From the NCBI RefSeq assembly GCF_015244565.1, contig NZ_JABCQG010000003.1, positions 62,001 to 126,000 of the forward strand: DNA of 64,000 bases, given 5' to 3'. The DNA is from Gluconobacter vitians. Lineage in GTDB: Bacteria > Pseudomonadota > Alphaproteobacteria > Acetobacterales > Acetobacteraceae. Position numbers and translations under genes: made by a program. The notes beneath the pieces were generated by a model. It worked only from the letters and a program-made list of their open reading frames with translations. It did no database searches and was not told the origin of the DNA. This document shows positions 1-64,000 of the stretch, piece after piece; within the stretch, counting starts at the first letter, position 1, and every line of letters starts with the position of its first letter.

Positions 1-1
1 C

Positions 2-1570
2 GAGACCCTGATCTCGATCCGCGGGCGCTTCGTGACACTGTTCCTGCTGGCAGCCATCTCATCCATGGCGCTGCTGCTGTTCATCGGGCAGGACTTCTTT
101 CCCGAGATCAAGTCGGGGACGCTGCAGATGCACATGCGCGCGCCCATCGGCAGCCGGCTGGAAGAAACCGGCAAGATCGCCGGGCTGGCAGAGCGCCGGA
201 TCCGCAGTCTGCTGCCGGGGCAGGTGGTCAATGTCGTGCATAACTGCGGCCTGCCGTTCAGTCAGCTGAACCAGGCGATGATTCCGTCTCCGACCGTCGG
301 CTCGCAGGATTGCGACATCACCATCCAGCTGCGCAATTCCGAAAGCCCGATCCCGGAATATCGCCGCACGCTCCGCAAGGGACTGACGAACGACTTCCCG
401 GGCACGGTCTTTACGTTCCAGCCGGGTGATCTGACAGCCAAGATCCTGAACTTCGGTCTGCCGTCACCGATCGACGTACAGGTTGTCGGGCGTGATCTGA
501 GCGGAAACTTCAAATTTGCCACACGGCTGGCCAAGAAGCTCCGTCACATCCCGGGCATTGCCGATGTCTCCATTCAGGAGCCGATGACGCAGCCGACCAT
601 CATGGTCAACAACCGCCGAAGCTTTGCACTGGGAACGGGCATCACCGAACGTGACGTGGCCCTGAACGCGCTTGTCACGCTCTCCGGCAGTGGTCAGGTG
701 GGGCAGACCTATTATCTGAATGCCCAGGGCACGTCACAGCTGATCGATGTGCAGACACCGGCGAACTATCTGCAGACCATGAACGATCTGGAAATCCTCC
801 CGATCGACAAGGGAGACGGCAATCCGACCAATCAGACGCCGCAGCTTCTGGGTGGACTGAGTGAGCTGGTCCAGACTGGGACGCCGGCGGAGGTTGCGCA
901 TTACAACATCATGCCGGTCTTCGACATCTATGCTGCGCCGGAAGACATGGATCTGGGGACCGTCTCGCGGGCGGTGAACCGGATTGTCGATCAGGAGCGC
1001 AAGCTTCTGCCGCATGGTTCGAGCCTTGTGGTCCGCGGTCAGGCCGTGACGATGAACGATGCGTATGTGCAGCTGGTCGGCGGGCTCGCGCTGTCGATCG
1101 TGCTGGTTTACCTGATCATCGTCGTGAACTTTCAGTCCTGGCTTGATCCGTTCGTCATCATCACGGCCCTGCCGGGCGCGCTGGGTGGCATCTCGTGGAG
1201 CCTGTTCCTGACGCATACCTCAATGTCAGTGCCGGCGCTGACGGGTGCGATCATGTGCATGGGTACGGCCACGGCCAACGCCATCCTTGTGGTGTCCTTC
1301 GCCCGTGAACGAATGGACCATCATGGCGATGCCATCACAGCGGCACTGGAAGCGGGTTACGAACGTATCCGCCCGGTTCTGATGACGGCGCTGGCCATGA
1401 TGATCGGCATGATTCCGATGTCCATCAGCAATTCCGACAATGCCCCGCTGGGCAAGGCGGTAATCGGTGGCCTGCTGGTTGCGACCGTTGCCACACTGCT
1501 GTTCGTCCCCTGCGTATTTGCCCTTATTCATTACAGGCGTCCTGCTGAGCCTGAAGGAGACCACGCGTGA
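2..1570 (+). CDS. RND efflux permease, C-terminal part (5' truncated by window edge)
   Basis: Inner-membrane, proton-driven pump subunit of a tripartite RND exporter. The frame is open to the left edge of the window, so the start lies outside and roughly the N-terminal half is missing. Visible parts are a membrane helix at the very edge (TLFLLAAISSMALLLFIG), the second large periplasmic loop beginning FFPEIKSGTLQ, and a final block of membrane helices ending LLFVPCVFALIHY. The order matches the second half of HAE1/AcrB-type pumps. The stop overlaps the GTG start of the adaptor gene, so the two are translationally coupled. Substrate cannot be read from the sequence. It differs from the two full-length permeases at 36.5-43 kb, so the window holds two separate RND systems. 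Confidence 0.88.
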   Translation, partial: ETLISIRGRFVTLFLLAAISSMALLLFIGQDFFPEIKSGTLQMHMRAPIGSRLEETGKIAGLAERRIRSLLPGQVVNVVHNCGLPFSQLNQAMIPSPTVGSQDCDITIQLRNSESPIPEYRRTLRKGLTNDFPGTVFTFQPGDLTAKILNFGLPSPIDVQVVGRDLSGNFKFATRLAKKLRHIPGIADVSIQEPMTQPTIMVNNRRSFALGTGITERDVALNALVTLSGSGQVGQTYYLNAQGTSQLIDVQTPANYLQTMNDLEILPIDKGDGNPTNQTPQLLGGLSELVQTGTPAEVAHYNIMPVFDIYAAPEDMDLGTVSRAVNRIVDQERKLLPHGSSLVVRGQAVTMNDAYVQLVGGLALSIVLVYLIIVVNFQSWLDPFVIITALPGALGGISWSLFLTHTSMSVPALTGAIMCMGTATANAILVVSFARERMDHHGDAITAALEAGYERIRPVLMTALAMMIGMIPMSISNSDNAPLGKAVIGGLLVATVATLLFVPCVFALIHYRRPAEPEGDHA

Positions 1571-2859
1571 GCCATTCTACGGATCAGGGGCACGTGCCTC
1601 CGACAAACCATCCGGCACGCACGGGGTCCGGAGCGCGGGGCAAGATCATCCTGCTGGTGGTGGTCCTGCTGGCAATCGCGCTGGCCGCCTGGGGCATCGT
1701 ACAGCGGGGAACGCATTATCATTCCCTGACGGGTGCGACGGAAGATGCGGCCATTCCGCCCGTCACCCTGATTACACCGCAGCCGGGTCCGAAGACTCGG
1801 CAGGTGGATCTGCCGGCTAATCTTGCCGCCTGGTACGAGGCGCCGATCTACGCGCAGGTCTCGGGCTATGTGAAGATGTGGTACAAGGACTACGGCGCGC
1901 ATGTGAAGCGCGGTGACGTGCTGGCGGAAATCAGCACGCCAAGCATTGATGCCCAGTTCGAAGCCGCCAAGGCGCATTACAACGTCATTCTGGCGCGCTA
2001 CAATCTGGCCGTGATCACGACCCAGCGCTGGACGGCACTGAAGGGAACGCAGGCCGTGTCCCGTCAGGAAGTGGACGTGCAGGCCGCCAATGCTGCTGCC
2101 CAGAAAGCCGAACTCGAAGCCGCACGTCATGACGTGGACCGTTTTCAGGCTCTCGAGGACTTCAAGAAGATCGTCGCGCCCTTCGATGGCATCGTGACGT
2201 CGCGTCTGGTGAACGTGGGTGACTACGTGAATGCCGGGGGCGGGAACCTCAATTCACGCGGTACGGCCTCCGAGCTGTTCTCGGTCGCCGATGTGCACCG
2301 CATGCGTGTGTTTGTCTCCGTACCGCAGGACTTTGCAAGCGTCATCTCACCGAAGATCGAGGCCGAGCTGACGGTGCCGCAATATCCGGGAAGCCGCTTT
2401 AGGGCGACGTTCCTTGCAACGGCCAACGCCTTCAATGCCGCGACCCGTACGGTCACGACCGAGCTGACACTGGATAACGGCGATAACCTCCTGTGGCCGA
2501 ACTCCTATGCGACGGCCCATATTTCGGCTCCGGGCAATCCGAACATCCTGATTCTGCCGGAAGGCGCGATCATCTTCCGGGCCGAAGGAAATCAGGTGGC
2601 CAAGGTCATCAACAACCATGCCCATCTGGTGAACGTGAAAGTCGGCATCAATTTCGGGACGACAGTTCAGGTGCTCAGCGGTATTACAAAAGACGACCGC
2701 GTGGTTGCCAACCCTACGGCTGATCTGCTGGAAGGGGACGAGGTCAAGATCGTCCCGACCACACCGGGATACAACACGCCGAGCAAGGCGCAGCAGGATG
2801 CCGATCAGCAGCCTGTCCGTCAGCATGATGCAAACCCTGAGGAGGCCGGATCTCGCTGA
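1567..2859 (+). CDS. RND efflux periplasmic adaptor subunit (HlyD/MFP family)
   Basis: Membrane fusion protein that bridges the inner-membrane RND pump and the outer-membrane channel. It is 430 residues with a short cytoplasmic N-terminus, one membrane anchor (about residues 20-40, ILLVVVLLAIALAAWGIV), a lipoyl/barrel-sandwich half-motif near YEAPIYAQVSGYV, an alpha-hairpin rich in Ala, Gln and Glu, and the second half-motif IVAPFDGIVTSRLVNVGDYV, followed by beta-barrel and membrane-proximal domains. The tail is hydrophilic. It starts with GTG inside the permease stop (GTGA) and its own stop overlaps the next start (TGATG), so the three genes form one tightly coupled operon. Confidence 0.9.
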   Translation: MSHSTDQGHVPPTNHPARTGSGARGKIILLVVVLLAIALAAWGIVQRGTHYHSLTGATEDAAIPPVTLITPQPGPKTRQVDLPANLAAWYEAPIYAQVSGYVKMWYKDYGAHVKRGDVLAEISTPSIDAQFEAAKAHYNVILARYNLAVITTQRWTALKGTQAVSRQEVDVQAANAAAQKAELEAARHDVDRFQALEDFKKIVAPFDGIVTSRLVNVGDYVNAGGGNLNSRGTASELFSVADVHRMRVFVSVPQDFASVISPKIEAELTVPQYPGSRFRATFLATANAFNAATRTVTTELTLDNGDNLLWPNSYATAHISAPGNPNILILPEGAIIFRAEGNQVAKVINNHAHLVNVKVGINFGTTVQVLSGITKDDRVVANPTADLLEGDEVKIVPTTPGYNTPSKAQQDADQQPVRQHDANPEEAGSR

Positions 2860-4514
2860 TGAAACCGGAATGTTCCCAGTCATCTCCAGCCACCCCGGCC
2901 TCTTCCAGACGTAACCGCTCCAGGTGGCGAATCACGACGGCGCTGGCTGGCGTGCTCTCGATCGGGCTGGCTTCATGTGATCTGGCGCCGGAATATCATC
3001 CCCAGAAATTCCTCTATCCCGATGGCTGGGAAGGGAAGGGGCTGATGGTCAACGCACAGCCTGCGGATGGTGCTGTCCGCAGCGACTGGTGGACCATGTT
3101 CAACGATCCCATCCTTGACGGGCTCGAAAGGCGTATGCTGGCCGTCAATCCCGATCTGCAGGCGCAGGCGGAAGCCTTCACGCAGGCTCGTGACGTGGCC
3201 CGGGAGACGGAAAGCCGTCTGTATCCGCAGGTCACCGGTGCGGCTCACATGAGCGACAACAAGGGCTCCGTGGGTCGGCTGTATAACAACCCGGCCCGCA
3301 GCAGCAGCCTCGTCTATGAGTCCAATCAGGCTTACAGCGGCGCTGCGACCTGGGAGCCGGATTTCTGGGATTCGATCCGCAACACCACGCGGATGCAGAA
3401 AAACCTCGCACAGGCTTCGGCTGGTCAGTATGCGCTCGCACGACTGAGCCTGGAGGCCGAACTGGCGTCAGACTACATCGCGCTGCGCGGACTGGATGCG
3501 CAGAATGCGGTCTATGATGACTCCATCCGCTACTTCCATGCTGCGGTTGAAATCACCGAACTGCGTCAGGCGGGGTCGATCGGTGCGGGTCTCGATGTCT
3601 CGCGTGCGGAGACGCAGCTTTATTCGGCACAGGCCGGAAAGAGCAATCTGATCGCCCGGCGTAATGTCATGGAACATGCGATCGCGGTTCTGCTGAACAC
3701 GGCTCCCGCAGGTTTCCATATTGCGCCCGTCAAGGACGTGAAGATGCATTTCGGGGTCGTGAAGATCGACGCCGGACTGCCTGCCTCCCTGCTTGAGCGC
3801 CGCCCGGATATCGCAATCGCCGAGCGCCAGATGGCCGCGTCAGCCCGTGCGATCGGCGTGTCACGCGCCGCGTTCTACCCGCATATCACCTTCAGCGCTG
3901 AGGGTGGGTTCGAAGACGGCGGGTTCGATCTCGCCAGCATTTCCCGGGCGTTCTGGAAGATTGCGGTTCAGGCGGTTGAACCGGCCTTTACGGGCGGCCT
4001 GCGGCGTGCGGCTCTGCAGCGGTCCTGGTCTCAGTACCGGGAAATGGTGGACAACTACCGCTCAGTGGTCCTTTCGGCGTTTCAGGATGTCGAGGACGGT
4101 CTGACGCAGACAAGACAGTTCAAGATCGCACAGGACCAGCAGCAGAAAGCGGTGGACGCCGCGCTGCGGACGCAGAACATGACCATGGCGCTCTATACCG
4201 GTGGTCTGTCGAACTATCTTGATGCCCTCGTGGCCCAGCAGGATGCGCTTCAGGCGCGTCTCGCCGAGGTCGAGGTGCAGACGGCGCAGGTCCAGTCCTC
4301 CGTGCGTCTGGTTCGTGCCCTGGGTGGTGGCTGGAGCACTGCTGACCTGCCGGGTATCAAGCAGATCGATCCGTTCGGTCCGCTTCAGTATAACAATCTG
4401 CGGACGCCGAAGCCGGTCAATGGCATCGACAATCATGCCAAGCCGCTGGACAATGATCTGCGCGGTGATCAGGTGTCAGCGAATGTCCAGCAAGGCTTGA
4501 CGGGACGGCCCTGA
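2859..4514 (+). CDS. RND efflux outer-membrane lipoprotein (NodT/OprM family)
   Basis: Outer-membrane channel of the tripartite exporter, forming a trimeric TolC-like conduit. It is 551 residues with a signal peptide ending in a lipobox (GLASC, Cys about residue 40), then two repeated OEP domains rich in long amphipathic helices. The N-terminal motif DWWTMFNDPILDGL and the repeated pattern LLERRPDIAIAERQMAAS are typical of NodT-type factors. After the usual family end at LGGGW there are about 50 extra residues of low-complexity, polar sequence, which is longer than most relatives. It is the last gene of the operon. Its 3' end overlaps a possible promoter for rplK. Confidence 0.9.
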   Translation: MKPECSQSSPATPASSRRNRSRWRITTALAGVLSIGLASCDLAPEYHPQKFLYPDGWEGKGLMVNAQPADGAVRSDWWTMFNDPILDGLERRMLAVNPDLQAQAEAFTQARDVARETESRLYPQVTGAAHMSDNKGSVGRLYNNPARSSSLVYESNQAYSGAATWEPDFWDSIRNTTRMQKNLAQASAGQYALARLSLEAELASDYIALRGLDAQNAVYDDSIRYFHAAVEITELRQAGSIGAGLDVSRAETQLYSAQAGKSNLIARRNVMEHAIAVLLNTAPAGFHIAPVKDVKMHFGVVKIDAGLPASLLERRPDIAIAERQMAASARAIGVSRAAFYPHITFSAEGGFEDGGFDLASISRAFWKIAVQAVEPAFTGGLRRAALQRSWSQYREMVDNYRSVVLSAFQDVEDGLTQTRQFKIAQDQQQKAVDAALRTQNMTMALYTGGLSNYLDALVAQQDALQARLAEVEVQTAQVQSSVRLVRALGGGWSTADLPGIKQIDPFGPLQYNNLRTPKPVNGIDNHAKPLDNDLRGDQVSANVQQGLTGRP

Positions 4515-4526
4515 CTGGTCTAGGGG
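4497..4526 (+). promoter_or_regulatory. putative promoter for the rplK operon
   Basis: TTGACG at 4497-4502, an 18-base gap, then TAGGGG at 4521-4526. It resembles the promoter proposed here for rpsL (TTGACT, 17 bases, TAGGTT) in having a good -35 and a G-rich -10. It sits across the stop of the efflux gene and gives a leader of about 80 bases to rplK, which contains the perfect 12-base palindrome GAACCGCGGTTC at 4574-4585. This is pattern matching only; the -10 is weak. Confidence 0.4.
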
Positions 4527-4613
4527 TCCGCCTCACTTCGAACGCGGGAGGAGCTGGCATGGCCGACTCCGTTGAACCGCGGTTCGGGAACGACAAACAG
4601 GGGAGTCCCGGAT

Positions 4614-5048
4614 ATGGCCAAAAAAGTTGTTGGCTACATCAAGCTTCAGATCCCGGCTGGTAAAGCCAATCCTTCTCCGCCGGTTGGTCCGGCTCTGGGT
4701 CAGCGCGGCCTGAACATCATGCAGTTCTGCAAGGAGTTCAACGCCAAGACCCAGCAGCTCGAGCCCGGCATGCCGATCCCGGTGGTCATCACCGCCTATG
4801 CGGATCGCACGTTCTCCTTCATCACGAAGACGCCGCCGAACACGTACTTCCTGCTGAAGGCTGCCAAGATTTCCAAGGGCAGCCAGACGGTTGGCAAGTC
4901 CGCTGCGGTTGGTTCCGTGACGACGGCTCAGCTTCGCGAGATCGCTGAGACGAAGTTCAAGGACATGAACGCCAACGACATTGACGGTGCCGTGCGCATG
5001 CTCGCCGGTTCTGCCAAGTCGATGGGCCTGAACGTGGTGGAGGGCTGA
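4614..5048 (+). CDS. rplK: 50S ribosomal protein L11
   Basis: Large-subunit protein at the GTPase-associated centre; it binds the 23S rRNA element also recognised by thiostrepton and helps recruit translation factors. It is 144 residues, usual for the family. The proline-rich N-domain contains [11 protein letters not shown] near residues 22-32, and the C-terminal rRNA-binding domain ends with [20 protein letters not shown]. The ATG at 4614 was chosen over the in-frame ATG at 4572 because [20 protein letters not shown] is the standard L11 start and GGGGAG precedes it. It is the first gene of the rplKAJL-rpoBC group. Unlike most bacteria, there is no secE-nusG immediately upstream. Confidence 0.98.
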
Positions 5049-5052
5049 TATC

Positions 5053-5745
5053 ATGGCCAAGAACAAGCGTCTGAACGCTGCTCGCGCAACCGTCGAGCGC
5101 AACAAGCCGTATGGTCTGTCCGAGGCTGTTGCTCTGGTAAAGAGCAATGCCAAGGCAAAGTTCGACGAGACCGTTGAGCTGTCGCTGAACCTCGGCATTG
5201 ACCCGCGTCACGCCGACCAGATGGTCCGTGGTCTGCTCTCCCTGCCGAACGGCACGGGCAAGACCCTTCGCGTTGGCGTTTTCGCCCGCGGCCCGAAGGC
5301 TGAAGAAGCTCTGGCCGCCGGTGCGGAAGTCGTTGGTGCAGAAGATCTGGCTGAAAAGATCCAGGCTGGTGAAATCGATTTCGACCGCTGCATCGCAACG
5401 CCGGACATGATGGCTCTCGTGGGTCGTCTGGGTAAGATCCTCGGCCCGCGTGGCCTGATGCCGAACCCACGTCTCGGCACGGTGACCATGGACGTCAAGG
5501 GTGCCATCACGGCGGCCAAGTCCGGTCAGGTTGAGTATCGCGCCGAGAAGGCTGGTATCATCCACGCCGGCGTTGGCAAGGCTTCCTTCGACGAAGCTAA
5601 GCTCGTTGAGAACATCAACGCTCTGGTCGATGCCGTTCAGAAGGCTCGTCCGGCAGGTGCCAAGGGTACGTATCTGAAGAAGGCAGCCCTGTCTTCCACG
5701 ATGGGCCCGGGCGTTCGCGTTGATGTTGCGAGCTTCGAAGCCTGA
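5053..5745 (+). CDS. rplA: 50S ribosomal protein L1
   Basis: Large-subunit protein of the mobile L1 stalk, which handles release of deacylated tRNA from the E site. In many bacteria L1 also represses the rplK-rplA mRNA. It is 230 residues, full length, with the two-domain fold implied by the inserted central part and the signature [16 protein letters not shown] in the middle of the protein. It starts four bases after the rplK stop, consistent with translational coupling. The long leader before rplJ begins immediately after its stop. Confidence 0.98.
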
Positions 5746-6053
5746 TTGACAGGAGGTCTTCCTTCTGGGAAAGACCTCCACGAAATGACGTCATGCCTTC
5801 GGGTGTGATGGCTTAGGGGTGGCCCGCTTCGGCGGGCTGCTTCCGAACCTGTCCAAGACCGCACGTGGACCTTCGGGGCCTTAAGGATCTTTCGGGATCG
5901 CGGGCGTCAGACGGGGCGACAGTATTTTTGTGGCTCTGCTGCGATGTGCTGGGTTCGCTCACTTCTGTGGACAGGCGAGCGGGACTGCTTCGAAAGAGGC
6001 GGTCCCATGGGTAACCTGGTCCGGTGAAAGCCGGGCTGACGAGGAGACAGGTT
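5746..6053 (+). promoter_or_regulatory. structured leader of rplJL (putative L10-binding leader)
   Basis: A 308-base gap with no gene but dense RNA structure. It holds a perfect 9-bp stem (5752-5760 with 5771-5779); stems closed by TTCG tetraloops at 5791-5808 (7 bp with two wobbles) and 5822-5837 (GCCCGC/GCGGGC); shorter TTCG or TTTCG hairpins around 5867-5899; and a stem 5981-5988 with 5999-6006 just before the ribosome-binding site. The position matches L10 leaders of other bacteria, where the L10-L12 complex represses its own mRNA. I could not align it to a covariance model, so the assignment rests on position and structure. A TTGACA at 5746 has no good -10 partner. Confidence 0.5.
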
Positions 6054-6578
6054 TTGGACCGTACGGAAAAACGGGCCTTTGTTGAGTTCCTCGCCGATGT
6101 GTTTGGCAGCACGTCCATGGTTGTCGTCACCCAGAACAAGGGTCTGACGGTTGCCGATGTGACGGAACTGCGTCGACGCATTCGTGCGGCAGGGGCGACA
6201 TACAAGGTTGCGAAGAACCGGCTGGCCAGCCGTGCTCTGGATGGGACCCAATTCGACGGCATCGCGCCGCTGCTCAAGGGACCGACCGCGCTTGCGTGGT
6301 CCGAAGACCCGGCAGCAGTGGCAAAGGTGATCGTCGAGTTCGCCAAGACGAACGACAAACTGGTGGTGCTTGGTGGTGCCCTCGGTTCCCAGACGCTTGG
6401 CGTCGATGGAATCAAGGCCCTTGCCGAGCTGCCGTCGCTGGACGAGCTGCGCGCAAAGCTGGTGGGTATGATCAATACCCCTGCCACGCGTATCGCAGGT
6501 GTTGTCCAGGCGCCGGCTGGCCAGCTTGCTCGCGTCTTTGGCGCCTATGCCAAGGCCGGCGAAGCAGAAGCCGCCTGA
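6054..6578 (+). CDS. rplJ: 50S ribosomal protein L10
   Basis: Base of the L12 stalk: the N-domain binds 23S rRNA beside L11, and the C-terminal helix carries L7/L12 dimers. The start is set at TTG 6054, giving 174 residues beginning [12 protein letters not shown], the usual alphaproteobacterial start. GAGGAG at 6041-6046 lies seven bases upstream. The in-frame start 30 bases earlier would put this ribosome-binding site inside the coding region. The C-terminal helix ([19 protein letters not shown] onward) is intact. It is co-transcribed with rplL and preceded by a long structured leader. Confidence 0.95.
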
Positions 6579-6645
6579 GAATGAAGGTCTGCGCTGCGGC
6601 GTAGGCTTGAACCTGATCAACAGTACATCATATTAGGATAAGACC

Positions 6646-7020
<375 letters not shown>

Positions 7021-7076
7021 TTCACTGACTTCAGGCTGTACCGTTCGCGGAGCAGCCTCTGCCTGGCAGACAGATG

Positions 7077-7104
7077 GGGCGGGGATCGCATGCGGTTCCC
7101 GCCC
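7077..7104 (+). terminator. hairpin between rplL and rpoB (likely attenuator)
   Basis: A 9-bp stem, GGGCGGGGA at 7077-7085 with TTCCCGCCC at 7096-7104 (one wobble), and a loop of ten bases that can pair further (GCATGC). Only a short T-rich stretch follows, so partial rather than full termination is likely. Partial termination at this junction is known in enterobacteria, where it lowers rpoBC expression relative to rplL. Confidence 0.6.
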
Positions 7105-7259
7105 GATTTGCCGTTGGAGCAAAACGGGCGTATAGTGCGCGGCTCGCCACGTACTGAAATTTCATAATGACCGGTCGTTCCGGTCGTCCGCAATGCTGGG
7201 GCCAGATTCCCAGCGCCGTTTACGGGCGACTCGAAGGTCTGGTGCAGAGGGCAGAAGAG

Positions 7260-10200
7260 ATGAACGCGATCACCAAATCGTTCACGGGACGCAAAAGGAT
7301 CCGCAAAAGTTTCGGGCGTATTCCCGAAATTGCGCCGATGCCCAATTTGATCGACGTGCAGCGCGCCTCCTATGAGGCATTCCTGCAGATGAACGTGAAC
7401 CCTGACAGTCGGCAGGATGCCGGGCTTCAGGAAGTCTTCCGTTCGGTTTTTCCGATCAACGATTTTGCGGGTCGCGGTCGTCTGGACTTCATGTCCTACG
7501 AATTCGAAGATCCGAAATATGACGTCGAAGAGTGCATTCAGCGCGGTCTGACCTATGCAGCGCCGCTGAAGGTCATTCTTCGTCTGACGACATGGGACAT
7601 CGACGAGGATACGGGCTCGCGCTCGATCCACGACATGAAGGAGCAGCCGGTTTACATGGGCGACATGCCGCTCATGACCGATAACGGCACCTTCATCATC
7701 AATGGCACCGAGCGTGTCATCGTCTCGCAGATGCATCGTAGCCCGGGCGTGTTCTTTGATCACGACAAGGGCAAGACGCATTCTTCGGGCAAATACCTGT
7801 TCGCTGCCCGCGTCATTCCGTATCGTGGTTCCTGGCTCGATTTCGAGTTCGACGCCAAGGACCTGATCTATGTCCGTATCGACCGCAAGCGCAAGCTGCC
7901 GGTCACCACGCTTCTTTATGCGCTTGAAGGTGCAAACTACCTCGCGCAGCGTGAGCAGAAGATTGCAGACGGTGGTGATGTCGAGGGTCTCGATATCCGC
8001 GGCATGGATCAGGACGAAATCCTGTCCTACTTTTATGAGGCCGTGCCGTTCACCCGTCTGGGTGGCGAATGGGCGCGTCCGTTCGATCCGGATGCATTCC
8101 GTGGCCTGAAGCTGCTCAGCCCGCTGGTCGATGCTGATACGGGTGAAGTGGTCGCCGAGGCCGATGCCAAGCTGACCGCGCGTATGGTCCGCAAGATTGC
8201 GGAAAAGACCCGCGTCGTGCAGGTCGGTCGTCTCGATATCCTCGGACGCTTCTTGGCTTATGATCTCGTGAACGAGAACACGGGCGAGATCTACGGCGAA
8301 GCTGGCGAAGAGCTGACGGAAGACCGTCTGGCCGCGCTTGAGGAAATGGGGATCACGGAGCTTCCGCTGCTGTCCGTGGACGGTTCGCACGGCCCCTGGA
8401 TCCGCAACACGCTGGCTGCCGACAAGAACAGCTGCCGTGATGAAGCGCTGATCGACATCTACCGCATCATGCGTCCGGGCGAGCCGCCGACCAAGGAAAC
8501 GGCGGAAGCCATGTTCCATGGCCTGTTCTTCGATCAGGGCCGCTACGATCTCTCCGCAGTCGGCCGTGTTAAGATGAATATGCGTCTTGATGTGGATGCG
8601 CCGGATACCCTGCGCGTGCTGCGCAAGGAAGACATTCTGCGCACGATCAAGATCATGTGCGACCTGAAGGACGGGCGTGGCCAGATCGACGATATCGACA
8701 ACCTTGGCAACCGTCGTGTCCGCTCTGTCGGCGAGCTGATGGAAAACCAGTATCGTGTTGGTCTGCTCCGTATGGAGCGTGCCATCCGCGAGCGTATGGG
8801 TTCCGTCGACATCGACACGGTCATGCCGCATGACCTCATCAACGCGAAGCCGGCTGCCGCTGCGGTCCGTGAGTTCTTCGGATCCTCGCAGCTCAGCCAG
8901 TTCATGGATCAGACGAACCCGCTTTCCGAAGTGACGCATAAGCGTCGTCTTTCGGCGCTTGGCCCGGGCGGTCTGACCCGTGAGCGTGCAGGCTTCGAAG
9001 TTCGTGACGTTCATCCGACGCATTACGGCCGTATCTGCCCGATCGAGACGCCGGAAGGCCCGAACATCGGTCTGATCAACTCGCTGTCGACCTATGCCAA
9101 GGTAAACAAGTATGGCTTCATCGAGACGCCGTATCGTCTGGTGGAAGAGGGTGTTCTTCAGGATGGCTGGAAATATCTTTCCGCCATGGAAGAAGAAAAG
9201 CTCGTCGTCGCTCAGGCTGATGCCAAGCAGAACGACCAGGGCCGCCTGACGGACGAACTCGTTTCCGTCCGTCGCTCAGGTGACTTCCGTGTCGTTCCGC
9301 CGGAGCAGGTCACGGCCTGTGACGTTTCGCCGAAGCAGCTTGTTTCTGTCGCCGCTGCGCTCATTCCGTTCCTTGAGAACGATGACGCCAACCGTGCACT
9401 GATGGGCGCGAACATGCAGCGTCAGGCTGTGCCGCTGGTGAAGGCTGATGCCCCGCTGGTCGGCACCGGCATGGAAGCTGCTGTTGCGCATGACTCGGGT
9501 GCCACCATCGTGGCCAAGCGCCGCGGTGTGGTTGACCAGATCGATGGTGCCCGTATCGTCGTCCGTGCAACAGATGAAGCCGGTGCCACGCAGGGTGTCG
9601 ACATCTACCGTCTGCGCAAGTACATGCGCTCCAACCAGTCCACCTGCATCAACCAGCGTCCGCTGGTGAAGGTCGGTGACACGGTTCACGCTGGCGACAT
9701 CATCGCCGACGGTCCGTCCACCGAGCTTGGCGAACTGGCTCTGGGTCGTAACGTGCTCGTCGCGTTCATGCCCTGGAACGGTTACAACTTCGAAGATTCC
9801 ATCCTGATCTCCGAGCGTATTGCGCGTGATGACGTCTTCACTTCGATCCATATCGAAGAGTTCGAAGTCATGGCCCGCGATACGAAACTGGGTCAGGAAG
9901 AAATCACGCGTGATATTCCGAATGTCGGTGAGGAAGCCCTGCGCAACCTCGATGAAGCCGGTATCGTTTATGTCGGCGCCGAGGTGAACCCGGGTGACAT
10001 TCTTGTTGGCAAGGTGACGCCGAAGGGTGAAAGCCCGATGACGCCGGAAGAGAAGCTTCTGCGCGCCATCTTCGGTGAAAAGGCCTCCGATGTCCGTGAT
10101 ACGTCCCTGAAGCTGCCGCCTGGCACGACGGGTACGATTGTCGACGTTCGCGTCTTCTCCCGCCGTGGCGTGGACAAAGACGAGCGTGCGATGGCCATCG

Positions 10201-11432
10201 AGCGCGCTGAAATCGAGCGTCTTACCAAGGACCGTGACGACGAGCGTGGCATTCAGGAGCGCAGCTTCTACAACCGTCTGCGTGAGCGTCTGGTTGGCCA
10301 GACGGCCGGTGCCGGCTTCAAGGGCATCCGTTCCGGCACGCCGATCACGGAAGAGGTTCTGGACGAGCATCATCGCGCAACCTGGGCCAGCATCACGGTC
10401 ACGTCCGACGAAGTCATGGCGGAGCTTGAAAAGCTGCGTGGTGAGTTCAAGGAAGCGACCCGCCGGATCGATGCGCGTTTCGACAGCAAGGTCGAGAAGC
10501 TGCAGCGCGGTGACGAGCTGCCGCCTGGCGTGATGAAGATGGTCAAGGTCTTCGTTGCCGTGAAGCGCAAGCTTCAGCCGGGTGACAAGATGGCCGGTCG
10601 TCACGGTAACAAGGGTGTCGTCTCCCGCGTTGTTCCGGTCGAGGACATGCCGTTCCTTGAGAACGGCCAGGCCGTCGACATCGTGCTGAACCCGCTGGGT
10701 GTGCCGTCGCGCATGAACATCGGTCAGATCCTCGAGACCCATCTGGGCTGGGCCTGTGCCAATATCGGCGCAAGCATCGGCGATATGGTGGACGAGTATC
10801 AGCGGACCGGTGAGCGCAAGCAGGAACTGCTGGATCGCCTGCACGAAGTCTATGGCGATGTCATCTTCAACGAAGATGTGGCGACCCTGCCGAACGAGCA
10901 GCTGATCGAGCTTGCGAACAACCTTCGCAAGGGTCTGCCGATCGCAACGCCGGTGTTCGACGGCGCCTCCATCCCGGACATCGAAGAGATGCTCGAGAAG
11001 GCCGGTGTCAACAAGTCGGGCCAGTCGCAGCTGATCGATGGTCGTACGGGTGAGCCGTTCGAGCGTCAGACGACGGTTGGCTACATCTACATGCTGAAGC
11101 TGCATCACCTTGTCGATGACAAGATCCATGCCCGTTCGATCGGTCCTTACTCGCTCGTTACGCAGCAGCCGCTGGGTGGTAAAGCGCAGTTCGGTGGTCA
11201 GCGCTTTGGTGAAATGGAAGTGTGGGCCCTTGAGGCATATGGTGCAGCCTACACGCTGCAGGAAATGCTGACGGTGAAGTCGGATGACGTGTCCGGCCGT
11301 ACCAAGGTCTACGAGGCAATCGTTCGCGAGCAGGACGATTTCGAAGCCGGCATTCCGGAGAGCTTCAACGTTCTGATCAAGGAACTGAAGTCGCTCGGCC
11401 TGAACGTCGAACTCGAGCAGAGCGGGCTTTAA
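7260..11432 (+). CDS. rpoB: RNA polymerase beta subunit
   Basis: Catalytic beta subunit of RNA polymerase, 1390 residues, full length for alphaproteobacteria. ATG 7260 is preferred because [19 protein letters not shown] matches the family start; an in-frame ATG 93 bases upstream would add non-conserved residues. The rifampicin-pocket region [19 protein letters not shown] begins near residue 539 and carries the usual drug-sensitive residues. The downstream conserved block [19 protein letters not shown] and the C-terminal [20 protein letters not shown] are present. It is paired with rpoC 80 bp downstream. Confidence 0.98.
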
Positions 11433-11512
11433 TTGCCCGCTCCCTCCTTCTCGCCACGGTTCATTTTTAAGGTGTCCGCGGGACGCCGCGGTACACATTG
11501 GGGTTTCGGCGC

Positions 11513-14500
11513 ATGAACGAACTCATGAAGATCCTGGGTCAGACCGGCCAGTCGGTGACCTTCGACCAGATCAAGATCCAGCTCGCCTCCAGCGAGCAGG
11601 TGCGGTCGTGGTCTTACGGCGAAATCAAGAAGCCGGAGACCATCAACTACCGGACGTTCAAGCCTGAGCGTGACGGTCTGTTCTGTGCTCGTATCTTTGG
11701 TCCGATCAAGGATTACGAGTGCCTCTGCGGCAAGTACAAGCGGATGAAATTCCGCGGTATTGTCTGCGAAAAATGCGGTGTGGAAGTCACGCTGGCCAAG
11801 GTGCGCCGTGAGCGCATGGGCCATATCGAACTGGCTTCCCCGGTTGCACATATCTGGTTCCTGAAGTCCCTGCCGAGCCGCATCGCCACGATGCTGGATC
11901 TGCCGCTCAAGGACGTCGAGCCGGTTCTGTATTTCGAGAAGTTCCTGGTGCTCGACAAGGGCGTCTGTGAATCCGATCAGATCGATTCCTACAAGAACGG
12001 CAAGAAGCGCGACCAGTACCTGCTGGACGAAATCCGCTGCGAAGACCTGCTGGATGAATATCCGGATGCGGGCATCGACGTCGGAATTGGCGCGGAAGCC
12101 ATCAAGCGCGCGCTGTCCAGCTATGACTGGGGTATTCCGAACGACCAGGAACGTGACCTGAGCCTCGCGGCAAAGGAAAAGGGCCTGCCGGATCCGTTCG
12201 ACTATGACGCAGACGTCATGGAAGGCGATTCCGAGAAGACCATGATGCGCAAGAAGCTGCGCAAGGCGACTTCGGAAGCCGCGCGCAAGAAGCTCGTCAA
12301 GCGTCTGAAGCTGGTTGAAGCCTTCGTGGAAAGCGGTTCGCGTCCTGACTGGATGATCATGGACATCGTTCCGGTCATTCCGCCGGAACTGCGTCCGCTG
12401 GTGCCTCTGGATGGTGGCCGTTTTGCGACGTCCGATCTGAACGACCTGTACCGTCGCGTCATCAACCGTAACAACCGTCTGAAGCGGCTGATCGAGCTGC
12501 GTGCGCCGGACATCATTGTCCGCAACGAAAAGCGCATGCTGCAGGAAGCTGTTGACGCCCTGTTCGACAACGGCCGTCGTGGCCGTGCCATCACGGGTGC
12601 CAACAAGCGTCCGCTGAAGTCACTGTCCGACATGCTGAAGGGTAAGCAGGGCCGCTTCCGTCAGAACTTGCTCGGAAAGCGCGTCGACTATTCCGGCCGT
12701 TCGGTCATCGTGGTCGGTCCGGAACTGAAGCTGCATCAGTGCGGTCTTCCGAAGAAGATGGCGCTTGAGCTGTTCAAGCCGTTCATCTACTCGAAGCTCG
12801 AGAAGTACGGTCACGCCACCACCATCAAGGCTGCAAAGCGCATGGTGGAGAAGGAGCGTCCGGAAGTCTGGGATATCCTCGAAGAGGTGATCCGCGAGCA
12901 CCCGGTCATGCTGAACCGTGCGCCGACGCTTCATCGTCTGGGTATCCAGGCGTTCGAGCCGACGCTGATCGAAGGCAAGGCCATCCAGCTTCATCCGCTG
13001 GTCTGCACTGCGTTCAATGCCGACTTCGACGGTGACCAGATGGCCGTTCACGTGCCGCTGTCGCTTGAAGCCCAGCTTGAAGCCCGCGTGCTGATGATGT
13101 CCACGAACAACATCCTCAGTCCCGCAAACGGCAAGCCGATCATCGTGCCGTCCCAGGATATCGTTCTTGGCCTGTATTATCTGAGCCTTGAGGTTCCGGA
13201 ATACCGCGAGACGCCGGACGAGGCTGTCATCAAGGATGGCAAGGTCGTCACGGCTGCTCCGCCGGCCTATTCGGATGTCGCCGAAATCGAAAGCGCCATG
13301 CTTTCGGGTTCGCTGAAGCTGCATGACAAGATCCGTCTGCGCCTGCCGACGGTTGATGCGGATGGCAAGCCCGTGCGTCAGACGATCCTGACGACACCGG
13401 GTCGTGCCCTGATCGCGCAGATCCTGCCGAAGCATCAGGCCATTCCCTTCAGCCTGATCAACAAGCAGTTGACGAAGAAGAACGTGTCCGACGTAATCGA
13501 CACGGTCTATCGTCACTGTGGTCAGAAAGAAGCGGTGATTTTCTGTGACCGTCTGATGGGACTTGGTTTCCGTCACGCAGCCCGTGCCGGCATTTCCTTC
13601 GGCAAGGATGACATGATCATTCCGGAAGCCAAGGCAACGCTGGTTGGCAAGACGTCGGAAGAGGTCAAGGAGTTCGAACAGCAGTATCAGGATGGTCTGA
13701 TCACGGCTGGCGAGCGCTACAACAAGGTGGTTGATGCCTGGTCACGCTGCACGGATGAAGTCCAGGCCGCGATGCTTAAGGAAATCTCCAAGCAGGTCAT
13801 TGGCAAGCCAACGAACTCGGTCTGGATGATGAGCCACTCCGGTGCCCGTGGGTCGCCGGCCCAGATGAAGCAGCTCGCCGGTATGCGCGGCCTGATGGTG
13901 AAGCCTTCGGGCGAGATCATCGAGCAGCCGATCATCGCGAACTTCAAGGAAGGCCTGTCGGTTCTCGATTACTTCACCTCCAGCCACGGTGCCCGTAAGG
14001 GTCTTGCGGATACGGCGCTGAAGACCGCGAACTCGGGTTACCTGACGCGTCGTCTTGTCGACGTGGCGCAGGACTGCATCATCGTCGAGCCGGATTGCGG
14101 CACGGAACGCGGTCTGACGGTCCGTGCGGTCATGGATAGCGGCGAAGTCGTCGCGTCTCTGTCCGAGCGTATCCTGGGTCGTACGCTGTCCAAGGACATC
14201 ATGCATCCGGTTACGCAGGACGTGCTGCTGACACGCAATACGCTGATCGAGGAAGCCGAGGCTGAACTGATCGAGAAGGCGGGCGTGGAAAGCGTTGACA
14301 TCCGTTCGGTCCTGACCTGTGACAGCCGCGTGGGCATCTGTGCTCACTGCTATGGTCGTGACCTCGCACGTGGTACGCCGGTCAACATTGGTGAAGCTGT
14401 GGGCGTTATCGCCGCTCAGTCCATCGGTGAGCCGGGTACCCAGCTGACGATGCGTACCTTCCATATTGGTGGTGCGGCAACGCGTGGCGCTGAGCAGTCC

Positions 14501-15832
14501 ACGGTCGAAGCCTCCCGCGACGGTATCGTGACGATCAAGAACCGGAACGTTGTCGAGAATTCGCAGAAGGTTCTGGTTGTGATGTCGCGTAACTGCGAGA
14601 TCCTGCTGACCGACGAGAACGGTGTGGAACGTGCCCGCTACCGTGTGCCTTACGGTGCGCGTCTGATGGTTTCAGAAGGCGAAGCGGTGACGCGGACCCA
14701 GAAGATGGCCGAGTGGGACCCGTACACCCTGCCGATCATCACCGAGCAAGCTGGTACCGTCGAGTATCTCGACCTGATCGACAGCATCACGCTCGTTGAA
14801 CGCATGGATGAAGTCACGGGTCTGAGTTCGAAGGTCGTCGTCGACTACAAGCAGGCAGCCAAGGGTGTGGATCTACGTCCGCGCCTGCAGCTCAAGGATG
14901 CTTCCGGCAACGTCGTCAAGCTCGCCAATGGCAATGATGCCCGCTACTTCCTCTCTCCGGACAGTATTCTGTCGGTGGAGAACGGAGCAGAGGTCAATGC
15001 CGGCGACGTGCTGGCCCGTATTCCTCGCGAAGGGTCAAAGACGCGTGACATTACGGGTGGTCTGCCGCGTGTGGCAGAACTGTTCGAAGCGCGTCGTCCG
15101 AAGGATCATGCGATCATCGCCGAAGGTGAAGGCCGCATCGAATTCGGGAAGGACTACAAGTCCAAGCGCTGCGTTATCGTCAAGAACGACGATACGGGTG
15201 AAGAGACGCAGTACCTCATCCCGAAGGGCAAGCACGTTTCCGTTCAGGAAGGCGACTTTGTCCAGAAGGGCGATCCGCTGGTCGACGGTCCGCGCGTGCC
15301 GCATGACATTCTCAAGGTCATGGGTGTCGAAGCCCTGTCCGACTATCTCGTCAACGAGATCCAGGACGTCTATCGACTGCAGGGCGTGAAGATCAATGAC
15401 AAGCACATCGAAGTCATTGTTCGTCAGATGCTGCAGAAGGTGGAAATCCTTGAGCCGGGTGATTCGACCTACCTGATCGGTGAGACGGTGGATCGTATCG
15501 AGTACGAAGGTGAGAACCAGCGTCTCATGGAGAACGGGGATACGCCTGCAAGGGCCATGCCGGTTCTGCAGGGCATCACCAAGGCGTCCCTGCAGACGCA
15601 GTCCTTCATCTCGGCGGCCTCCTTCCAGGAGACCACACGTGTCCTCACGGATGCGGCAACGTCGGGCAAGGTGGATACGCTCAACGGTCTGAAGGAGAAC
15701 GTGATTGTCGGGCGTCTGATCCCGGCAGGAACGGGCAGCGTGATGAACCGCTTACGGGGCATTGCTGCAAGCCAGGACCGTCAGCGCGTTGGCGGAACAT
15801 CTCCCGCAGCTGTGGAAGATGCCGCGGAATGA
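11513..15832 (+). CDS. rpoC: RNA polymerase beta' subunit
   Basis: Catalytic beta' subunit of RNA polymerase, 1439 residues. Zinc site 1 ([20 protein letters not shown]) lies near residues 67-90. The magnesium-binding active-site loop NADFDGDQ is at 502-509 with all three aspartates. Zinc site 2 starts at Cys936 ([13 protein letters not shown]). The bridge/trigger-loop region and the C-terminal omega-contact region follow. ATG 11513 ([10 protein letters not shown]) was chosen over TTG 11498, since GGGG sits just upstream and nothing conserved precedes it. It is the last gene of its transcription unit, followed by two hairpins and a new promoter. Confidence 0.98.
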
Positions 15833-15841
15833 GGAACAGGG

Positions 15842-15909
15842 TCCCTGCTTTTAAACGGGGCAGGGATCCGTTCAGCCCGATTCCGCAAACTTTCAGTGCA
15901 GAATCGGGC
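15842..15909 (+). terminator. two hairpins after rpoC
   Basis: Stem 1 is TCCCTGC 15842-15848 with GCAGGGA 15860-15866. Stem 2 is a perfect 9-bp pair, GCCCGATTC 15875-15883 with GAATCGGGC 15901-15909, with a 17-base loop. Neither is followed by a proper T-run, so they may reduce rather than stop read-through from rpoC into the rpsL unit. Stem 2 ends 17 bases before the -35 of the next promoter. Confidence 0.45.
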
Positions 15910-15926
15910 CATTTCGGCTGAACCAC

Positions 15927-15955
15927 TTGACTTGGCGTCGAACCCTTCGTAGGTT
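15927..15955 (+). promoter_or_regulatory. putative promoter for rpsL-rpsG-tuf
   Basis: TTGACT 15927-15932, exactly 17 bases, then TAGGTT 15950-15955. The strong -35 and loose -10 are usual for alphaproteobacterial ribosomal promoters. The resulting leader is about 250 bases and holds short mutually exclusive hairpins at 15973-15997 (GCCTTC/GAAGGC against GGCT/AGCC) and a stem-loop at 16168-16183. No gene lies between rpoC and rpsL. Confidence 0.55.
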
Positions 15956-16210
15956 CCGCGCCCTCGGCTCCTGCCTTCCCGGAAGGCTGAAAAAGCCGAC
16001 GAAGTTTAAAGAATCGCATGCGGTGCCGCTATTCTCTTCCGGGGGAAAATGCCAAGGCCGTACGCTAAAGAGAGAAGGGAACAGTTCAGGCTGTTTCCTT
16101 TTCACGATGTGGAAATGGCAGGCGGTCCTACCGCATGTCGGTTGGAACAAATGTCACGACAGAAACAGCAATGTTGCTGTCTGAAATAGGACAAGGATTG
16201 GGAAGGGCGC

Positions 16211-16582
16211 ATGCCGACCATCAACCAGTTGATCGCGAACGGCCGTGAGCCGGCCGCAAAGCGGAACAAGGTCCCCGCACTGCAGGGCTGCCCGCAGAAG
16301 CGCGGCGTTTGCACGCGTGTGTATACCGTAACGCCGAAGAAGCCGAACTCCGCTCTGCGTAAGGTCGCCAAGGTGCGTCTGACCAACGGGTATGAGGTCG
16401 TGAGCTACATTCCGGGTGAAGGCCACAACCTTCAGGAACACAGTGTTGTTCTGATCCGTGGTGGCCGCGTGAAGGATCTTCCTGGCGTCCGTTATCACAT
16501 CCTGCGTGGTGTGCTTGATACACAGGGTCTCGCCAAGCGTCGTCAGCGTCGTTCGCTGTATGGCGCGAAGCGTCCGAAGTAA
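16211..16582 (+). CDS. rpsL: 30S ribosomal protein S12
   Basis: Decoding-centre protein that monitors codon-anticodon pairing; the classical target of streptomycin-resistance mutations. It is 123 residues, full length. [11 protein letters not shown] and the loop [14 protein letters not shown] carry the wild-type lysines associated with streptomycin sensitivity and the aspartate that is methylthiolated in many bacteria. It is first in the str operon, 13 bp from rpsG. Confidence 0.98.
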
Positions 16583-16594
16583 GAGGTATTTGGA

Positions 16595-17071
16595 ATGAGT
16601 CGCCGTCACCGCGCTGTAAAGCGCGAGATCCTTCCCGATCCGAAGTTCGGAGACGTCGTCATCACGCGCTTCATGAATGCGCTGATGTATGATGGTAAGA
16701 AATCCACTGCCGAAGGCATCGTTTACGGTGCTCTCGAAGTCATGCGCCGTCGCGGCGGCACGACTGCAGATCCGGTGGCCATGTTCCACTCGGCTCTGGA
16801 CAACGTGAAGCCTGCGGTTGAAGTCCGCTCGCGTCGCGTCGGTGGCGCAACCTATCAGGTTCCGGTTGAAGTCCGCGCCGAGCGCCGTCAGGCTCTCGCG
16901 ATCCGCTGGCTGATCGATGCCTCCCGCAAGCGTGGCGAGAACACGATGCAGGAGCGTCTGTCCAACGAACTGATGGATGCGGTCAACAACCGTGGCTCCG
17001 CTGTCAAGAAGCGCGAAGACACGCACCGCATGGCTGAAGCCAACAAGGCATTCAGCCACTATCGCTGGTAA
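16595..17071 (+). CDS. rpsG: 30S ribosomal protein S7
   Basis: Small-subunit head assembly protein that binds the 3' major domain of 16S rRNA and contacts tRNA at the E site. In enterobacteria it also represses its own operon. It is 158 residues with the N-terminal signature [20 protein letters not shown] and a basic C-terminal end. It directly follows rpsL. Almost everywhere in bacteria fusA (EF-G) comes next; here it is absent and tuf follows after 115 bp. Confidence 0.98.
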
Positions 17072-17148
17072 TCAGAACCGGTTAAAGGGCTTCCGGCAGT
17101 GTGTCGATCTCAGGATCATGCACTGACTGGTTTGAACTTTCAGTCTTA

Positions 17149-17174
17149 CTCCCGTTCCAGGTGGAGCGGGGTTT
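17149..17174 (+). promoter_or_regulatory. hairpin with T-run just before the tuf ribosome-binding site
   Basis: CCCGTTCC 17150-17157 pairs with GGAGCGGG 17162-17169 (one wobble) around the tetraloop AGGT, followed directly by TTTT at 17171-17174 and then the tuf ribosome-binding site GGAG at 17175. It has the shape of a weak intrinsic terminator or attenuator and occupies the place where fusA is normally found. Confidence 0.45.
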
Positions 17175-17186
17175 TGGAGAAAGACG

Positions 17187-18377
17187 ATGGCAAAGGCTAA
17201 ATTCGAGCGGACGAAGCCGCACTGCAACATCGGCACCATCGGTCACGTCGATCACGGCAAGACCTCGCTGACTGCTGCAATCACCAAGACGCTGGCTAAG
17301 ACCGGCGGCGCCACCTACAGCGCGTACGACCAGATCGACAAGGCTCCGGAAGAGCGCGCCCGTGGTATCACCATTTCCACGGCTCACGTTGAGTACGAGA
17401 CGGCTGACCGTCACTATGCTCACGTCGACTGCCCGGGCCATGCTGACTACGTGAAGAACATGATCACGGGTGCAGCTCAGATGGACGGCGCGATCCTCGT
17501 CGTGTCCGCTGCTGATGGTCCGATGCCGCAGACCCGCGAGCACATCCTGCTTGCCCGTCAGGTTGGCGTGCCGGCACTGGTCGTGTTCCTGAACAAGGTT
17601 GACCAGGTTGACGATCCGGAGCTGCTCGAGCTCGTGGAAATGGAAGTTCGTGAGCTTCTGTCTTCCTACCAGTTCCCGGGCGACGATATCCCCATCGTCA
17701 AGGGCTCCGCTCTTGTGACGCTGGAAGATGGCGACCCGTCCATTGGTGAAGACCGCGTTCTTGAACTGATGACGCAGGTTGACGCCTACATCCCGCAGCC
17801 GGAGCGTCCGGTTGACCGTCCGTTCCTGATGCCGATCGAAGACGTGTTCTCGATCTCGGGTCGTGGTACGGTTGTCACGGGTCGTGTCGAGCGTGGCGTT
17901 GTCAACGTGGGTGACGAAGTCGAAATCGTCGGCCTGAAGGACACCGTCAAGACGACCGTTACGGGCGTCGAGATGTTCCGCAAGCTGCTCGATCGCGGTG
18001 AAGCCGGTGACAACATTGGTGCGCTGGTTCGTGGCACGAAGCGTGAAGACGTCGAGCGTGGCCAGGTTCTGGCAAAGCCCGGCTCCATCACGCCGCACAA
18101 GAAGTTCAAGGCTGAGGCTTACATCCTCACGAAGGAAGAGGGTGGCCGTCACACGCCGTTCTTCACGAACTACCGCCCGCAGTTCTATTTCCGTACGACC
18201 GACGTCACGGGCGTCGTGACGCTGCCGGAAGGCACGGAAATGGTCATGCCGGGTGACAACGTTGCCATGGACGTGGAGCTGATCGCTCCGATCGCCATGG
18301 ACGAAGGTCTGCGCTTCGCTATCCGCGAAGGTGGCCGTACCGTGGGTGCCGGTGTGGTTTCTTCCATCACCGCCTAA
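17187..18377 (+). CDS. tuf: elongation factor Tu
   Basis: GTPase that delivers aminoacyl-tRNA to the ribosome. It is 396 residues, full length. The G1 P-loop GHVDHGKT is at residues 19-26, the G3 motif DCPGH follows near 81-85, and NKVD (G4) lies near 136. Domains 2 and 3 are complete, ending [15 protein letters not shown] eight bases before the ATG is a good ribosome-binding site. Only one copy is in this window. A strong hairpin follows the stop, so tuf may close the str transcription unit. Confidence 0.98.
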
Positions 18378-18406
18378 GTCCTGCGTTTAGCCGTTGGCTT
18401 TGACAG

Positions 18407-18435
18407 CCCCGGTCAGATTTTTTCTGACCGGGGTT
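18407..18435 (+). terminator. terminator-like hairpin after tuf
   Basis: A perfect 11-bp stem (CCCCGGTCAGA 18407-18417 with its complement 18423-18433) around five T, then TT and a pyrimidine tract. The downstream T-run is short, so some read-through into rpsJ is possible. Confidence 0.65.
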
Positions 18436-18496
18436 CCCTTTCAGGGGCAATGGCAGTAGGACGACACCCGAATTTTTGAGTTGGACGAACAAGAAC

Positions 18497-18805
18497 ATGG
18501 ACAACCAGAACATCCGCATTCGCCTTAAGGCGTACGATCATCGCGTGCTGGACAACAGCACCAAGGAGATCGTAAACACGGCGAAGCGTACGGGTGCGCG
18601 GGTTCGGGGTCCGATCCCGCTGCCGACGCATATCGAACGGTTCACGGTGAACCGCTCGCCACACGTGGATAAGAAAAGCCGCGAACAGTTCGAAATTCGG
18701 ACTCACCGCCGGCTGCTCGACATTGTCGAGCCGACCCCGCAGACCGTGGACGCCCTCATGAAGCTCGACCTCGCCGCTGGCGTGGACGTCGAGATCAAAC
18801 TCTAA
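18497..18805 (+). CDS. rpsJ: 30S ribosomal protein S10 (NusE)
   Basis: Small-subunit head protein that also works with NusB in transcription antitermination. It is 102 residues from ATG 18497 ([19 protein letters not shown]), the family start; the earlier in-frame ATG at 18476 adds seven unrelated residues. The signature [20 protein letters not shown] is intact. There is no clear Shine-Dalgarno sequence. It is the first gene of the S10 cluster and directly precedes rplC. Confidence 0.97.
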
Positions 18806-18815
18806 GGTCCAGACG

Positions 18816-19499
18816 ATGCGAACCGGATTGATTGCAAAGAAGCTGGGTATGACCCGGCTGTTTAAGGAAGATGGCACGCATGTGCCTGTGACGGTCCTTC
18901 ACCTTGACAATGTCGAGGTTGTGGATGCCCGCACGAACGAGCGCGATGGCTATACCGCCATTCAGCTCGGACTTGGTAATGCCAAGGTGAAGAATGTCAC
19001 CAAGGCAAACCGTGGCCATTTCGCCCGGACCAAGGTCGAGCCAAAGAAGCATCTGGCAGAGTTCCGCGTCTCTGAAGACGCCCTGCTGCAAGCTGGAACC
19101 AAGCTGTCCGCTGCTCACTTCGTTGTGGGACAGAAAGTTGACGTCACGGGCCAGAGCAAGGGTAAGGGTTTTGCGGGTGTTATGAAGCGTCATAACTTCG
19201 CAGGTCTCGAAGCGTCCCACGGCGTCTCCATCAGCCACCGTTCCCATGGTTCTACGGGCCAGCGCCAGGATCCTGGCAAGGTCTTCAAGGGAAAGAAGAT
19301 GGCAGGTCACATGGGTGACGAGCGTGTTACCACGCTGAACCTTGAGATCGCTGCCGTGGATGAAGAGCGCAACCTGATCATGGTCAGGGGTGCAATTCCT
19401 GGTGCGAAGAACGGCCTTGTGCTGATTCGCGATGCAATCAAGAAGGCTCGCCATGCTGATGCGCCGTATCCGGCAGCAACAGTGGCGGCCGCCGGTTGA
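18816..19499 (+). CDS. rplC: 50S ribosomal protein L3
   Basis: Early-assembly large-subunit protein reaching the peptidyl-transferase centre. It is 227 residues. A long basic loop contains [12 protein letters not shown] and [19 protein letters not shown]; the Gln in GSTGQ is the residue methylated by PrmB in gammaproteobacteria. An Ala-rich C-terminal tail of about 15 residues is poorly conserved. It starts 10 bases after rpsJ and its stop overlaps a possible TTG of rplD. Confidence 0.97.
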
Positions 19500-19510
19500 G
19501 GACGAGGGGC

Positions 19511-20125
19511 ATGGAATACGATATCAAGACCCTCGATAACGGTAGCGCAGGCTCTGTCGCGCTTCCTGAAGAGATTTTCGCGGTCACTCCGCGCTCTGAC
19601 ATCATGGCACGTGTTGTGCACTGGCAGCTCGCAAAGCGCCGTGCCGGTACGCACCGTACGAAGGGCATGGGTGAGATTTCTGGCACGACCAAGAAGCCTT
19701 ACCGCCAGAAGGGCACGGGTTCTGCCCGTCAGGGCTCCCTGCGTGCACCGCAGTTCCGTACGGGTGGCGTTGTCCATGGTCCGGTCGTTCGCGACCACGG
19801 CTATGACCTTCCCAAGAAGGTCCGTCGTCTCGGCCTGATCTGCGCCCTGTCGCAGAAGGCAGCCGAGGGCAAGCTGATCGTTCTCGATGCAGCCAACGGT
19901 GTCACCAAGACCCGTGAAGCCGCAGCGAAGATCAAGGCCCTGGGCTGGACGTCCGCGCTGATCGTTGATGGCGCTGTTGACGAGCAGTTCGCTCGCGCAA
20001 TCGCCAATCTGCCGAAGATCGACGTTCTGCCGACTATTGGTGCAAACGTCTATGACATCCTCAACCACGACGTGCTGGTCATCACCCGCGCCGGTCTTGA
20101 GGGTCTTAAGGAGCGTCTGGCATGA
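19511..20125 (+). CDS. rplD: 50S ribosomal protein L4
   Basis: Large-subunit protein whose extended loop lines the nascent-chain tunnel; in E. coli it is the autogenous repressor of the S10 operon. It is 204 residues from ATG 19511, which has GAGG four bases away; TTG 19496 would overlap the rplC stop. The tunnel loop [18 protein letters not shown] is present. The stop overlaps the rplW start (ATGA). No S10-type leader like that of E. coli is evident upstream of rpsJ. Confidence 0.96.
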
Positions 20126-20463
20126 CCACCAATACCGTCATGAACGCACACAAGACGGCACAGAACATGTCGCAGGAAGCCCTGTACGACGTGGTCCGTG
20201 CACCGCTGATCACCGAAAAGGCTACGCTTCTTTCCGAGCGTAACCAGGTGGTGTTCAAGGTCGCTCCCGGTGCGACGAAGCCTCAGATCAAGGCTGCGGT
20301 TGAGAAGCTCTTCAACGTGAAGGTTACCGGCGTGAACACGCTGGTCCAGAAGGGCAAGGTCAAGCGCGTCAAGGGTCGTCCCGGCCGTCGCTCGGACATC
20401 AAGAAGGCGTATGTACAGCTTGCTGAAGGTCAGTCCATTGACCTTACAGCCAAGCTGGGCTGA
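20122..20463 (+). CDS. rplW: 50S ribosomal protein L23
   Basis: Protein at the tunnel exit, docking site for trigger factor and SRP. It is 113 residues, with about 15 extra residues at the N-terminus relative to the common L23 start near [18 protein letters not shown] 20122 is kept because AAGGAG stands eight bases upstream and it overlaps the rplD stop; the alternative ATG 20167 has no ribosome-binding site. The exit-tunnel beta-hairpin region [19 protein letters not shown] is present. Confidence 0.95.
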
Positions 20464-20479
20464 CGCGGGGTAGGATACC

Positions 20480-21310
20480 ATGGCACTCAAGCACTTTAAT
20501 CCCACGACGCCGAGCACACGCGGCACCGTGCTGATTGACCGCAGCGAGCTCTTCAAGGGCAAGCCGGTCAAGCAGCTGACGGAAGGCAAGAACAAGTCGG
20601 GCGGCCGTAACAATCACGGTCGTACCACGGTTCGCTTCCGTGGCGGCGGGCACAAGCAGTCCTATCGTTATGTCGACTTCAAGCGTCGCAAGTTCGATGT
20701 GGCCGCGACGGTCGAGCGTCTCGAATACGATCCGAACCGCACGGCATTCATTGCGCTGATCAAGTATGAAGATGGCGAGCTCGCCTACATTCTTGCTCCG
20801 CAGCGCGTGAAGGTTGGCGATCGCGTTATCTCCGGCGCCCACACGGACGTCAAGCCTGGCAACGCAATGCCGCTGGGTGCAATGCCGGTCGGAACGATCG
20901 TGCATAACATCGAGCTGAAGCAGGGCGCTGGTGGCAAGCTGGCCCGCTCCGCTGGCACGTATGCCCAGCTGGTTGGCAAGGACGCCGGCTACGCACAGGT
21001 CAAGCTGCAGTCCGGTGAGCTGCGTCTTGTTCGTGGTGAATGCATGGCAACCGTTGGTGCCGTGTCCAACCCGGACAACATGAACCAGCACATGGGTAAG
21101 GCCGGCCGTTCCCGCTGGCTCGGACGTCGCCCGCATAACCGTGGCGTTGTCATGAACCCGGTTGACCATCCGCATGGTGGTGGTGAAGGCCGGACCTCTG
21201 GTGGCCGTCATCCGGTTACGCCGTGGGGTGTTCCGACCAAGGGTTACAAGACGCGTGTTAACAAGAAGACGGATAGCCTGATCATCCGTCGCCGTAAGTC
21301 CGGCAAGTAA
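20480..21310 (+). CDS. rplB: 50S ribosomal protein L2
   Basis: Highly conserved large-subunit protein needed for subunit joining and peptidyl-transferase activity. It is 276 residues. The N-terminal OB-like part and the SH3-like part are complete, and the C-terminal signature [20 protein letters not shown] holds the conserved histidine region. It lies between rplW and rpsS with short gaps of about 16 bases on each side. Confidence 0.98.
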
Positions 21311-21326
21311 GAGGGGGCAAACAGAG

Positions 21327-21605
21327 ATGGCACGTTCCGTCTGGAAGGGCCCGTTCGTTGACGGGTATCTGTTCGGTAAGGCTGAAGCGTCACGCGCTTC
21401 GGGTCGTAATGAAGTGATCAAGATCTGGTCGCGTCGTTCGACGATCCTTCCGCAGTTCGTCGGGCTTACGTTCGGCGTCTATAATGGTCACAAGTTCCTG
21501 CCTGTGCAGGTCACGGAGAACATGGTCGGTCACAAGTTCGGTGAGTTCTCGCCGACGCGCACCTACACCGGTCATGGCTCTGACAAGAAGTCGAAGCGGG
21601 GCTGA
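21327..21605 (+). CDS. rpsS: 30S ribosomal protein S19
   Basis: Small-subunit head protein that forms a complex with S13 and takes part in intersubunit bridges near the A-site finger. It is 92 residues. The start [16 protein letters not shown] and the C-terminal signature [20 protein letters not shown] match the family. It is followed two bases later by rplV, suggesting coupling. Confidence 0.98.
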
Positions 21606-21607
21606 AA

Positions 21608-22036
21608 ATGAGCAAGCCGAAGCACATCCGCACGCTCGCTGACACGGAAGCGCAGGCAGTCGCCCGCAACATCCGCGTCAGCCCGCGCAAGCTGAACCTG
21701 GTCGCGGCAATGATCCGCAACCAGCCGGCTGACAAGGCTATCGCCGCTCTGACCTTCTCGCGTCGTCGTATCGCGCAGCAGGTCAAGAAGACTCTTGAGA
21801 GCGCCGTGGCCAACGCTGAGAACAATCACCAGCTCGATGTCGATCAGCTGGTGGTCAAGACGGCAGAAGTGGGCAAGTCCATCGTCATGAAGCGTTTCCA
21901 CGCTCGTGGCCGTGGCCGTTCCGCTCGCGTCGAGAAGTTCTTCAGCCACCTGAAGATTGTTGTTGCCGAGCGTGCAGATGCACCGGAAGAGACGAAGCCG
22001 TCTCGCGGAACCAACAAAGAGCAGAAGGCAGCCTGA
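21608..22036 (+). CDS. rplV: 50S ribosomal protein L22
   Basis: Large-subunit protein whose beta-hairpin forms part of the tunnel constriction, where macrolide-resistance changes occur. It is 142 residues, longer than the usual 110 or so because of a polar C-terminal tail ([16 protein letters not shown]) also common in alphaproteobacterial L22. The core [20 protein letters not shown] and the hairpin [20 protein letters not shown] are clear. rpsC follows after three bases. Confidence 0.97.
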
Positions 22037-22039
22037 TCC

Positions 22040-22717
22040 ATGGGACACAAGGTCAATCCGATCGGGCTTCGGCTCGGCGTCAACCGTACCTGGGACAGCC
22101 GCTGGTACGCCGGTCAAGATTACGCACGTCTGCTGCATGAAGACCTGAAGCTTCGTGCATTCCTGCGTCGCAAGCTGTCCGGCGCAGGCGTGTCCCGCGT
22201 TGTTATCGAGCGTCCGGCCAAGAAGCCCCGCGTGACGATCTACGCCGCCCGTCCGGGCGTCGTGATCGGCAAGAAAGGCCAGGACATCGACGCGCTTCGC
22301 AAGGAACTGAGCCGTATGGCGAAGACCGACGTGGCGCTGAACATCGTCGAGATCCGTAAGCCGGAAATCGATGCAACCCTCGTTGCCGAGAACATCGCTC
22401 AGCAGCTGGAACGTCGCGTTGCTTTCCGTCGTGCCATGAAGCGCGCAATTCAGTCCGCAATGCGTCTTGGTGCCCAGGGCATCCGGATCACCTGCGGTGG
22501 TCGTCTGGGTGGTGCTGAAATCGCTCGTGCCGAAAAGTATCGTGAGGGACGCGTTCCCCTGCATACACTTCGCGCCGACATCGATTACGGTACGGCAACC
22601 GCCAAGACAACGTATGGCACCTGCGGTGTGAAGGTATGGATCTTCAAGGGTGAGATCCTGGCTCATGACCCGCTGGCACAGGATCGTCGTGCTGCGGAGC
22701 AGGCTCCCCAGCGCTAA
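22040..22717 (+). CDS. rpsC: 30S ribosomal protein S3
   Basis: Small-subunit head protein at the mRNA entry channel with mRNA-unwinding function. It is 225 residues. The start [20 protein letters not shown] is standard. A type II KH domain contains the GxxG-type loop [11 protein letters not shown] near residue 75, and the C-terminal domain includes [21 protein letters not shown] perfect stem-loop begins at its stop codon. Confidence 0.98.
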
Positions 22718-22742
22718 GACTGTGAGCGAAAGCTCACAGTTC
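22716..22742 (+). promoter_or_regulatory. perfect GAAA-capped stem-loop between rpsC and rplP
   Basis: ACTGTGAGC 22719-22727 pairs perfectly with GCTCACAGT 22732-22740 around a GAAA tetraloop, and further pairs (one wobble) extend it to 22717/22742 inside the rpsC stop codon. No T-run follows, so it is not a normal terminator; an RNA-stability, processing or protein-binding site is more likely. Confidence 0.6.
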
Positions 22743-22774
22743 CATTGCTGGTGCTGATTTGAGGATTTAACAAC

Positions 22775-23191
22775 ATGCTTTCCCCGAAGCGGACAAAGTT
22801 TCGTAAGGCCCACAAGGGCCGCATTCACGGTCTGGCGAAAAGCGGAACCCAGCTCAACTTCGGTGCCTTCGGCCTGAAGGCGCTGGAGCCGGAGCGGATT
22901 ACCGCTCGCCAGATCGAAGCCTCCCGTCGTGCGATCACGCGTGCCATGAAGCGTGCCGGTCGTGTGTGGATTCGTATCTTTCCGGACACTCCGGTCTCGA
23001 CAAAGCCTGCAGAAGTGCGTATGGGCTCCGGTAAGGGTAACCCCGAGTACTGGGCAGCACGTGTCAAGCCGGGTCGTATCCTGTTCGAGATCGAAGGCGT
23101 TCCGCCTGAGGTTGCCAAGCTGGCCCTGAGCCTAGGTGCTGCAAAGCTTCCGATCAAGACCAAGTTCGTTCAGCGTATCGGAGACGCGTAA
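22775..23191 (+). CDS. rplP: 50S ribosomal protein L16
   Basis: Large-subunit protein beside the A-site tRNA, added late in assembly. It is 138 residues. The start [19 protein letters not shown] and the core [20 protein letters not shown] are standard. Its stop overlaps the rpmC start by one base (TAATG). The 57-bp gap upstream holds the stem-loop at 22716-22742, so L16 translation may respond differently from rpsC. Confidence 0.98.
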
Positions 23192-23424
23192 TGGCCGACA
23201 CGTACAAGCCTGCCGATCTGCGCGCGAAGAGCGAGGACGAGCTGAACGCTCTTCTGCTCGATCTCAAGCGTGAACAGATCAACCACCGTTTTTCGGCTGC
23301 CACCGGGCAGTCGGAGAACACAAGCCGCGTCAAGGTCGTGCGCCGTGCAGTAGCACGTATCAAGACACTGGCTCATCAATCGAAGAACCGTGCGGGCGCC
23401 AAAACGTCCGCCGCTAAGTCCTGA
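23191..23424 (+). CDS. rpmC: 50S ribosomal protein L29
   Basis: Small tunnel-exit protein next to L23. It is 77 residues, slightly longer than the E. coli form through a basic C-terminal extension ([12 protein letters not shown]). The two-helix core [20 protein letters not shown] and [14 protein letters not shown] is intact. It overlaps the rplP stop and lies 13 bp before rpsQ. Confidence 0.96.
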
Positions 23425-23437
23425 GAGGAGACGGACG

Positions 23438-23710
23438 ATGCCAAGGCGCGTCCTGACGGGTAGGGTCACGAGCGACAAGATGGACAAGACGGTTACCGTT
23501 CTTGTCGATCGTCGCATCATGCATCCGCTCTACAAGAAGTTTATTCGCCGCTCCAAGAAGTATGCGGCTCATGACGAAGAGAACGTCTGCCAGACGGGCG
23601 ATCTGGTCCGCATTGAAGAATGCGCACCGATCTCCAAGCGCAAGACGTGGTCTGTCGTGTCGCGCAACGGAGAGGATCTGGCTGCTGCCTCCTCTTCCGT
23701 CAGCGCTTAA
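23438..23710 (+). CDS. rpsQ: 30S ribosomal protein S17
   Basis: Primary 16S rRNA-binding protein with an OB fold. It is 90 residues from ATG 23438 ([20 protein letters not shown]), preceded by GAGAGGAG at seven bases; an in-frame start at 23390 overlaps rpmC and lacks support. The signature [18 protein letters not shown] is present, followed by a short Ser/Ala tail. It is the last gene of the S10-type group before rplN. Confidence 0.97.
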
Positions 23711-23722
23711 GGGGGTAGACAC

Positions 23723-24091
23723 ATGATTCATCCCGAGACCAACCTGGACGTCGCCGACAATTCCGGCGCACGTCGGGTGCAGTGCATCAAGGTGCTGGGC
23801 GGTTCCAAGCGGAAGACCGCCTCGGTCGGCGACGTCATTGTCGTGTCCGTCAAGGAAGCAATTCCCCGCGGCAAGGTGAAGAAGGGTGACGTCCATCAGG
23901 CCGTTATCGTTCGCACCTCCTACCCGGTCCGTCGTGCAGATGGCTCCGCCATCCGCTTCGACAAGAATGCTGCCGTTCTGCTGAACAAGCAGCAGGAGCC
24001 GATTGGTACGCGTATCTTTGGCCCGGTGGTTCGTGAGCTGCGTGCACGCAAGTTCATGAAGATCATCTCGCTGGCTCCGGAGGTGCTGTAA
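23723..24091 (+). CDS. rplN: 50S ribosomal protein L14
   Basis: Large-subunit interface protein and binding site of the silencing factor RsfS. It is 122 residues. [20 protein letters not shown] and the C-terminal [18 protein letters not shown] are the family signatures. It begins the spc cluster with no visible promoter of its own, so it is probably transcribed with the S10 genes. The stop overlaps the rplX start (TAATG). Confidence 0.98.
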
Positions 24092-24411
24092 TGGCTGCTC
24101 GTATCAAGAAGGGTGACCAGGTTCTGGTCCTCTCCGGCAAGTCCCGTGGCGTTCGTGGCGAAGTTCTCGCCGTGATGCCGAAGGCCGAGAAGGCTGTGGT
24201 GCGTGGCGTTGCAGTTGCCAAGCGTCACACGAAGCCCAACCGCATGGGCGGAGAAGGTGGGATCATCGAGCGCGAAATGCCGATCCACCTGTCCAACCTG
24301 AAGCTGGTTGATCCGAAGAGCGGCAAGCCGACGCGCGTTGGTTTCCGTATTCTGGAAGACGGTCGCAAGGTTCGCGTTGCCAAGGCAACCGGCGAAGTGA
24401 TCGAAGGCTGA
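24091..24411 (+). CDS. rplX: 50S ribosomal protein L24
   Basis: Assembly-initiating protein near the tunnel exit. It is 106 residues with an N-terminal KOW motif ([20 protein letters not shown]) and the conserved [20 protein letters not shown] loop. The start overlaps the rplN stop, and rplE follows after 11 bases. Confidence 0.97.
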
Positions 24412-24422
24412 GGAGCGCAACA

Positions 24423-24986
24423 ATGAGCGAATATAAAAACGCTTTGCCGCGTCTGCACCAGCGCTACGAAGACGTTCTGAAGAAGCAGCTGCGCGAGCAG
24501 TTCGGTTACGCCAACGAACTTCAGGTTCCGAAGCTCGAGAAGATCGTGCTGAACATGGGTGTTGGTGAAGCCGCCGGCGACCAGAAGAAGCTTGATGCCG
24601 CTGTTGCGGAAATGACCGTCATTTCCGGTCAGAAGCCCGTCAAGACCCTTGCTCGCAAGGCTATTGCCGGCTTCAAGATCCGTGAAGGTCTGCCCATCGG
24701 CTGCAAGGTCACGCTCCGTCGTGCCCGCATGTACGAGTTTCTTGACCGTCTGGTGACGATCGCCATGCCGCGTATCCGCGATTTCCGCGGTCTGCCGGCA
24801 AACAAGGGCTTTGATGGACATGGCAACTTCGCCATGGGCATCAAGGAACAGATCGTGTTTCCTGAGATCGAATATGACAAGATCGATGCCGTCCGCGGCA
24901 TGGACATCATTTTCGTGACCAGCGCCAAGTCTGATGCTGAAGCAAAGGCCCTGCTGAAGGCCTTTGATCTGCCGTTCAACGGCTGA
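24423..24986 (+). CDS. rplE: 50S ribosomal protein L5
   Basis: 5S rRNA-binding protein of the central protuberance that contacts the P-site tRNA and S13. It is 187 residues. [20 protein letters not shown] and the signature [18 protein letters not shown] are complete, ending [13 protein letters not shown]. It is followed by 132 bp without a gene that contains a terminator-like hairpin, which makes this the widest break inside the spc cluster. Confidence 0.98.
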
Positions 24987-25026
24987 TCCATAATTTTTCA
25001 GACCGATCACGGTTAAAATCAGGATT

Positions 25027-25057
25027 CGGCCTTCCATTGGAAGGCCGCTTTCCTTTA
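25027..25057 (+). terminator. hairpin between rplE and rpsN (attenuator-like)
   Basis: A perfect 9-bp stem CGGCCTTCC 25027-25035 / GGAAGGCCG 25039-25047, followed by a pyrimidine tract (CTTTCCTTTA). Only part of the transcripts should stop here, because essential genes lie downstream with no clear new promoter in the remaining 60 bp. Confidence 0.5.
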
Positions 25058-25118
25058 TAGACACGCTGATTGGAAAACCGTCGGGATAGGCCTGACAGGT
25101 TCCGGGAGAAAATTCGAG

Positions 25119-25424
25119 ATGGCGAAGGTCTCAGCGGTAAACCGTAATAACCATCGCGCTGCCCTGGTGAAGCGCGACAAGGAAAAGCGGACCGCTCTCA
25201 AGAACATCATCAAGGATCGCACTCTGTCGGTTGAAGACCGCTTTGATGCGACCCTCAAGCTGGCCCAGATGCCGCGCAATGGATCCGCCACGCGCGTCCG
25301 CCTGCGTTGCAAGCTTTCTGGTCGCCCCCGTGCCAACTATCGCAAGTTCGAGCTGAGCCGTATCGCTCTGCGTGACCTTGCCTCCGCCGGCCAGATTCCT
25401 GGCATGGTCAAGTCGAGCTGGTAA
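25119..25424 (+). CDS. rpsN: 30S ribosomal protein S14, zinc-free type
   Basis: Small-subunit head protein, assembled late. It is 101 residues and of the longer C-minus type: there is no CxxC zinc ribbon, so it is zinc-independent. The C-terminal signature [20 protein letters not shown] is intact. It is separated from rplE by 132 bp and followed by rpsH after 12 bases. Confidence 0.98.
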
Positions 25425-25436
25425 AGGGTAGATCGA

Positions 25437-25835
25437 ATGTCTTTGTCTGATCCACTGGGCGATATGCTGACCCGGATCCGCAATGCGCAGCGTGCCCGTC
25501 ATGCTGTCTGCGTTGCGCCTGCATCCAAGCTGCGCGCAAGCGTTTTGGAAGCTCTGAAGCGTGAGGGCTACATCCGTGGCTTCGCAGCTGAGGAACTCCG
25601 CAAGGGTGTTGCACAGCTCCGCATCGAGCTGAAGTATGTAGAAGGCCAGCCGGTCATCAAGGAAATCCATCGCGTTTCCAAGCCCGGCCGTCGCGTCTAC
25701 TCGAAGATCAAGGAACTTCCGCGCGTTTATGCCGGCCTTGGTGTGTCGATCCTGTCCACCCCGCGTGGCGTCCTGTCGGACGTCGAGGCTCGCGCTGCCA
25801 ACGTTGGCGGCGAGGTCCTCTGCCGCGTCTTCTAA
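25437..25835 (+). CDS. rpsH: 30S ribosomal protein S8
   Basis: Primary binder of the 16S central domain; in E. coli it is the autogenous repressor of the spc operon, acting on the rplE mRNA. It is 132 residues. The start [20 protein letters not shown] and the C-terminal signature [20 protein letters not shown] are standard. An AAGGAGG ribosome-binding site for rplF directly overlaps its stop region. Confidence 0.98.
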
Positions 25836-25845
25836 GGAGGATCGC

Positions 25846-26382
25846 ATGTCTCGCGTAGGTAAATATCCCGTCGAAGTTCCGACTGGCGTGCAGGTGTCCG
25901 TTGCTGATGGCGTATTCAAGGCCAAGGGCAAGCTAGGTGAACTGAGCGTTCCGGTATCCCGTCATGTGGAAGTCAAGATCGAAGGCAGCAATGTTTCCGT
26001 TGCTCCTGTCGGTCGTCGCTCCCGGGAAAACTGGACCATGTGGGGAACTACCCGCGCTCTGATCGCCAATACGGTCAAGGGCGTGTCGGACGGCTTCACC
26101 AAGGGTCTTGAAATTCAGGGTACGGGTTTCCGTGCTGCTGTTCAGGGTTCCAACCTGGTGATGAACCTCGGCTTCTCGCATGATGTTGTCTATCCGATTC
26201 CGGAAGGCATCAAGATCACCACTCCGCGTCCGACCGCGATTGTCGTTGAAGGTAACGACAAGCAGCGTGTTGGTCAGGTTGCGCTCGATATTCGCAGCTT
26301 CCGCAAGCCTGAGCCTTACAAGGGCAAGGGTGTTCGGTACGACACCGAGGTTCTGCGTCGTAAGGAAGGTAAGAAGAAGTAA
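25846..26382 (+). CDS. rplF: 50S ribosomal protein L6
   Basis: Large-subunit protein near the factor-binding site. It is 178 residues from ATG 25846 ([19 protein letters not shown]), five bases after AAGGAGG. Two duplicated alpha/beta domains are visible, with the C-terminal signature [13 protein letters not shown]. The stop overlaps the rplR start by one base (TAATG). Confidence 0.98.
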
Positions 26383-26744
26383 TGGCATCGCAGCAAGGAT
26401 TGCAGGAACGTCGCCGTCAGCGGCTGCGCTTCCAGCTTCGTCGCAAGAGCGGCGGCCGGCCGCGTTTGTCGGTCTTCCGTTCCAGCAAGCACATTCACGC
26501 CCAGATCATCGACGACGCACAGGGTCGCACGCTTGCCAGCGCTTCCACGCTGGAAAAGACGCTGCGTGACGCTGGCAAGACCGGCGCCGATGTCTCTGCG
26601 GCTACGGTTATCGGTAAGCTGATTGCCGAGCGCGGTGTTGCAGCTGGCGTCAAGACCGTCGTGTTCGACCGCGGCTCTTATCTGTATCATGGCCGGGTCA
26701 AAGCCCTGGCAGAGGCTGCCCGTGAGGGCGGACTCTCGTTCTAA
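26382..26744 (+). CDS. rplR: 50S ribosomal protein L18
   Basis: 5S rRNA-binding protein that brings 5S RNA into the central protuberance with L5. It is 120 residues with a basic N-terminus ([14 protein letters not shown]) and the core [18 protein letters not shown]; the ending AAREGGLSF matches the family. AAGGAGG for rpsE overlaps its 3' end. Confidence 0.98.
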
Positions 26745-26756
26745 GGAGGATCACAC

Positions 26757-27332
26757 ATGGCACGTGAGCCAAGAGAAGGCGGCCGTGGTGGTCGTGAGCG
26801 CGAGCAGGGCGATGATCTGGTCGACAAGCTCGTAACCATCAACCGTGTTGCCAAGGTCGTGAAGGGTGGTCGCCGTTTTGCGTTCGCCGCCCTCGTGGTT
26901 GTTGGTGACCAGAAGGGTCGTGTTGGTTACGGTGCGGGCAAGGCCCGTGAAGTTCCCGAAGCGATCCGCAAGGCAACCGAGCGCGCCAAGCGCACGATGA
27001 TCCGCGTACCGATGAAGGAGGGGCGTACCCTTCATCACGATACGTTCGGTCACTACGGTGCCGGCAAGGTTGTTGTCCGTGCGGCTGAAGCCGGTACGGG
27101 TATCATCGCCGGTGGTCCGATGCGTGCGGTGTTCGAAAGCCTCGGCGTCAATGACGTTGTGGCCAAGAGCCTCGGAACGCGTAACCCGCACAACATGATC
27201 AAGGCGACATTTGCTGCGCTCGAAAAAGCCAGCAGCCCGCGTCATGTTGCATCCCGTCGCGGCAAGAAGGCTGCTGAACTGTTTGGCAAGCGCGAGCAGA
27301 GCCAGACGGAAGCGGAGGTGACAAATGGCTGA
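26757..27332 (+). CDS. rpsE: 30S ribosomal protein S5
   Basis: Accuracy-determining protein at the mRNA entry site; target of spectinomycin-resistance and ram mutations. It is 191 residues. The N-terminal double-stranded-RNA-binding domain includes [20 protein letters not shown] with the spectinomycin loop, and the C-domain includes [19 protein letters not shown]. The N-terminus has an unusual Gly/Arg/Glu-rich stretch ([15 protein letters not shown]). It overlaps rpmD by eight bases. Confidence 0.98.
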
Positions 27333-27513
27333 GAACGGCAAGACCGTCCAGGTTACGCAGATCGCTTCGGTCATCGGTCGTAAACCGGGCCAGGCCGAGA
27401 CCATCACCGGTCTTGGTCTGCGTGGAATTGGTTCCACGCGTACGCTGGAGGATACTCCGGCCGTGCGTGGAATGATCCGCAAGGTTGCCCACCTCATCAA
27501 GGTGGAGGGTTGA
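27325..27513 (+). CDS. rpmD: 50S ribosomal protein L30
   Basis: Small large-subunit protein of 62 residues. The core [20 protein letters not shown] and [20 protein letters not shown] matches bacterial L30. It begins inside the end of rpsE, indicating translational coupling, and rplO starts two bases after its stop. Confidence 0.97.
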
Positions 27514-27514
27514 A

Positions 27515-28003
27515 ATGAACCTCAACGAACTGCGTGACAACGAGGGTTCTCGTTATCGCAAGAAGCGTCTTGGACGCGGCATCGGGTCCGGCAAGGGCAA
27601 GACGTCGGGTCGTGGCGTCAAGGGTCAGAAGGCTCGTGAGGGCGTGTCCCTCAACGGCTTCGAGGGTGGTCAGCTTCCGCTGTACCGTCGTATGCCGAAG
27701 CGTGGCTTCGTGAACATTTTCCGCAAGGAATATGCTCCGGTGAACCTCGGCGCGATCTCCAAGGCGATCGAAAGCGGCAAGCTGGACAAGGCTGCAACCG
27801 TCAATGAAGAGTCCCTGCGCAAGGCTGGTCTCGTCAACGGTAGCAAGCTGGCCGGTGTCCGTCTTCTTGCCCATGGTGAACTTTCGCATGGCGTGACCAT
27901 CGAAGTTGCCGGTGCCTCTGCTGCAGCTCTGGCTGCTGTCGAGAAAGCCGGTGGTACCGTGAAGGTACTCGAAGCCAAGAAGGAAGCTCAGGCTGAGGCC
28001 TGA
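27515..28003 (+). CDS. rplO: 50S ribosomal protein L15
   Basis: Late-assembly large-subunit protein. It is 162 residues from ATG 27515 ([20 protein letters not shown]); an earlier in-frame ATG at 27485 lies inside rpmD and is not supported. The Gly-rich N-terminal extension [18 protein letters not shown] and the core [15 protein letters not shown] are standard. A hairpin follows in the 96-bp gap before secY. Confidence 0.98.
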
Positions 28004-28045
28004 GATTTCTTTCCTGGGTTTTCCCCGGGATAGGGTTAGATAGTG

Positions 28046-28080
28046 AACAGCGTCCCGTGCTCTTGTGCGGCGACGCTGTT
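28046..28080 (+). terminator. hairpin between rplO and secY (attenuator-like)
   Basis: A perfect 9-bp pair, AACAGCGTC 28046-28054 with GACGCTGTT 28072-28080, whose loop can form four more pairs. The T-run TTTT (28079-28082) follows directly, then the secY ribosome-binding site. It looks like a weak terminator that could set secY below the ribosomal genes. Confidence 0.5.
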
Positions 28081-28099
28081 TTCATGAAAGGACAGGTGG

Positions 28100-29473
28100 A
28101 TGGCTTCCGCAGCAGAGCAGCTCGCCGCCAATCTCAATATGAGTTCGTTTTCCAAGGCGACCGAACTCAAGAAGCGCATCTGGTTCACCCTTGGTGCGCT
28201 GATCGTCTACCGGCTTGGCACGTATATTCCGGTTCCCGGTGTGGATGCGACCGTGATGGGACAGCTTCTGGCCCAGCATCAGGGTGGCATCTTGGGGATG
28301 TTCGACATGTTCACGGGTGGTGCGCTAGGGCGTATGACCGTGTTCGCGCTGAACATCATGCCGTATATCAGTGCCTCGATCATCATCCAGCTTCTTTCCA
28401 CGGCGCTTCCGTCCATGGAAGCCATGAAGAAGGAAGGTGAGGCGGGTCGTAAGAAGCTCAACCAGTATACGCGCTATCTTACGGTCTTCATTGCTCTTTT
28501 TCAGGCCTATGGCATCGCTGTCGGGCTTGAGAACATGACGGCGCATGGTGCGAGCGCTGTGGTGGCCCCCGGGATGTTCTTCATTGCATCCTGCGTCGTG
28601 ACCCTCGTGGGGGGAACGATGTTCCTGATGTGGCTTGGAGAGCAGATCACGTCCCGTGGTGTAGGGAACGGGATTTCCCTCATCATTTTCGCGGGTATCG
28701 TTGCAAACCTGCCGCATGCCATGGCCAGTCTTTTCGAACTCGGACGGACAGGGGCGCTGTCGCCTATTTTCGTTGTGATTTTCCTGGTGCTGGCAATCGC
28801 GGTCATTGGCTTCATCGTCTTCATGGAGCAGGCGCAGCGCCGTGTCGTGATCCAGTATCCCAAGCGTCAGGTTGGAAACCGCATTTTTGGCGGTGACTCC
28901 ACCCATATGCCGCTGAAGGTCAATACGGCCGGTGTCATTCCGCCAATCTTTGCATCTTCCGTTCTTCTGATTCCGGTGACCATCTCCGGCTTCATGAACG
29001 GGCATTCGATGCCGGGATGGCTTTCGGTTCTGGGCCAGCAGCTGGGGCAGGGACAGCCGCTGTACATGCTGTTCTATGCCGCGATGATCCTGTTCTTCTC
29101 CTATTTCTATGCGGCGATCACGTTCAATCCCGAAGAAACGGCTGAAAACCTGCGCAAGCAGGGAGGCTTCATCCCAGGTATCCGTCCAGGTGCGAGTACG
29201 GCCACGTATTTCGATAAGATCCTGTCCCGCCTGACAGCAATCGGTGCACTGTATCTTGTTGTGGTCTGCCTCCTGCCGCAGATCCTGATCAGCAAATATA
29301 ACGTGCCGTTCTATTTTGGTGGCACAAGCCTGATCATCATCGTCTCCGTGACGATTGATACCGTGACGCAGATCCAGTCGCATCTGGTTGCTCACCAGTA
29401 TTCGGGGCTGATCCGCAAGCAGCGTAGCCGTGGCTCACGTGGCGGCGTACAGGGAGGCATGAAACGTCGATGA
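28100..29473 (+). CDS. secY: protein translocase subunit SecY
   Basis: Central channel of the Sec translocon in the inner membrane, exporting unfolded proteins with SecA and inserting membrane proteins with SRP. It is 457 residues with ten predicted membrane helices. The first signature [15 protein letters not shown] and the plug region after it, and the second signature ([20 protein letters not shown]), are present. The C-terminal tail is basic ([11 protein letters not shown]). The stop overlaps the adk start (ATGA). Confidence 0.98.
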
Positions 29474-30051
29474 ACATCATTCTTCTTGGGCCTCCCGGGG
29501 CCGGTAAGGGAACTCAGGCCAAGCGGCTTGAGAACCTCTATGGCTTCAAGCAGATTTCGACTGGCGACATGCTGCGTGCAGAGGTTGCGGCGGGATCTGA
29601 TATCGGAAACGAAGCCAAGGCGATCATGGAGAAGGGGCAGTTTGTTCCTGATCCAATTATCGTCGCCATGATCCAGAACCGGATTGCACAGCCGGACTGC
29701 GAGCGGGGCTTCATTCTTGACGGCTTCCCACGGACCGAGAGCCAGGCCGAGGCGCTGGATACCATGCTCTCCCAGCGTGGCCTGACGATCGATGCTGTCA
29801 TCCTGCTCGACGTCAATGAAGATGAACTTGTTGAACGGATCGCCAGCCGTCGCGGCGAAGACGGAACACGTCGTCCGGATGATAATCCGGATGTGGTCCG
29901 TGCCCGTCTGGATGTCTATCGCAAGCAGACCGCGCCGATCCTTCCCTATTATGAGAAGGCCGGACGTCTGCTGCATGTCGATGGCATGAAAGACGTTGAG
30001 AGCGTTGGCAAAGAGATCGACGCCATCGTTGCGGCAGCAAAGAAACACTGA
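29470..30051 (+). CDS. adk: adenylate kinase, short-LID type
   Basis: Cytoplasmic enzyme interconverting ATP + AMP and 2 ADP. It is 193 residues. The P-loop [10 protein letters not shown] is at residues 7-16, the AMP-binding motif ISTGDMLR follows, and [12 protein letters not shown] is the second nucleotide motif. The LID is only a short loop ([14 protein letters not shown]) with no zinc cysteines, as in most alphaproteobacteria. It is translationally coupled to secY. A hairpin follows immediately. Confidence 0.98.
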
Positions 30052-30057
30052 GTATTC

Positions 30058-30091
30058 TGATAGAATCACGAAAAAGTGATCTCTATCATTT
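30058..30091 (+). terminator. hairpin after adk, abutting the rpsM promoter
   Basis: A 12-bp stem with one bulged C: TGATAGAATCAC 30058-30069 pairs with 30076-30088 around the loop GAAAAA, followed by TTT at 30089-30091. The last bases overlap the -35 hexamer of the next promoter. Confidence 0.55.
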
Positions 30092-30117
30092 GACTCAGGT
30101 AGGGTGGGCAGTATATT
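30090..30117 (+). promoter_or_regulatory. putative promoter for rpsM-rpsK-rpoA-rplQ
   Basis: TTGACT 30090-30095, 16 bases, then TATATT 30112-30117, the best hexamer pair among the promoters proposed in this window. It lies about 150 bases upstream of rpsM; the leader between them is GC-rich and has no gene. Confidence 0.6.
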
Positions 30118-30267
30118 GCGCGCCCTCGACACAGGTGCAGTCAGACCGTGTATGCGCCTGCCGGAATCGGCAGGTGACAGGTCCGGCTGCGACATAATCG
30201 ACCTGGCCACGGCCGGGCATGTAACAGTCTGGTGCGGTCCTGAGCCGCGCCAATGGGAGTAACAGGC

Positions 30268-30645
30268 GTGGCACGTATTGCCGGCGTAAACATTCCGACC
30301 AACAAGCGGGTCGTCATTGCCCTGCGTTATGTCTACGGCATCGGCCCGTCGACGGCGCAGTCCATCTGCAACAAGCTCGAAATCCCCGATGCCAAGCGCG
30401 TCAACGAGCTGTCTGACGATGAAATCGTGAAGATCCGCGAGCTGATCGATTCCGAACTGCGCGTTGAAGGCGACCTCCGTCGCGAAACCGCAATGAACAT
30501 CAAGCGTCTGATGGACCTCGGTTGCTACCGTGGCCTTCGTCACCGTCGTGGCCTGCCGGTCCGCGGTCAGCGCACGCACACGAATGCCCGTACCCGCAAG
30601 GGCAAGGCCGTGGCGATTGCTGGCAAGAAGAAGGTCACGCGCTAA
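30268..30645 (+). CDS. rpsM: 30S ribosomal protein S13
   Basis: Head protein of the small subunit, in bridges to the large subunit and contact with P-site tRNA. It is 125 residues starting at GTG 30268 ([19 protein letters not shown]), with GGGAG eight bases upstream; the ATG at 30253 would swallow this site and add five non-family residues. The C-terminal signature [17 protein letters not shown] is intact. It is first in the alpha operon. rpmJ and rpsD are absent here. Confidence 0.97.
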
Positions 30646-30702
30646 TCCGCGCCTGACATCTTCATCGACGTTTTTCGTTAAACTTTTAGGACGACCTCTC
30701 TC

Positions 30703-31095
30703 ATGGCCAAGGCCGCTGCTCCGCGTATCCGTAAAAAGGAACGCAAGAATATCATTTCCGGTGTTGCTCACGTGCTTTCCACGTTCAACAACACCATGAT
30801 CACCATTTCTGACGCACAGGGCAACGCGATTGCCTGGTCGTCGTCGGGTGCGCAGGGGTTCAAAGGCTCCCGTAAGTCCACGCCGTATGCTGCTCAGGTC
30901 GCTGCAGAAGATGCCGGCCGCAAGGCACGCGAGCATGGCATGGAAACGCTTGAGATCGAGGTCTCCGGTCCGGGTTCGGGGCGTGAAAGCGCTCTCCGTG
31001 CCCTTCAGGCCGTAGGGTTCAACATTACGTCCATCCGCGACATGACGCCCGTGCCGCACAATGGCTGCCGTCCCCGGAAGCGTCGTCGCGTCTGA
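30703..31095 (+). CDS. rpsK: 30S ribosomal protein S11
   Basis: Platform protein near the E site that interacts with the Shine-Dalgarno helix. It is 130 residues. The N-terminus is basic ([11 protein letters not shown]), and the core and the C-terminal signature [18 protein letters not shown] are complete. It is followed by 132 bp carrying three stem-loops before rpoA. Confidence 0.98.
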
Positions 31096-31105
31096 GTGAT
31101 GCTTT

Positions 31106-31200
31106 GCTGCGTATCGTGCGCGATACGCAGCATCTGTAAGTGATTGCATCTTTTGCCGCACCTCTGGTGCGGGCCCAGGTGCCGCCAATTTCCCTTGGCG
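31106..31200 (+). promoter_or_regulatory. three tandem stem-loops between rpsK and rpoA
   Basis: Stem 1: a perfect 11-bp pair 31106-31116 / 31121-31131 around TGCG. Stem 2: CCGCACC 31156-31162 / GGTGCGG 31166-31172. Stem 3: CGCCAA 31183-31188 / TTGGCG 31195-31200. None has a T-run immediately after it. They form a compact structured leader for rpoA, in the position occupied by rpsD in gammaproteobacteria. Confidence 0.55.
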
Positions 31201-31227
31201 TGCTTCGTTGTTTGAAAGGCCACGACC

Positions 31228-32247
31228 TTGGTTCTCCAGAAAAACTGGCAGTCCCTCATCAAGCCGGAGAAGCTTGAAGTCGAGCCCGGACCGGTTGCCT
31301 CGCGCATCGCCACTGTCGTGGCCGAGCCTCTGGAACGCGGCTTCGGCATGACGCTCGGTAACGCACTGCGTCGTATTCTCCTGTCGTCGCTGCAGGGCGC
31401 TGCCGTGACCGCCATCCAGATCGATGGCGTGCTGCATGAGTTCTCCGCTGTGCCGGGTGTTCGCGAAGACGTCACGGACATTGTCCTGAACGTCAAGCAG
31501 CTCGCCCTGCGTATGCATGGTGAAGGCCCGAAGCGCATGATCCTGACGGCCACGGGCCCGGGTGAAGTGACGGCTGGCCAGATCCAGGCGGGTCATGACA
31601 TCGAGATCATGAATCCCGATCTCGTGATCTGCACGCTCGATGACGGCGTGAAGCTCGGCATGGAATTCACTGTCAATATGGGCAAGGGCTATGTTGCAGC
31701 AGCAGCAAACCGTCCGGAAGATGCCCCGATTGGCCTGATTCCCATCGATGCGATCTACTCGCCGGTGCGCCGCGTGTCCTACAAGATCGAGCAGACGCGT
31801 GTCGGTCAGGTCACTGACTATGACAAGCTGCTTCTGACGGTCGAGACCAATGGTGCGGTGACGCCCGAAGACAGCCTGGCTCTTGCAGCCCGGATTCTTC
31901 AGGATCAGCTGCAGCTGTTCATCAACTTCGATGAGCCGCGTCCGGTCCAGCATGAAGAGCCGCAGGATGACCTGCCGTTCAACCGCAATCTTCTCCGCAA
32001 GGTTGACGAGCTCGAGCTGTCGGTGCGTAGCGCCAACTGCCTCAAGAACGACAACATTGTCTATATCGGCGATCTGGTGCAGAAGTCCGAACAGGAAATG
32101 CTCCGTACGCCCAATTTCGGGCGCAAGTCGCTCAACGAGATCAAGGAAGTTCTCACCGGTATGGGGCTGTCGCTCGGCATGAGCGTCCCGGCCTGGCCGC
32201 CCGAGAACATCGAGGATCTGGCCAAGCGTCTCGACGAGACGTTCTGA
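31228..32247 (+). CDS. rpoA: RNA polymerase alpha subunit
   Basis: Scaffold of RNA polymerase assembly; its C-terminal domain contacts UP elements and activators. It is 339 residues. It starts with TTG at 31228, GAAAGG lying eight bases upstream, giving [19 protein letters not shown], the usual alphaproteobacterial beginning. The N-domain signature [20 protein letters not shown] and the C-terminal helix-hairpin-helix region [19 protein letters not shown]-like ([18 protein letters not shown]) are present. The TTG start may keep alpha below the ribosomal genes. Confidence 0.97.
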
Positions 32248-32274
32248 GAACTTTCAAGGTAAGGAAAACTAGCA

Positions 32275-32697
32275 ATGCGTCATGGTGTGAGCGGGCGTAA
32301 GCTCAACGTCACCTCTTCTCACCGCGCTGCCATGTTCCGCAACATGGCCGTGGCTCTCATCAAGCACGAGCAGATCACGACGACGCTGCCGAAGGCGAAG
32401 GAACTTCGCCCGGTCGTCGAAAAGCTGATCACGCTCGGCAAGCGCGGCGACCTGCACGCTCGTCGTCAGGCTTTCGCCCAGCTGCGTGACGACGCTGTCG
32501 TGACCAAGCTGTTCTCGGCTGTTGCCGAGCGCTACAAGGGACGTGCCGGTGGCTACTCCCGCGTCCTGAAGGCTGGCGTTCGTTATGGCGACAATGCCGA
32601 TATGGCCGTGATCGAGCTGGTCGATCGTGATGTTTCTGCCAAGGGCCAGGACAGCGGACCGAAGCAGAACGTTGCAGAAGAGCAGGAAGCCGCCTGA
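32275..32697 (+). CDS. rplQ: 50S ribosomal protein L17
   Basis: Tunnel-exit-side large-subunit protein. It is 140 residues. The start [20 protein letters not shown] and the region [20 protein letters not shown] are family signatures. An acidic tail (EEQEAA) follows the conserved core. It ends the ribosomal superoperon; a strong intrinsic terminator lies 28 bp after the stop. Confidence 0.98.
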
Positions 32698-32725
32698 GGC
32701 TCCTGTTTTTCAGGAATTCGGAAGA

Positions 32726-32755
32726 GGCCGGGGCAGGAATGCTCCGGCCTTTTTT
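32726..32755 (+). terminator. intrinsic terminator of the ribosomal superoperon
   Basis: A 10-bp GC-rich stem GGCCGGGGCA / TGCTCCGGCC (one wobble) with a GGAA loop, followed by six T. This is the most classical rho-independent terminator in the left half of the window. Confidence 0.92.
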
Positions 32756-33037
32756 GATTCGTGGTTTCTTTGCCACGATGTTGTGTGGTATGCACTCATC
32801 ACTCTTTGCAGAATCTTTCCTGTCTCCATCCGGAGACAGCCTGAATGTCCGCTCTTTCTTCAGGAGCGGTTCGTACCCTTTTGGAGAACGTTCCTTCGTT
32901 CTCCGCGTTGGGTCTGCACAATTCTGAGAAACAGGTCCGAGCACTCTCGTAGGGCCTGCCACGACGCATCGAATATGTATCCCGGCAATGAGGCCTGGAT
33001 GGGTTCGTGATGCGTCCAGCGTTTGGAGAGCGTTATA
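32756..33037 (+). promoter_or_regulatory. hairpin-rich leader before the MFS gene, no gene seen
   Basis: 282 bases without a supportable gene. Four inverted repeats lie in a row: CGTGG/CCACG (32760-32777), CTGTCTCC/GGAGACAG (32820-32839), CCGCTC/GAGCGG (32849-32869) and GGAGAACG/CGTTCTCC (32883-32904), the second and fourth being perfect 8-bp stems with short loops. I could not match it to a known riboswitch and found no convincing promoter hexamers. Confidence 0.4.
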
Positions 33038-34348
33038 ATGTCCGAATCTTCCCCCCCCAAGCACGGGCTTGCGGAAACCCTTGGGATACCCAGAGCCCTG
33101 TTCTGGGCATTTGTGGGGCAGCTCCTGTTCATGGTCGGCGATGGTGTGGAGGCAGGGTATCTCGATACCTACATGCTTCATCACGGCCACACGCAGGGTT
33201 TCGTGAACGAAATGTTCACGTTCTACGGTATCACCGTGATGATCGCCGCCTGGTTCTCCGGTCCCCTGTCGGATCTCATGGGACCGAAGAAAGTCATGTG
33301 GCTTGGTCTCATTCTGTGGTCCATTCTTGAAGTAGGCTTCCTGTCCCTGGGTCTTGGACCCAACAGCGGACCGATGATCCTGCTTTTCTATACGCTTCGC
33401 GGTTTTGCCTATCCGCTCTTTGCGTATGGCTTCCTTGTCTGGATCGCCGCCGCCACGCCGACCGCCATGCTGGGTTCGGCTGCCGGCTGGTTCTGGTTCT
33501 CCTTTTCCGCAGGTCTGCCGACGCTTGGCTCGCAGTTCGCCCGTTTTGCCATTCCGCAGATCGGCGAACTCCGGACCTTCTGGTGCTCGCTTGGACTGGT
33601 GATCATCGGTGGCCTTGTCGCCCTGCTGTTCACGCATGAGCCGACTGGCAAGAAGCGTCTTCTGCCAGACCATGTTCCGACCAAGGACATTTTCTTCGGG
33701 TCCATGAGCATCATGTGGCGTGAGCCCAAGACGCTGATTGCCGGTATCGTCCGTGTGATCGACACGTCTTCGGAATATGCGTTCCTGGCGATCATGCCGG
33801 CATTCTTCGTCGACCATCTCGGGTTTTCCCTTGGCCAGTGGCTGAACCTGCTGTCGCTCATCTTCCTGAGCAACATCCTGTTCAACCTTGTCTCTGGTAT
33901 GGTTGCCGACAGCCTCGGGCACCGGTTCGTCGTTGCTGTGTTTGGTGGTATCGGTGGCTTTATCGCCATTCCGCTGTTCTATTATGTGCCGCTGTGGTTC
34001 CCCGGAAACTTCTGGGCCGTGGCCGCCGCAGGCATCTTTTATGGCGCGACCGTGGCAGCATTCGTTCCGCTGTCCGGCCTGATGCCGCAGATCTGCCCGC
34101 GTGAGAAAGCTGCTGCACTGTCTATTCTGGGTCTGGGTGCTGGTGCATCCACCTGGGTTGGTCCGGCAGTCGTAGCTGGTTGTGAAGCCGTCTTCGGTCC
34201 GGGCATGCAGTATGTGATCTGGACCTTTGCCGTGATCTATCTGGCTTCTGCCGGCATGACGATGGCTCTGACCATTTCGCCGGAAGCACGTCGCTACAGC
34301 GAAGAAGCTGCAGCACGGGGCGAAAGCGGTCCTGTGGTCGGTCACTGA
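33038..34348 (+). CDS. MFS transporter, polyol permease type (RbtT/DalT/CsbX-like)
   Basis: Inner-membrane major facilitator carrier of 436 residues with about 12 predicted helices. From memory it resembles ribitol and arabitol transporters RbtT/DalT and CsbX, especially LLFYTLRGFAYPLFAYGFLV after helix 4 and the N-terminal MVGDGVEAGYLDTYML. The substrate is therefore probably a sugar alcohol or related compound, but this is inference. ATG 33038 is preferred (GGAG nine bases upstream) over TTG 33023. It is a single gene with a 280-base structured leader upstream and a hairpin terminator downstream. No dehydrogenase or regulator is adjacent. Confidence 0.85.
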   Translation: MSESSPPKHGLAETLGIPRALFWAFVGQLLFMVGDGVEAGYLDTYMLHHGHTQGFVNEMFTFYGITVMIAAWFSGPLSDLMGPKKVMWLGLILWSILEVGFLSLGLGPNSGPMILLFYTLRGFAYPLFAYGFLVWIAAATPTAMLGSAAGWFWFSFSAGLPTLGSQFARFAIPQIGELRTFWCSLGLVIIGGLVALLFTHEPTGKKRLLPDHVPTKDIFFGSMSIMWREPKTLIAGIVRVIDTSSEYAFLAIMPAFFVDHLGFSLGQWLNLLSLIFLSNILFNLVSGMVADSLGHRFVVAVFGGIGGFIAIPLFYYVPLWFPGNFWAVAAAGIFYGATVAAFVPLSGLMPQICPREKAAALSILGLGAGASTWVGPAVVAGCEAVFGPGMQYVIWTFAVIYLASAGMTMALTISPEARRYSEEAAARGESGPVVGH

Positions 34349-34383
34349 TCCAGAGCATCGCATCATCGCTCTGAGGATGTAAA

Positions 34384-34419
34384 AGGAAGGGGCAGTCCGG
34401 CATCGGGCTGCCCCTTCCT
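34384..34419 (+). terminator. terminator after the MFS gene
   Basis: A perfect 12-bp stem AGGAAGGGGCAG / CTGCCCCTTCCT (34384-34395 with 34408-34419) whose loop can pair further (CCG/CGG). The T-run after it is short (GCGTTT), while the left flank is A-rich. Confidence 0.75.
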
Positions 34420-34453
34420 GCGTTTGGGACCTGTCATATCAAGGAGAAGACCT

Positions 34454-34678
34454 ATGGACGCCGATCTGGAGCGTTATCTCGAAGCCGGTGTAGGCCGGGT
34501 GCAGGACGAACCTGCCTGCTGTTTTTCGAAATGTGAGTTTGGAGAAAAAATTTCTGGTGCGGCAAGAGAAACGGGAGCACTTGTCAGCGATCTGATGGTG
34601 GATCAGCCGCTCCTGTGGCTTCTGGTTTCGTTTTTCCTTGGTCTCTTGCTGGGAAAGCGACTTTTTCGAGGAAATTAA
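34454..34678 (+). CDS. small membrane protein, unknown function
   Basis: A 74-residue protein starting at ATG 34454 with AAGGAG seven bases upstream, which gives it good translational support. The N-terminal part is acidic and soluble and has three cysteines close together (PACCFSKCEF). The C-terminal part holds one hydrophobic helix (PLLWLLVSFFLGLLLGKRLF) with a basic end. The tail is reminiscent of DUF883/ElaB-type membrane anchors and of the CsbD protein at 44.6 kb in this window, but I recognise no family. A terminator precedes it and a DUF1328-type gene follows 61 bp later. Confidence 0.75.
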   Translation: MDADLERYLEAGVGRVQDEPACCFSKCEFGEKISGAARETGALVSDLMVDQPLLWLLVSFFLGLLLGKRLFRGN

Positions 34679-34739
34679 ACTTCTGCAGGTTGCTCACGTT
34701 ACGACATGACCACGAACTCTTGGGCGAGGAGCCTGCGTC

Positions 34740-34910
34740 ATGCTGCACTATGCGATTGTTTTCTTTATCATTTCCATCATTGCCGGTGTTTTCGGCTTCT
34801 CTGGTATTTCAGCCGCGACCGCAGGCATCGCCAAGCTGTTCTTCATCGTCTTCCTCGTGCTGGCCGTGCTTGCCATTCTCGCAGGTGTTGCGGGGCTGCA
34901 CGCTCTCTGA
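34740..34910 (+). CDS. DUF1328 family small membrane protein (YtjA-like)
   Basis: A 56-residue, very hydrophobic protein read directly from the sequence: [20 protein letters not shown], then [20 protein letters not shown] and a Gly/Ala-rich end. Two membrane helices separated by a small-residue turn fit the DUF1328/YtjA family, small inner-membrane proteins of unknown role often linked to stress. GAGGAG lies eight bases before the ATG. It sits directly upstream of a bidirectional terminator. Confidence 0.88.
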
Positions 34911-34933
34911 GGGCATGACGCAGGGTTGATGTG

Positions 34934-34967
34934 AAAAGGGCGGGTGCCAATGGCCCCGCCCTTTTTT
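34934..34967. terminator. bidirectional terminator between convergent genes
   Basis: GGGCGGG 34938-34944 with CCCGCCC 34955-34961, flanked by AAAA on the left and six T on the right, so it can stop transcription from both sides: the DUF1328 gene (+) and the RND operon (-). Confidence 0.9.
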
Positions 34968-34972
34968 GTTGT

Positions 34973-36517
34973 TCAGTTCCCGTTCTTGTCCCTCTGGATG
35001 AAGGAGGGGAGGAAAGGGTTGTCCGTCTGGAGCGAGCCTTTGCTGGGAAGCTGCTGGGTGGTCCAGCCGCCGCCCAGATCCGTGATGAGTTTGACCTCGG
35101 CCAGGAACTGCTGCTGGCGTACGCTGAGCTGCGTTTCCTGATACTGTAGGGCGTTCTGCTCGGCAGTGATGACCGTGGTGTAGATCTGGGTTCCGGCAAG
35201 ATACTCGTTCATCGAGACCTGAACCGCTTCCTCTGCAGATTTTACCGCCGCGTTCTGCAGAGCCAGCTGCTGATCGAGATAATGCAGCCCCGACATCTGG
35301 TCTTCGGTATCCTGAAGTGCGGCCAGAACGGTCTGGCGGTAGGTAGCAACGGCATTGTCGTAATCTGCTTCGGCACTGCGGACAGCGGCGGAACGTGAGC
35401 CCCCTTCGAAAATGGTTTCCGTTGCCGCAGCACCGAGGCTCCATGTCCGCGTTGCCGTCTGGATCAGCTGCTGGAGCGGATTGCCGCTATAGCCATAGGA
35501 TGCGGAGAGGGTGACCTGCGGGAAGAAAGCACCGATTTCGTAACCGATCTCTGCGTTATAGGCTTCCATGTTGCGTTCGGCCTGCGCCACATCCGGCCTG
35601 CGTTCCAGCAGCATGGAGGGTACGGCGACAGGTGCGGCCGGGATCGTCGCGGGGAGCGGCGAGGGGGGTAGCGTAAGTTCTGCCGGTGCGCGGCCTGTCA
35701 GCATTGCAATGGCATGTTCGTATTCCGCCCGCGCGATATGAGCGTTTGCCAGATTGGCCTGCGTGGACTGCAGCAGATAACGGGCCTGCAGAACGCTTGT
35801 CGGATCCGCAACGCCGGCATCAAGCTGGTTCTGGAGAATTTCCAGATTGTGGCGATACAGATCCACATTGCGGGCATAGAGCGCAATCAGACTGTCCTGA
35901 TAGCGCAGATCAAAATAGTCCTGAGCCAGCTGAAGCTGATAGGACAGGCGCATATTCGCAACGAGCGCTGCATCCGCCTGTGTTGCGGCGACCTGTTCCT
36001 GGACCTGACGACGGATCATGCCCCAGACGTCCACGGTCCAGCTTGCGGACGGCCCGGTTGTCCAGGTGTTCGTGGTGTAGGACTGCGTGGAGGTGTAGGT
36101 GAAGCCGCCACTCGTGTTCTGGGCGCTGCTGCCCTGCGCATACCGGTTGAAGCTGAACTTGCCGCTGAGGGTCGGGAAAAGCTGGGCACGGATCGAATCA
36201 ATCGTCGCGGCAGCCTTGCGGTACTGCGCCTCGTATTCCTTCAGGCTCTGGTTGGACTTGGCAACACGCTCTTCAAGATCGTTCAGAACGGGGTCATTAA
36301 AGACCGTCCACCAGTCACCCTTGGGCATTTTTGCAAGGTCCGGCGCGGCCATTTGCCAACCCGGCGGTGGCGGGGCTTCCTTGAATTTCTCAGAGATGAT
36401 GGCCTTCGGGCGATGATAATTCGGCCCGACCATGCCGCCGATGCAGCCGCTCAGGAAAGGCAGGGTTGCTGCCCCCAGCAGGGAATTGCGCAGGGTAGAC
36501 TTACGGAGGGCGGTCAT
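34973..36517 (-). CDS. RND efflux outer-membrane lipoprotein (NodT family)
   Basis: Outer-membrane channel for the MdtABC-type pump, 514 residues. The signal peptide ends in a lipobox (FLSGC, Cys near residue 25) followed by the NodT-typical GPNYHRP. DWWTVFNDPVLNDLEERV and MLLERRPDVAQAERNMEAYN mark the two OEP repeats. The C-terminal end ILITDLGGGW-like (VKLITDLGGGWTTQQL) is close to the normal family end, unlike the longer relative at 2.9-4.5 kb. Its ATG overlaps the stop of the upstream permease (TGATG). It is the last gene of the minus-strand operon. Confidence 0.92.
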   Translation of the reverse strand: MTALRKSTLRNSLLGAATLPFLSGCIGGMVGPNYHRPKAIISEKFKEAPPPPGWQMAAPDLAKMPKGDWWTVFNDPVLNDLEERVAKSNQSLKEYEAQYRKAAATIDSIRAQLFPTLSGKFSFNRYAQGSSAQNTSGGFTYTSTQSYTTNTWTTGPSASWTVDVWGMIRRQVQEQVAATQADAALVANMRLSYQLQLAQDYFDLRYQDSLIALYARNVDLYRHNLEILQNQLDAGVADPTSVLQARYLLQSTQANLANAHIARAEYEHAIAMLTGRAPAELTLPPSPLPATIPAAPVAVPSMLLERRPDVAQAERNMEAYNAEIGYEIGAFFPQVTLSASYGYSGNPLQQLIQTATRTWSLGAAATETIFEGGSRSAAVRSAEADYDNAVATYRQTVLAALQDTEDQMSGLHYLDQQLALQNAAVKSAEEAVQVSMNEYLAGTQIYTTVITAEQNALQYQETQLSVRQQQFLAEVKLITDLGGGWTTQQLPSKGSLQTDNPFLPSFIQRDKNGN

Positions 36518-39500
36518 CAGGACTGTGTTTCCCGGGATGAAAGATGGAAGAAGGAGGCGAGATGGGCCCGCAGACGGCCCATGGCGCGCCCGAACCGGTC
36601 GAGATACAGGAAAATGACGGGGGTGCTGTAGAGCGTCAGAAGCTGGCTGACCACGAGGCCGCCAAGGATGGCAATGCCGAGCGGACGCCGCAGCTCACAG
36701 CCGTAACCATTGCCGATGATCAGCGGCACGGCACCAAAAGCCGCGGCCAGCGAGGTCATGAGAATCGGACGGAAACGCAGATGGCTGGCCTGGCGGATGG
36801 CATCCATGGCCGACATCCCCTCGCGCTGTGCCACCAGGGCGAAGTCGATCAGCATGATGGCGTTTTTCTTGACGATGCCGATCAGCAGAATGACACCGAT
36901 CATCGCCATCAGCGAAAACTCTTCCCCGCAGATCTGAAGCGCAAGAATGGCGCCCACGCCTGCGGAAGGTAGGGTCGAGAGGATCGTCAGGGGATGGATC
37001 AGGCTCTCATACAGAATGCCGAGAACAATATAGACCGCGGCCAGAGCAGCTAGGATCAGCAGGATCTCGCTGCTGGCCGATTGCTGGAAGGCGGCCGCAT
37101 TGCCGGCAAACCCGCCGTGAATGTCCGAGGGTACATGAAGCTTGACCATGGCTGACTGAACGGCATCAACGGCCGGCCCGAGCGAGACGCCCGGCGCCAG
37201 ATTGAAGGAAATGGTTGTAGCGACGAACTGTCCCTGATGGCTGACCGTCAGCGCCGTATTCGTGTTGCGCTGGCGCGAGACAACGGAGAGCGGAACCATC
37301 GTGGCCGCGCTTGTCGCAACAGCCGAACCGCTCGAAGCCGACTTGCCGCCGGCAAGCGCATTGGCGACCGAGTTCTGGTAGGAGATTTCACTCTGGGACA
37401 GGGTGGTGGCCGTGGTCGCCGCTTTGACACGGATGTTGTTGGAGGCTGTGCCGCCTGCTGCTGTCCCGCCGGAAATGCTGACCCACATCTGCTCCAGCAT
37501 CGACGGGTCCTGCCAGTAGCGCGGGGCCGCTTCCATGACGACGCGGTACTGGTTGAGATTGCCGTAGATGATGGAAGCGGCGCGCTGGCCGAAGGCATCA
37601 TAGAGCGTGTTGGAGATCAGCTGCGGCGTGACGGAATAGCGCGCTTCCGTATCGCGGTTGATGGCGATGTTGATGCCCTGTCCGCCCTGTTCCACGTTCG
37701 AGGTCACGTCCATGAGCTGCGGCAGTTTCGAGAGCGCGGCCACGATCTTGGGCGTCCATTCGAACAGATCTTCGGCGGATGCACCTTCCAGCGAATACTG
37801 GTAGGCGCCATCGCCGGAGCGCGCGCCCGTCCGCACGCTGCCCGGTGCCATCAGGCGCAACTGGGCGCCGGGGGTATGGGAGAACTTGCGGGTCAGGCGC
37901 TGGATGGTGGTGGCGAGATCGTCCGTCCGTTCGGATTTGGGTTTGAGAGCCACAAAAACGTTGGCAGAGTTTGCCGAACGCCCGCCCACGCCACCCATGA
38001 CGCCAACGACGTCGCGGTCGGATGCGATGACCTTCATGGCCTTGACCACGATTTTCTGCAGCGCCTGAAAGGAGATCGACTGGTCAGCGACTATGCGGCC
38101 CATGATCTGCCCGGTGTCCTCGGACGGGAAAAAGCCCTTGGGCATTTTCACGAACAACACGCCCGCGAGTACCAGAGTAGCGGGCAGGGACAATGCAATC
38201 AGGAACTGATGACCCAGCGCCCAGTCCAGCGATCTGCCATAGCCTGTCGTGGTGGCATTGATCATGCGCTCACAGAACCGGCCAACCTTTTTCCAGAAAC
38301 CGGGCCCGTTATCGTCCGAATGGGTCAGGAGCTGGGCGCTGATCATGGGCGTCAGCGTCAGGGACAGCACCAGGGAGATGCAGAGCGTGATGACCATGGT
38401 CATCGCGAACTCGTGGAACAGACGACCGGCAATGCCACCCATGAGCATGATCGGGGCGAAAACGACGATCAGCGAGACAGTGATCGAAATGACGGTGAAA
38501 GCGACCTCGGTCGTGCCCTTGATGGCGGCTTCCTGCCGCCCGTAACTCATCTCCATGTAGCGGGCGATGTTTTCCAGCACCACGATGGCATCATCGACCA
38601 CGAAGCCCGTGGAGATGGTCAGGGCCATCAGCGACATGTTGTCGAGCTGGTATCCCATCAGCGACATGACGCCGAACGTGCCGATGATCGAGACCGGCAC
38701 CACGATCGCCGGTACCATGATCGCCGACAGGCTGCGCAGGAATAGCAGGACGACTGCCACCACGAGGACGACCGCGATGATGAGCGTCTGTTTCGTGTCG
38801 TCCAGCGAGGCCCGGATCGTCTTGGAACGGTCGATCAGGATCGAGATGTTCGTGTTGCCGGGCAGGGCGGACTGCAGCACGGGCAGGCGGGTGCGGATCC
38901 CGTCGATCGTCTTGATGACGTTGGCGCCGCCCTGCGTGAACACGGTGCAGATAATGGCAGCCTGACCGTTGAGATAGCCAGCCTGACGCAGATCCTCGAC
39001 GCCGTCATTGACCTCCGCAACATCCGTGAGACGGACGGGCTGGCTGTCGCGATAGGCAATGATCAGGTCGCGGTATTCCTCCGCTTTCGTGGCCTGATCG
39101 TTGGTGGAGAGCATCATGCGCGCGCCATTGGCGTCCACAAAGCCCTTGGGCGTATGCGCATTGGCGGACGCCAGGGCAGCGCGGAGATCCTCGAACCCGA
39201 TCCCGTAACGGAACAGCCGCAGCGGATTGATCTCGACCCGCACAGCCGGCAGCGAGGCTCCACGGATGTCCACATTCCCCACGCCTTCGATCTGGCTGAG
39301 CTGCGGGATGAGGATATTGCTGGCGAAATCGTAGAGTTCCTGCGGCGTCCGGGTGCTGGAGGTCAGCGTCAGCGCAAGAACGGGCGGGCCGTTCGAGTTC
39401 GCCTTCATATAGGTCGGGTTGCTGCGCAGGGTCGTGGGCAGATCCTGCCGCGCGCCTTGCAGCGCCGCTTCCACGTCACGCGCCGCGCCATTGATGTCTC

Positions 39501-39795
39501 GCGACAGATCGAACTGCAGTGTGATGCGCGTCTGGTTGACCGTGGATTCCGACGTCATCTCGGTCACGCCGGAAATCGCGCCGAGATGCCGCTCCAGAGG
39601 TCCGGCAATCGTACTCGCGATTTCGGACGGGGAGCCGCCGGGCTGGTTCGCGGTCACCATGATGACCGGGAAATCCACGTTCGGCAGATCGGCGACCGGA
39701 AGGGCGAAATACCCCATGATGCCGCCGATCACGAGGGCCACGGCCATCAGCGTCGTGCCAACGGGCCTCAGAACGAAGAGGCGGACCAGATTCAC
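36517..39795 (-). CDS. RND multidrug permease, MdtC-like
   Basis: Second permease of an MdtABC-type exporter, 1092 residues with the standard 12 helices and two large periplasmic loops. The start MNLVRLFVLRPVGTTLMAVA and the first loop LPNVDFPVIMVTANQPGGSP are standard. The proton-relay helix contains GFVVDDAIVVLENIARYME with both aspartates. GTG 39795 overlaps the stop of the MdtB-like gene. In E. coli and pseudomonads MdtB and MdtC form a B2C heterotrimer; an equivalent heteromer is likely here. It is slightly longer than E. coli MdtC, partly through a Gly/Ser/Thr-rich insert (GGTAAGGTASNNIRV). Confidence 0.92.
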   Translation of the reverse strand: MNLVRLFVLRPVGTTLMAVALVIGGIMGYFALPVADLPNVDFPVIMVTANQPGGSPSEIASTIAGPLERHLGAISGVTEMTSESTVNQTRITLQFDLSRDINGAARDVEAALQGARQDLPTTLRSNPTYMKANSNGPPVLALTLTSSTRTPQELYDFASNILIPQLSQIEGVGNVDIRGASLPAVRVEINPLRLFRYGIGFEDLRAALASANAHTPKGFVDANGARMMLSTNDQATKAEEYRDLIIAYRDSQPVRLTDVAEVNDGVEDLRQAGYLNGQAAIICTVFTQGGANVIKTIDGIRTRLPVLQSALPGNTNISILIDRSKTIRASLDDTKQTLIIAVVLVVAVVLLFLRSLSAIMVPAIVVPVSIIGTFGVMSLMGYQLDNMSLMALTISTGFVVDDAIVVLENIARYMEMSYGRQEAAIKGTTEVAFTVISITVSLIVVFAPIMLMGGIAGRLFHEFAMTMVITLCISLVLSLTLTPMISAQLLTHSDDNGPGFWKKVGRFCERMINATTTGYGRSLDWALGHQFLIALSLPATLVLAGVLFVKMPKGFFPSEDTGQIMGRIVADQSISFQALQKIVVKAMKVIASDRDVVGVMGGVGGRSANSANVFVALKPKSERTDDLATTIQRLTRKFSHTPGAQLRLMAPGSVRTGARSGDGAYQYSLEGASAEDLFEWTPKIVAALSKLPQLMDVTSNVEQGGQGINIAINRDTEARYSVTPQLISNTLYDAFGQRAASIIYGNLNQYRVVMEAAPRYWQDPSMLEQMWVSISGGTAAGGTASNNIRVKAATTATTLSQSEISYQNSVANALAGGKSASSGSAVATSAATMVPLSVVSRQRNTNTALTVSHQGQFVATTISFNLAPGVSLGPAVDAVQSAMVKLHVPSDIHGGFAGNAAAFQQSASSEILLILAALAAVYIVLGILYESLIHPLTILSTLPSAGVGAILALQICGEEFSLMAMIGVILLIGIVKKNAIMLIDFALVAQREGMSAMDAIRQASHLRFRPILMTSLAAAFGAVPLIIGNGYGCELRRPLGIAILGGLVVSQLLTLYSTPVIFLYLDRFGRAMGRLRAHLASFFHLSSRETQS

Positions 39796-42700
39796 GGAGC
39801 GCCTGTCTGGGGGTTGGAGGGCTGGTTCGGCGAAGGGGGGCTGCTGCGGCGATGGCGCTTGATGAAGGCACGGCTCCGCGTGCCGAGTTCATCCATGAAC
39901 AGATAGATGACCGGCGTGGTGAACAGGGTCAGAAGCTGCGACATCATCAGACCGAAAACGATGGCCACACCCAGCGGACGACGCAGTTCGGAGCCGACAC
40001 CCGTGCCAAGCAGCAGGGGCAGGGCGCCGAACAGGGCGGCCAGCGTGGTCATCAGGATCGGACGGAAACGGAGCATGGCCGCGCGCTTGATGGATTCAAG
40101 GGGCGTATGGCCTTCCAGACGTTCGGCTTCGAGTGCGAAGTCGATCATCATGATGGCGTTCTTCTTCACGATACCGATCAGCAGCACGATGCCGATGATG
40201 CCCATGATGTCGAGATCCATCCCGAACAGATAGAGCCCGATCAGTGCACCAATGGCAGCCGAAGGCAGGGTGGAGAGGATCGTGATCGGATGGACGTAGC
40301 TCTCATAGAGAATGCCCAGCACGATATAGACCGCGATCACGGCCGCCATGACCAGCCAGACTTCGTTGGACAGCGACGAGCGGAAGGCCGCGGCCGTGCC
40401 CTGGAAGGCGGTCTGGAACTCGGGCGGCAGGCCGATCTGCTTTTCCACGCGCTCAATGGCGTTGGTCGCGGTGCCCAGCGAATAGCCATTGGCCACGTTG
40501 AACGAGACGGTCGTAGCCGGAAACTGTCCGTAATGACTGATCAGCAGCGGGGAGAGCGCATGGGTGATCGTCGTCACCTGTGACAGCGGCACGAGGCCGG
40601 ATGTCGGCTGGCGCGTCGGACCCGATGTGCTGCTACCGGCTTCGGACGAGATGCCCGGCAGGTAAAGCTGACTCAGGGAGGTCAGATCGGTCTGGAGCTT
40701 CGGATCGGCTTCCAGAATGACGCGGTACTGGTTGGACTGCGTGTAAATCGTGGTGATCTGGCGCTGGCCGTAGCTGTCATACAGAAGATTGTCGATCGTC
40801 TGCGGCGTGATGGAGTACCGCGCGCCTGTCGGACGGTCGAGCGAGAGCTGCGCGACCAGTCCCTCGGCCTGAAGATCGGACGTCACATCCGTCAGGGACG
40901 GTTCCTTGCGCAGCGCATCCACGAATTTCGGCACCCAGGTCTTAAAGGTGTCGTAATCCGGGTTTTCCAGCATGAACTGGTACTGCGTGGCGGAAATCGA
41001 GGAATCCAGCGATAGATCCTGGATCGGCTGGACATAGAGTTCGGCGCCGATCACCTGCTGCCCGACGGAAGAGAGGCGGCGCAGGATCGTCTGAAGGTCG
41101 CTCGTCCGCTGTTCACGCGGCTTGAGGTTGATCAGGAAGCGGCCGACATTCAGCGTCATGTTCTGGCCGTCGATCCCAACAAAGGACGAGATGCTGGCGA
41201 CGTCCGGATCCTTGAGGATTACGTCTCCAAGGGCGGCCTGACGCTCCTTCATGCCTTCAAACGAAATGGCTTGCGACATCACGGAGATGCCCTGGATGAC
41301 ACCGGTATCCTGTGTCGGGAAGAAGCCCTTGGGAATGGTCCAGGCCAGCACACCGGTCAGAACGATCGTCCCCAGCGTGACGAGCAGGGTGGTAACACGG
41401 AAGCGCAGCACGACGTCGAGCCAGCGGCCATAGCCTGCGATCAGTGCATTGATGCCGCGTTCGGTGCTGTTGGACAGACGGCTCCAGAGCGTGTTCTTTG
41501 TGGACGGCGCATGCGTATCTGAGAGCAGGCGCGCGCACATCATCGGCACCAGCGTCAGGGCGACGACGGCGGAAATGATGATCGTGATGGAGAGCGTCAT
41601 TGCGAATTCATGGAAAAGACGCCCGACGACATCCTTCATGAATAGCAGCGGGATCAGCACGGCGATCAGCGAGACCGTCAGCGAGATGATGGTGAAGCCG
41701 ATTTCACCCGCACCCTTGAGTGCTGCGGTATAGCGGTCCTCGCCGGCCTCGACATAACGCGCGATGTTCTCGATCACCACGATGGCGTCATCGACCACGA
41801 AGCCGGTCGCAATGGTCAGGGACATCAGCGAGAGATTGTCGAGCGAGAAGCCCAGCAGATACATCGCCGCCAGCGTGCCGATCAGCGACAGCGGGACGGA
41901 GAGGCTGGGAATGATCGTCGCCGGAACATTCCGCAGGAACACGAAGATCACGCCCACGACCAGCAGCATGGCCAGCGCGAGTTCGTATTCGACGTCATTG
42001 ACCGAGGCGCGGATCGTTGTGGTCCGGTCGGTTAGCGGCGTGACGTCAATGCCGGGCGGCAGGTCGAGCTTGAGCTGCGGCAGGACGCGCAGCACGTTGT
42101 CCACGACGCCGATGACATTCGCGCCGGGCTGGCGCTGCACGTTCAGGATCAGCGCAGGCGTGCGGTTGGCCCAGGCGGCGAGCTGTGCGTTTTCTGCGCC
42201 TTCGACGACGGTCGCAATGTCGCGTACGCGGATCGGACCGTTGTTCTGATACGCGATCACCTGGTTCATGAGCTGTTCGACGGACTGGATCTGACCGTCG
42301 ATGCGCAGGGAGGTGGAGCGCTTGGGGCCGTCGAATGTACCGGTCGGCGAATTGACGTTCACCGTGCTGATGATGGTGCGCAGGGTGTCGATCGCGATGC
42401 CGTACGAGGTCAGCTTCGGAATGTTGACCTGGATCCGGTAGGCTTTGCGGTTGCCACCCGACAGGGTGACGAGGCCGACGCCGGAAATCTGGCTGATCTT
42501 CTGTTCAAGACGCGTGTTGACGTAGTCCTCGACTTCCGGAAGCGGCAGCGTCTTGGACGTGATGCCGAGCGTCAGGACGGGTGTGTCCGCCGGATTGACC
42601 TTTGCATAGATCGGGGGCGCGGGCAGATCACTGGGGAGCAGGGAGGTGGCGTTGTTGATCGCCGCCTGGACTTCCTGCTCGGCCACGTCCATCGACATGT

Positions 42701-42992
42701 CGAGCCCGAAGCGCAGGGTCACGACCGAGGCACCGCCCGAGGACTGGGACGTCATCTGATCCAGCCCCGCCATCTGGCCAAGCTGGGTTTCCAGAGGCGC
42801 TGTGACGGACGTGCTCATGACGTCCGGCCCGGCGCCCGGATAGAAGGTCGAGACCGTGATCGTCGGATATTCGACCTGCGGCAGGGCTGACACGGCCAGG
42901 AAGTGATAACCGAGCAGGCCGCTCAGCAGGATGGCGAACATCAGAAGGCTGGTGGCAACCGGGCGCTCGATGAACAGGCGGGACGGATTCAC
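39792..42992 (-). CDS. RND multidrug permease, MdtB-like
   Basis: First permease of the MdtABC-type exporter, 1066 residues. The start MNPSRLFIERPVATSLLMFA is the usual MdtB beginning. The proton-relay motif GFVVDDAIVVIENIARYVE is in the middle of the first membrane block and the last block ends TTPVIYLFMDEL. It starts with GTG, with AGGGA about 12 bases upstream. It follows the adaptor gene after 39 bp and overlaps the MdtC-like gene. It and the next permease are clearly paralogous but not identical, arguing for a heteromeric pump rather than a recent duplication. Confidence 0.92.
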   Translation of the reverse strand: MNPSRLFIERPVATSLLMFAILLSGLLGYHFLAVSALPQVEYPTITVSTFYPGAGPDVMSTSVTAPLETQLGQMAGLDQMTSQSSGGASVVTLRFGLDMSMDVAEQEVQAAINNATSLLPSDLPAPPIYAKVNPADTPVLTLGITSKTLPLPEVEDYVNTRLEQKISQISGVGLVTLSGGNRKAYRIQVNIPKLTSYGIAIDTLRTIISTVNVNSPTGTFDGPKRSTSLRIDGQIQSVEQLMNQVIAYQNNGPIRVRDIATVVEGAENAQLAAWANRTPALILNVQRQPGANVIGVVDNVLRVLPQLKLDLPPGIDVTPLTDRTTTIRASVNDVEYELALAMLLVVGVIFVFLRNVPATIIPSLSVPLSLIGTLAAMYLLGFSLDNLSLMSLTIATGFVVDDAIVVIENIARYVEAGEDRYTAALKGAGEIGFTIISLTVSLIAVLIPLLFMKDVVGRLFHEFAMTLSITIIISAVVALTLVPMMCARLLSDTHAPSTKNTLWSRLSNSTERGINALIAGYGRWLDVVLRFRVTTLLVTLGTIVLTGVLAWTIPKGFFPTQDTGVIQGISVMSQAISFEGMKERQAALGDVILKDPDVASISSFVGIDGQNMTLNVGRFLINLKPREQRTSDLQTILRRLSSVGQQVIGAELYVQPIQDLSLDSSISATQYQFMLENPDYDTFKTWVPKFVDALRKEPSLTDVTSDLQAEGLVAQLSLDRPTGARYSITPQTIDNLLYDSYGQRQITTIYTQSNQYRVILEADPKLQTDLTSLSQLYLPGISSEAGSSTSGPTRQPTSGLVPLSQVTTITHALSPLLISHYGQFPATTVSFNVANGYSLGTATNAIERVEKQIGLPPEFQTAFQGTAAAFRSSLSNEVWLVMAAVIAVYIVLGILYESYVHPITILSTLPSAAIGALIGLYLFGMDLDIMGIIGIVLLIGIVKKNAIMMIDFALEAERLEGHTPLESIKRAAMLRFRPILMTTLAALFGALPLLLGTGVGSELRRPLGVAIVFGLMMSQLLTLFTTPVIYLFMDELGTRSRAFIKRHRRSSPPSPNQPSNPQTGAP

Positions 42993-43031
42993 GGTCTTGC
43001 TGTTCCCTAATTTTACTGTTCTGGTCGGCGA

Positions 43032-44375
43032 TCAGTGATTGCCGGTATCGGCGGGCGAGGACGGGTCGTTCTGCTGCTGCGGTGCGTCGGAGCTCTGCTG
43101 TCCGTTACGGTGACGGCGGTGCTGGCCAGCCGTCTGCTGTTCGGCTTCCGTATTCTGTTTCGCGGTCGAAGACGTATCGGGGATCGAGACTTTCTGACCC
43201 GGACGCAGATGGCTGACGCCGTCAGTCACGACGCGGTCGCCTTCGCTCAGACCCTTCTGGATTACGGCATTCGTGCTGTCGGTCGTGCCCACGGTGACGG
43301 GCACGGTTTCCACGGTCATGTCAGACTTGACGCGATAGACAAAGCGTCCGTCCGGACCGGTCTGCAGGGCATTGCCGGGAATGAGCAGCGCGTTGTGCAG
43401 TGTGGTGACCAGAAGATGCGGGTTGACGAACTGGTTCGGGAAGAGGTGTTCGTCCTCGTTCGCGAAAATGCCACGCATCCGGACCGTTCCGGTTGAAGTA
43501 TCAATCTGGCTGTCCAGCGCCTTGACGGTGCCGGTGGCGAGTTTCTGGGTATTGTCGCTGTTCCAGGCCTCGACGGTCAGTTCGCCGGCTTCACGCAGAT
43601 GGGTTGCGACTTCGCCAAGCTGGTTCTGCGGGACCGTGAAGATCACGGAAATCGGCTGCATCTGCGTGAGGACCGTCAAACCACCGGACTGGCCAGCAGT
43701 GACATAGTTGCCAACGTCGAGCGCACGGATACCGACACGGCCTTCGACCGGCGCGGTGATGTGGCAGTACATCACGTTCAGTTCGGCATTGCGCACATTG
43801 GCGCGGTCGAACTCGACCTGACCTTCAAGCTGCTGCACCGTGAATTCCTGGTCACGCGCGGTCATGGCCGAGGTGGAGTTCTGCTTGATCAGGCGCTGGT
43901 AACGGGCATTGTCCACGCGGGCCTTTTCAAGCTGCGCGATATCGGCCGCGAGCGTACCACGATATTGGGCGAGCGTGGCCTCATAAGGCCGCGGATCGAT
44001 CAGTTCGAGCTCGTCACCCTTATGAACGTGCTGGCCTTCCTGATAATAGACAGCGGCGATATGGCCGTTCACGCGCGGCGTGATCGTTACGTTGGTGACA
44101 GGAACGACCGTACCGATTTCCTGGAAAATGACGGGCATGTCGCCGGTATGGGCAGTGGCGACGGCGACGGGCTGGACGCTGCCATCGGCTGCCGCACCAC
44201 GACCGTGCTTGTGCGTTGTCCCGTGTGGGCGGAAGATCGCGAACAGGATCAGAAGAGCGACCAGAAGAACAACGGCCCACAGGATCCAGCGACGGCGGGA
44301 CCGTGCGCGGGGCGGGGCGGACTGGGTGGTGCTGTTCGTAAGGCGGTCGCTGGAGCCGGCCGTCTGCTGATCCAT
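43032..44375 (-). CDS. RND efflux periplasmic adaptor, MdtA-like
   Basis: Membrane fusion protein of the MdtABC-type pump, 447 residues, first gene of the minus-strand operon. Cytoplasmic basic start, membrane anchor about residues 30-48 (ILWAVVLLVALLILFAI), lipoyl half GHIAAVYYQEGQHVHKGDEL, alpha-hairpin, second half ITAPVEGRVGIRALDVGNYV, then the barrel domains. The last 45 residues are Gln/Asn/Ser-rich and disordered. A 280-bp region with two inverted repeats separates it from the divergent csbD gene. No regulator gene is adjacent, so control is probably in trans. Confidence 0.93.
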   Translation of the reverse strand: MDQQTAGSSDRLTNSTTQSAPPRARSRRRWILWAVVLLVALLILFAIFRPHGTTHKHGRGAAADGSVQPVAVATAHTGDMPVIFQEIGTVVPVTNVTITPRVNGHIAAVYYQEGQHVHKGDELELIDPRPYEATLAQYRGTLAADIAQLEKARVDNARYQRLIKQNSTSAMTARDQEFTVQQLEGQVEFDRANVRNAELNVMYCHITAPVEGRVGIRALDVGNYVTAGQSGGLTVLTQMQPISVIFTVPQNQLGEVATHLREAGELTVEAWNSDNTQKLATGTVKALDSQIDTSTGTVRMRGIFANEDEHLFPNQFVNPHLLVTTLHNALLIPGNALQTGPDGRFVYRVKSDMTVETVPVTVGTTDSTNAVIQKGLSEGDRVVTDGVSHLRPGQKVSIPDTSSTAKQNTEAEQQTAGQHRRHRNGQQSSDAPQQQNDPSSPADTGNH

Positions 44376-44429
44376 GGTTGTTCTGTCTTTCCCGTATACC
44401 AGAGCGCGTGGCTCTCAGGCGGCAATGCT

Positions 44430-44517
44430 GTATGTTTCCATACCTATAAGGCAGGAGACCCGGGTCGGCCATGACGGGACCTTAAATCCTGTTCAGTTTT
44501 GATAGTGAAAATCAAAA
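44430..44517. promoter_or_regulatory. inverted repeats upstream of the mdtA-like gene (putative operator region)
   Basis: Two dyads lie in the divergent region. One is GTATG-TTTC-CATAC (44430-44443), 55 bp before the adaptor start. The other is TTTTGAT-7-ATCAAAA (44497-44517), perfect and AT-rich in an otherwise GC-rich area. Either could bind a TetR- or LysR-type regulator or be part of the minus-strand promoter. I found no clean hexamer pair for the efflux operon. The rest of 44376-44590 holds no gene. Confidence 0.35.
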
Positions 44518-44590
44518 TGAGCATAAATGATACACTCTGTTACTGATTTGCGGGGCTTGTCTCTTTTCCGCTCAAGGATCATATCGGACA

Positions 44591-44616
44591 GGAACCGGAT
44601 GCTCCTGTTGCGCGTT
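44591..44616 (+). promoter_or_regulatory. putative EcfG-type general-stress promoter of csbD
   Basis: GGAAC 44591-44595, 17 bases, CGTT 44613-44616: an exact match to the alphaproteobacterial EcfG consensus (GGAAC-N16/17-CGTT). It leaves about 33 bases from the expected start of transcription to the csbD ATG. The downstream gene belongs to a stress-protein family, which supports the reading. Confidence 0.6.
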
Positions 44617-44656
44617 GGAATGCGGACACAGGTTTATCCGGACAAAGGAGAACAAC

Positions 44657-44947
44657 ATGGCTGATACAACTGAAACGAAGGCTGAAGGCCTCCTGGATGA
44701 CGTCAAGGGCAAGGTCAAGGACGGCGTGGGCGGCCTGACCGGCGATGCAAAGATGCAGGCCGAAGGCAAGTTCGACCAGCTTTCCGGCATGGCACAGCAG
44801 GACTTTGCCGATCTGTATGACGAAGGCGAGACCAAGCTCGAAGCCGCTACGGCATTCGTTCAGGACCGTCCGCTGATCTCGCTGGTGATCGCCACGGTTG
44901 TGGGCATGATCGTCGGCGGACTGATGTTCGGCCGCAAAAGCTCCTGA
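44657..44947 (+). CDS. CsbD-family stress protein with C-terminal membrane anchor
   Basis: A 96-residue protein. The start is ATG 44657 with AAGGAG six bases upstream. Residues about 6-45 form the CsbD-like part (KAEGLLDDVKGKVKDGVGGL, then DAKMQAEGKFDQLSG), a charged helix bundle. The C-terminal 30 residues form a DUF883-like membrane helix with a glycine face (LISLVIATVVGMIVGGLMFG). CsbD proteins are induced by general stress in many bacteria but their molecular role is unknown; here the protein is probably membrane-tethered. Single gene with its own stress-type promoter and terminator. Confidence 0.85.
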   Translation: MADTTETKAEGLLDDVKGKVKDGVGGLTGDAKMQAEGKFDQLSGMAQQDFADLYDEGETKLEAATAFVQDRPLISLVIATVVGMIVGGLMFGRKSS

Positions 44948-44991
44948 GGAAGCCACAGGCCTTTCGACCATCGCAGGGTCTTTGTGCTAGA

Positions 44992-45023
44992 AGCCTTCCG
45001 GAGCAATCCGGGAGGCTTTTTTT
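44992..45023 (+). terminator. intrinsic terminator of csbD overlapping the next gene's ribosome-binding site
   Basis: AGCCTTCCGG 44992-45001 pairs with CCGGGAGGCT 45008-45017 (one wobble), followed by seven T. The 3' arm contains GGAGG (45011-45015), the only candidate ribosome-binding site for the gene starting at 45026. Confidence 0.9.
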
Positions 45024-45025
45024 GC

Positions 45026-45664
45026 ATGGAATGGTTTTACGAGAATAACGGGCAGCAGGTTGGTCCCGTTTCCCGTGAAGAAATCCTGCGTCTGATCATG
45101 CAGCAGCGCATCAAGCCCGAAACGCTGGTCTGGACGTCGGAGTTCGGCGAGGCCTGGCGTCCTGCCAGTGCTGCCGGGCTTGTCTCTCCGCTGACGGGCC
45201 TGCTGCGCCTGTCCACGGGCATCTCGGAGCACTGGGCCTGGGTTGTGCTTGTCGGCCCATGGCTGATCCAGCGATTGACGCTGCTGATTCTGGACTGGCG
45301 TCAGGTGCCTTACAGTGAGCAGGCTGGGCCATCTTCCATTGTCGCGATCATGTCTCTGGTCCTGTTTTTCACGGCCTTCACGCTGGACCGCAATTCCATC
45401 CGTGAAAACGGGCAGACGCCGCCGGGCTTCTGGTGGTGGATGTTCCTGCCGGGATATTTCTGGAGGCGGCGGCAGATTGTCGGGCGGGGTCTGTCACTGC
45501 TCCTGGTCAGTCTGGTGCTGTTTGCGGCCAATGTGACGGAGAAGATCTACCAGTTGCCGCAGATGAAGGCCGAACTCCAGCACCAGCAGGAGCAGATGCA
45601 CCAGTCTGCGCCATCAAATCCGCCAGCCTCTTCCGGGCAGGACGACGAACAGGAAGAACTCTGA
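45026..45664 (+). CDS. GYF_2-domain membrane protein, unknown function
   Basis: A 212-residue protein. The N-terminal 50 residues (MEWFYENNGQQVGPVSREEI, with ETLVWTSEFGEAWRPA) form a GYF_2 domain, a small fold thought to bind peptides. About four membrane helices follow (for example WAWVVLVGPWLIQRLTLLIL and SIVAIMSLVLFFTAFTL), then a Gln/Ser/Glu-rich cytoplasmic or periplasmic tail. ATG 45026 is chosen over an earlier GTG-type start because the domain begins there. The start lies three bases after a T-run; its ribosome-binding site is in a terminator stem. Function not known. Confidence 0.8.
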   Translation: MEWFYENNGQQVGPVSREEILRLIMQQRIKPETLVWTSEFGEAWRPASAAGLVSPLTGLLRLSTGISEHWAWVVLVGPWLIQRLTLLILDWRQVPYSEQAGPSSIVAIMSLVLFFTAFTLDRNSIRENGQTPPGFWWWMFLPGYFWRRRQIVGRGLSLLLVSLVLFAANVTEKIYQLPQMKAELQHQQEQMHQSAPSNPPASSGQDDEQEEL

Positions 45665-45676
45665 GCCCTGAGGAAA

Positions 45677-45766
45677 GAGTCTTTCGAACCACACTTGACA
45701 TACTAAACTGAAGAACAATGCATTTTTAGGCTTCCCTTTCGAGTCGCCATGATTCAAAACCGATTC
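45677..45766. promoter_or_regulatory. cluster of four GANTC methylation sites upstream of rnhB-ccrM
   Basis: GAGTC at 45677-45681 and 45741-45745, GATTC at 45751-45755 and 45762-45766. Three fall within 26 bp in the expected leader. GANTC is the target of CcrM, encoded in the operon just downstream, so methylation feedback on the methylase's own expression is a natural reading; a similar arrangement is known for Caulobacter ccrM. Confidence 0.7.
45695..45724 (+). promoter_or_regulatory. putative promoter for rnhB-ccrM
   Basis: A perfect -35 TTGACA at 45695-45700 and an 18-base gap to TGCATT (45719-45724). Transcription would begin near 45731, just ahead of three GANTC sites and about 80 bases before rnhB. 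The -10 is only a fair match. Confidence 0.5.
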
Positions 45767-45809
45767 GGTCACCTGATTTCGGGGTGTCTGTCGGGGAGAA
45801 TGCTCAGAA

Positions 45810-46433
45810 ATGCCGGATTACGCCCTGGAAGCTGCCCATGGGGGGCTGGTCGTCGGGATCGACGAAGTTGGGCGTGGTCCTCTGGCGGGGCCGGTGGTGG
45901 CTTCTGCTGTAGCCTTTACGGCACCGCCCTCAGAAGCCCTCTCTTCCCTTCTCGATGATTCCAAGAAACTGACCGCCCGGCGCCGGATGCTCGCCTATGA
46001 GGTCCTGATGGCCGATGATCAGGCGCTGATCGGCATTGGTGCCGCATCTGTCGGGGAAATCGAGCAGATCAATATTGCTCAGGCCTGTTATCTGGCCATG
46101 CGTCGCGCCCTGTCCCGTCTGGGCCGGATGCCTGATCTGGCGCTTGTGGACGGCAAGCATGCTCCGAAGCTGCCCTGTCCCATAAAAATGGTGATTGGCG
46201 GAGACGGGATCAGCCTGTCCATTGCCGCAGCCTCCATCATCGCAAAAGTGACGCGGGATCGCCTGATGGCGCGTCTGGCGGTGCGCCATGATGCTTATGG
46301 ATGGGAGCGCAATGCCGGTTACGGCACGGCTGCGCACATGCAGGGCCTGAAACTCCGGGGGGTGACACCCCACCACAGGCGCGGGTTCGCGCCGATACGA
46401 AACATGATTGAAGCAGAGGCACACGCAGCATGA
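45810..46433 (+). CDS. rnhB: ribonuclease HII
   Basis: Cytoplasmic nuclease that removes ribonucleotides misincorporated in DNA and RNA in RNA-DNA hybrids. It is 207 residues. The catalytic motif DEVGRG starts at Asp18 (D18, E19), the DSKKLT loop follows, and the later aspartates are in ALVDGKHAP and [11 protein letters not shown]. The basic C-terminal part ends with the family pattern [18 protein letters not shown] lies about ten bases before the ATG. Its stop overlaps the ccrM start (ATGA), so the two are coupled. Confidence 0.97.
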
Positions 46434-47515
46434 GCGGTGAATTTCCCGTCGACCAGATCCTGCGTGGAGAATGCATCGAAACGATGAAGACGCTGCCCGA
46501 TGGGAGCGTGGACTGCATTTTCGCCGATCCGCCGTACAATCTGCAGCTCCGCGGTGAACTGCGTCGTCCGGACGAGACCGTCGTGGACGGGGTGGATGAC
46601 GACTGGGACAAGTTCGCGAATTACGCGACATACGACAATTTTACGCGCGAATGGCTTAGCGAAGCACGCCGTATCCTGCACAAGGACGGCACGATCTGGG
46701 TTATTGGCTCATATCACAACGTCTTCCGGCTTGGTGCGATCATGCAGGATCTGGGCTTCTGGATCCTGAACGACATCGTCTGGCGCAAGTCCAACCCGAT
46801 GCCGAATTTCCGCGGACGTCGCTTCACCAATGCGCATGAGACGCTGATTTGGGCGGCGCGCGGTCCGCAGAGCAAATATCGCTTCAACTATCAAGCCATG
46901 AAGGCCCTGAACGATGATCTTCAGATGCGTTCGGACTGGTACCTGCCGCTCTGCACGGGCAATGAGCGTCTGAAAAATGAACATGGCCTGAAACTGCATC
47001 CGACGCAGAAGCCGGAAAGCCTGTTGCATCGCGTGCTGGTGGCCTCGACCAATGCCAATGACGTGGTGCTCGATCCGTTCTGCGGAAGCGGCACGACCCC
47101 GGCGATGGCGAAGCGTCTTGGGCGTCATTACATCGCGATCGAACGCCACCCGGACTACGTCAAAGCCGCCCGGGAACGCGTGGCGCGTGAAGAGCGCCTG
47201 ACATCCGAGCAGCTTGCGACGACGCCCGCCAAGCGCGAAATGCCGCGCATTCCGTTCGGAAGCTTCGTCGAGACGGGAGCTCTTCCGGCTGGGACATTGC
47301 TCTATGACCGGCAGAAGCGTCTCAAGGCGACGGTGACGCCCGATGGCACGCTCGTATCGGGCAACCAGCGCGGTTCCATCCACAAGCTGGGTGCGATGCT
47401 GACCAATGCACCGTCCTGCAATGGCTGGACGTTCTGGTATTTTGAGCGGGACGGTCAGTTCGTCCAGATTGATGTGCTGCGTCAGGAAAGTCAGGCGCTG
47501 CGTAACGTCGGCTGA
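46430..47515 (+). CDS. ccrM: CcrM-type adenine-N6 DNA methyltransferase (GANTC)
   Basis: Orphan cell-cycle-regulated methylase that methylates adenine in GANTC and sets the timing of alphaproteobacterial transcription. It is 361 residues, beta-class: motif IV DPPY at residues 33-36, motif I FCGSGTT from Phe217 near the C-terminal side of the catalytic domain. The last 85 residues are the CcrM-specific DNA-recognition domain with NGWTFWYFE near the end. No restriction gene is nearby. It is co-transcribed with rnhB, behind four GANTC sites, and ends at a strong bidirectional terminator. Confidence 0.96.
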
Positions 47516-47535
47516 AGCCAAGGCACAGCGGTTAT

Positions 47536-47568
47536 AAAAAAAGCCGGAGATTGCTCTCCGGCTTTTTT
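47536..47568. terminator. bidirectional terminator between ccrM and the ankyrin-like gene
   Basis: A perfect stem AGCCGGAGA 47542-47550 / TCTCCGGCT 47555-47563 with a TTGC loop, seven A on the left and six T on the right, serving both convergent genes. Confidence 0.95.
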
Positions 47569-47587
47569 CGTGTCTGGGTCAGAAAAT

Positions 47588-48205
47588 CTAGTGCCCCGCG
47601 AAGCCGAGGAAGCCGACCGAGGGGTCTGCCTTGCCTCCACTTGTATCGAAATGCGGAGTGGCTGCGACGAGGGAGCGCTTCGGAGTGACGGTTTTGCCGC
47701 CGATCGTCAGATGGCCGTTGTCGTTTTTCATTTCAACGCCCTGATCGGAGACGCTGTTCTCGATCCTGCCATCCGGGTTGTAGGTCCGCATCGACAGCAG
47801 CAGGAACATGATGTCCTTGCGGTTCAGATCGATGGCCATGTCCAGCGGCGTCTGATCCAGCACATTGTGCCCGCCCATGTCGGCACCACGGTTGAGCGCC
47901 TCCTTGGCGGCGTTAAGTGAACCACGATTGATCGCATCGAAAAGCGCGGTCGTCGGGTTCATGTCCGCTCGGGCATGACCGGCATCGTCGTCGGATGCTT
48001 CTGCTCCGGGCAGGGCGGAAGGCGGCGCGGCGCGCTGGGCGGCCTTGCGGGCCTCGGCCTTCTTCTGGTTGGCCTCGGCTTCCTGTTCAGCCTCGGCGTC
48101 GTCGGCATCCTGAGCCTGGGCATGATGCCAGGGTACGAAAATCGTCGGCGTCATTGCCAGAGCGGCAATGAGCAGCAGGCGGGGCAGGGTGGGGAGCAGT
48201 CGCAT
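47588..48205 (-). CDS. secreted ankyrin-repeat-like protein
   Basis: A 205-residue protein from ATG 48205, chosen because a signal peptide follows at once (MRLLPTLPRLLLIAALAM, cleavage likely after HAQA). Next comes a highly charged, Glu/Ala/Lys-rich stretch (DADDAEAEQEAEANQKKAEA), probably coiled coil, then about two ankyrin-type repeats (TALFDAINRGSLNAAKEALN and QTPLDMAIDLNRKDIMFLLL). The C-terminal 60 residues are of unknown fold. It is probably periplasmic, but the partner is unknown. It lies downstream of the vWA gene (77 bp gap with a small ATGCCT/AGGCAT hairpin at 48249-48263). Confidence 0.8.
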   Translation of the reverse strand: MRLLPTLPRLLLIAALAMTPTIFVPWHHAQAQDADDAEAEQEAEANQKKAEARKAAQRAAPPSALPGAEASDDDAGHARADMNPTTALFDAINRGSLNAAKEALNRGADMGGHNVLDQTPLDMAIDLNRKDIMFLLLSMRTYNPDGRIENSVSDQGVEMKNDNGHLTIGGKTVTPKRSLVAATPHFDTSGGKADPSVGFLGFAGH

Positions 48206-48282
48206 GATGCCAATATACTGTGATCGATCGTCCTGTGCGAGTCTGCAGATGCCTCTCAGGCATGCCGGATTGTGACATTTTT

Positions 48283-50340
48283 TCAATGACCTTCCCGCCA
48301 CCATCCGATCGCAAGGAAAATCAGGGCTGCGAGCAGCGCCGCCCAGGCCGGAACGAGATCTTTCGTGCGCGTCTCACCCGCGACGGCGGCGGTCGTGACG
48401 GGAAGGCCCATCCAGTCCGATCCGCTCATGGCGTTACCGGCCGAGACCTGTCGCAGATGGGGCGTCTGATCCGCAATCCATGAGACGGTGCCGCCGGAAG
48501 TTTTGGCACTGGCGCCCATGATGGTCGCGGTGGCGCGCAGGTCTTGACGCTCGATCGGATCATGCGAGACGGGGCTGGCAAAGGCGACGAGGCCGTCCTG
48601 CCGGACACTCCAGATTCCCGGCAGGGTCGCGGGCACACTGGCGTGCCAGACGCCTTTGGTCTGCGTCAGTGTTACGGGCTGGCGCTTTCCGTCCGGTGCG
48701 GTCACGAAGGCTTCCGGCGATACTGTCTGCCCGGCCGCATGACGTTCCACGGTGAGCTGTCCGTTTTCGATCCGGGCGGTGAGGCGGTTTTCCTCAAGAT
48801 CCGGCTCTTTCATCAGCCAGTGCGACAGGCGCCGCAGAAGCTCGGCTTGCGGTCCGCCGCCACCCTCACCGCGCGACCAGAGCCAGAGCTGGTCCGACAA
48901 CAGCATGGCCACCCGTCCGCGATCCACGCGGTCCAGCAGAAGAAGCGGCGCACCATCAGGACCGTGCATCAGGTCTTCGCCGTGAGACTGGTCGGGGCGA
49001 AGTGCGCGGTACCAGGGGCCCCAGTCTTCCGTCAGGCCAGCGGTGACCGGATGGGTCTTGCCGAGATCGGTCAGGGAAGGGCGGAAGGCGCGGGTGACGA
49101 TTCCGTCCGTGCCAACATGCGCGGGCAGCACCTGTGCGAGGCTTGTGTCCTGAAGCGTGCCGTCCTGCGTGAATTCAGGCCCTGCCGTCACCAGCAGCCC
49201 GCCACCATTGCGGACATAATCGGCGATGTTGGTCAGGTACTCGTCGGGGAGGATATTGCTGTTGCGGAACCCGTCCAGAATGATGAGGTCAAAGCTGCGG
49301 ATCTTTTCCTGAAACAGTTCGCGGATCGGGAACGGGATCAGCGCCAGATCCGACAGCGGAGTGCCGTCATCGGTATTGGGGGAGCGCAGAATGGTGAAGT
49401 GCACGAGATCGACGGACGGATCGGCCTTCAGCAGCCGGCGCCAGACGCGCTCGCCCTGATTGGGCACGCCTGAGACCAGCAGCACGCGCAGCCGGTCCCG
49501 GACGCCACGGATACGGACGACTTCACTGTTGTTCTCGGTGGACGCTTCCCCGGCCAGAGGAGAGACGGACAGGCCGACCAGCGTCTCGCCGGGATGCTGG
49601 ACAGGCAGCGTGATGTCCTGCGGCGTGCCGGTCTGGATGGGGCGTGTCTGCGGCGGGGCGTCGCCGGAGCGGATCGTGAGAATGGCGACCGAAGCGCTCG
49701 GGGCGCCCAGATCGTCCACCTGAACGCGGATCGTGGCGTTCTGGCCGACGATCGCATAGGGCGGCGTGCTCAGGATGCGCAGGCGCCGGTCCTGTTCTTC
49801 GCCATGCGCCGTCAGCAGAAGATGCAGCGGAAGCGTCTGGCCGTTTGCGCCATGAAAGCGGGGCGGCAGATGGGGTGGAACGTGCAGATGGGGTGGAACG
49901 TCATGATCCATGCCATCCGTCACGACGATGGCGCCCGCGAAACGTCCCTGCGGCAGATCGGCGTGATCCAGCGCTTCGAACAGGCGCGTTCCGTGACCGG
50001 TACCGCCCGGGACATCGACGCGGTGCAGCGTCAGGCCCGGAAGATGGGCCGCGTCCTGCATGATCTGTTCGGCGGCATGGTCCGCGATGGCAGTCCGGTG
50101 CCCGACCTGCATGGAGGCCGAGCGGTCCACGACCAGAAGCGCATCCTGCGGAACGGGCCGTAGCACCGGATGGAGCGAGCGCGGTCCGGACAGCCAGCCC
50201 AGAAGAGTCAGAACAGCCAGCGCCCGCCAGAGCATGCCGCGTGCGCCACGCAGCGCACCGTAAATCGCGCCCGCAACTGTCAGAATTGCCAGCGTTGCCA
50301 GAAGCCAGACCGGCAGCATGGGAGAAAGGTCGAACATCAT
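48283..50340 (-). CDS. vWA-domain membrane protein of the MoxR cluster
   Basis: A 685-residue inner-membrane protein. Two N-terminal helices (PVWLLATLAILTVAGAIYGA and AVLTLLGWL) precede a von Willebrand A domain with a complete metal site: Asp72-x-Ser74-x-Ser76, Thr118 and Asp142. A long periplasmic part follows with a type-1 glutamine amidotransferase-like fold (DYVRNGGGLLVTAGPEFT), and a helix ends the protein (AWAALLAALIFLAIGW). It belongs with moxR, the DUF58 gene and the DUF4159 gene, all overlapping or nearly so. The function is unknown; relatives are linked to envelope integrity and metal or protein maturation. Confidence 0.8.
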   Translation of the reverse strand: MMFDLSPMLPVWLLATLAILTVAGAIYGALRGARGMLWRALAVLTLLGWLSGPRSLHPVLRPVPQDALLVVDRSASMQVGHRTAIADHAAEQIMQDAAHLPGLTLHRVDVPGGTGHGTRLFEALDHADLPQGRFAGAIVVTDGMDHDVPPHLHVPPHLPPRFHGANGQTLPLHLLLTAHGEEQDRRLRILSTPPYAIVGQNATIRVQVDDLGAPSASVAILTIRSGDAPPQTRPIQTGTPQDITLPVQHPGETLVGLSVSPLAGEASTENNSEVVRIRGVRDRLRVLLVSGVPNQGERVWRRLLKADPSVDLVHFTILRSPNTDDGTPLSDLALIPFPIRELFQEKIRSFDLIILDGFRNSNILPDEYLTNIADYVRNGGGLLVTAGPEFTQDGTLQDTSLAQVLPAHVGTDGIVTRAFRPSLTDLGKTHPVTAGLTEDWGPWYRALRPDQSHGEDLMHGPDGAPLLLLDRVDRGRVAMLLSDQLWLWSRGEGGGGPQAELLRRLSHWLMKEPDLEENRLTARIENGQLTVERHAAGQTVSPEAFVTAPDGKRQPVTLTQTKGVWHASVPATLPGIWSVRQDGLVAFASPVSHDPIERQDLRATATIMGASAKTSGGTVSWIADQTPHLRQVSAGNAMSGSDWMGLPVTTAAVAGETRTKDLVPAWAALLAALIFLAIGWWREGH

Positions 50341-53072
50341 GGTGCGTCCTCCTCATCAACGCTGTCGGGGCTGGTTGCGGCGGCCCCATTGTCGGGTGTG
50401 CCGAGGCGGCGGAGCATTTCCGGGTACTGGGCCTGATCGTTCTTGTAGTTTCCGGTCAGGGCGTACAGCACCATGTTCATGCCAAAACGATAGGCCTGCG
50501 TGCGCTGGTCCTCGCCACCGGGAATGACGGCGAAGGGATGGTTGCCCGAACCATCCACGGCCCAGGCATGCGCCCAGTCGCCATTACCGATGATGACCGG
50601 GCTGACATCATCATTCGCCTCATCGCCATTACGCGCGACATAGACCGGCTGCCCGGCAACGCGGCCGGGGAAGCCGCTGTGCAGCAGATAGAACGTGTGA
50701 GCCAGAACGTGCTTTTCCGTCAGCTTGGCGAGCGGCGGCACGACGAGGCCGTCAGTCACACGCTGAAGCGCAGCCCGGGCTGCGGAACTGGTTCCGGAAT
50801 CCGTATCGGTGCCCGCGCCCTGTTCGTCGATCAGCAGGATGCCGCCGTGATCCATGAACGTATTGAGAGCCTTTGTGCGCTCGGGATCGGGTTGGGCGTC
50901 GGGTGTGACCGGCCAGTACAGGAGCGGATAGAACGCCAGATCGTCCTTGCCCGGAATGACGCCATCCGGATGGCCGAGCGTCGCGGAACTGCGCGCCGTC
51001 GTGAAGTCGGAAAGGCCCTGAAGCCCCTCTCGGGAGACGGTGTCGATATCGTCATGGCCGGTGATGACATAGGCCAGCCTTGTATCGAGCGCAGCCTGCG
51101 GCACTGTTGTCGGCAGGGGCGGCATCTGCGTCGTGCTCTGGGCATGGGCTACGGGTAGGATCAGCAGACAGGCCACGCCCAGAGCGCCCAGCAGCCCGCG
51201 ACGCCGCAGGGACAGGATCAGGTCCAGCAGCAGAAGCAGCAGACCGGCCGTCATCAGTGCCGGGCCAAGCGGACGGTCCGCATGGGCGCCATCCGGTGAA
51301 ATGCGGGACCCAAGCAGGGCTTCTTCCTTCATTGCGGGCGCAGAATCGGAAAGGTTCAGGGCATGCGTTCCATGGGCTGGACCATAAAGTCCGGCGGGAT
51401 AAGTGACGGAGACAGGCGTATGCGCCAGATCCGAGACGCGGATGGAGCGTGCGGCCTGTGGCGGCATGATGAGCCCGCCGTCACTTCCAACAATACGCCA
51501 GGGCGCAAGCTCCGAAGGTCCACCGCCCGCAACACCGGCCGAACGCTCGATCAGGCGCTCCAGCATGTCGGGGAACAGGCCGGACAGCGGCACATTGGAC
51601 CAGTCCGGCGAGGCCGTGACATGGAACAGCACGATCTCGCCATTGCCTTCCGCCCGCGCGGTCACGAGAGGCGTGCCGTCACTCAGAGCCGCCCAGACAT
51701 GATCTGTCAGGCCCGTTTCGGGCTTGGCCAGAACCTGTCGGGAGACAGTGACATCAGGTGGGATCGTCAGATCGGAGAACGGCGAAGTCTCAGGGAAAGA
51801 CGCCAGTGTCTGCGGCTTCCCCCAGGACATGGGACCGCCGAGCTGCCGCATCCCGCTCATGAGATGAACGGGCAGAAGCGCGTCTGACGTGGCGTCGGAA
51901 GCGGCACCCTGATCGGCGGCAAGGCCGGGACCGGCAAAGCGGACGAGCATGCCGCCATGACGGACCCAGTTCAGGACACGGCTGCGCGTCTGATCGCCGG
52001 AAAGCGCGCCATCAGTCGCGATCAGGACAGACAGGGGCGCACCCAGCAGGGCCGTCGCATCCCCGCTATGCAAGTCTGAAATGGGCTGCAAGGCGCGGTT
52101 CAGGAAGAACGCCGAACCGACGAGTGGTGTGGCATCGCCTGGCGTCTGGAGGATCCCGACGGGGCGGCGATGATCGGCCTGGCCCATCAGGTGCACGGCA
52201 GCCGGGCCAGTCGCCCCTTCCAGCGTCAGATGATCGAGTTGGTTCCGCAGGAGAGGCGGGAGCGAAATGCTCTGGTCCTGCCCGGTTTTGACGGGATAGG
52301 CGGCAAGCGTTCCACCATTGGCATTGGCGGCATGAAGCGTCACGGTGCGCGTCGGGCAGGAGAGCGTGTCCACTCTGGCATGAAGGGCGCCGTCCTGACC
52401 GATGGACGCGGCAAGGCGCAGGATGTCGCAGCCATTCCAGCGCATGTCCTGAACGGAACGGGCCTTGGCGAGCGCATCATGCAAGGCAGTGTCTCCGTTT
52501 GCTGCCAGCCCGTCCGAAAGGAGCATCACGCGCTGGCCGGATAGATCCCGGTGCTGGAGCAGGGACGCCAGGGCCTGACGATCCGTGGGCCAGGGCTGAG
52601 GCCGCAGGCGGGAGAGATGTTCGGACAGGGCATGTGCATCATGTGTCGTGAACGCTTCGGGCATAGCGCCATCAGGCGCGCGGGCGGCGTGCAGGAGCGT
52701 TACGTCCTGACCATTGCGGATCGCCGTTTCGCCAAGGGCCAGAGCCGCGGAAATACGTTCGTTCCAGTGCGGAATGGCTGCCCAGCCATCATCCAGAACG
52801 AGTGTGAGCGGGCCGTTGCCGGTTTCAGCCTGATGCGGGGTCAGGACAGGCCGGGCCAGTCCGAAAATGACGAGGGCTACGGCGGCCATGCGCAGAAGCA
52901 GGAGCCAGAGCGGAGAGCGGGCCGCATCCTCACGCCGGGCCGTCAGCCGGTTCAGGATGAGCAGGGACGGAAAGCGCTGATCCTGCGGGGCAGGCGGCGT
53001 GGCGCGGACCAGCCACCACAAGGCGGGCAACGTGAGAAGGCCGAGCAGCAGGAGCGGGGCGAGAAGGATCAT
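50337..53072 (-). CDS. DUF4159 membrane protein with BatA-like N-terminus
   Basis: A 911-residue protein. It begins with the aerotolerance-regulator (BatA) N-terminal pattern (LLAPLLLLGLLTLPALWWLV) and a second helix near residue 60. A vWA-like domain follows, but the metal motif is lost (LDDGWA where DxSxS is expected). A long periplasmic middle part has Gly-rich amidotransferase-like segments, then a helix (LGPALMTAGLLLLLLDLILSL), and the C-terminal 220 residues form a DUF4159 domain (TRLAYVITGHDD, then FYPLLYWPVTPDAQ, then FMDHGGILLIDEQGAG). GGGAGG precedes the ATG. The stop overlaps the vWA gene start. Confidence 0.82.
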   Translation of the reverse strand: MILLAPLLLLGLLTLPALWWLVRATPPAPQDQRFPSLLILNRLTARREDAARSPLWLLLLRMAAVALVIFGLARPVLTPHQAETGNGPLTLVLDDGWAAIPHWNERISAALALGETAIRNGQDVTLLHAARAPDGAMPEAFTTHDAHALSEHLSRLRPQPWPTDRQALASLLQHRDLSGQRVMLLSDGLAANGDTALHDALAKARSVQDMRWNGCDILRLAASIGQDGALHARVDTLSCPTRTVTLHAANANGGTLAAYPVKTGQDQSISLPPLLRNQLDHLTLEGATGPAAVHLMGQADHRRPVGILQTPGDATPLVGSAFFLNRALQPISDLHSGDATALLGAPLSVLIATDGALSGDQTRSRVLNWVRHGGMLVRFAGPGLAADQGAASDATSDALLPVHLMSGMRQLGGPMSWGKPQTLASFPETSPFSDLTIPPDVTVSRQVLAKPETGLTDHVWAALSDGTPLVTARAEGNGEIVLFHVTASPDWSNVPLSGLFPDMLERLIERSAGVAGGGPSELAPWRIVGSDGGLIMPPQAARSIRVSDLAHTPVSVTYPAGLYGPAHGTHALNLSDSAPAMKEEALLGSRISPDGAHADRPLGPALMTAGLLLLLLDLILSLRRRGLLGALGVACLLILPVAHAQSTTQMPPLPTTVPQAALDTRLAYVITGHDDIDTVSREGLQGLSDFTTARSSATLGHPDGVIPGKDDLAFYPLLYWPVTPDAQPDPERTKALNTFMDHGGILLIDEQGAGTDTDSGTSSAARAALQRVTDGLVVPPLAKLTEKHVLAHTFYLLHSGFPGRVAGQPVYVARNGDEANDDVSPVIIGNGDWAHAWAVDGSGNHPFAVIPGGEDQRTQAYRFGMNMVLYALTGNYKNDQAQYPEMLRRLGTPDNGAAATSPDSVDEEDAP

Positions 53073-53995
53073 CGGCCACCTCCCAATGCCATGTGAAGGG
53101 CAAGCAGGGCCGGAAGCGGGTTCTGCGACGTGTCATGCATGATGCAGTCGGCATGGAGCGAGGCCGCACTCTGCTTCAGGGCTGCAAGATGGGCATTCAT
53201 GGCCTGTTCATAGGCATGGCCAAGGCTTTCCATGGCTGGAAGGGTCAGAACGCCGCCTTCCAGCCCTTCAAACCGGATTCGTCCGGAGCGTTTCAGTTCC
53301 CGTTCCGCAGGGTCGAGGACGCAGAGAAGATGCGTGCGCACGGGGCGGCTGGCGCAGGTCTTGAGAAAGGTGTCGATCCGGTCTTCGTCCCACAGGAAAT
53401 CGCTGATCACGACCAGATCGGACCGGGCGGGAACGAGTGCCATGCGCGGAAATTCGGGTTCGTCCGCATCCGGATGCAGAAGGGAAGCGGCCAGCCGCGG
53501 CAGAACCTGCCGACCGGCCAGCGCGCGTCCTGCCTCGATCCCGGTCAGCAGCCCGGCGCGTTCGCCACCCCGAAGAGACGCGGACGCCAGAGCCAGCGTG
53601 CAGAGCTGGGCCCGCTCCGCTTTGGTGGGCAGGGCATCGGACGAGCGCCACTGCATGGAGGGCGACGGGTCGCACCACAGCATCAGCGACTGGACGTTTT
53701 CCCGCTCGCGCTCACGGACCCAGAACGTGTCTTCGACCGGAGAGCGGGCAGACTGCCGCCAGTCGATGGACGTTGCGGGCTCGCCGGCGTGATAGGGACG
53801 GAATTGCCAGAAATCCTCACCCGCCCCCGACCGTCTGCGGCCATGAACACCGCTTTGCAGGCTCGCAGCAATCTTTTCGGCTTCAAGAACAAGTGCGGGC
53901 AGGGCCAGACTTTCCGCCTGCACGGTCGGAGCGCTGGAAGCGGCGCCCCGGTTGCGGCGGAAGAGGCTGCGCAGGGTATCGGACGGACTTTTCAC
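53069..53995 (-). CDS. DUF58 domain protein
   Basis: A 308-residue, mostly soluble protein. The DUF58 signature FRPYHAGEPATSIDWRQSAR lies about residue 70, after GVHGRRRSGAGEDFWQ. The rest resembles a vWA fold (MLWCDPSPSMQWRSS, then DLVVISDFLWDEDRID). Such proteins are regular partners of MoxR ATPases and are thought to recognise or carry its substrates. It starts with GTG, five bases after moxR, and overlaps the DUF4159 gene by four bases. Confidence 0.88.
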   Translation of the reverse strand: MKSPSDTLRSLFRRNRGAASSAPTVQAESLALPALVLEAEKIAASLQSGVHGRRRSGAGEDFWQFRPYHAGEPATSIDWRQSARSPVEDTFWVRERERENVQSLMLWCDPSPSMQWRSSDALPTKAERAQLCTLALASASLRGGERAGLLTGIEAGRALAGRQVLPRLAASLLHPDADEPEFPRMALVPARSDLVVISDFLWDEDRIDTFLKTCASRPVRTHLLCVLDPAERELKRSGRIRFEGLEGGVLTLPAMESLGHAYEQAMNAHLAALKQSAASLHADCIMHDTSQNPLPALLALHMALGGGR

Positions 53996-54000
53996 GGCGA

Positions 54001-55029
54001 TCAGAGGAGGGCCTGTGCCTGCTTGCGGATCAGGGCTTCGCGATCCGTCCCTGAAGCGCGCGCGCCAAAGCCCAGCCCGATACGATGGGACAGGACCGGG
54101 CTTGCGAGGGCCACGACGTCATCAAGGCTCGGCGCCAGACGGCCGTCGAGCAGCGCGCGGGCGCGGGTCGCGATCATAAGGGCCTGTGCCGCACGGGGGC
54201 CGGGACCGTAGGAGACGGCATCACGTACGTCCTGCGGAGAAGACGGATCTTCCGGACGCAGGGAGCGCGTCAGGGTCAGGATCGCATCCACGATCTGGTC
54301 ACCAACCGGTAGACGGCGAACAAGGTTCTGGGCCGCGAGAAGGCTTTCGGCATTCATCAGTGCCGTGGCAGTCGGCGTCGTGGCGCCCGTGGTCTGAAGC
54401 AGCATCTGACGTTCCGCGTCCCGGCCCGGAAATCCGAGGCTGATCTGAAGCATGAAACGGTCGAGCTGGGCTTCGGGAAGCGGATAGGTGCCTTCCTGCT
54501 CGATCGGATTCTGGGTCGCGAGAACGTGGAAAGGACGGGGAAGGGCATAATCCTTGCCGCCCTGCGTGACACGGCGCTCCGCCATGGCCTGAAGCAGTGC
54601 GGACTGGGTACGCGGGCTGGCACGGTTGATTTCGTCGGCCAGAACAAGCTGACCAAAGATTGGACCGGGCAGGAAGCGGAAGGCGCGACGCCCGTCAGCA
54701 TCCTGATCGAGGATTTCCGCACCTGTGATATCCGACGGCATCAGGTCAGGCGTGAACTGGATGCGTGTGGCGTCCAGACCCAGCACACGCGACGCCGTAT
54801 TGACCAGAAGCGTCTTACCCAGACCGGGTGCGCCCATCAGAAGCGCGTGACCACCGGACAGGATCGTGACAAGCACCTGTTCAATGACGCTGTCCTGGCC
54901 CAGAACAATCCCGCCAATGGCCTGGCGGACATGACGGAGAACCGGGGCCAGACGGTCGGCTTCAGCCACGTCCGCCTCGCCCTGCAGGGTGCCGGCGGAA
55001 ACGCCGGAAGAATATTGCTGCTCGCTCAT
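54001..55029 (-). CDS. MoxR-family AAA+ ATPase
   Basis: A 342-residue cytoplasmic AAA+ ATPase. Walker A GAPGLGKT is at residues 66-73 and Walker B ADEINRA has Asp132-Glu133. The MoxR pattern LATQNPIEQEGTYPLPEAQL and the C-terminal lid (AVSYGPGPRAAQALMIATRA) follow. MoxR proteins act as chaperone-like ATPases with vWA partners to mature or insert cofactors in other proteins. It is first in a four-gene unit. Only 74 bp separate it from the divergent DUF1285 gene. Confidence 0.95.
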   Translation of the reverse strand: MSEQQYSSGVSAGTLQGEADVAEADRLAPVLRHVRQAIGGIVLGQDSVIEQVLVTILSGGHALLMGAPGLGKTLLVNTASRVLGLDATRIQFTPDLMPSDITGAEILDQDADGRRAFRFLPGPIFGQLVLADEINRASPRTQSALLQAMAERRVTQGGKDYALPRPFHVLATQNPIEQEGTYPLPEAQLDRFMLQISLGFPGRDAERQMLLQTTGATTPTATALMNAESLLAAQNLVRRLPVGDQIVDAILTLTRSLRPEDPSSPQDVRDAVSYGPGPRAAQALMIATRARALLDGRLAPSLDDVVALASPVLSHRIGLGFGARASGTDREALIRKQAQALL

Positions 55030-55103
55030 GACGCCAGTCTGACAGGTGTGGGGGTTTCATCAAGGCTCGATTGCACCCAAGTTGGTGTGAGAAGAGAGTT
55101 TTT

Positions 55104-55721
55104 ATGCAGTTGGAGGGAAAATTGAGCGATCATGAGTTCCGGCAGGCGGCCTGTCCTGACGTCTCCCTGTCTCCAGATCCCCTGATGCCCCCGTCTTCCT
55201 TCCCTGGAACGCCCGGTACAGGCCCCCGGCTGCTACCTTTTCTCATTCAGCGCGACGGCACTTGGCTCTACCGGGGCTCTGCGATCAAACGCAAAGCCAT
55301 GCTGTGCATGTTCTCTTCAATGCTGACCCGTGATCCCGAAGGGACGTACTGGCTGAAAACGCCGATGGAGCAGGGCATCATTCAGGTCGAAGATGCGCCG
55401 TTTGTGGCGGTCGAGCTGGATTTCCGCGGAACCTGTGGACGTCAGCAGAACCTGTGCTTCCGTACGAATATGGATGAACTGATCTGCGTCGGACCCGAGC
55501 ATCCGCTATCCTGTGACTGGGATCGACCGTCTGATGACTGCGCCAGCGTGCCCTATGTTCATGTCCGTGACGGCGAGGGGGCCTTTTCCATCCTCGCACG
55601 GGTCACACGTGCGGTGCATTACGAACTCGCGGCTCTTGCTGTTCCCGGACATGTGAAAGGGCAGCCCTGTCTGGGTGTCTGGAGTCAGGACTGTTTTTTC
55701 CCGCTCTCGCGCCCTGCATGA
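55104..55721 (+). CDS. DUF1285 family protein
   Basis: A 205-residue soluble protein with DUF1285 features: FLIQRDGTWLYRGSAIKRKA followed by MLTRDPEGTYWLKTPMEQGI and EDAPFVAVEL. ATG 55104 is chosen (GAGAG nine bases before) over an earlier start at 55071. The first 40 residues are poorly conserved. Its stop overlaps the cca start (ATGA), a pairing I believe is common in alphaproteobacteria. The function is unknown; close coupling to the tRNA CCA enzyme hints at RNA metabolism. Confidence 0.85.
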   Translation: MQLEGKLSDHEFRQAACPDVSLSPDPLMPPSSFPGTPGTGPRLLPFLIQRDGTWLYRGSAIKRKAMLCMFSSMLTRDPEGTYWLKTPMEQGIIQVEDAPFVAVELDFRGTCGRQQNLCFRTNMDELICVGPEHPLSCDWDRPSDDCASVPYVHVRDGEGAFSILARVTRAVHYELAALAVPGHVKGQPCLGVWSQDCFFPLSRPA

Positions 55722-56908
55722 TGCAGCATTCCGGCCTGCTGGAGCGCCTCCCGGACCGGTCCGGTCTGGAGCGGATCTGGAATATTCTGCCTGATGCCCG
55801 GCTTGTAGGCGGTTCGGTTCGCGATCTCTTAGCCGGTGCCACTGTCCACGATCTGGATTTGGCGACTCCGGAGCCACCCGAAGATGTGCTGCGCCATCTT
55901 GAGGATGCCGGGATCCGCGTCATTCCGACTGGACTGTCCCACGGAACGGTAACGGCAGTGCTGGACGGCGTGCCCTACGAAATCACGACGCTGCGCCGCG
56001 ATGAGGAAACGGACGGACGCCATGCGGTCGTCGCCTGGACGCAGGACTGGGCAGAGGACGCGGCCCGACGGGATTTCACGATCAATGCCATGTCGCTGGA
56101 CCGGCATGACGGACTTCACGACTATTTTGGCGGCCGGGAGGATCTGGCGAACCGGCATGTCCGGTTCGCCGGAGAAGCATCCCGCCGGATCGAAGAAGAT
56201 GCGCTGAGAGCGCTGCGCTTTTTCCGGTTCGATGCGCGATATGGGAACGGTCATCCTGACGAAGCGGCCTGCGAAGCCGTCTCGAAACAGCTTGAACTAA
56301 TCCGCACACTCTCGGCCGAACGGATCGCATCTGAACTGCTGCGGATTCTGGCCGGTCCCCGTCTCATGGAGACGATCACGGCAATGTCGCGTGTCGGCCT
56401 GCTTCAGGCCGTTTTGCCGTCTCCAGACACCGCCTTTCTATTGCGCCTCATGAACTGTGATGCGCCGTGCGATCCGTTGCTGCGCCTGTTTGCACTTTGC
56501 CGCGGGAGAAGCAGCGAACTGGCTGGACGTCTGAAGCTCTCCAATGCGGACGGTGCAAAGATTGAAGCCTGGGCCTCCGACAGTCCGGCGTTGCATCCGG
56601 ACGCATCAGATGATGATCTTCGGCGCCTGCGTGTGCTGCAGCCTCTGGATTGCCTCATGGAACGAAGCTGGTTTGAACAGGCCCGGCGTGTCGGCGCGCC
56701 TGACCCTGACTGGGACAGCTTCCGGGCGAGACTTCAGACCATGCCACAGTCGGAGTTCCCCCTGTCAGGCAAGGATGCCATTGCCCAAGGCGTTCAGCCG
56801 GGGCCGGGAATGGGGGCATGGCTGAAAACCGGCCGGGACTGGTGGATGGCGCAGGGATGCATGCCAGACCGGGCCGCCTGTCTGGCCTATTTGGCCGCAC
56901 ACAGGTGA
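55718..56908 (+). CDS. cca: CCA tRNA nucleotidyltransferase
   Basis: Adds or repairs the 3' CCA of tRNA without a template. It is 396 residues, class II polymerase-beta superfamily. The catalytic motif GGSVRDLL with aspartates Asp45 and Asp47 (HDLDLAT) lies at 31-50, the nucleotide-recognition region ARRDFTINAMSLD near 125, and the RNA-binding part EDALRALRFFRFDARY follows. No HD domain is seen, as in many alphaproteobacterial enzymes. ATG 55718 overlaps the DUF1285 stop; a second ATG directly follows it. Confidence 0.95.
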   Translation: MMQHSGLLERLPDRSGLERIWNILPDARLVGGSVRDLLAGATVHDLDLATPEPPEDVLRHLEDAGIRVIPTGLSHGTVTAVLDGVPYEITTLRRDEETDGRHAVVAWTQDWAEDAARRDFTINAMSLDRHDGLHDYFGGREDLANRHVRFAGEASRRIEEDALRALRFFRFDARYGNGHPDEAACEAVSKQLELIRTLSAERIASELLRILAGPRLMETITAMSRVGLLQAVLPSPDTAFLLRLMNCDAPCDPLLRLFALCRGRSSELAGRLKLSNADGAKIEAWASDSPALHPDASDDDLRRLRVLQPLDCLMERSWFEQARRVGAPDPDWDSFRARLQTMPQSEFPLSGKDAIAQGVQPGPGMGAWLKTGRDWWMAQGCMPDRAACLAYLAAHR

Positions 56909-56953
56909 GGCTGCGGTTTCGTCCTTTTCGCAAGGCCTGCTAAACCCAGGCAT

Positions 56954-58708
56954 ATGACGAAAACGACAGCTCTTGATACGGACAGCCGCGTCCTGATGAA
57001 ACGCATCTGGCGCGAGGAAATGCGCCAGCATGTTGGACGGATCATATCCGTGGTTATCCTGACGGTTCTGATGGCCGGACTGACCGCGCTTTATCCCGCG
57101 GTCATCAAACGCGCCGTGGACATGTTTGCCGCGCATGATTCCCGGATTCTGTATCAGGTGCCAGCGCTGGTCGTGATTGTCACGGGGCTGAAAGCCGCCT
57201 CACAGTACGGACAGACGATCGCCGTGCAAGGGCTGGTTCTTGCCGTAATCCGTGGCCTGCAGTCCCGCATGTTCGCGCATTCCCTGCAGGCAGACGTCTC
57301 GACGATCGAGAAGGAAGCCCCGGCCAAATGGGCCGCGCGCTTCACCACGGATGCCATCTCGATCCGTGAAGCCATGATCCGGGTCGTCAATGCGCTCGGG
57401 GACGCGGTGACGGTGGTGGGTCTGGTCATTTCCATGATCGTGACAGACTGGGAACTGAGCCTGATTGCGCTCGTGCTTTATCCGGTTGCGGCGGTGCCCA
57501 TCCAGAAGCTGGGCAAGAAGGTACGCCGGGCTTCGGGCGGCATGCAGGAACAGATTGGCGAGACATCCGCCCTGCTGAACGAGAGCTTTGCCCTGGCCCG
57601 TCAGGTCCGTATCTACCGTATGGAAGACCGGGAAAGCACACGGGTCGATCAATCTCTGGACCTGCTGCATTCGGCGTTCCTGCGGATTGCAAAAGGACGT
57701 GCCCGTGTTGATCCGGTTCTTGAAGTTCTGGGCGGAGCGGCTGTGGCGGCCGTGCTGGGTTTCGCAGGCTGGCGGGCGGCGCAGGGTGGCGCGACGCTCG
57801 GAGACTTTACGGCCTTCATTGCCGCTCTTTTGACGGCATCGCGGCCGATCCGGGCCTTGGGTTCGCTCAATACCGCCCTTCAGGAAGGACTGGCCGGCCT
57901 GTCGCGCGTCTTTGCCGTGATCGACGAGCCTCCGGCAGTGATGGAACGGCCCGGCGCGATATCGCTGCCATCAGGAAAAGGCCATCTGGCCTTCCAGCAG
58001 GTCAGTTACCGTTACGAAGATGGACGGGTTGGTCTGAAGAACCTGACCTTCGATGTTCAGCCGGGAAAAACAGTGGCGCTTGTCGGCCCCAGCGGCGCAG
58101 GCAAATCCACAGCACTCTCCCTGATCCCGCGCCTGCATGATGTGAGCGAAGGCAGTATCTGTTTGGAAGGTGTGGATCTGCGGGATCTGACGCTTTCATC
58201 CCTGCGCGATGCCATTGCGTATGTCAGTCAGGATACGACCCTGTTTGACATGTCCCTGATCGAGAATATCTGGATCGGGCGGCCGTCTGCGTCGCGGATT
58301 GAAGTCGAAAAGGCCTGCGCCATGGCCGCGGTCGATTTCCTCGATAATCTGCCGTCGGGTCTGGAAACCCGGGTCGGGCCGGGCGGTCGCCGCCTTTCGG
58401 GCGGACAGCGTCAGCGCGTGGCACTTGCGCGTGCCCTGCTGCGCAATCCGCGAATTCTGCTTTTGGATGAGGCAACCAGTGCCCTGGATTCCGAAAGTGA
58501 GGCCCGCGTGCAGAAGGCACTGGCCAATCTGCGCTCAGGCCGGACAACCGTGATCGTGGCACACAGGCTCTCAACCGTGCAGGCAGCCGACCTTATCGTC
58601 GTGATGGATCATGGTGCCGTCGCCGAAGCGGGCACCCATGCGGAACTGCTCAGAAAGAACGGTCTTTATGCGCGGCTGGTGCGGACCCAGTCTCTGGCGG
58701 CGGCCTGA
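56954..58708 (+). CDS. ABC exporter, MsbA-like (fused permease and ATPase)
   Basis: A half-size ABC exporter of 584 residues that should work as a homodimer. The N-terminal six-helix membrane domain (about 30-320) resembles MsbA/lipid exporters, including the coupling segment around RIYRMEDRE. The ATPase domain has Walker A GPSGAGKS from Gly378, signature LSGGQRQR near 480, Walker B ILLLDEATSALD near 505 and the H-loop VAHRLST. The substrate is unproven: lipid A core or another lipid is the usual reading, multidrug export the alternative. Its last 43 bases overlap the 3' end of convergent rppH. Confidence 0.92.
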   Translation: MTKTTALDTDSRVLMKRIWREEMRQHVGRIISVVILTVLMAGLTALYPAVIKRAVDMFAAHDSRILYQVPALVVIVTGLKAASQYGQTIAVQGLVLAVIRGLQSRMFAHSLQADVSTIEKEAPAKWAARFTTDAISIREAMIRVVNALGDAVTVVGLVISMIVTDWELSLIALVLYPVAAVPIQKLGKKVRRASGGMQEQIGETSALLNESFALARQVRIYRMEDRESTRVDQSLDLLHSAFLRIAKGRARVDPVLEVLGGAAVAAVLGFAGWRAAQGGATLGDFTAFIAALLTASRPIRALGSLNTALQEGLAGLSRVFAVIDEPPAVMERPGAISLPSGKGHLAFQQVSYRYEDGRVGLKNLTFDVQPGKTVALVGPSGAGKSTALSLIPRLHDVSEGSICLEGVDLRDLTLSSLRDAIAYVSQDTTLFDMSLIENIWIGRPSASRIEVEKACAMAAVDFLDNLPSGLETRVGPGGRRLSGGQRQRVALARALLRNPRILLLDEATSALDSESEARVQKALANLRSGRTTVIVAHRLSTVQAADLIVVMDHGAVAEAGTHAELLRKNGLYARLVRTQSLAAA

Positions 58709-59178
58709 AACAGGGCCTTCAGTTCCGGAATCAGCGCGGCATAGAGATCTTTCTTGAAGCCCAGATTGCGCTCCAGCAGCTCTGTCGGCTCGACCCATTC
58801 CCAAGTGTCGAATTCCGCCGGATCATGAAGGTCCAGACGGATATCAGCATCCTGACCTTCATAACCCATCACGAACCATTTCTGGGTCTGCCCCCGAAAG
58901 CGGCCACCAAGAGCCTTTCCCATCAGAGCCTGCGGCAGGTCATAGGAAAGCCAGCCTTCACGCTCTGCCAGAATACAGGCGTTCCGCGTTCCGATTTCCT
59001 CTTCCATTTCCCGCAATGCAGCGACTTCGGGTGTCTCCCCATCATCAATGCCGCCCTGCGGACACTGCCAAACATCGCCTGGAAGATCCGTCCGGCGGGC
59101 AATGAACAGTTTGCCATCGCGGTTGAAGAGGGCAATGCCCACATTCGGGCGATAGGGCAGGGTCTGGGGATCGATCAC
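58666..59178 (-). CDS. rppH: RNA pyrophosphohydrolase (Nudix)
   Basis: Removes pyrophosphate from 5'-triphosphate RNA, starting 5'-end-dependent mRNA decay. It is 170 residues. The complete Nudix box runs from Gly42 to Thr64 (GGIDDGETPEVAALREMEEE) with the catalytic glutamates. The start YRPNVGIALFNRDGKLFIAR and DVWQCPQGGI are typical of RppH/NudH. GTG 59178 overlaps the stop of the upstream YibQ-like gene (GTGA). Its 3' end overlaps the ABC exporter on the other strand by 43 bases. Confidence 0.95.
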   Translation of the reverse strand: MIDPQTLPYRPNVGIALFNRDGKLFIARRTDLPGDVWQCPQGGIDDGETPEVAALREMEEEIGTRNACILAEREGWLSYDLPQALMGKALGGRFRGQTQKWFVMGYEGQDADIRLDLHDPAEFDTWEWVEPTELLERNLGFKKDLYAALIPELKALFQAAARDWVRTSRA

Positions 59179-60344
59179 AAAGGAGCTCCCTGGCTGGAGG
59201 GTGAAAGATTGGCCGCCTGATCATTGCTGATACCGCTATCCGCGAAAGCCGAAGGGGGCACCAGCACAAAGCGGGCTGCCGCAGGTCCCTTGAGCCAGTT
59301 CGCCAGACGATCGATCATGACAGGTGTGACCGGTCCAACCATCAGCAGTATTTTTGCAGGTTTCCCATCCTGAGGCAGCAGGGCCGCGAGCCTGTTGTCC
59401 AGAGTGGTCGCGTCCGTATCCCCATCAATCCAGGCTGTTGCCGTCATGCCGCGTGTCCGGCGGCCATCCTGTGCTGAACCTGCCAGATACAGCAGGCCCT
59501 TACTGCTGATGATATTGGCGATCGGTGAAAAATCCGGAGAGGTCGCATAGCCACCGCCGGGCTGGTCATCCCCGTTTTCGGACGCATCCGTCAGGCCTTC
59601 CGCACCCGCCGCACGGGACAGGCACCATTCCAGTTCACGCTGGTCATCAGCAGCCGAGTTCCCATATCCAAGCGCATGCGGACCTTCATCGACCCGCTCG
59701 GGATGCGCACTCTGCATCGGCAGGGTGACATAGACTTCCCGATGGCTGGCATGTGCCCGCGCAATCACGTCACTGATATTGCTGACATACGGCGAAACGC
59801 CCACAGCGACAGGCGCGGGAATACGCGACAGCACGTCATAGGTCAGAGCGTCGGAATATCCGAACCCCTGCAACACGATCGCGATAGCGGTTTTGTCCGT
59901 CGGAAGGGTAACCGGAGCCGGGCTGACAACTGCCGGTGAATTGGGTGCGGCAGGTGACGTAACCGGCGGAAGGGATTGTTGTGCAACAGCGTTTGGATCT
60001 GCCTTGGGCTCCACCACATCAGTCGTGGCCGGAGGTGCCGCGGTAGAAGATCCCGCCGAATGAGAGGCCTCCTGTACCGGCTGAGTCTCAACCGTTTTTA
60101 CAGCAGGGGCGGCATCATTCGGGAGCGGTGTGGAAGCAATTGAAGACTCGGTGTGAGCGGGAACGGCAGGCCTGGCTGGTGGCGTTGCTTTCGCGACGAC
60201 CGCAGGTTTGCGCTGATGCAGCAGAAATGCCGTTGCGCCTGCCCCTCCCGCCAGGAGGACAGCCCAGAACGCGATCAGAAGGCGTCCGATAACAGGAAGT
60301 CGTTGCCAGAGCCCTGGTCGGCTGGAGGCGGGACGGTTCTGCAC
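59175..60344 (-). CDS. YibQ-like divergent polysaccharide deacetylase, active-site residues missing
   Basis: A membrane-anchored periplasmic protein of 389 residues. GTG 60344 was chosen because AAGGA lies upstream and it falls just after the protease stop; a start at 60476 would overlap the protease by over 100 bases. One helix (IAFWAVLLAGGAGATAFLLH) is followed by a Pro/Ala/Val-rich linker of about 120 residues and a PF04748-type domain (IAIVLQGFGYSDALTYDVLS, then EVYVTLPMQS). The usual metal ligands are absent: family IDDxG reads VLQGFG, GHE reads SHRE, and the NNHxGS motif is missing. Probably a structural or regulatory pseudo-enzyme. Confidence 0.82.
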   Translation of the reverse strand: MQNRPASSRPGLWQRLPVIGRLLIAFWAVLLAGGAGATAFLLHQRKPAVVAKATPPARPAVPAHTESSIASTPLPNDAAPAVKTVETQPVQEASHSAGSSTAAPPATTDVVEPKADPNAVAQQSLPPVTSPAAPNSPAVVSPAPVTLPTDKTAIAIVLQGFGYSDALTYDVLSRIPAPVAVGVSPYVSNISDVIARAHASHREVYVTLPMQSAHPERVDEGPHALGYGNSAADDQRELEWCLSRAAGAEGLTDASENGDDQPGGGYATSPDFSPIANIISSKGLLYLAGSAQDGRRTRGMTATAWIDGDTDATTLDNRLAALLPQDGKPAKILLMVGPVTPVMIDRLANWLKGPAAARFVLVPPSAFADSGISNDQAANLSPSSQGAPL

Positions 60345-60369
60345 GATCCGGGATGTCCTTTTTTGGTTT

Positions 60370-61830
60370 TTAGTGATGCGCTTCAGGCGGCTTGGGGGAG
60401 GCGGGAGGTGTGGAAGCCTTGACCTCGGTCGCAGGCGCAGTCGCCGGGGCCGGGTTCGAAAGCCCTGCCATGGCATTGATCACCTTGATCGCCTGCTGAA
60501 GCTGGAAATCGGTTGCAGGTTTTGTGGCATCGAATGCGGGCCAGCTGGCATCCGGCATCTTCGGAATGGACTTCGCGATCGGCGGAATGTCGGTGCGCGG
60601 CGTCTCGTTCGTCCGGTTGCCGCCGATATTCGTCAGGATATGGGACAGATCGGCCTCACGATAACCATAGGCATCGTCATCCTTGGTCTCAGCCACGGGA
60701 ATATCAGGCGTAATGCCCAGGCCCTGGATGGAGCGCCCGGACGGCGTATAATAACGCGCTGTCGTCAGACGCACTGCTCCCTGATCACCGATGGGGATGA
60801 GAGTCTGGACCGAGCCTTTGCCGAAGGTCTTTTCGCCAAGGATGATGGCGCGGTGATGATCCTTCAGGGCGCCGGCCACGATTTCACTGGCCGAAGCCGA
60901 GCCACCATTCGTCAGGACGACGATCGGCAGGCCATTAGTGATGTCCGTGCCCTTTGCATCCCAGCGCTGGTTGTTCTCAGCATGACGGCCACGGATCGAG
61001 ACGATTTCACCGTCCTTGATGAAGTCGTCCGAAACGGCAATGGCCTGATCGAGCTTGCCGCCCGGATTGGAGCGCAGGTCAAGGATGATGCCGGTCAGCT
61101 TGCCGCCTGGCGCCTTGGTGGCCTGAGCCTTGAGCTTGTCGAAGGCGGCATGCATGGCGCTTTCGAGATCATCATCGAACTCGGTCAGGCGGATATAGCC
61201 CGTGCTGCCATACAGCGCAGATTTCACGATCTGGACGTGCACGATCTCACGCGTCATGTCGAAGGTGAGCGTCTTGCCGGTCTTGGGGCGCACGATCGTC
61301 AGGCTGATTTTTGTGCCCGGATCACCACGCATTTTACGAACGGCCTGATCGAGCGTCAGGTCATCAATGCTCTTGTGGTCCACCATCGTGATGAAATCGC
61401 CGGGCTGGATGCCCGCGCGTGCAGCCGGGGTGCCGTCGATCGGGGAGACGACGCGGACGTGGCCCGATTCACCCTGAACCTGAAGACCCAGCCCGCCGAA
61501 TTTGCCCGAAATCTCGGTCTGCATGTCGTGGAACTGGGCCGCGGTCATGTAGGACGAATGGGGATCGAGATTTCCGACCATTCCATCGAGCGCGTTATTG
61601 ATCAGATCCTTGTCGGAGACGGGGTGGACATATTCCGCCTTCACTACGTCCATGACCGTTCCCAGCAGCGTCAGCAGACGGACGGTTTCCGCGCTGTTGT
61701 CATGGGAGATTTCACGGGCGAGGGCTGCGCCCGGAAAGTCGCCGGAGCCAGCAAGACGCAGGGCGCCCGGTCCGACGGCCAGTCCGGCCAGAAAGGCGGT
61801 GCCCAGCAACAGGCCACTGCGAAACTTCAT
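60370..61830 (-). CDS. S41 family carboxy-terminal processing protease (CtpA-like)
   Basis: A periplasmic serine protease of 486 residues with an N-terminal signal anchor (LLLGTAFLAGLAVGPGALRL). A PDZ domain spans about 105-190 (KFGGLGLQVQGESGHV, then GTPAARAGIQPGDFITMVD), followed by the catalytic core LRSNPGGKLDQAI. The catalytic Ser is in GGSASASE, with the Lys of FGKG 25 residues later and Gln four after that, as in CtpB. The tail is Pro/Ala-rich. GGAG lies six bases before the ATG. Such proteases trim envelope proteins and control murein hydrolases, which fits the adjacent EnvC-like gene. Confidence 0.93.
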   Translation of the reverse strand: MKFRSGLLLGTAFLAGLAVGPGALRLAGSGDFPGAALAREISHDNSAETVRLLTLLGTVMDVVKAEYVHPVSDKDLINNALDGMVGNLDPHSSYMTAAQFHDMQTEISGKFGGLGLQVQGESGHVRVVSPIDGTPAARAGIQPGDFITMVDHKSIDDLTLDQAVRKMRGDPGTKISLTIVRPKTGKTLTFDMTREIVHVQIVKSALYGSTGYIRLTEFDDDLESAMHAAFDKLKAQATKAPGGKLTGIILDLRSNPGGKLDQAIAVSDDFIKDGEIVSIRGRHAENNQRWDAKGTDITNGLPIVVLTNGGSASASEIVAGALKDHHRAIILGEKTFGKGSVQTLIPIGDQGAVRLTTARYYTPSGRSIQGLGITPDIPVAETKDDDAYGYREADLSHILTNIGGNRTNETPRTDIPPIAKSIPKMPDASWPAFDATKPATDFQLQQAIKVINAMAGLSNPAPATAPATEVKASTPPASPKPPEAHH

Positions 61831-61960
61831 GTGATCTCCATCCTCGGGAACGAAGGAACGTCCTGACCTGTCATTACCTGTTAAGGCAGGCTTAGCCGGT
61901 TCAGGTTGCCAAATTACTAAGAAATGATCCTACAAGGTCAGACGCGCTCGGCAAACCGGA

Positions 61961-63262
61961 TCATAGGAACGGAGCAGGACTGACGACCTGCGTGCCATGC
62001 CGGAGCTGGACAAAAAGCATCCCGTCGGCCGCAGGCATCTGGCCGAGTGTGGCAGCTTTCCTGATGCTTTGGCCACCCGAAACATTCAGTTGTCCCAGTC
62101 CGGAAAGTACGAAGCGGTAATTCCGCCCGCAGTCCAGGATCAGCATCTGTCCGAAGGAGCGGAAGGGACCGGCAAATTCGACTCGGCCCGTGCAAGGGGC
62201 CTGTACGGGCGCGGAGGAGAGGGCCGCATAGGTGATGCCAGTTGCGGGACCAGCTTCCGTCGTCTGGCCCCAGCGGACGGAAACATGACCTGAGACGGGG
62301 GCATGGCCACTGCCGCTTGAGACGCCCTGTCCGGCCGAAGACAGGGCCTGGGCCTGCGACCGTGCATGGCGGGCGCGTTCGAGCTGGTGCTGCCGGGCCA
62401 GAGCAGCAGCTTCCTTTTCCAGTTCGGCGCGGGCCTGGGCTTCCTGCCGGACAAGCGTGTCGATTTCGGCGGACAGATCCGCTGCGGCCTGCATGGCGTC
62501 GGCAACGGCCTTGCGGGCTTTCTGGGCGCCCTGATCCGCGACGGCTTCCTGGCGTGCTGCAACTTTGGTCCGGGCTGCGGCTGCATTGCGCTCGCGGGTC
62601 TGCTGCGCAAGCAGGTCTGCGAGTTCTTTCTGTCGGTTGTCCAGATCGACACCGATGGCATGGAGTTCGTCTTCGCGGGACTGCAATGCCTGCGCCCGCT
62701 GCTGGGTCAGGCGCGAGAAACCACCAAGAACGGACAGTGCCGTTACGCTTTCGGACGCTGTTTCAGGCGAGGCCAGCAGTGCCGCATCCGGTGCGATGGA
62801 TAGGCGGGCTGCGACGGGAAGCAGGGGCTGAAGCGCATCATTCTGGTGGCGAATATCTGCTTCAACAGTCGCCCGCTTGTCCATCAGTTCCGCAATATTG
62901 GCCTTGAGTGCAAGAATACGGCTCTGGGTCGTGTCCACGGCAGACTGTGCCGTATGGGTCTGGGCCGTGAAGGCAAGGGTGCGTGCGTTGTCCTGACGGG
63001 CTTTTGCTTCGGCCTGTGCCGAGGCGATCTGTTTTGCCTTCAGGACCGCAGCTTCATCCGCCTGCCGTTTTTCCAGAGCTCTGCGCGCGGCCTGGGCACG
63101 GGCGAGGGCTTTCTGTCCCTCGCTGGGCGCGGCGACCGCCGGTTTTTCTGTATGGCGGGTGTGATGATGGGACGCGTGATGCGCTGCCGCCCAGCCGGGC
63201 GACAGGACCAGAACGAGCGGCAGAAACGGCCGTAGATCAGGCGCTTTCAAGCAGGGAAACAC
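61961..63262 (-). CDS. EnvC-like murein hydrolase activator with degenerate LytM domain
   Basis: A periplasmic protein of up to 433 residues. A signal peptide (LRPFLPLVLVLSPGWAAA) is followed by long coiled-coil stretches rich in Ala, Gln, Arg and Glu (about 50-310), then a C-terminal LytM/M23 fold (GRVEFAGPFRSFGQMLILDC to VVSPAPFL). Zinc ligands are gone: HG is CG, and HLHFE reads LFVQLRH. It should therefore activate amidases rather than cut peptidoglycan, like EnvC. The start is uncertain: GTG 63262 overlaps gpmI by 26 bases; TTG 63250 is also possible. gpmI-envC adjacency is shared with enterobacteria. Confidence 0.85.
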   Translation of the reverse strand: MFPCLKAPDLRPFLPLVLVLSPGWAAAHHASHHHTRHTEKPAVAAPSEGQKALARAQAARRALEKRQADEAAVLKAKQIASAQAEAKARQDNARTLAFTAQTHTAQSAVDTTQSRILALKANIAELMDKRATVEADIRHQNDALQPLLPVAARLSIAPDAALLASPETASESVTALSVLGGFSRLTQQRAQALQSREDELHAIGVDLDNRQKELADLLAQQTRERNAAAARTKVAARQEAVADQGAQKARKAVADAMQAAADLSAEIDTLVRQEAQARAELEKEAAALARQHQLERARHARSQAQALSSAGQGVSSGSGHAPVSGHVSVRWGQTTEAGPATGITYAALSSAPVQAPCTGRVEFAGPFRSFGQMLILDCGRNYRFVLSGLGQLNVSGGQSIRKAATLGQMPAADGMLFVQLRHGTQVVSPAPFL

Positions 63263-64000
63263 CCGTCATGGCTTCAGGCTGTTTCACGCCCATCAGGGCC
63301 AGCATGGTGGGAGCCAGATCAGCCAGACGGCCGTCATGGATGGTCCGGCCGTCCGCATGTGCCAGAATGACAGGCACGACGTTCAGCGTGTGAGACGTGT
63401 GTGCACCGCCCGTCACGGGATCGCGCATGGTCTCGCAGTTGCCGTGATCCGCTGTGACAAGCAGGCTGCCGCCTGCCTTGACGATGGCGTCGTTGATGCG
63501 GCCCAGCCCCTGATCGACGGTCTCACAGGCCTTGATGGCGGCGGACAGGGAGCCGGTATGGCCGACCATGTCCGGATTGGCGAAGTTCAGCACGATCATG
63601 TCGAATTTGCCGCTTTCGATGGCGGCAACGGCCTTGTCCGTCAGCTCTGGGGCGGACATTTCGGGCTGCAGATCATAGGTCGCGACTTTGGGGGACGGGA
63701 CCAGAATGCGCTCTTCGCCTTCGAACTGCACTTCGCGACCGCCATTCAGGAAGTAGGTGACGTGCGGGTATTTTTCCGTCTCCGCCATGCGAAGCTGTGT
63801 CTTGCCGGCTTTGGACACGACATCGCCCAGCAGGTCGTCAAGCGAGACCTTGGCAAACAGGACGCTCATATGTGGGGCCAGATGGTCGGAATAGCGCGAC
63901 ATGCCGCAGACGGACGCGAACTTCACTTTCCGGCCGCTGTCGTAATCCGCAAAATCGGGCAGGACGAGGACGTCCAGAAGCTGGCGGATGCGGTCTGCGC
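63237..64000 (-). CDS. gpmI: 2,3-bisphosphoglycerate-independent phosphoglycerate mutase, C-terminal part
   Basis: Glycolytic/gluconeogenic enzyme interconverting 3- and 2-phosphoglycerate with two manganese ions. Only the C-terminal half is in the window; the frame stays open past the right edge (upstream residues read LLDVLVLPDFADYDSGRKVK). The metal-binding motifs NFANPDMVGHTG and TADHGNCE, and the C-terminal end ALMGVKQPEAMTGVSLL, identify the alkaline-phosphatase-like iPGM. It overlaps the following EnvC-like gene. Confidence 0.95.
   Translation of the reverse strand, partial: ADRIRQLLDVLVLPDFADYDSGRKVKFASVCGMSRYSDHLAPHMSVLFAKVSLDDLLGDVVSKAGKTQLRMAETEKYPHVTYFLNGGREVQFEGEERILVPSPKVATYDLQPEMSAPELTDKAVAAIESGKFDMIVLNFANPDMVGHTGSLSAAIKACETVDQGLGRINDAIVKAGGSLLVTADHGNCETMRDPVTGGAHTSHTLNVVPVILAHADGRTIHDGRLADLAPTMLALMGVKQPEAMTGVSLLESA

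Follow-up and report, generated by a model that had tools for sequence, protein, structure and literature searches.

A conserved GANTC cluster upstream of rnhB-ccrM in Gluconobacter as a candidate methylation-responsive core promoter

Most of what is known about the link between CcrM levels and replication comes from Caulobacter, with CtrA involved. We analyzed a 64,000-nucleotide stretch of the Gluconobacter vitians genome (the window), in which four GANTC sites, the expected target of CcrM, stand directly upstream of an operon of rnhB and ccrM. The question raised by this arrangement is whether ccrM regulates itself by methylating its own promoter, and whether such a promoter extends beyond the genus. 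In our best reading, the cluster would provide a methylation input on ccrM.

The operon and its GANTC sites

The first gene of the operon, rnhB (45810..46433, + strand), encodes a ribonuclease HII that matches the model NF000595 with 217.8 bits against a cut-off of 167. The second, ccrM (46430..47515, + strand), encodes a CcrM-type adenine methyltransferase (NF050803, E value of 4.5e-189), and the rnhB stop and the ccrM ATG lie in a 4-bp overlap of the open reading frames. These profile matches and the coupled frames confirmed the gene calls of the original prediction. The match of the window CcrM to NF050803 was near full-length, with a score of 627.7 bits that falls short of the 830 bits set as the curated equivalog threshold; by this model, the protein is a relative of Caulobacter CcrM and no equivalog.

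The 145-bp intergenic region upstream of rnhB-ccrM holds the GANTC cluster. It consists of a distal site 1 (45677..45681; GAGTC, in the context AGAGTCT) and of sites 2 (45741..45745; CGAGTCG), 3 (45751..45755; TGATTCA) and 4 (45762..45766; CGATTCG), all read on the + strand. The predicted start positions of these four sites and the position of a TTGACA hexamer at 45695..45700 (+ strand) were exact. Sites 2 and 4 fit YGAKTCG, the extended GcrA/CcrM motif in the form ending in G, and sites 1 and 3 do not. Two neighboring features were also observed. A small gene (44984-45664, + strand) without an NCBIfam match, the start of whose product we take to be GYF_2 domain-like, ends 12 bp ahead of site 1. 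A fifth GANTC (45957-45961) lies inside rnhB in the codons for DDSK; it recurs at the matching place in most loci of the genus and is thus probably maintained by the protein.

The background of one GANTC per 256 bp assumed in the prediction was an overestimate. A 464-kb sample, composed of the window and 400 kb of the 3.16-Mb assembly, contained 640 sites, or one per 725 bp. The 64-kb window had 79 sites compared to 336 in dinucleotide shuffles, and this depletion bears only indirectly on whether CcrM methylates GANTC. With crude masking of the sample, the rate was one per 490 bp in noncoding and one per 767 bp in coding DNA. The ccrM cluster was the sole group of three GANTC in 26 bp and the sole group of four in 90 bp in the 464 kb, and the four looser groups whose surroundings we inspected lay mainly in or at predicted open reading frames. 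Given the noncoding rate, a group of this kind would arise by chance with a probability of ~2e-4 in one 145-bp intergenic region and of ~0.08 anywhere in the sampled noncoding DNA. Because density alone still leaves a chance of ~0.08, the strong evidence for the cluster is its conservation rather than its density. Two or more GANTC in the promoter region are one trait of a Caulobacter-type ccrM promoter, and the region before rnhB-ccrM, with four, shares this trait.

Conservation before rnhB in acetic acid bacteria

All 26 genomes of the genus contained ccrM preceded by rnhB, with 4-6 GANTC in the 200 bp upstream. Of these genomes, 22 carried the triplet of sites 2 to 4, with its pitch of 10 and 11 bp, at ccrM, and this was its one occurrence in the G. 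vitians genome; two others, G011 and G019, had one extra match to the triplet pitch each, in unrelated sequence. The remaining four genomes had 5-6 GANTC per 200 bp in a different arrangement. Site 1 was at the same place in L001-L021 and absent or moved in L022-L026. The genus alignment revealed a near-invariant block, formed by the triplet and a preceding box, flanked by variable stretches. In L001-L022, on which segment conservation was computed with L023-L026 omitted from the 26 genus sequences, 26 of 32 triplet columns were invariant, as opposed to none of the 41 leader columns that come next. The box CATTTTTAGGCTTCCC (45721..45736, + strand) had a mean top-base fraction of 0.963 with 11 of 16 columns invariant, and positions 45694-45700, which include the TTGACA, had one of 0.974.

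The cluster was conserved well beyond the genus. We labeled as acetic acid bacteria the loci with at least 74.5% CcrM identity, a line set post hoc and named after the named members above it. L084, L089 and L091 fell under this line and were counted as other Acetobacteraceae, yet clustered among acetic acid bacteria on the CcrM tree and had the 4-bp overlap. The samples were capped and partly hand-picked and comprised 40 regions from the 187 family genomes in which CcrM was matched (20 of these regions below 74.5% identity), the 80 best-ranked of 583 named loci, and, for Acetobacter, the best 30 of 48 genus matches. The named and unnamed panels overlapped, and identity of the upstream sequence was the sole criterion for removing duplicates, which reduced 92 acetic-acid-bacterial loci to 75 distinct upstream regions. 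These had 2-9 GANTC per 200 bp (mean of 4.51, where 0.27 was expected from the rest of the locus), and the upstream region was the densest 200 bp of the locus in 72 of the 75 and tied in another 2. Conservation in close relatives, on which the prediction had staked itself, was found in every one of the 26 genus genomes and across the 75 distinct upstream regions, and the claim of a nonrandom cluster ahead of a coupled rnhB-ccrM held, given this conservation and the uniqueness of the group in the 464-kb sample.

The number of sites stayed steady while their arrangement varied by genus. Several neighbors of the genus also had the 10/11 pitch. Helical phasing was discarded as a general rule, as Acetobacter often showed 16/18 and Komagataeibacter 25/8/69/20 or similar. 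Among the best 30 Acetobacter loci, 29 had 4-6 GANTC in 150 bp; the other, L228, had two, having lost the sites that adjoin rnhB. Acetobacter conturbans (L131) carried nine GANTC within 200 bp, from -161 to -17 of rnhB. YGAKTCG accounted for 156 of 338 upstream sites in the acetic-acid-bacterial panel compared to 57 of 719 sites elsewhere, and YGAKTCK, the extended GcrA/CcrM motif (PMC7987155; this and the other papers are cited from excerpts), for 175 of 338 compared to 140 of 719, where "elsewhere" includes coding DNA.

A ccrM promoter layout across the class

Confining the cluster to acetic acid bacteria, as counts before rnhB alone would suggest, proved to be the wrong scope: counts in the gap between rnhB and ccrM revealed a class-wide cluster. 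The gap counts were made on 186 loci, leaving out 21 without rnhB in place, duplicates, and loci with less than 200 bp before rnhB. The class panel consisted of 80 of the 104 matching genomes outside the family, chosen by rank and contig room, and was divided into a first panel of 40 and a held-out panel of 40, with 13 of the latter from families of the first panel and 27 from other families. Among the held-out regions, 39 of 40 were distinct, and L295, which had no DNA before ccrM, was scored as a miss. Across the 36 first-panel loci with adjoining rnhB, the density of GANTC per kb was 27.2 between rnhB and ccrM, as opposed to 2.2 over the 200 bp that precede rnhB and 3.2 inside rnhB; the corresponding densities in 35 held-out loci were 19.3, 2.0 and 3.4 per kb. 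The acetic acid bacteria had a median gap of -4 bp (range of -4 to 70), usually the 4-bp overlap, and 22.5 GANTC per kb ahead of rnhB. The cluster thus tends toward the expected position of the ccrM promoter, which is the gap in the class and the region before rnhB in acetic acid bacteria. Transmission of the signal through rnhB, as originally suggested, is correct as the anatomy of this operon, whereas most class loci examined have the GANTC directly ahead of ccrM and not ahead of rnhB.

Most class loci shared a defined layout. TTGAC was followed by a GANTC within 9 bp in 28 of the 40 first-panel loci, and by a second GANTC at a pitch of 8-12 bp in 18 of the 40, compared to a mean of 0.25 (maximum of 3) for the second GANTC in token shuffles and to 2 and 0, respectively, on the reverse strand. 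The 40 held-out loci gave 20 and 15, with 0.22 (maximum of 3) in shuffles and 1 and 0 on the reverse strand. Upstream of GANTCA, matches to TTGACA peaked at a 17-bp spacer, at 3.52 and 3.86 in the two panels compared to 0.7-2.1 at other spacings. With CA as the only requirement at the -10 position, 21 of 22 first-panel promoters having four or more matches, and 21 of 21 held-out ones, carried T as the sixth base, so that CAnnnT looks like a genuine -10 of the class ccrM promoters. The template TTGACn-N17-CAnnnT with its GANTC was derived from the first 40 loci and recovered among the 40 others: with spacers of 16 to 18 bp, it was present in 30 of 40 first-panel and 28 of 39 distinct held-out regions (58 of 79 in total), whereas ten control spacings pooled gave 2 and 3 matches. 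A GANTC lay inside the template in 54 of the 58 promoters, typically as one site 3-5 bp past TTGAC and another sharing its final C with the -10. Indeed, a GANTC started 4 bp ahead of the -10 in 40 of the 52 promoters with a 17-bp spacer, and the exact template with a GANTC overlapping the -10 was found 40 times before ccrM and zero times elsewhere in 310 kb on both strands. In 22 of these 52 promoters (among loci L233-L312), the -10 ended only 5-11 bp before the start codon, and the ccrM mRNA is thus possibly leaderless there.

On this comparison, the window cluster is probably a variant of the class-wide ccrM promoter feature. Following the 17-bp rule, TTCCCT (45732..45737, + strand) would be a weak -35-like element with three of six matches, and CAAAAC (45755..45760, + strand) a putative -10-like element without the final T, deduced from the class CAnnnT. 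The GANTC sites start at -14, -4 and +7 relative to this -10: site 2 falls within the putative spacer, site 3 provides with its final C the first base of the -10, and site 4 adjoins a putative start point at ~45767. Both elements are weak, and a promoter scan of the region returned no sigma-70-like promoter, neither for TTGACA at 45695 nor for this core promoter. Within the genus alone, other spacings scored nearly like 17 bp, so the spacing profile was not distinctive. Among 17 genus representatives of acetic acid bacteria, however, 14 had GANTCA, and the hexamers 17 bp upstream made 44 matches to TTGACA, compared to 9-33 at 17 other spacings (16, 18 and 19 bp were excluded as controls) and a maximum of 37 in 2000 composition draws. 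Asaia and Swaminathania, with TTTACA-17-CAAAAG and two GANTC, came near the class form, and Acetobacter and Komagataeibacter had different arrangements without a 17-bp fit. As far as these comparisons reach, the cluster before rnhB in acetic acid bacteria is a related, weaker form of the class layout. The class template and the 14 representatives jointly place a GANTC pair within or overlapping the core promoter, and the window sites are therefore probably core promoter rather than leader.

The remainder of the family differed. In other Acetobacteraceae, TTGACn-N18-CAnnnT preceded ccrM in 32 of the 47 distinct regions; the spacer was invariably 18 bp, and a GANTC occurred in just 2 of them; L097, L150 and L167 are examples of such promoters free of GANTC, and L167 has a GATC at about the class GANTC position. 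In 30 loci of this group, GANTC amounted to 2.5 per kb in the gap and 4.8 per kb before rnhB. Within the family, GANTC was thus dense in acetic acid bacteria and sparse in the other members, in which methylation input seems dispensable. Acetic acid bacteria are nested within Acetobacteraceae. On a quick CcrM tree of 115 rows with a midpoint root, the label of at least three sites needed 5 changes compared to 35.5 in shuffles. With the tree unrooted, 42 rows lay on one side of a branch with a support of 93, below the starred level; 41 of them had fewer than three sites, and L101 had three. From the nesting and this quick tree, we read the order as a loss of methylation input along with the spacer change, which preceded the acquisition of sites ahead of rnhB by acetic acid bacteria; the alternative would be independent losses.

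Reading of the mark and alternative explanations

We consider it reasonably probable that the cluster is a methylation-responsive core promoter of the rnhB-ccrM operon, and ccrM probably regulates itself by methylating this promoter. CcrM would methylate the cluster sites, with the top-strand adenines at about -15 and -26, and passage of the replication fork would leave them hemimethylated. RNA polymerase together with GcrA would then fire differently on the hemimethylated and the fully methylated promoter, and ccrM output would track both the replication of its own locus and the activity of CcrM. In acetic acid bacteria, the control would be placed before rnhB, with the two genes overlapping. 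Methylation would be expected to stimulate, as it activates the ftsZ and mipZ promoters of Caulobacter (PMC3708114). A broader account, which we advance only as a tentative conjecture, is that ccrM has a dedicated promoter throughout the class, with methylated bases at fixed places in the sigma-70 core, beside the -35 and overlapping the -10, through which CcrM would tune its own promoter even without GcrA; the Acetobacteraceae would have lost the sites as the 17-bp spacer widened to 18 bp, and methylation control would have been regained by acetic acid bacteria through a new GANTC promoter before the fused rnhB-ccrM.

Where GcrA is present, it is the likely reader of the mark. A PF07750 match (E value of 1.2e-30) was found in the G. 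vitians genome, and GcrA was present in every one of the 26 genus genomes as well as in all 10 family genomes searched outside the genus, one of which (G033) is an acetic acid bacterium and another (G027) has no CcrM match. GcrA is reported to bind methylated GANTC, to protect the ctrA P1 promoter from -35 to -10 and to recruit RNA polymerase (PMC3667746), and to contact region 2 of sigma (PMC7403470). Among Caulobacter promoters, those whose GANTC lies between the -35 and the -10 make up a temporal group of their own (PMC4287350). The activity of Caulobacter ctrA P1 was unaffected by a GANTC change (PMC3667746). Twelve of the 80 class genomes, however, had CcrM and no PF07750 match (G333, G318, G324, G378, G380, G393, G338, G397, G296, G293, G307 and G332), and 11 of the 12 kept the template with GANTC compared to 43 of the 68 with GcrA. 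The promoter type is thus not confined to genomes with detectable GcrA, and the 22 of 80 class loci without the template all came from GcrA-positive genomes. YGAKTCG made up 31 of 114 sites in class gaps and 56 of 273 elsewhere, with no clear enrichment. GcrA is therefore a likely, yet incomplete, explanation.

The same 12 genomes lend some credit to a reading in which promoter opening responds to methylation directly, or in which the mark is read by a factor other than GcrA, which we regard as somewhat unlikely, though worth keeping in view. A GcrA profile built from seven sequences reached only 0.03 as its best value in these genomes at E values up to 10, and the overlap of one GANTC with the -10 in 40 of 52 promoters fits a direct effect. 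However, GcrA may have diverged too far for detection or lie outside the assemblies, and its published footprint matches the site positions where it exists. We find a Caulobacter-like leader, the placement favored by the original prediction, still less likely: transcription would start from TTGACA at 45695, three sites would lie in the leader, and full methylation would silence the promoter. The position of this hexamer and its conservation in most Gluconobacter stand, and it may serve a second, upstream promoter; the Caulobacter ccrM promoter, with two GANTC, is reported to be activated by CtrA only when hemimethylated (PMC10073500, PMC2217572). The leader placement itself is doubtful, as the promoter scan found no acceptable -10 at 16-18 bp from TTGACA, with CATTTT 20 bp away, and the 20 bp that follow it were variable in L001-L022 (0.691), as opposed to the near-fixed cluster and box. 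Moreover, the class and family comparisons place GANTC in the core promoter, and a full CtrA box, TTAA-N6-TTAA or TTAA-N7-TTAA, was present in just 1 of 92 upstream regions of acetic acid bacteria, which led us to reject CtrA control.

Long dyads with GANTC in both arms occurred in several Acetobacter and Komagataeibacter species, in Brytella and in g38, with a summed dyad extension of 134 over 37 rows compared to 62.7 (maximum of 84) in shuffles. They argue for a leader RNA structure or the site of an unrelated dimeric regulator, with GANTC as a by-product, an explanation that we consider quite improbable. The window RNA folded no better than shuffles (z of -0.28 and -0.63), which led us to reject a leader hairpin there, and its dyad was no longer than chance (p of 0.40). 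In addition, the number of GANTC remained high despite an arrangement that changes between genera, and the dyads of other genera do not explain the Gluconobacter block. Inverted repeats before rnhB with matching changes in both arms were seen in L120, L128, L132, L144, L145, L081, L072 and L074, and such repeats might act either as a DNA dyad bound by a dimer or as a hairpin in the RNA. A chance cluster in an AT-rich intergenic region would draw on the higher GANTC rate of noncoding DNA and on the probability of ~0.08 given above for the sampled noncoding DNA; it was refuted by the conservation in 75 distinct upstream regions and, ahead of ccrM, in two class panels, and we give it almost no weight. 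The methylation-responsive core promoter is the reading that we retain.

GANTC sites in the promoter of Caulobacter ccrM and methylation-activated promoters were already known. The window cluster resembles the Caulobacter crescentus ccrM promoter in placing several GANTC at the promoter region of the methyltransferase gene (PMC10073500); in contrast to that CtrA-activated promoter with two sites, it has no CtrA box, has 3-4 sites with the triplet at a pitch of 10-11 bp, and would drive rnhB-ccrM. It shares with the GcrA/CcrM-dependent sigma-70 promoters of Caulobacter (mipZ, podJ, ftsN and others) the fit of two of the four sites to YGAKTCG and the presence of GcrA in the genome; a placement of GANTC in the core promoter, clear in the class, is only putative here given the weak -35 and -10. 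GANTC changes lowered activity at mipZ, podJ, flaY and pleC (PMC3667746) and at ftsN (PMC3885167). Unlike in these promoters, the target here is ccrM itself, the sites are often in tandem at a pitch of 9-11 bp, and 11 of the 12 genomes that lack a detectable GcrA retain the layout. The GATC clusters of the Escherichia coli dnaA promoter and oriC, which SeqA reads, are similar in that clustered methylation sites couple a promoter to replication (PMC10073500), whereas the methyltransferase and the putative reader differ. GANTC counts ahead of cell-cycle genes by Brilli et al. led to no conclusion on methylation control (PMC2877005, section 8). In excerpts of the openly licensed PMC literature, we found no report of the class-wide layout, the placement before rnhB or the persistence without GcrA, and earlier reports are possible.

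A fixed GANTC layout in most class loci examined, kept also without detectable GcrA, suggests that self-regulation through promoter methylation is a general rule. The layout also supplies defined bases to change, and an m6A reader when GcrA is missing becomes a testable idea. Two class loci of one genus, L243 and L278, had TTAACTGGGGGTTAA, a full CtrA-type TTAA-N7-TTAA box before ccrM with GANTC downstream, and may be of the Caulobacter type.
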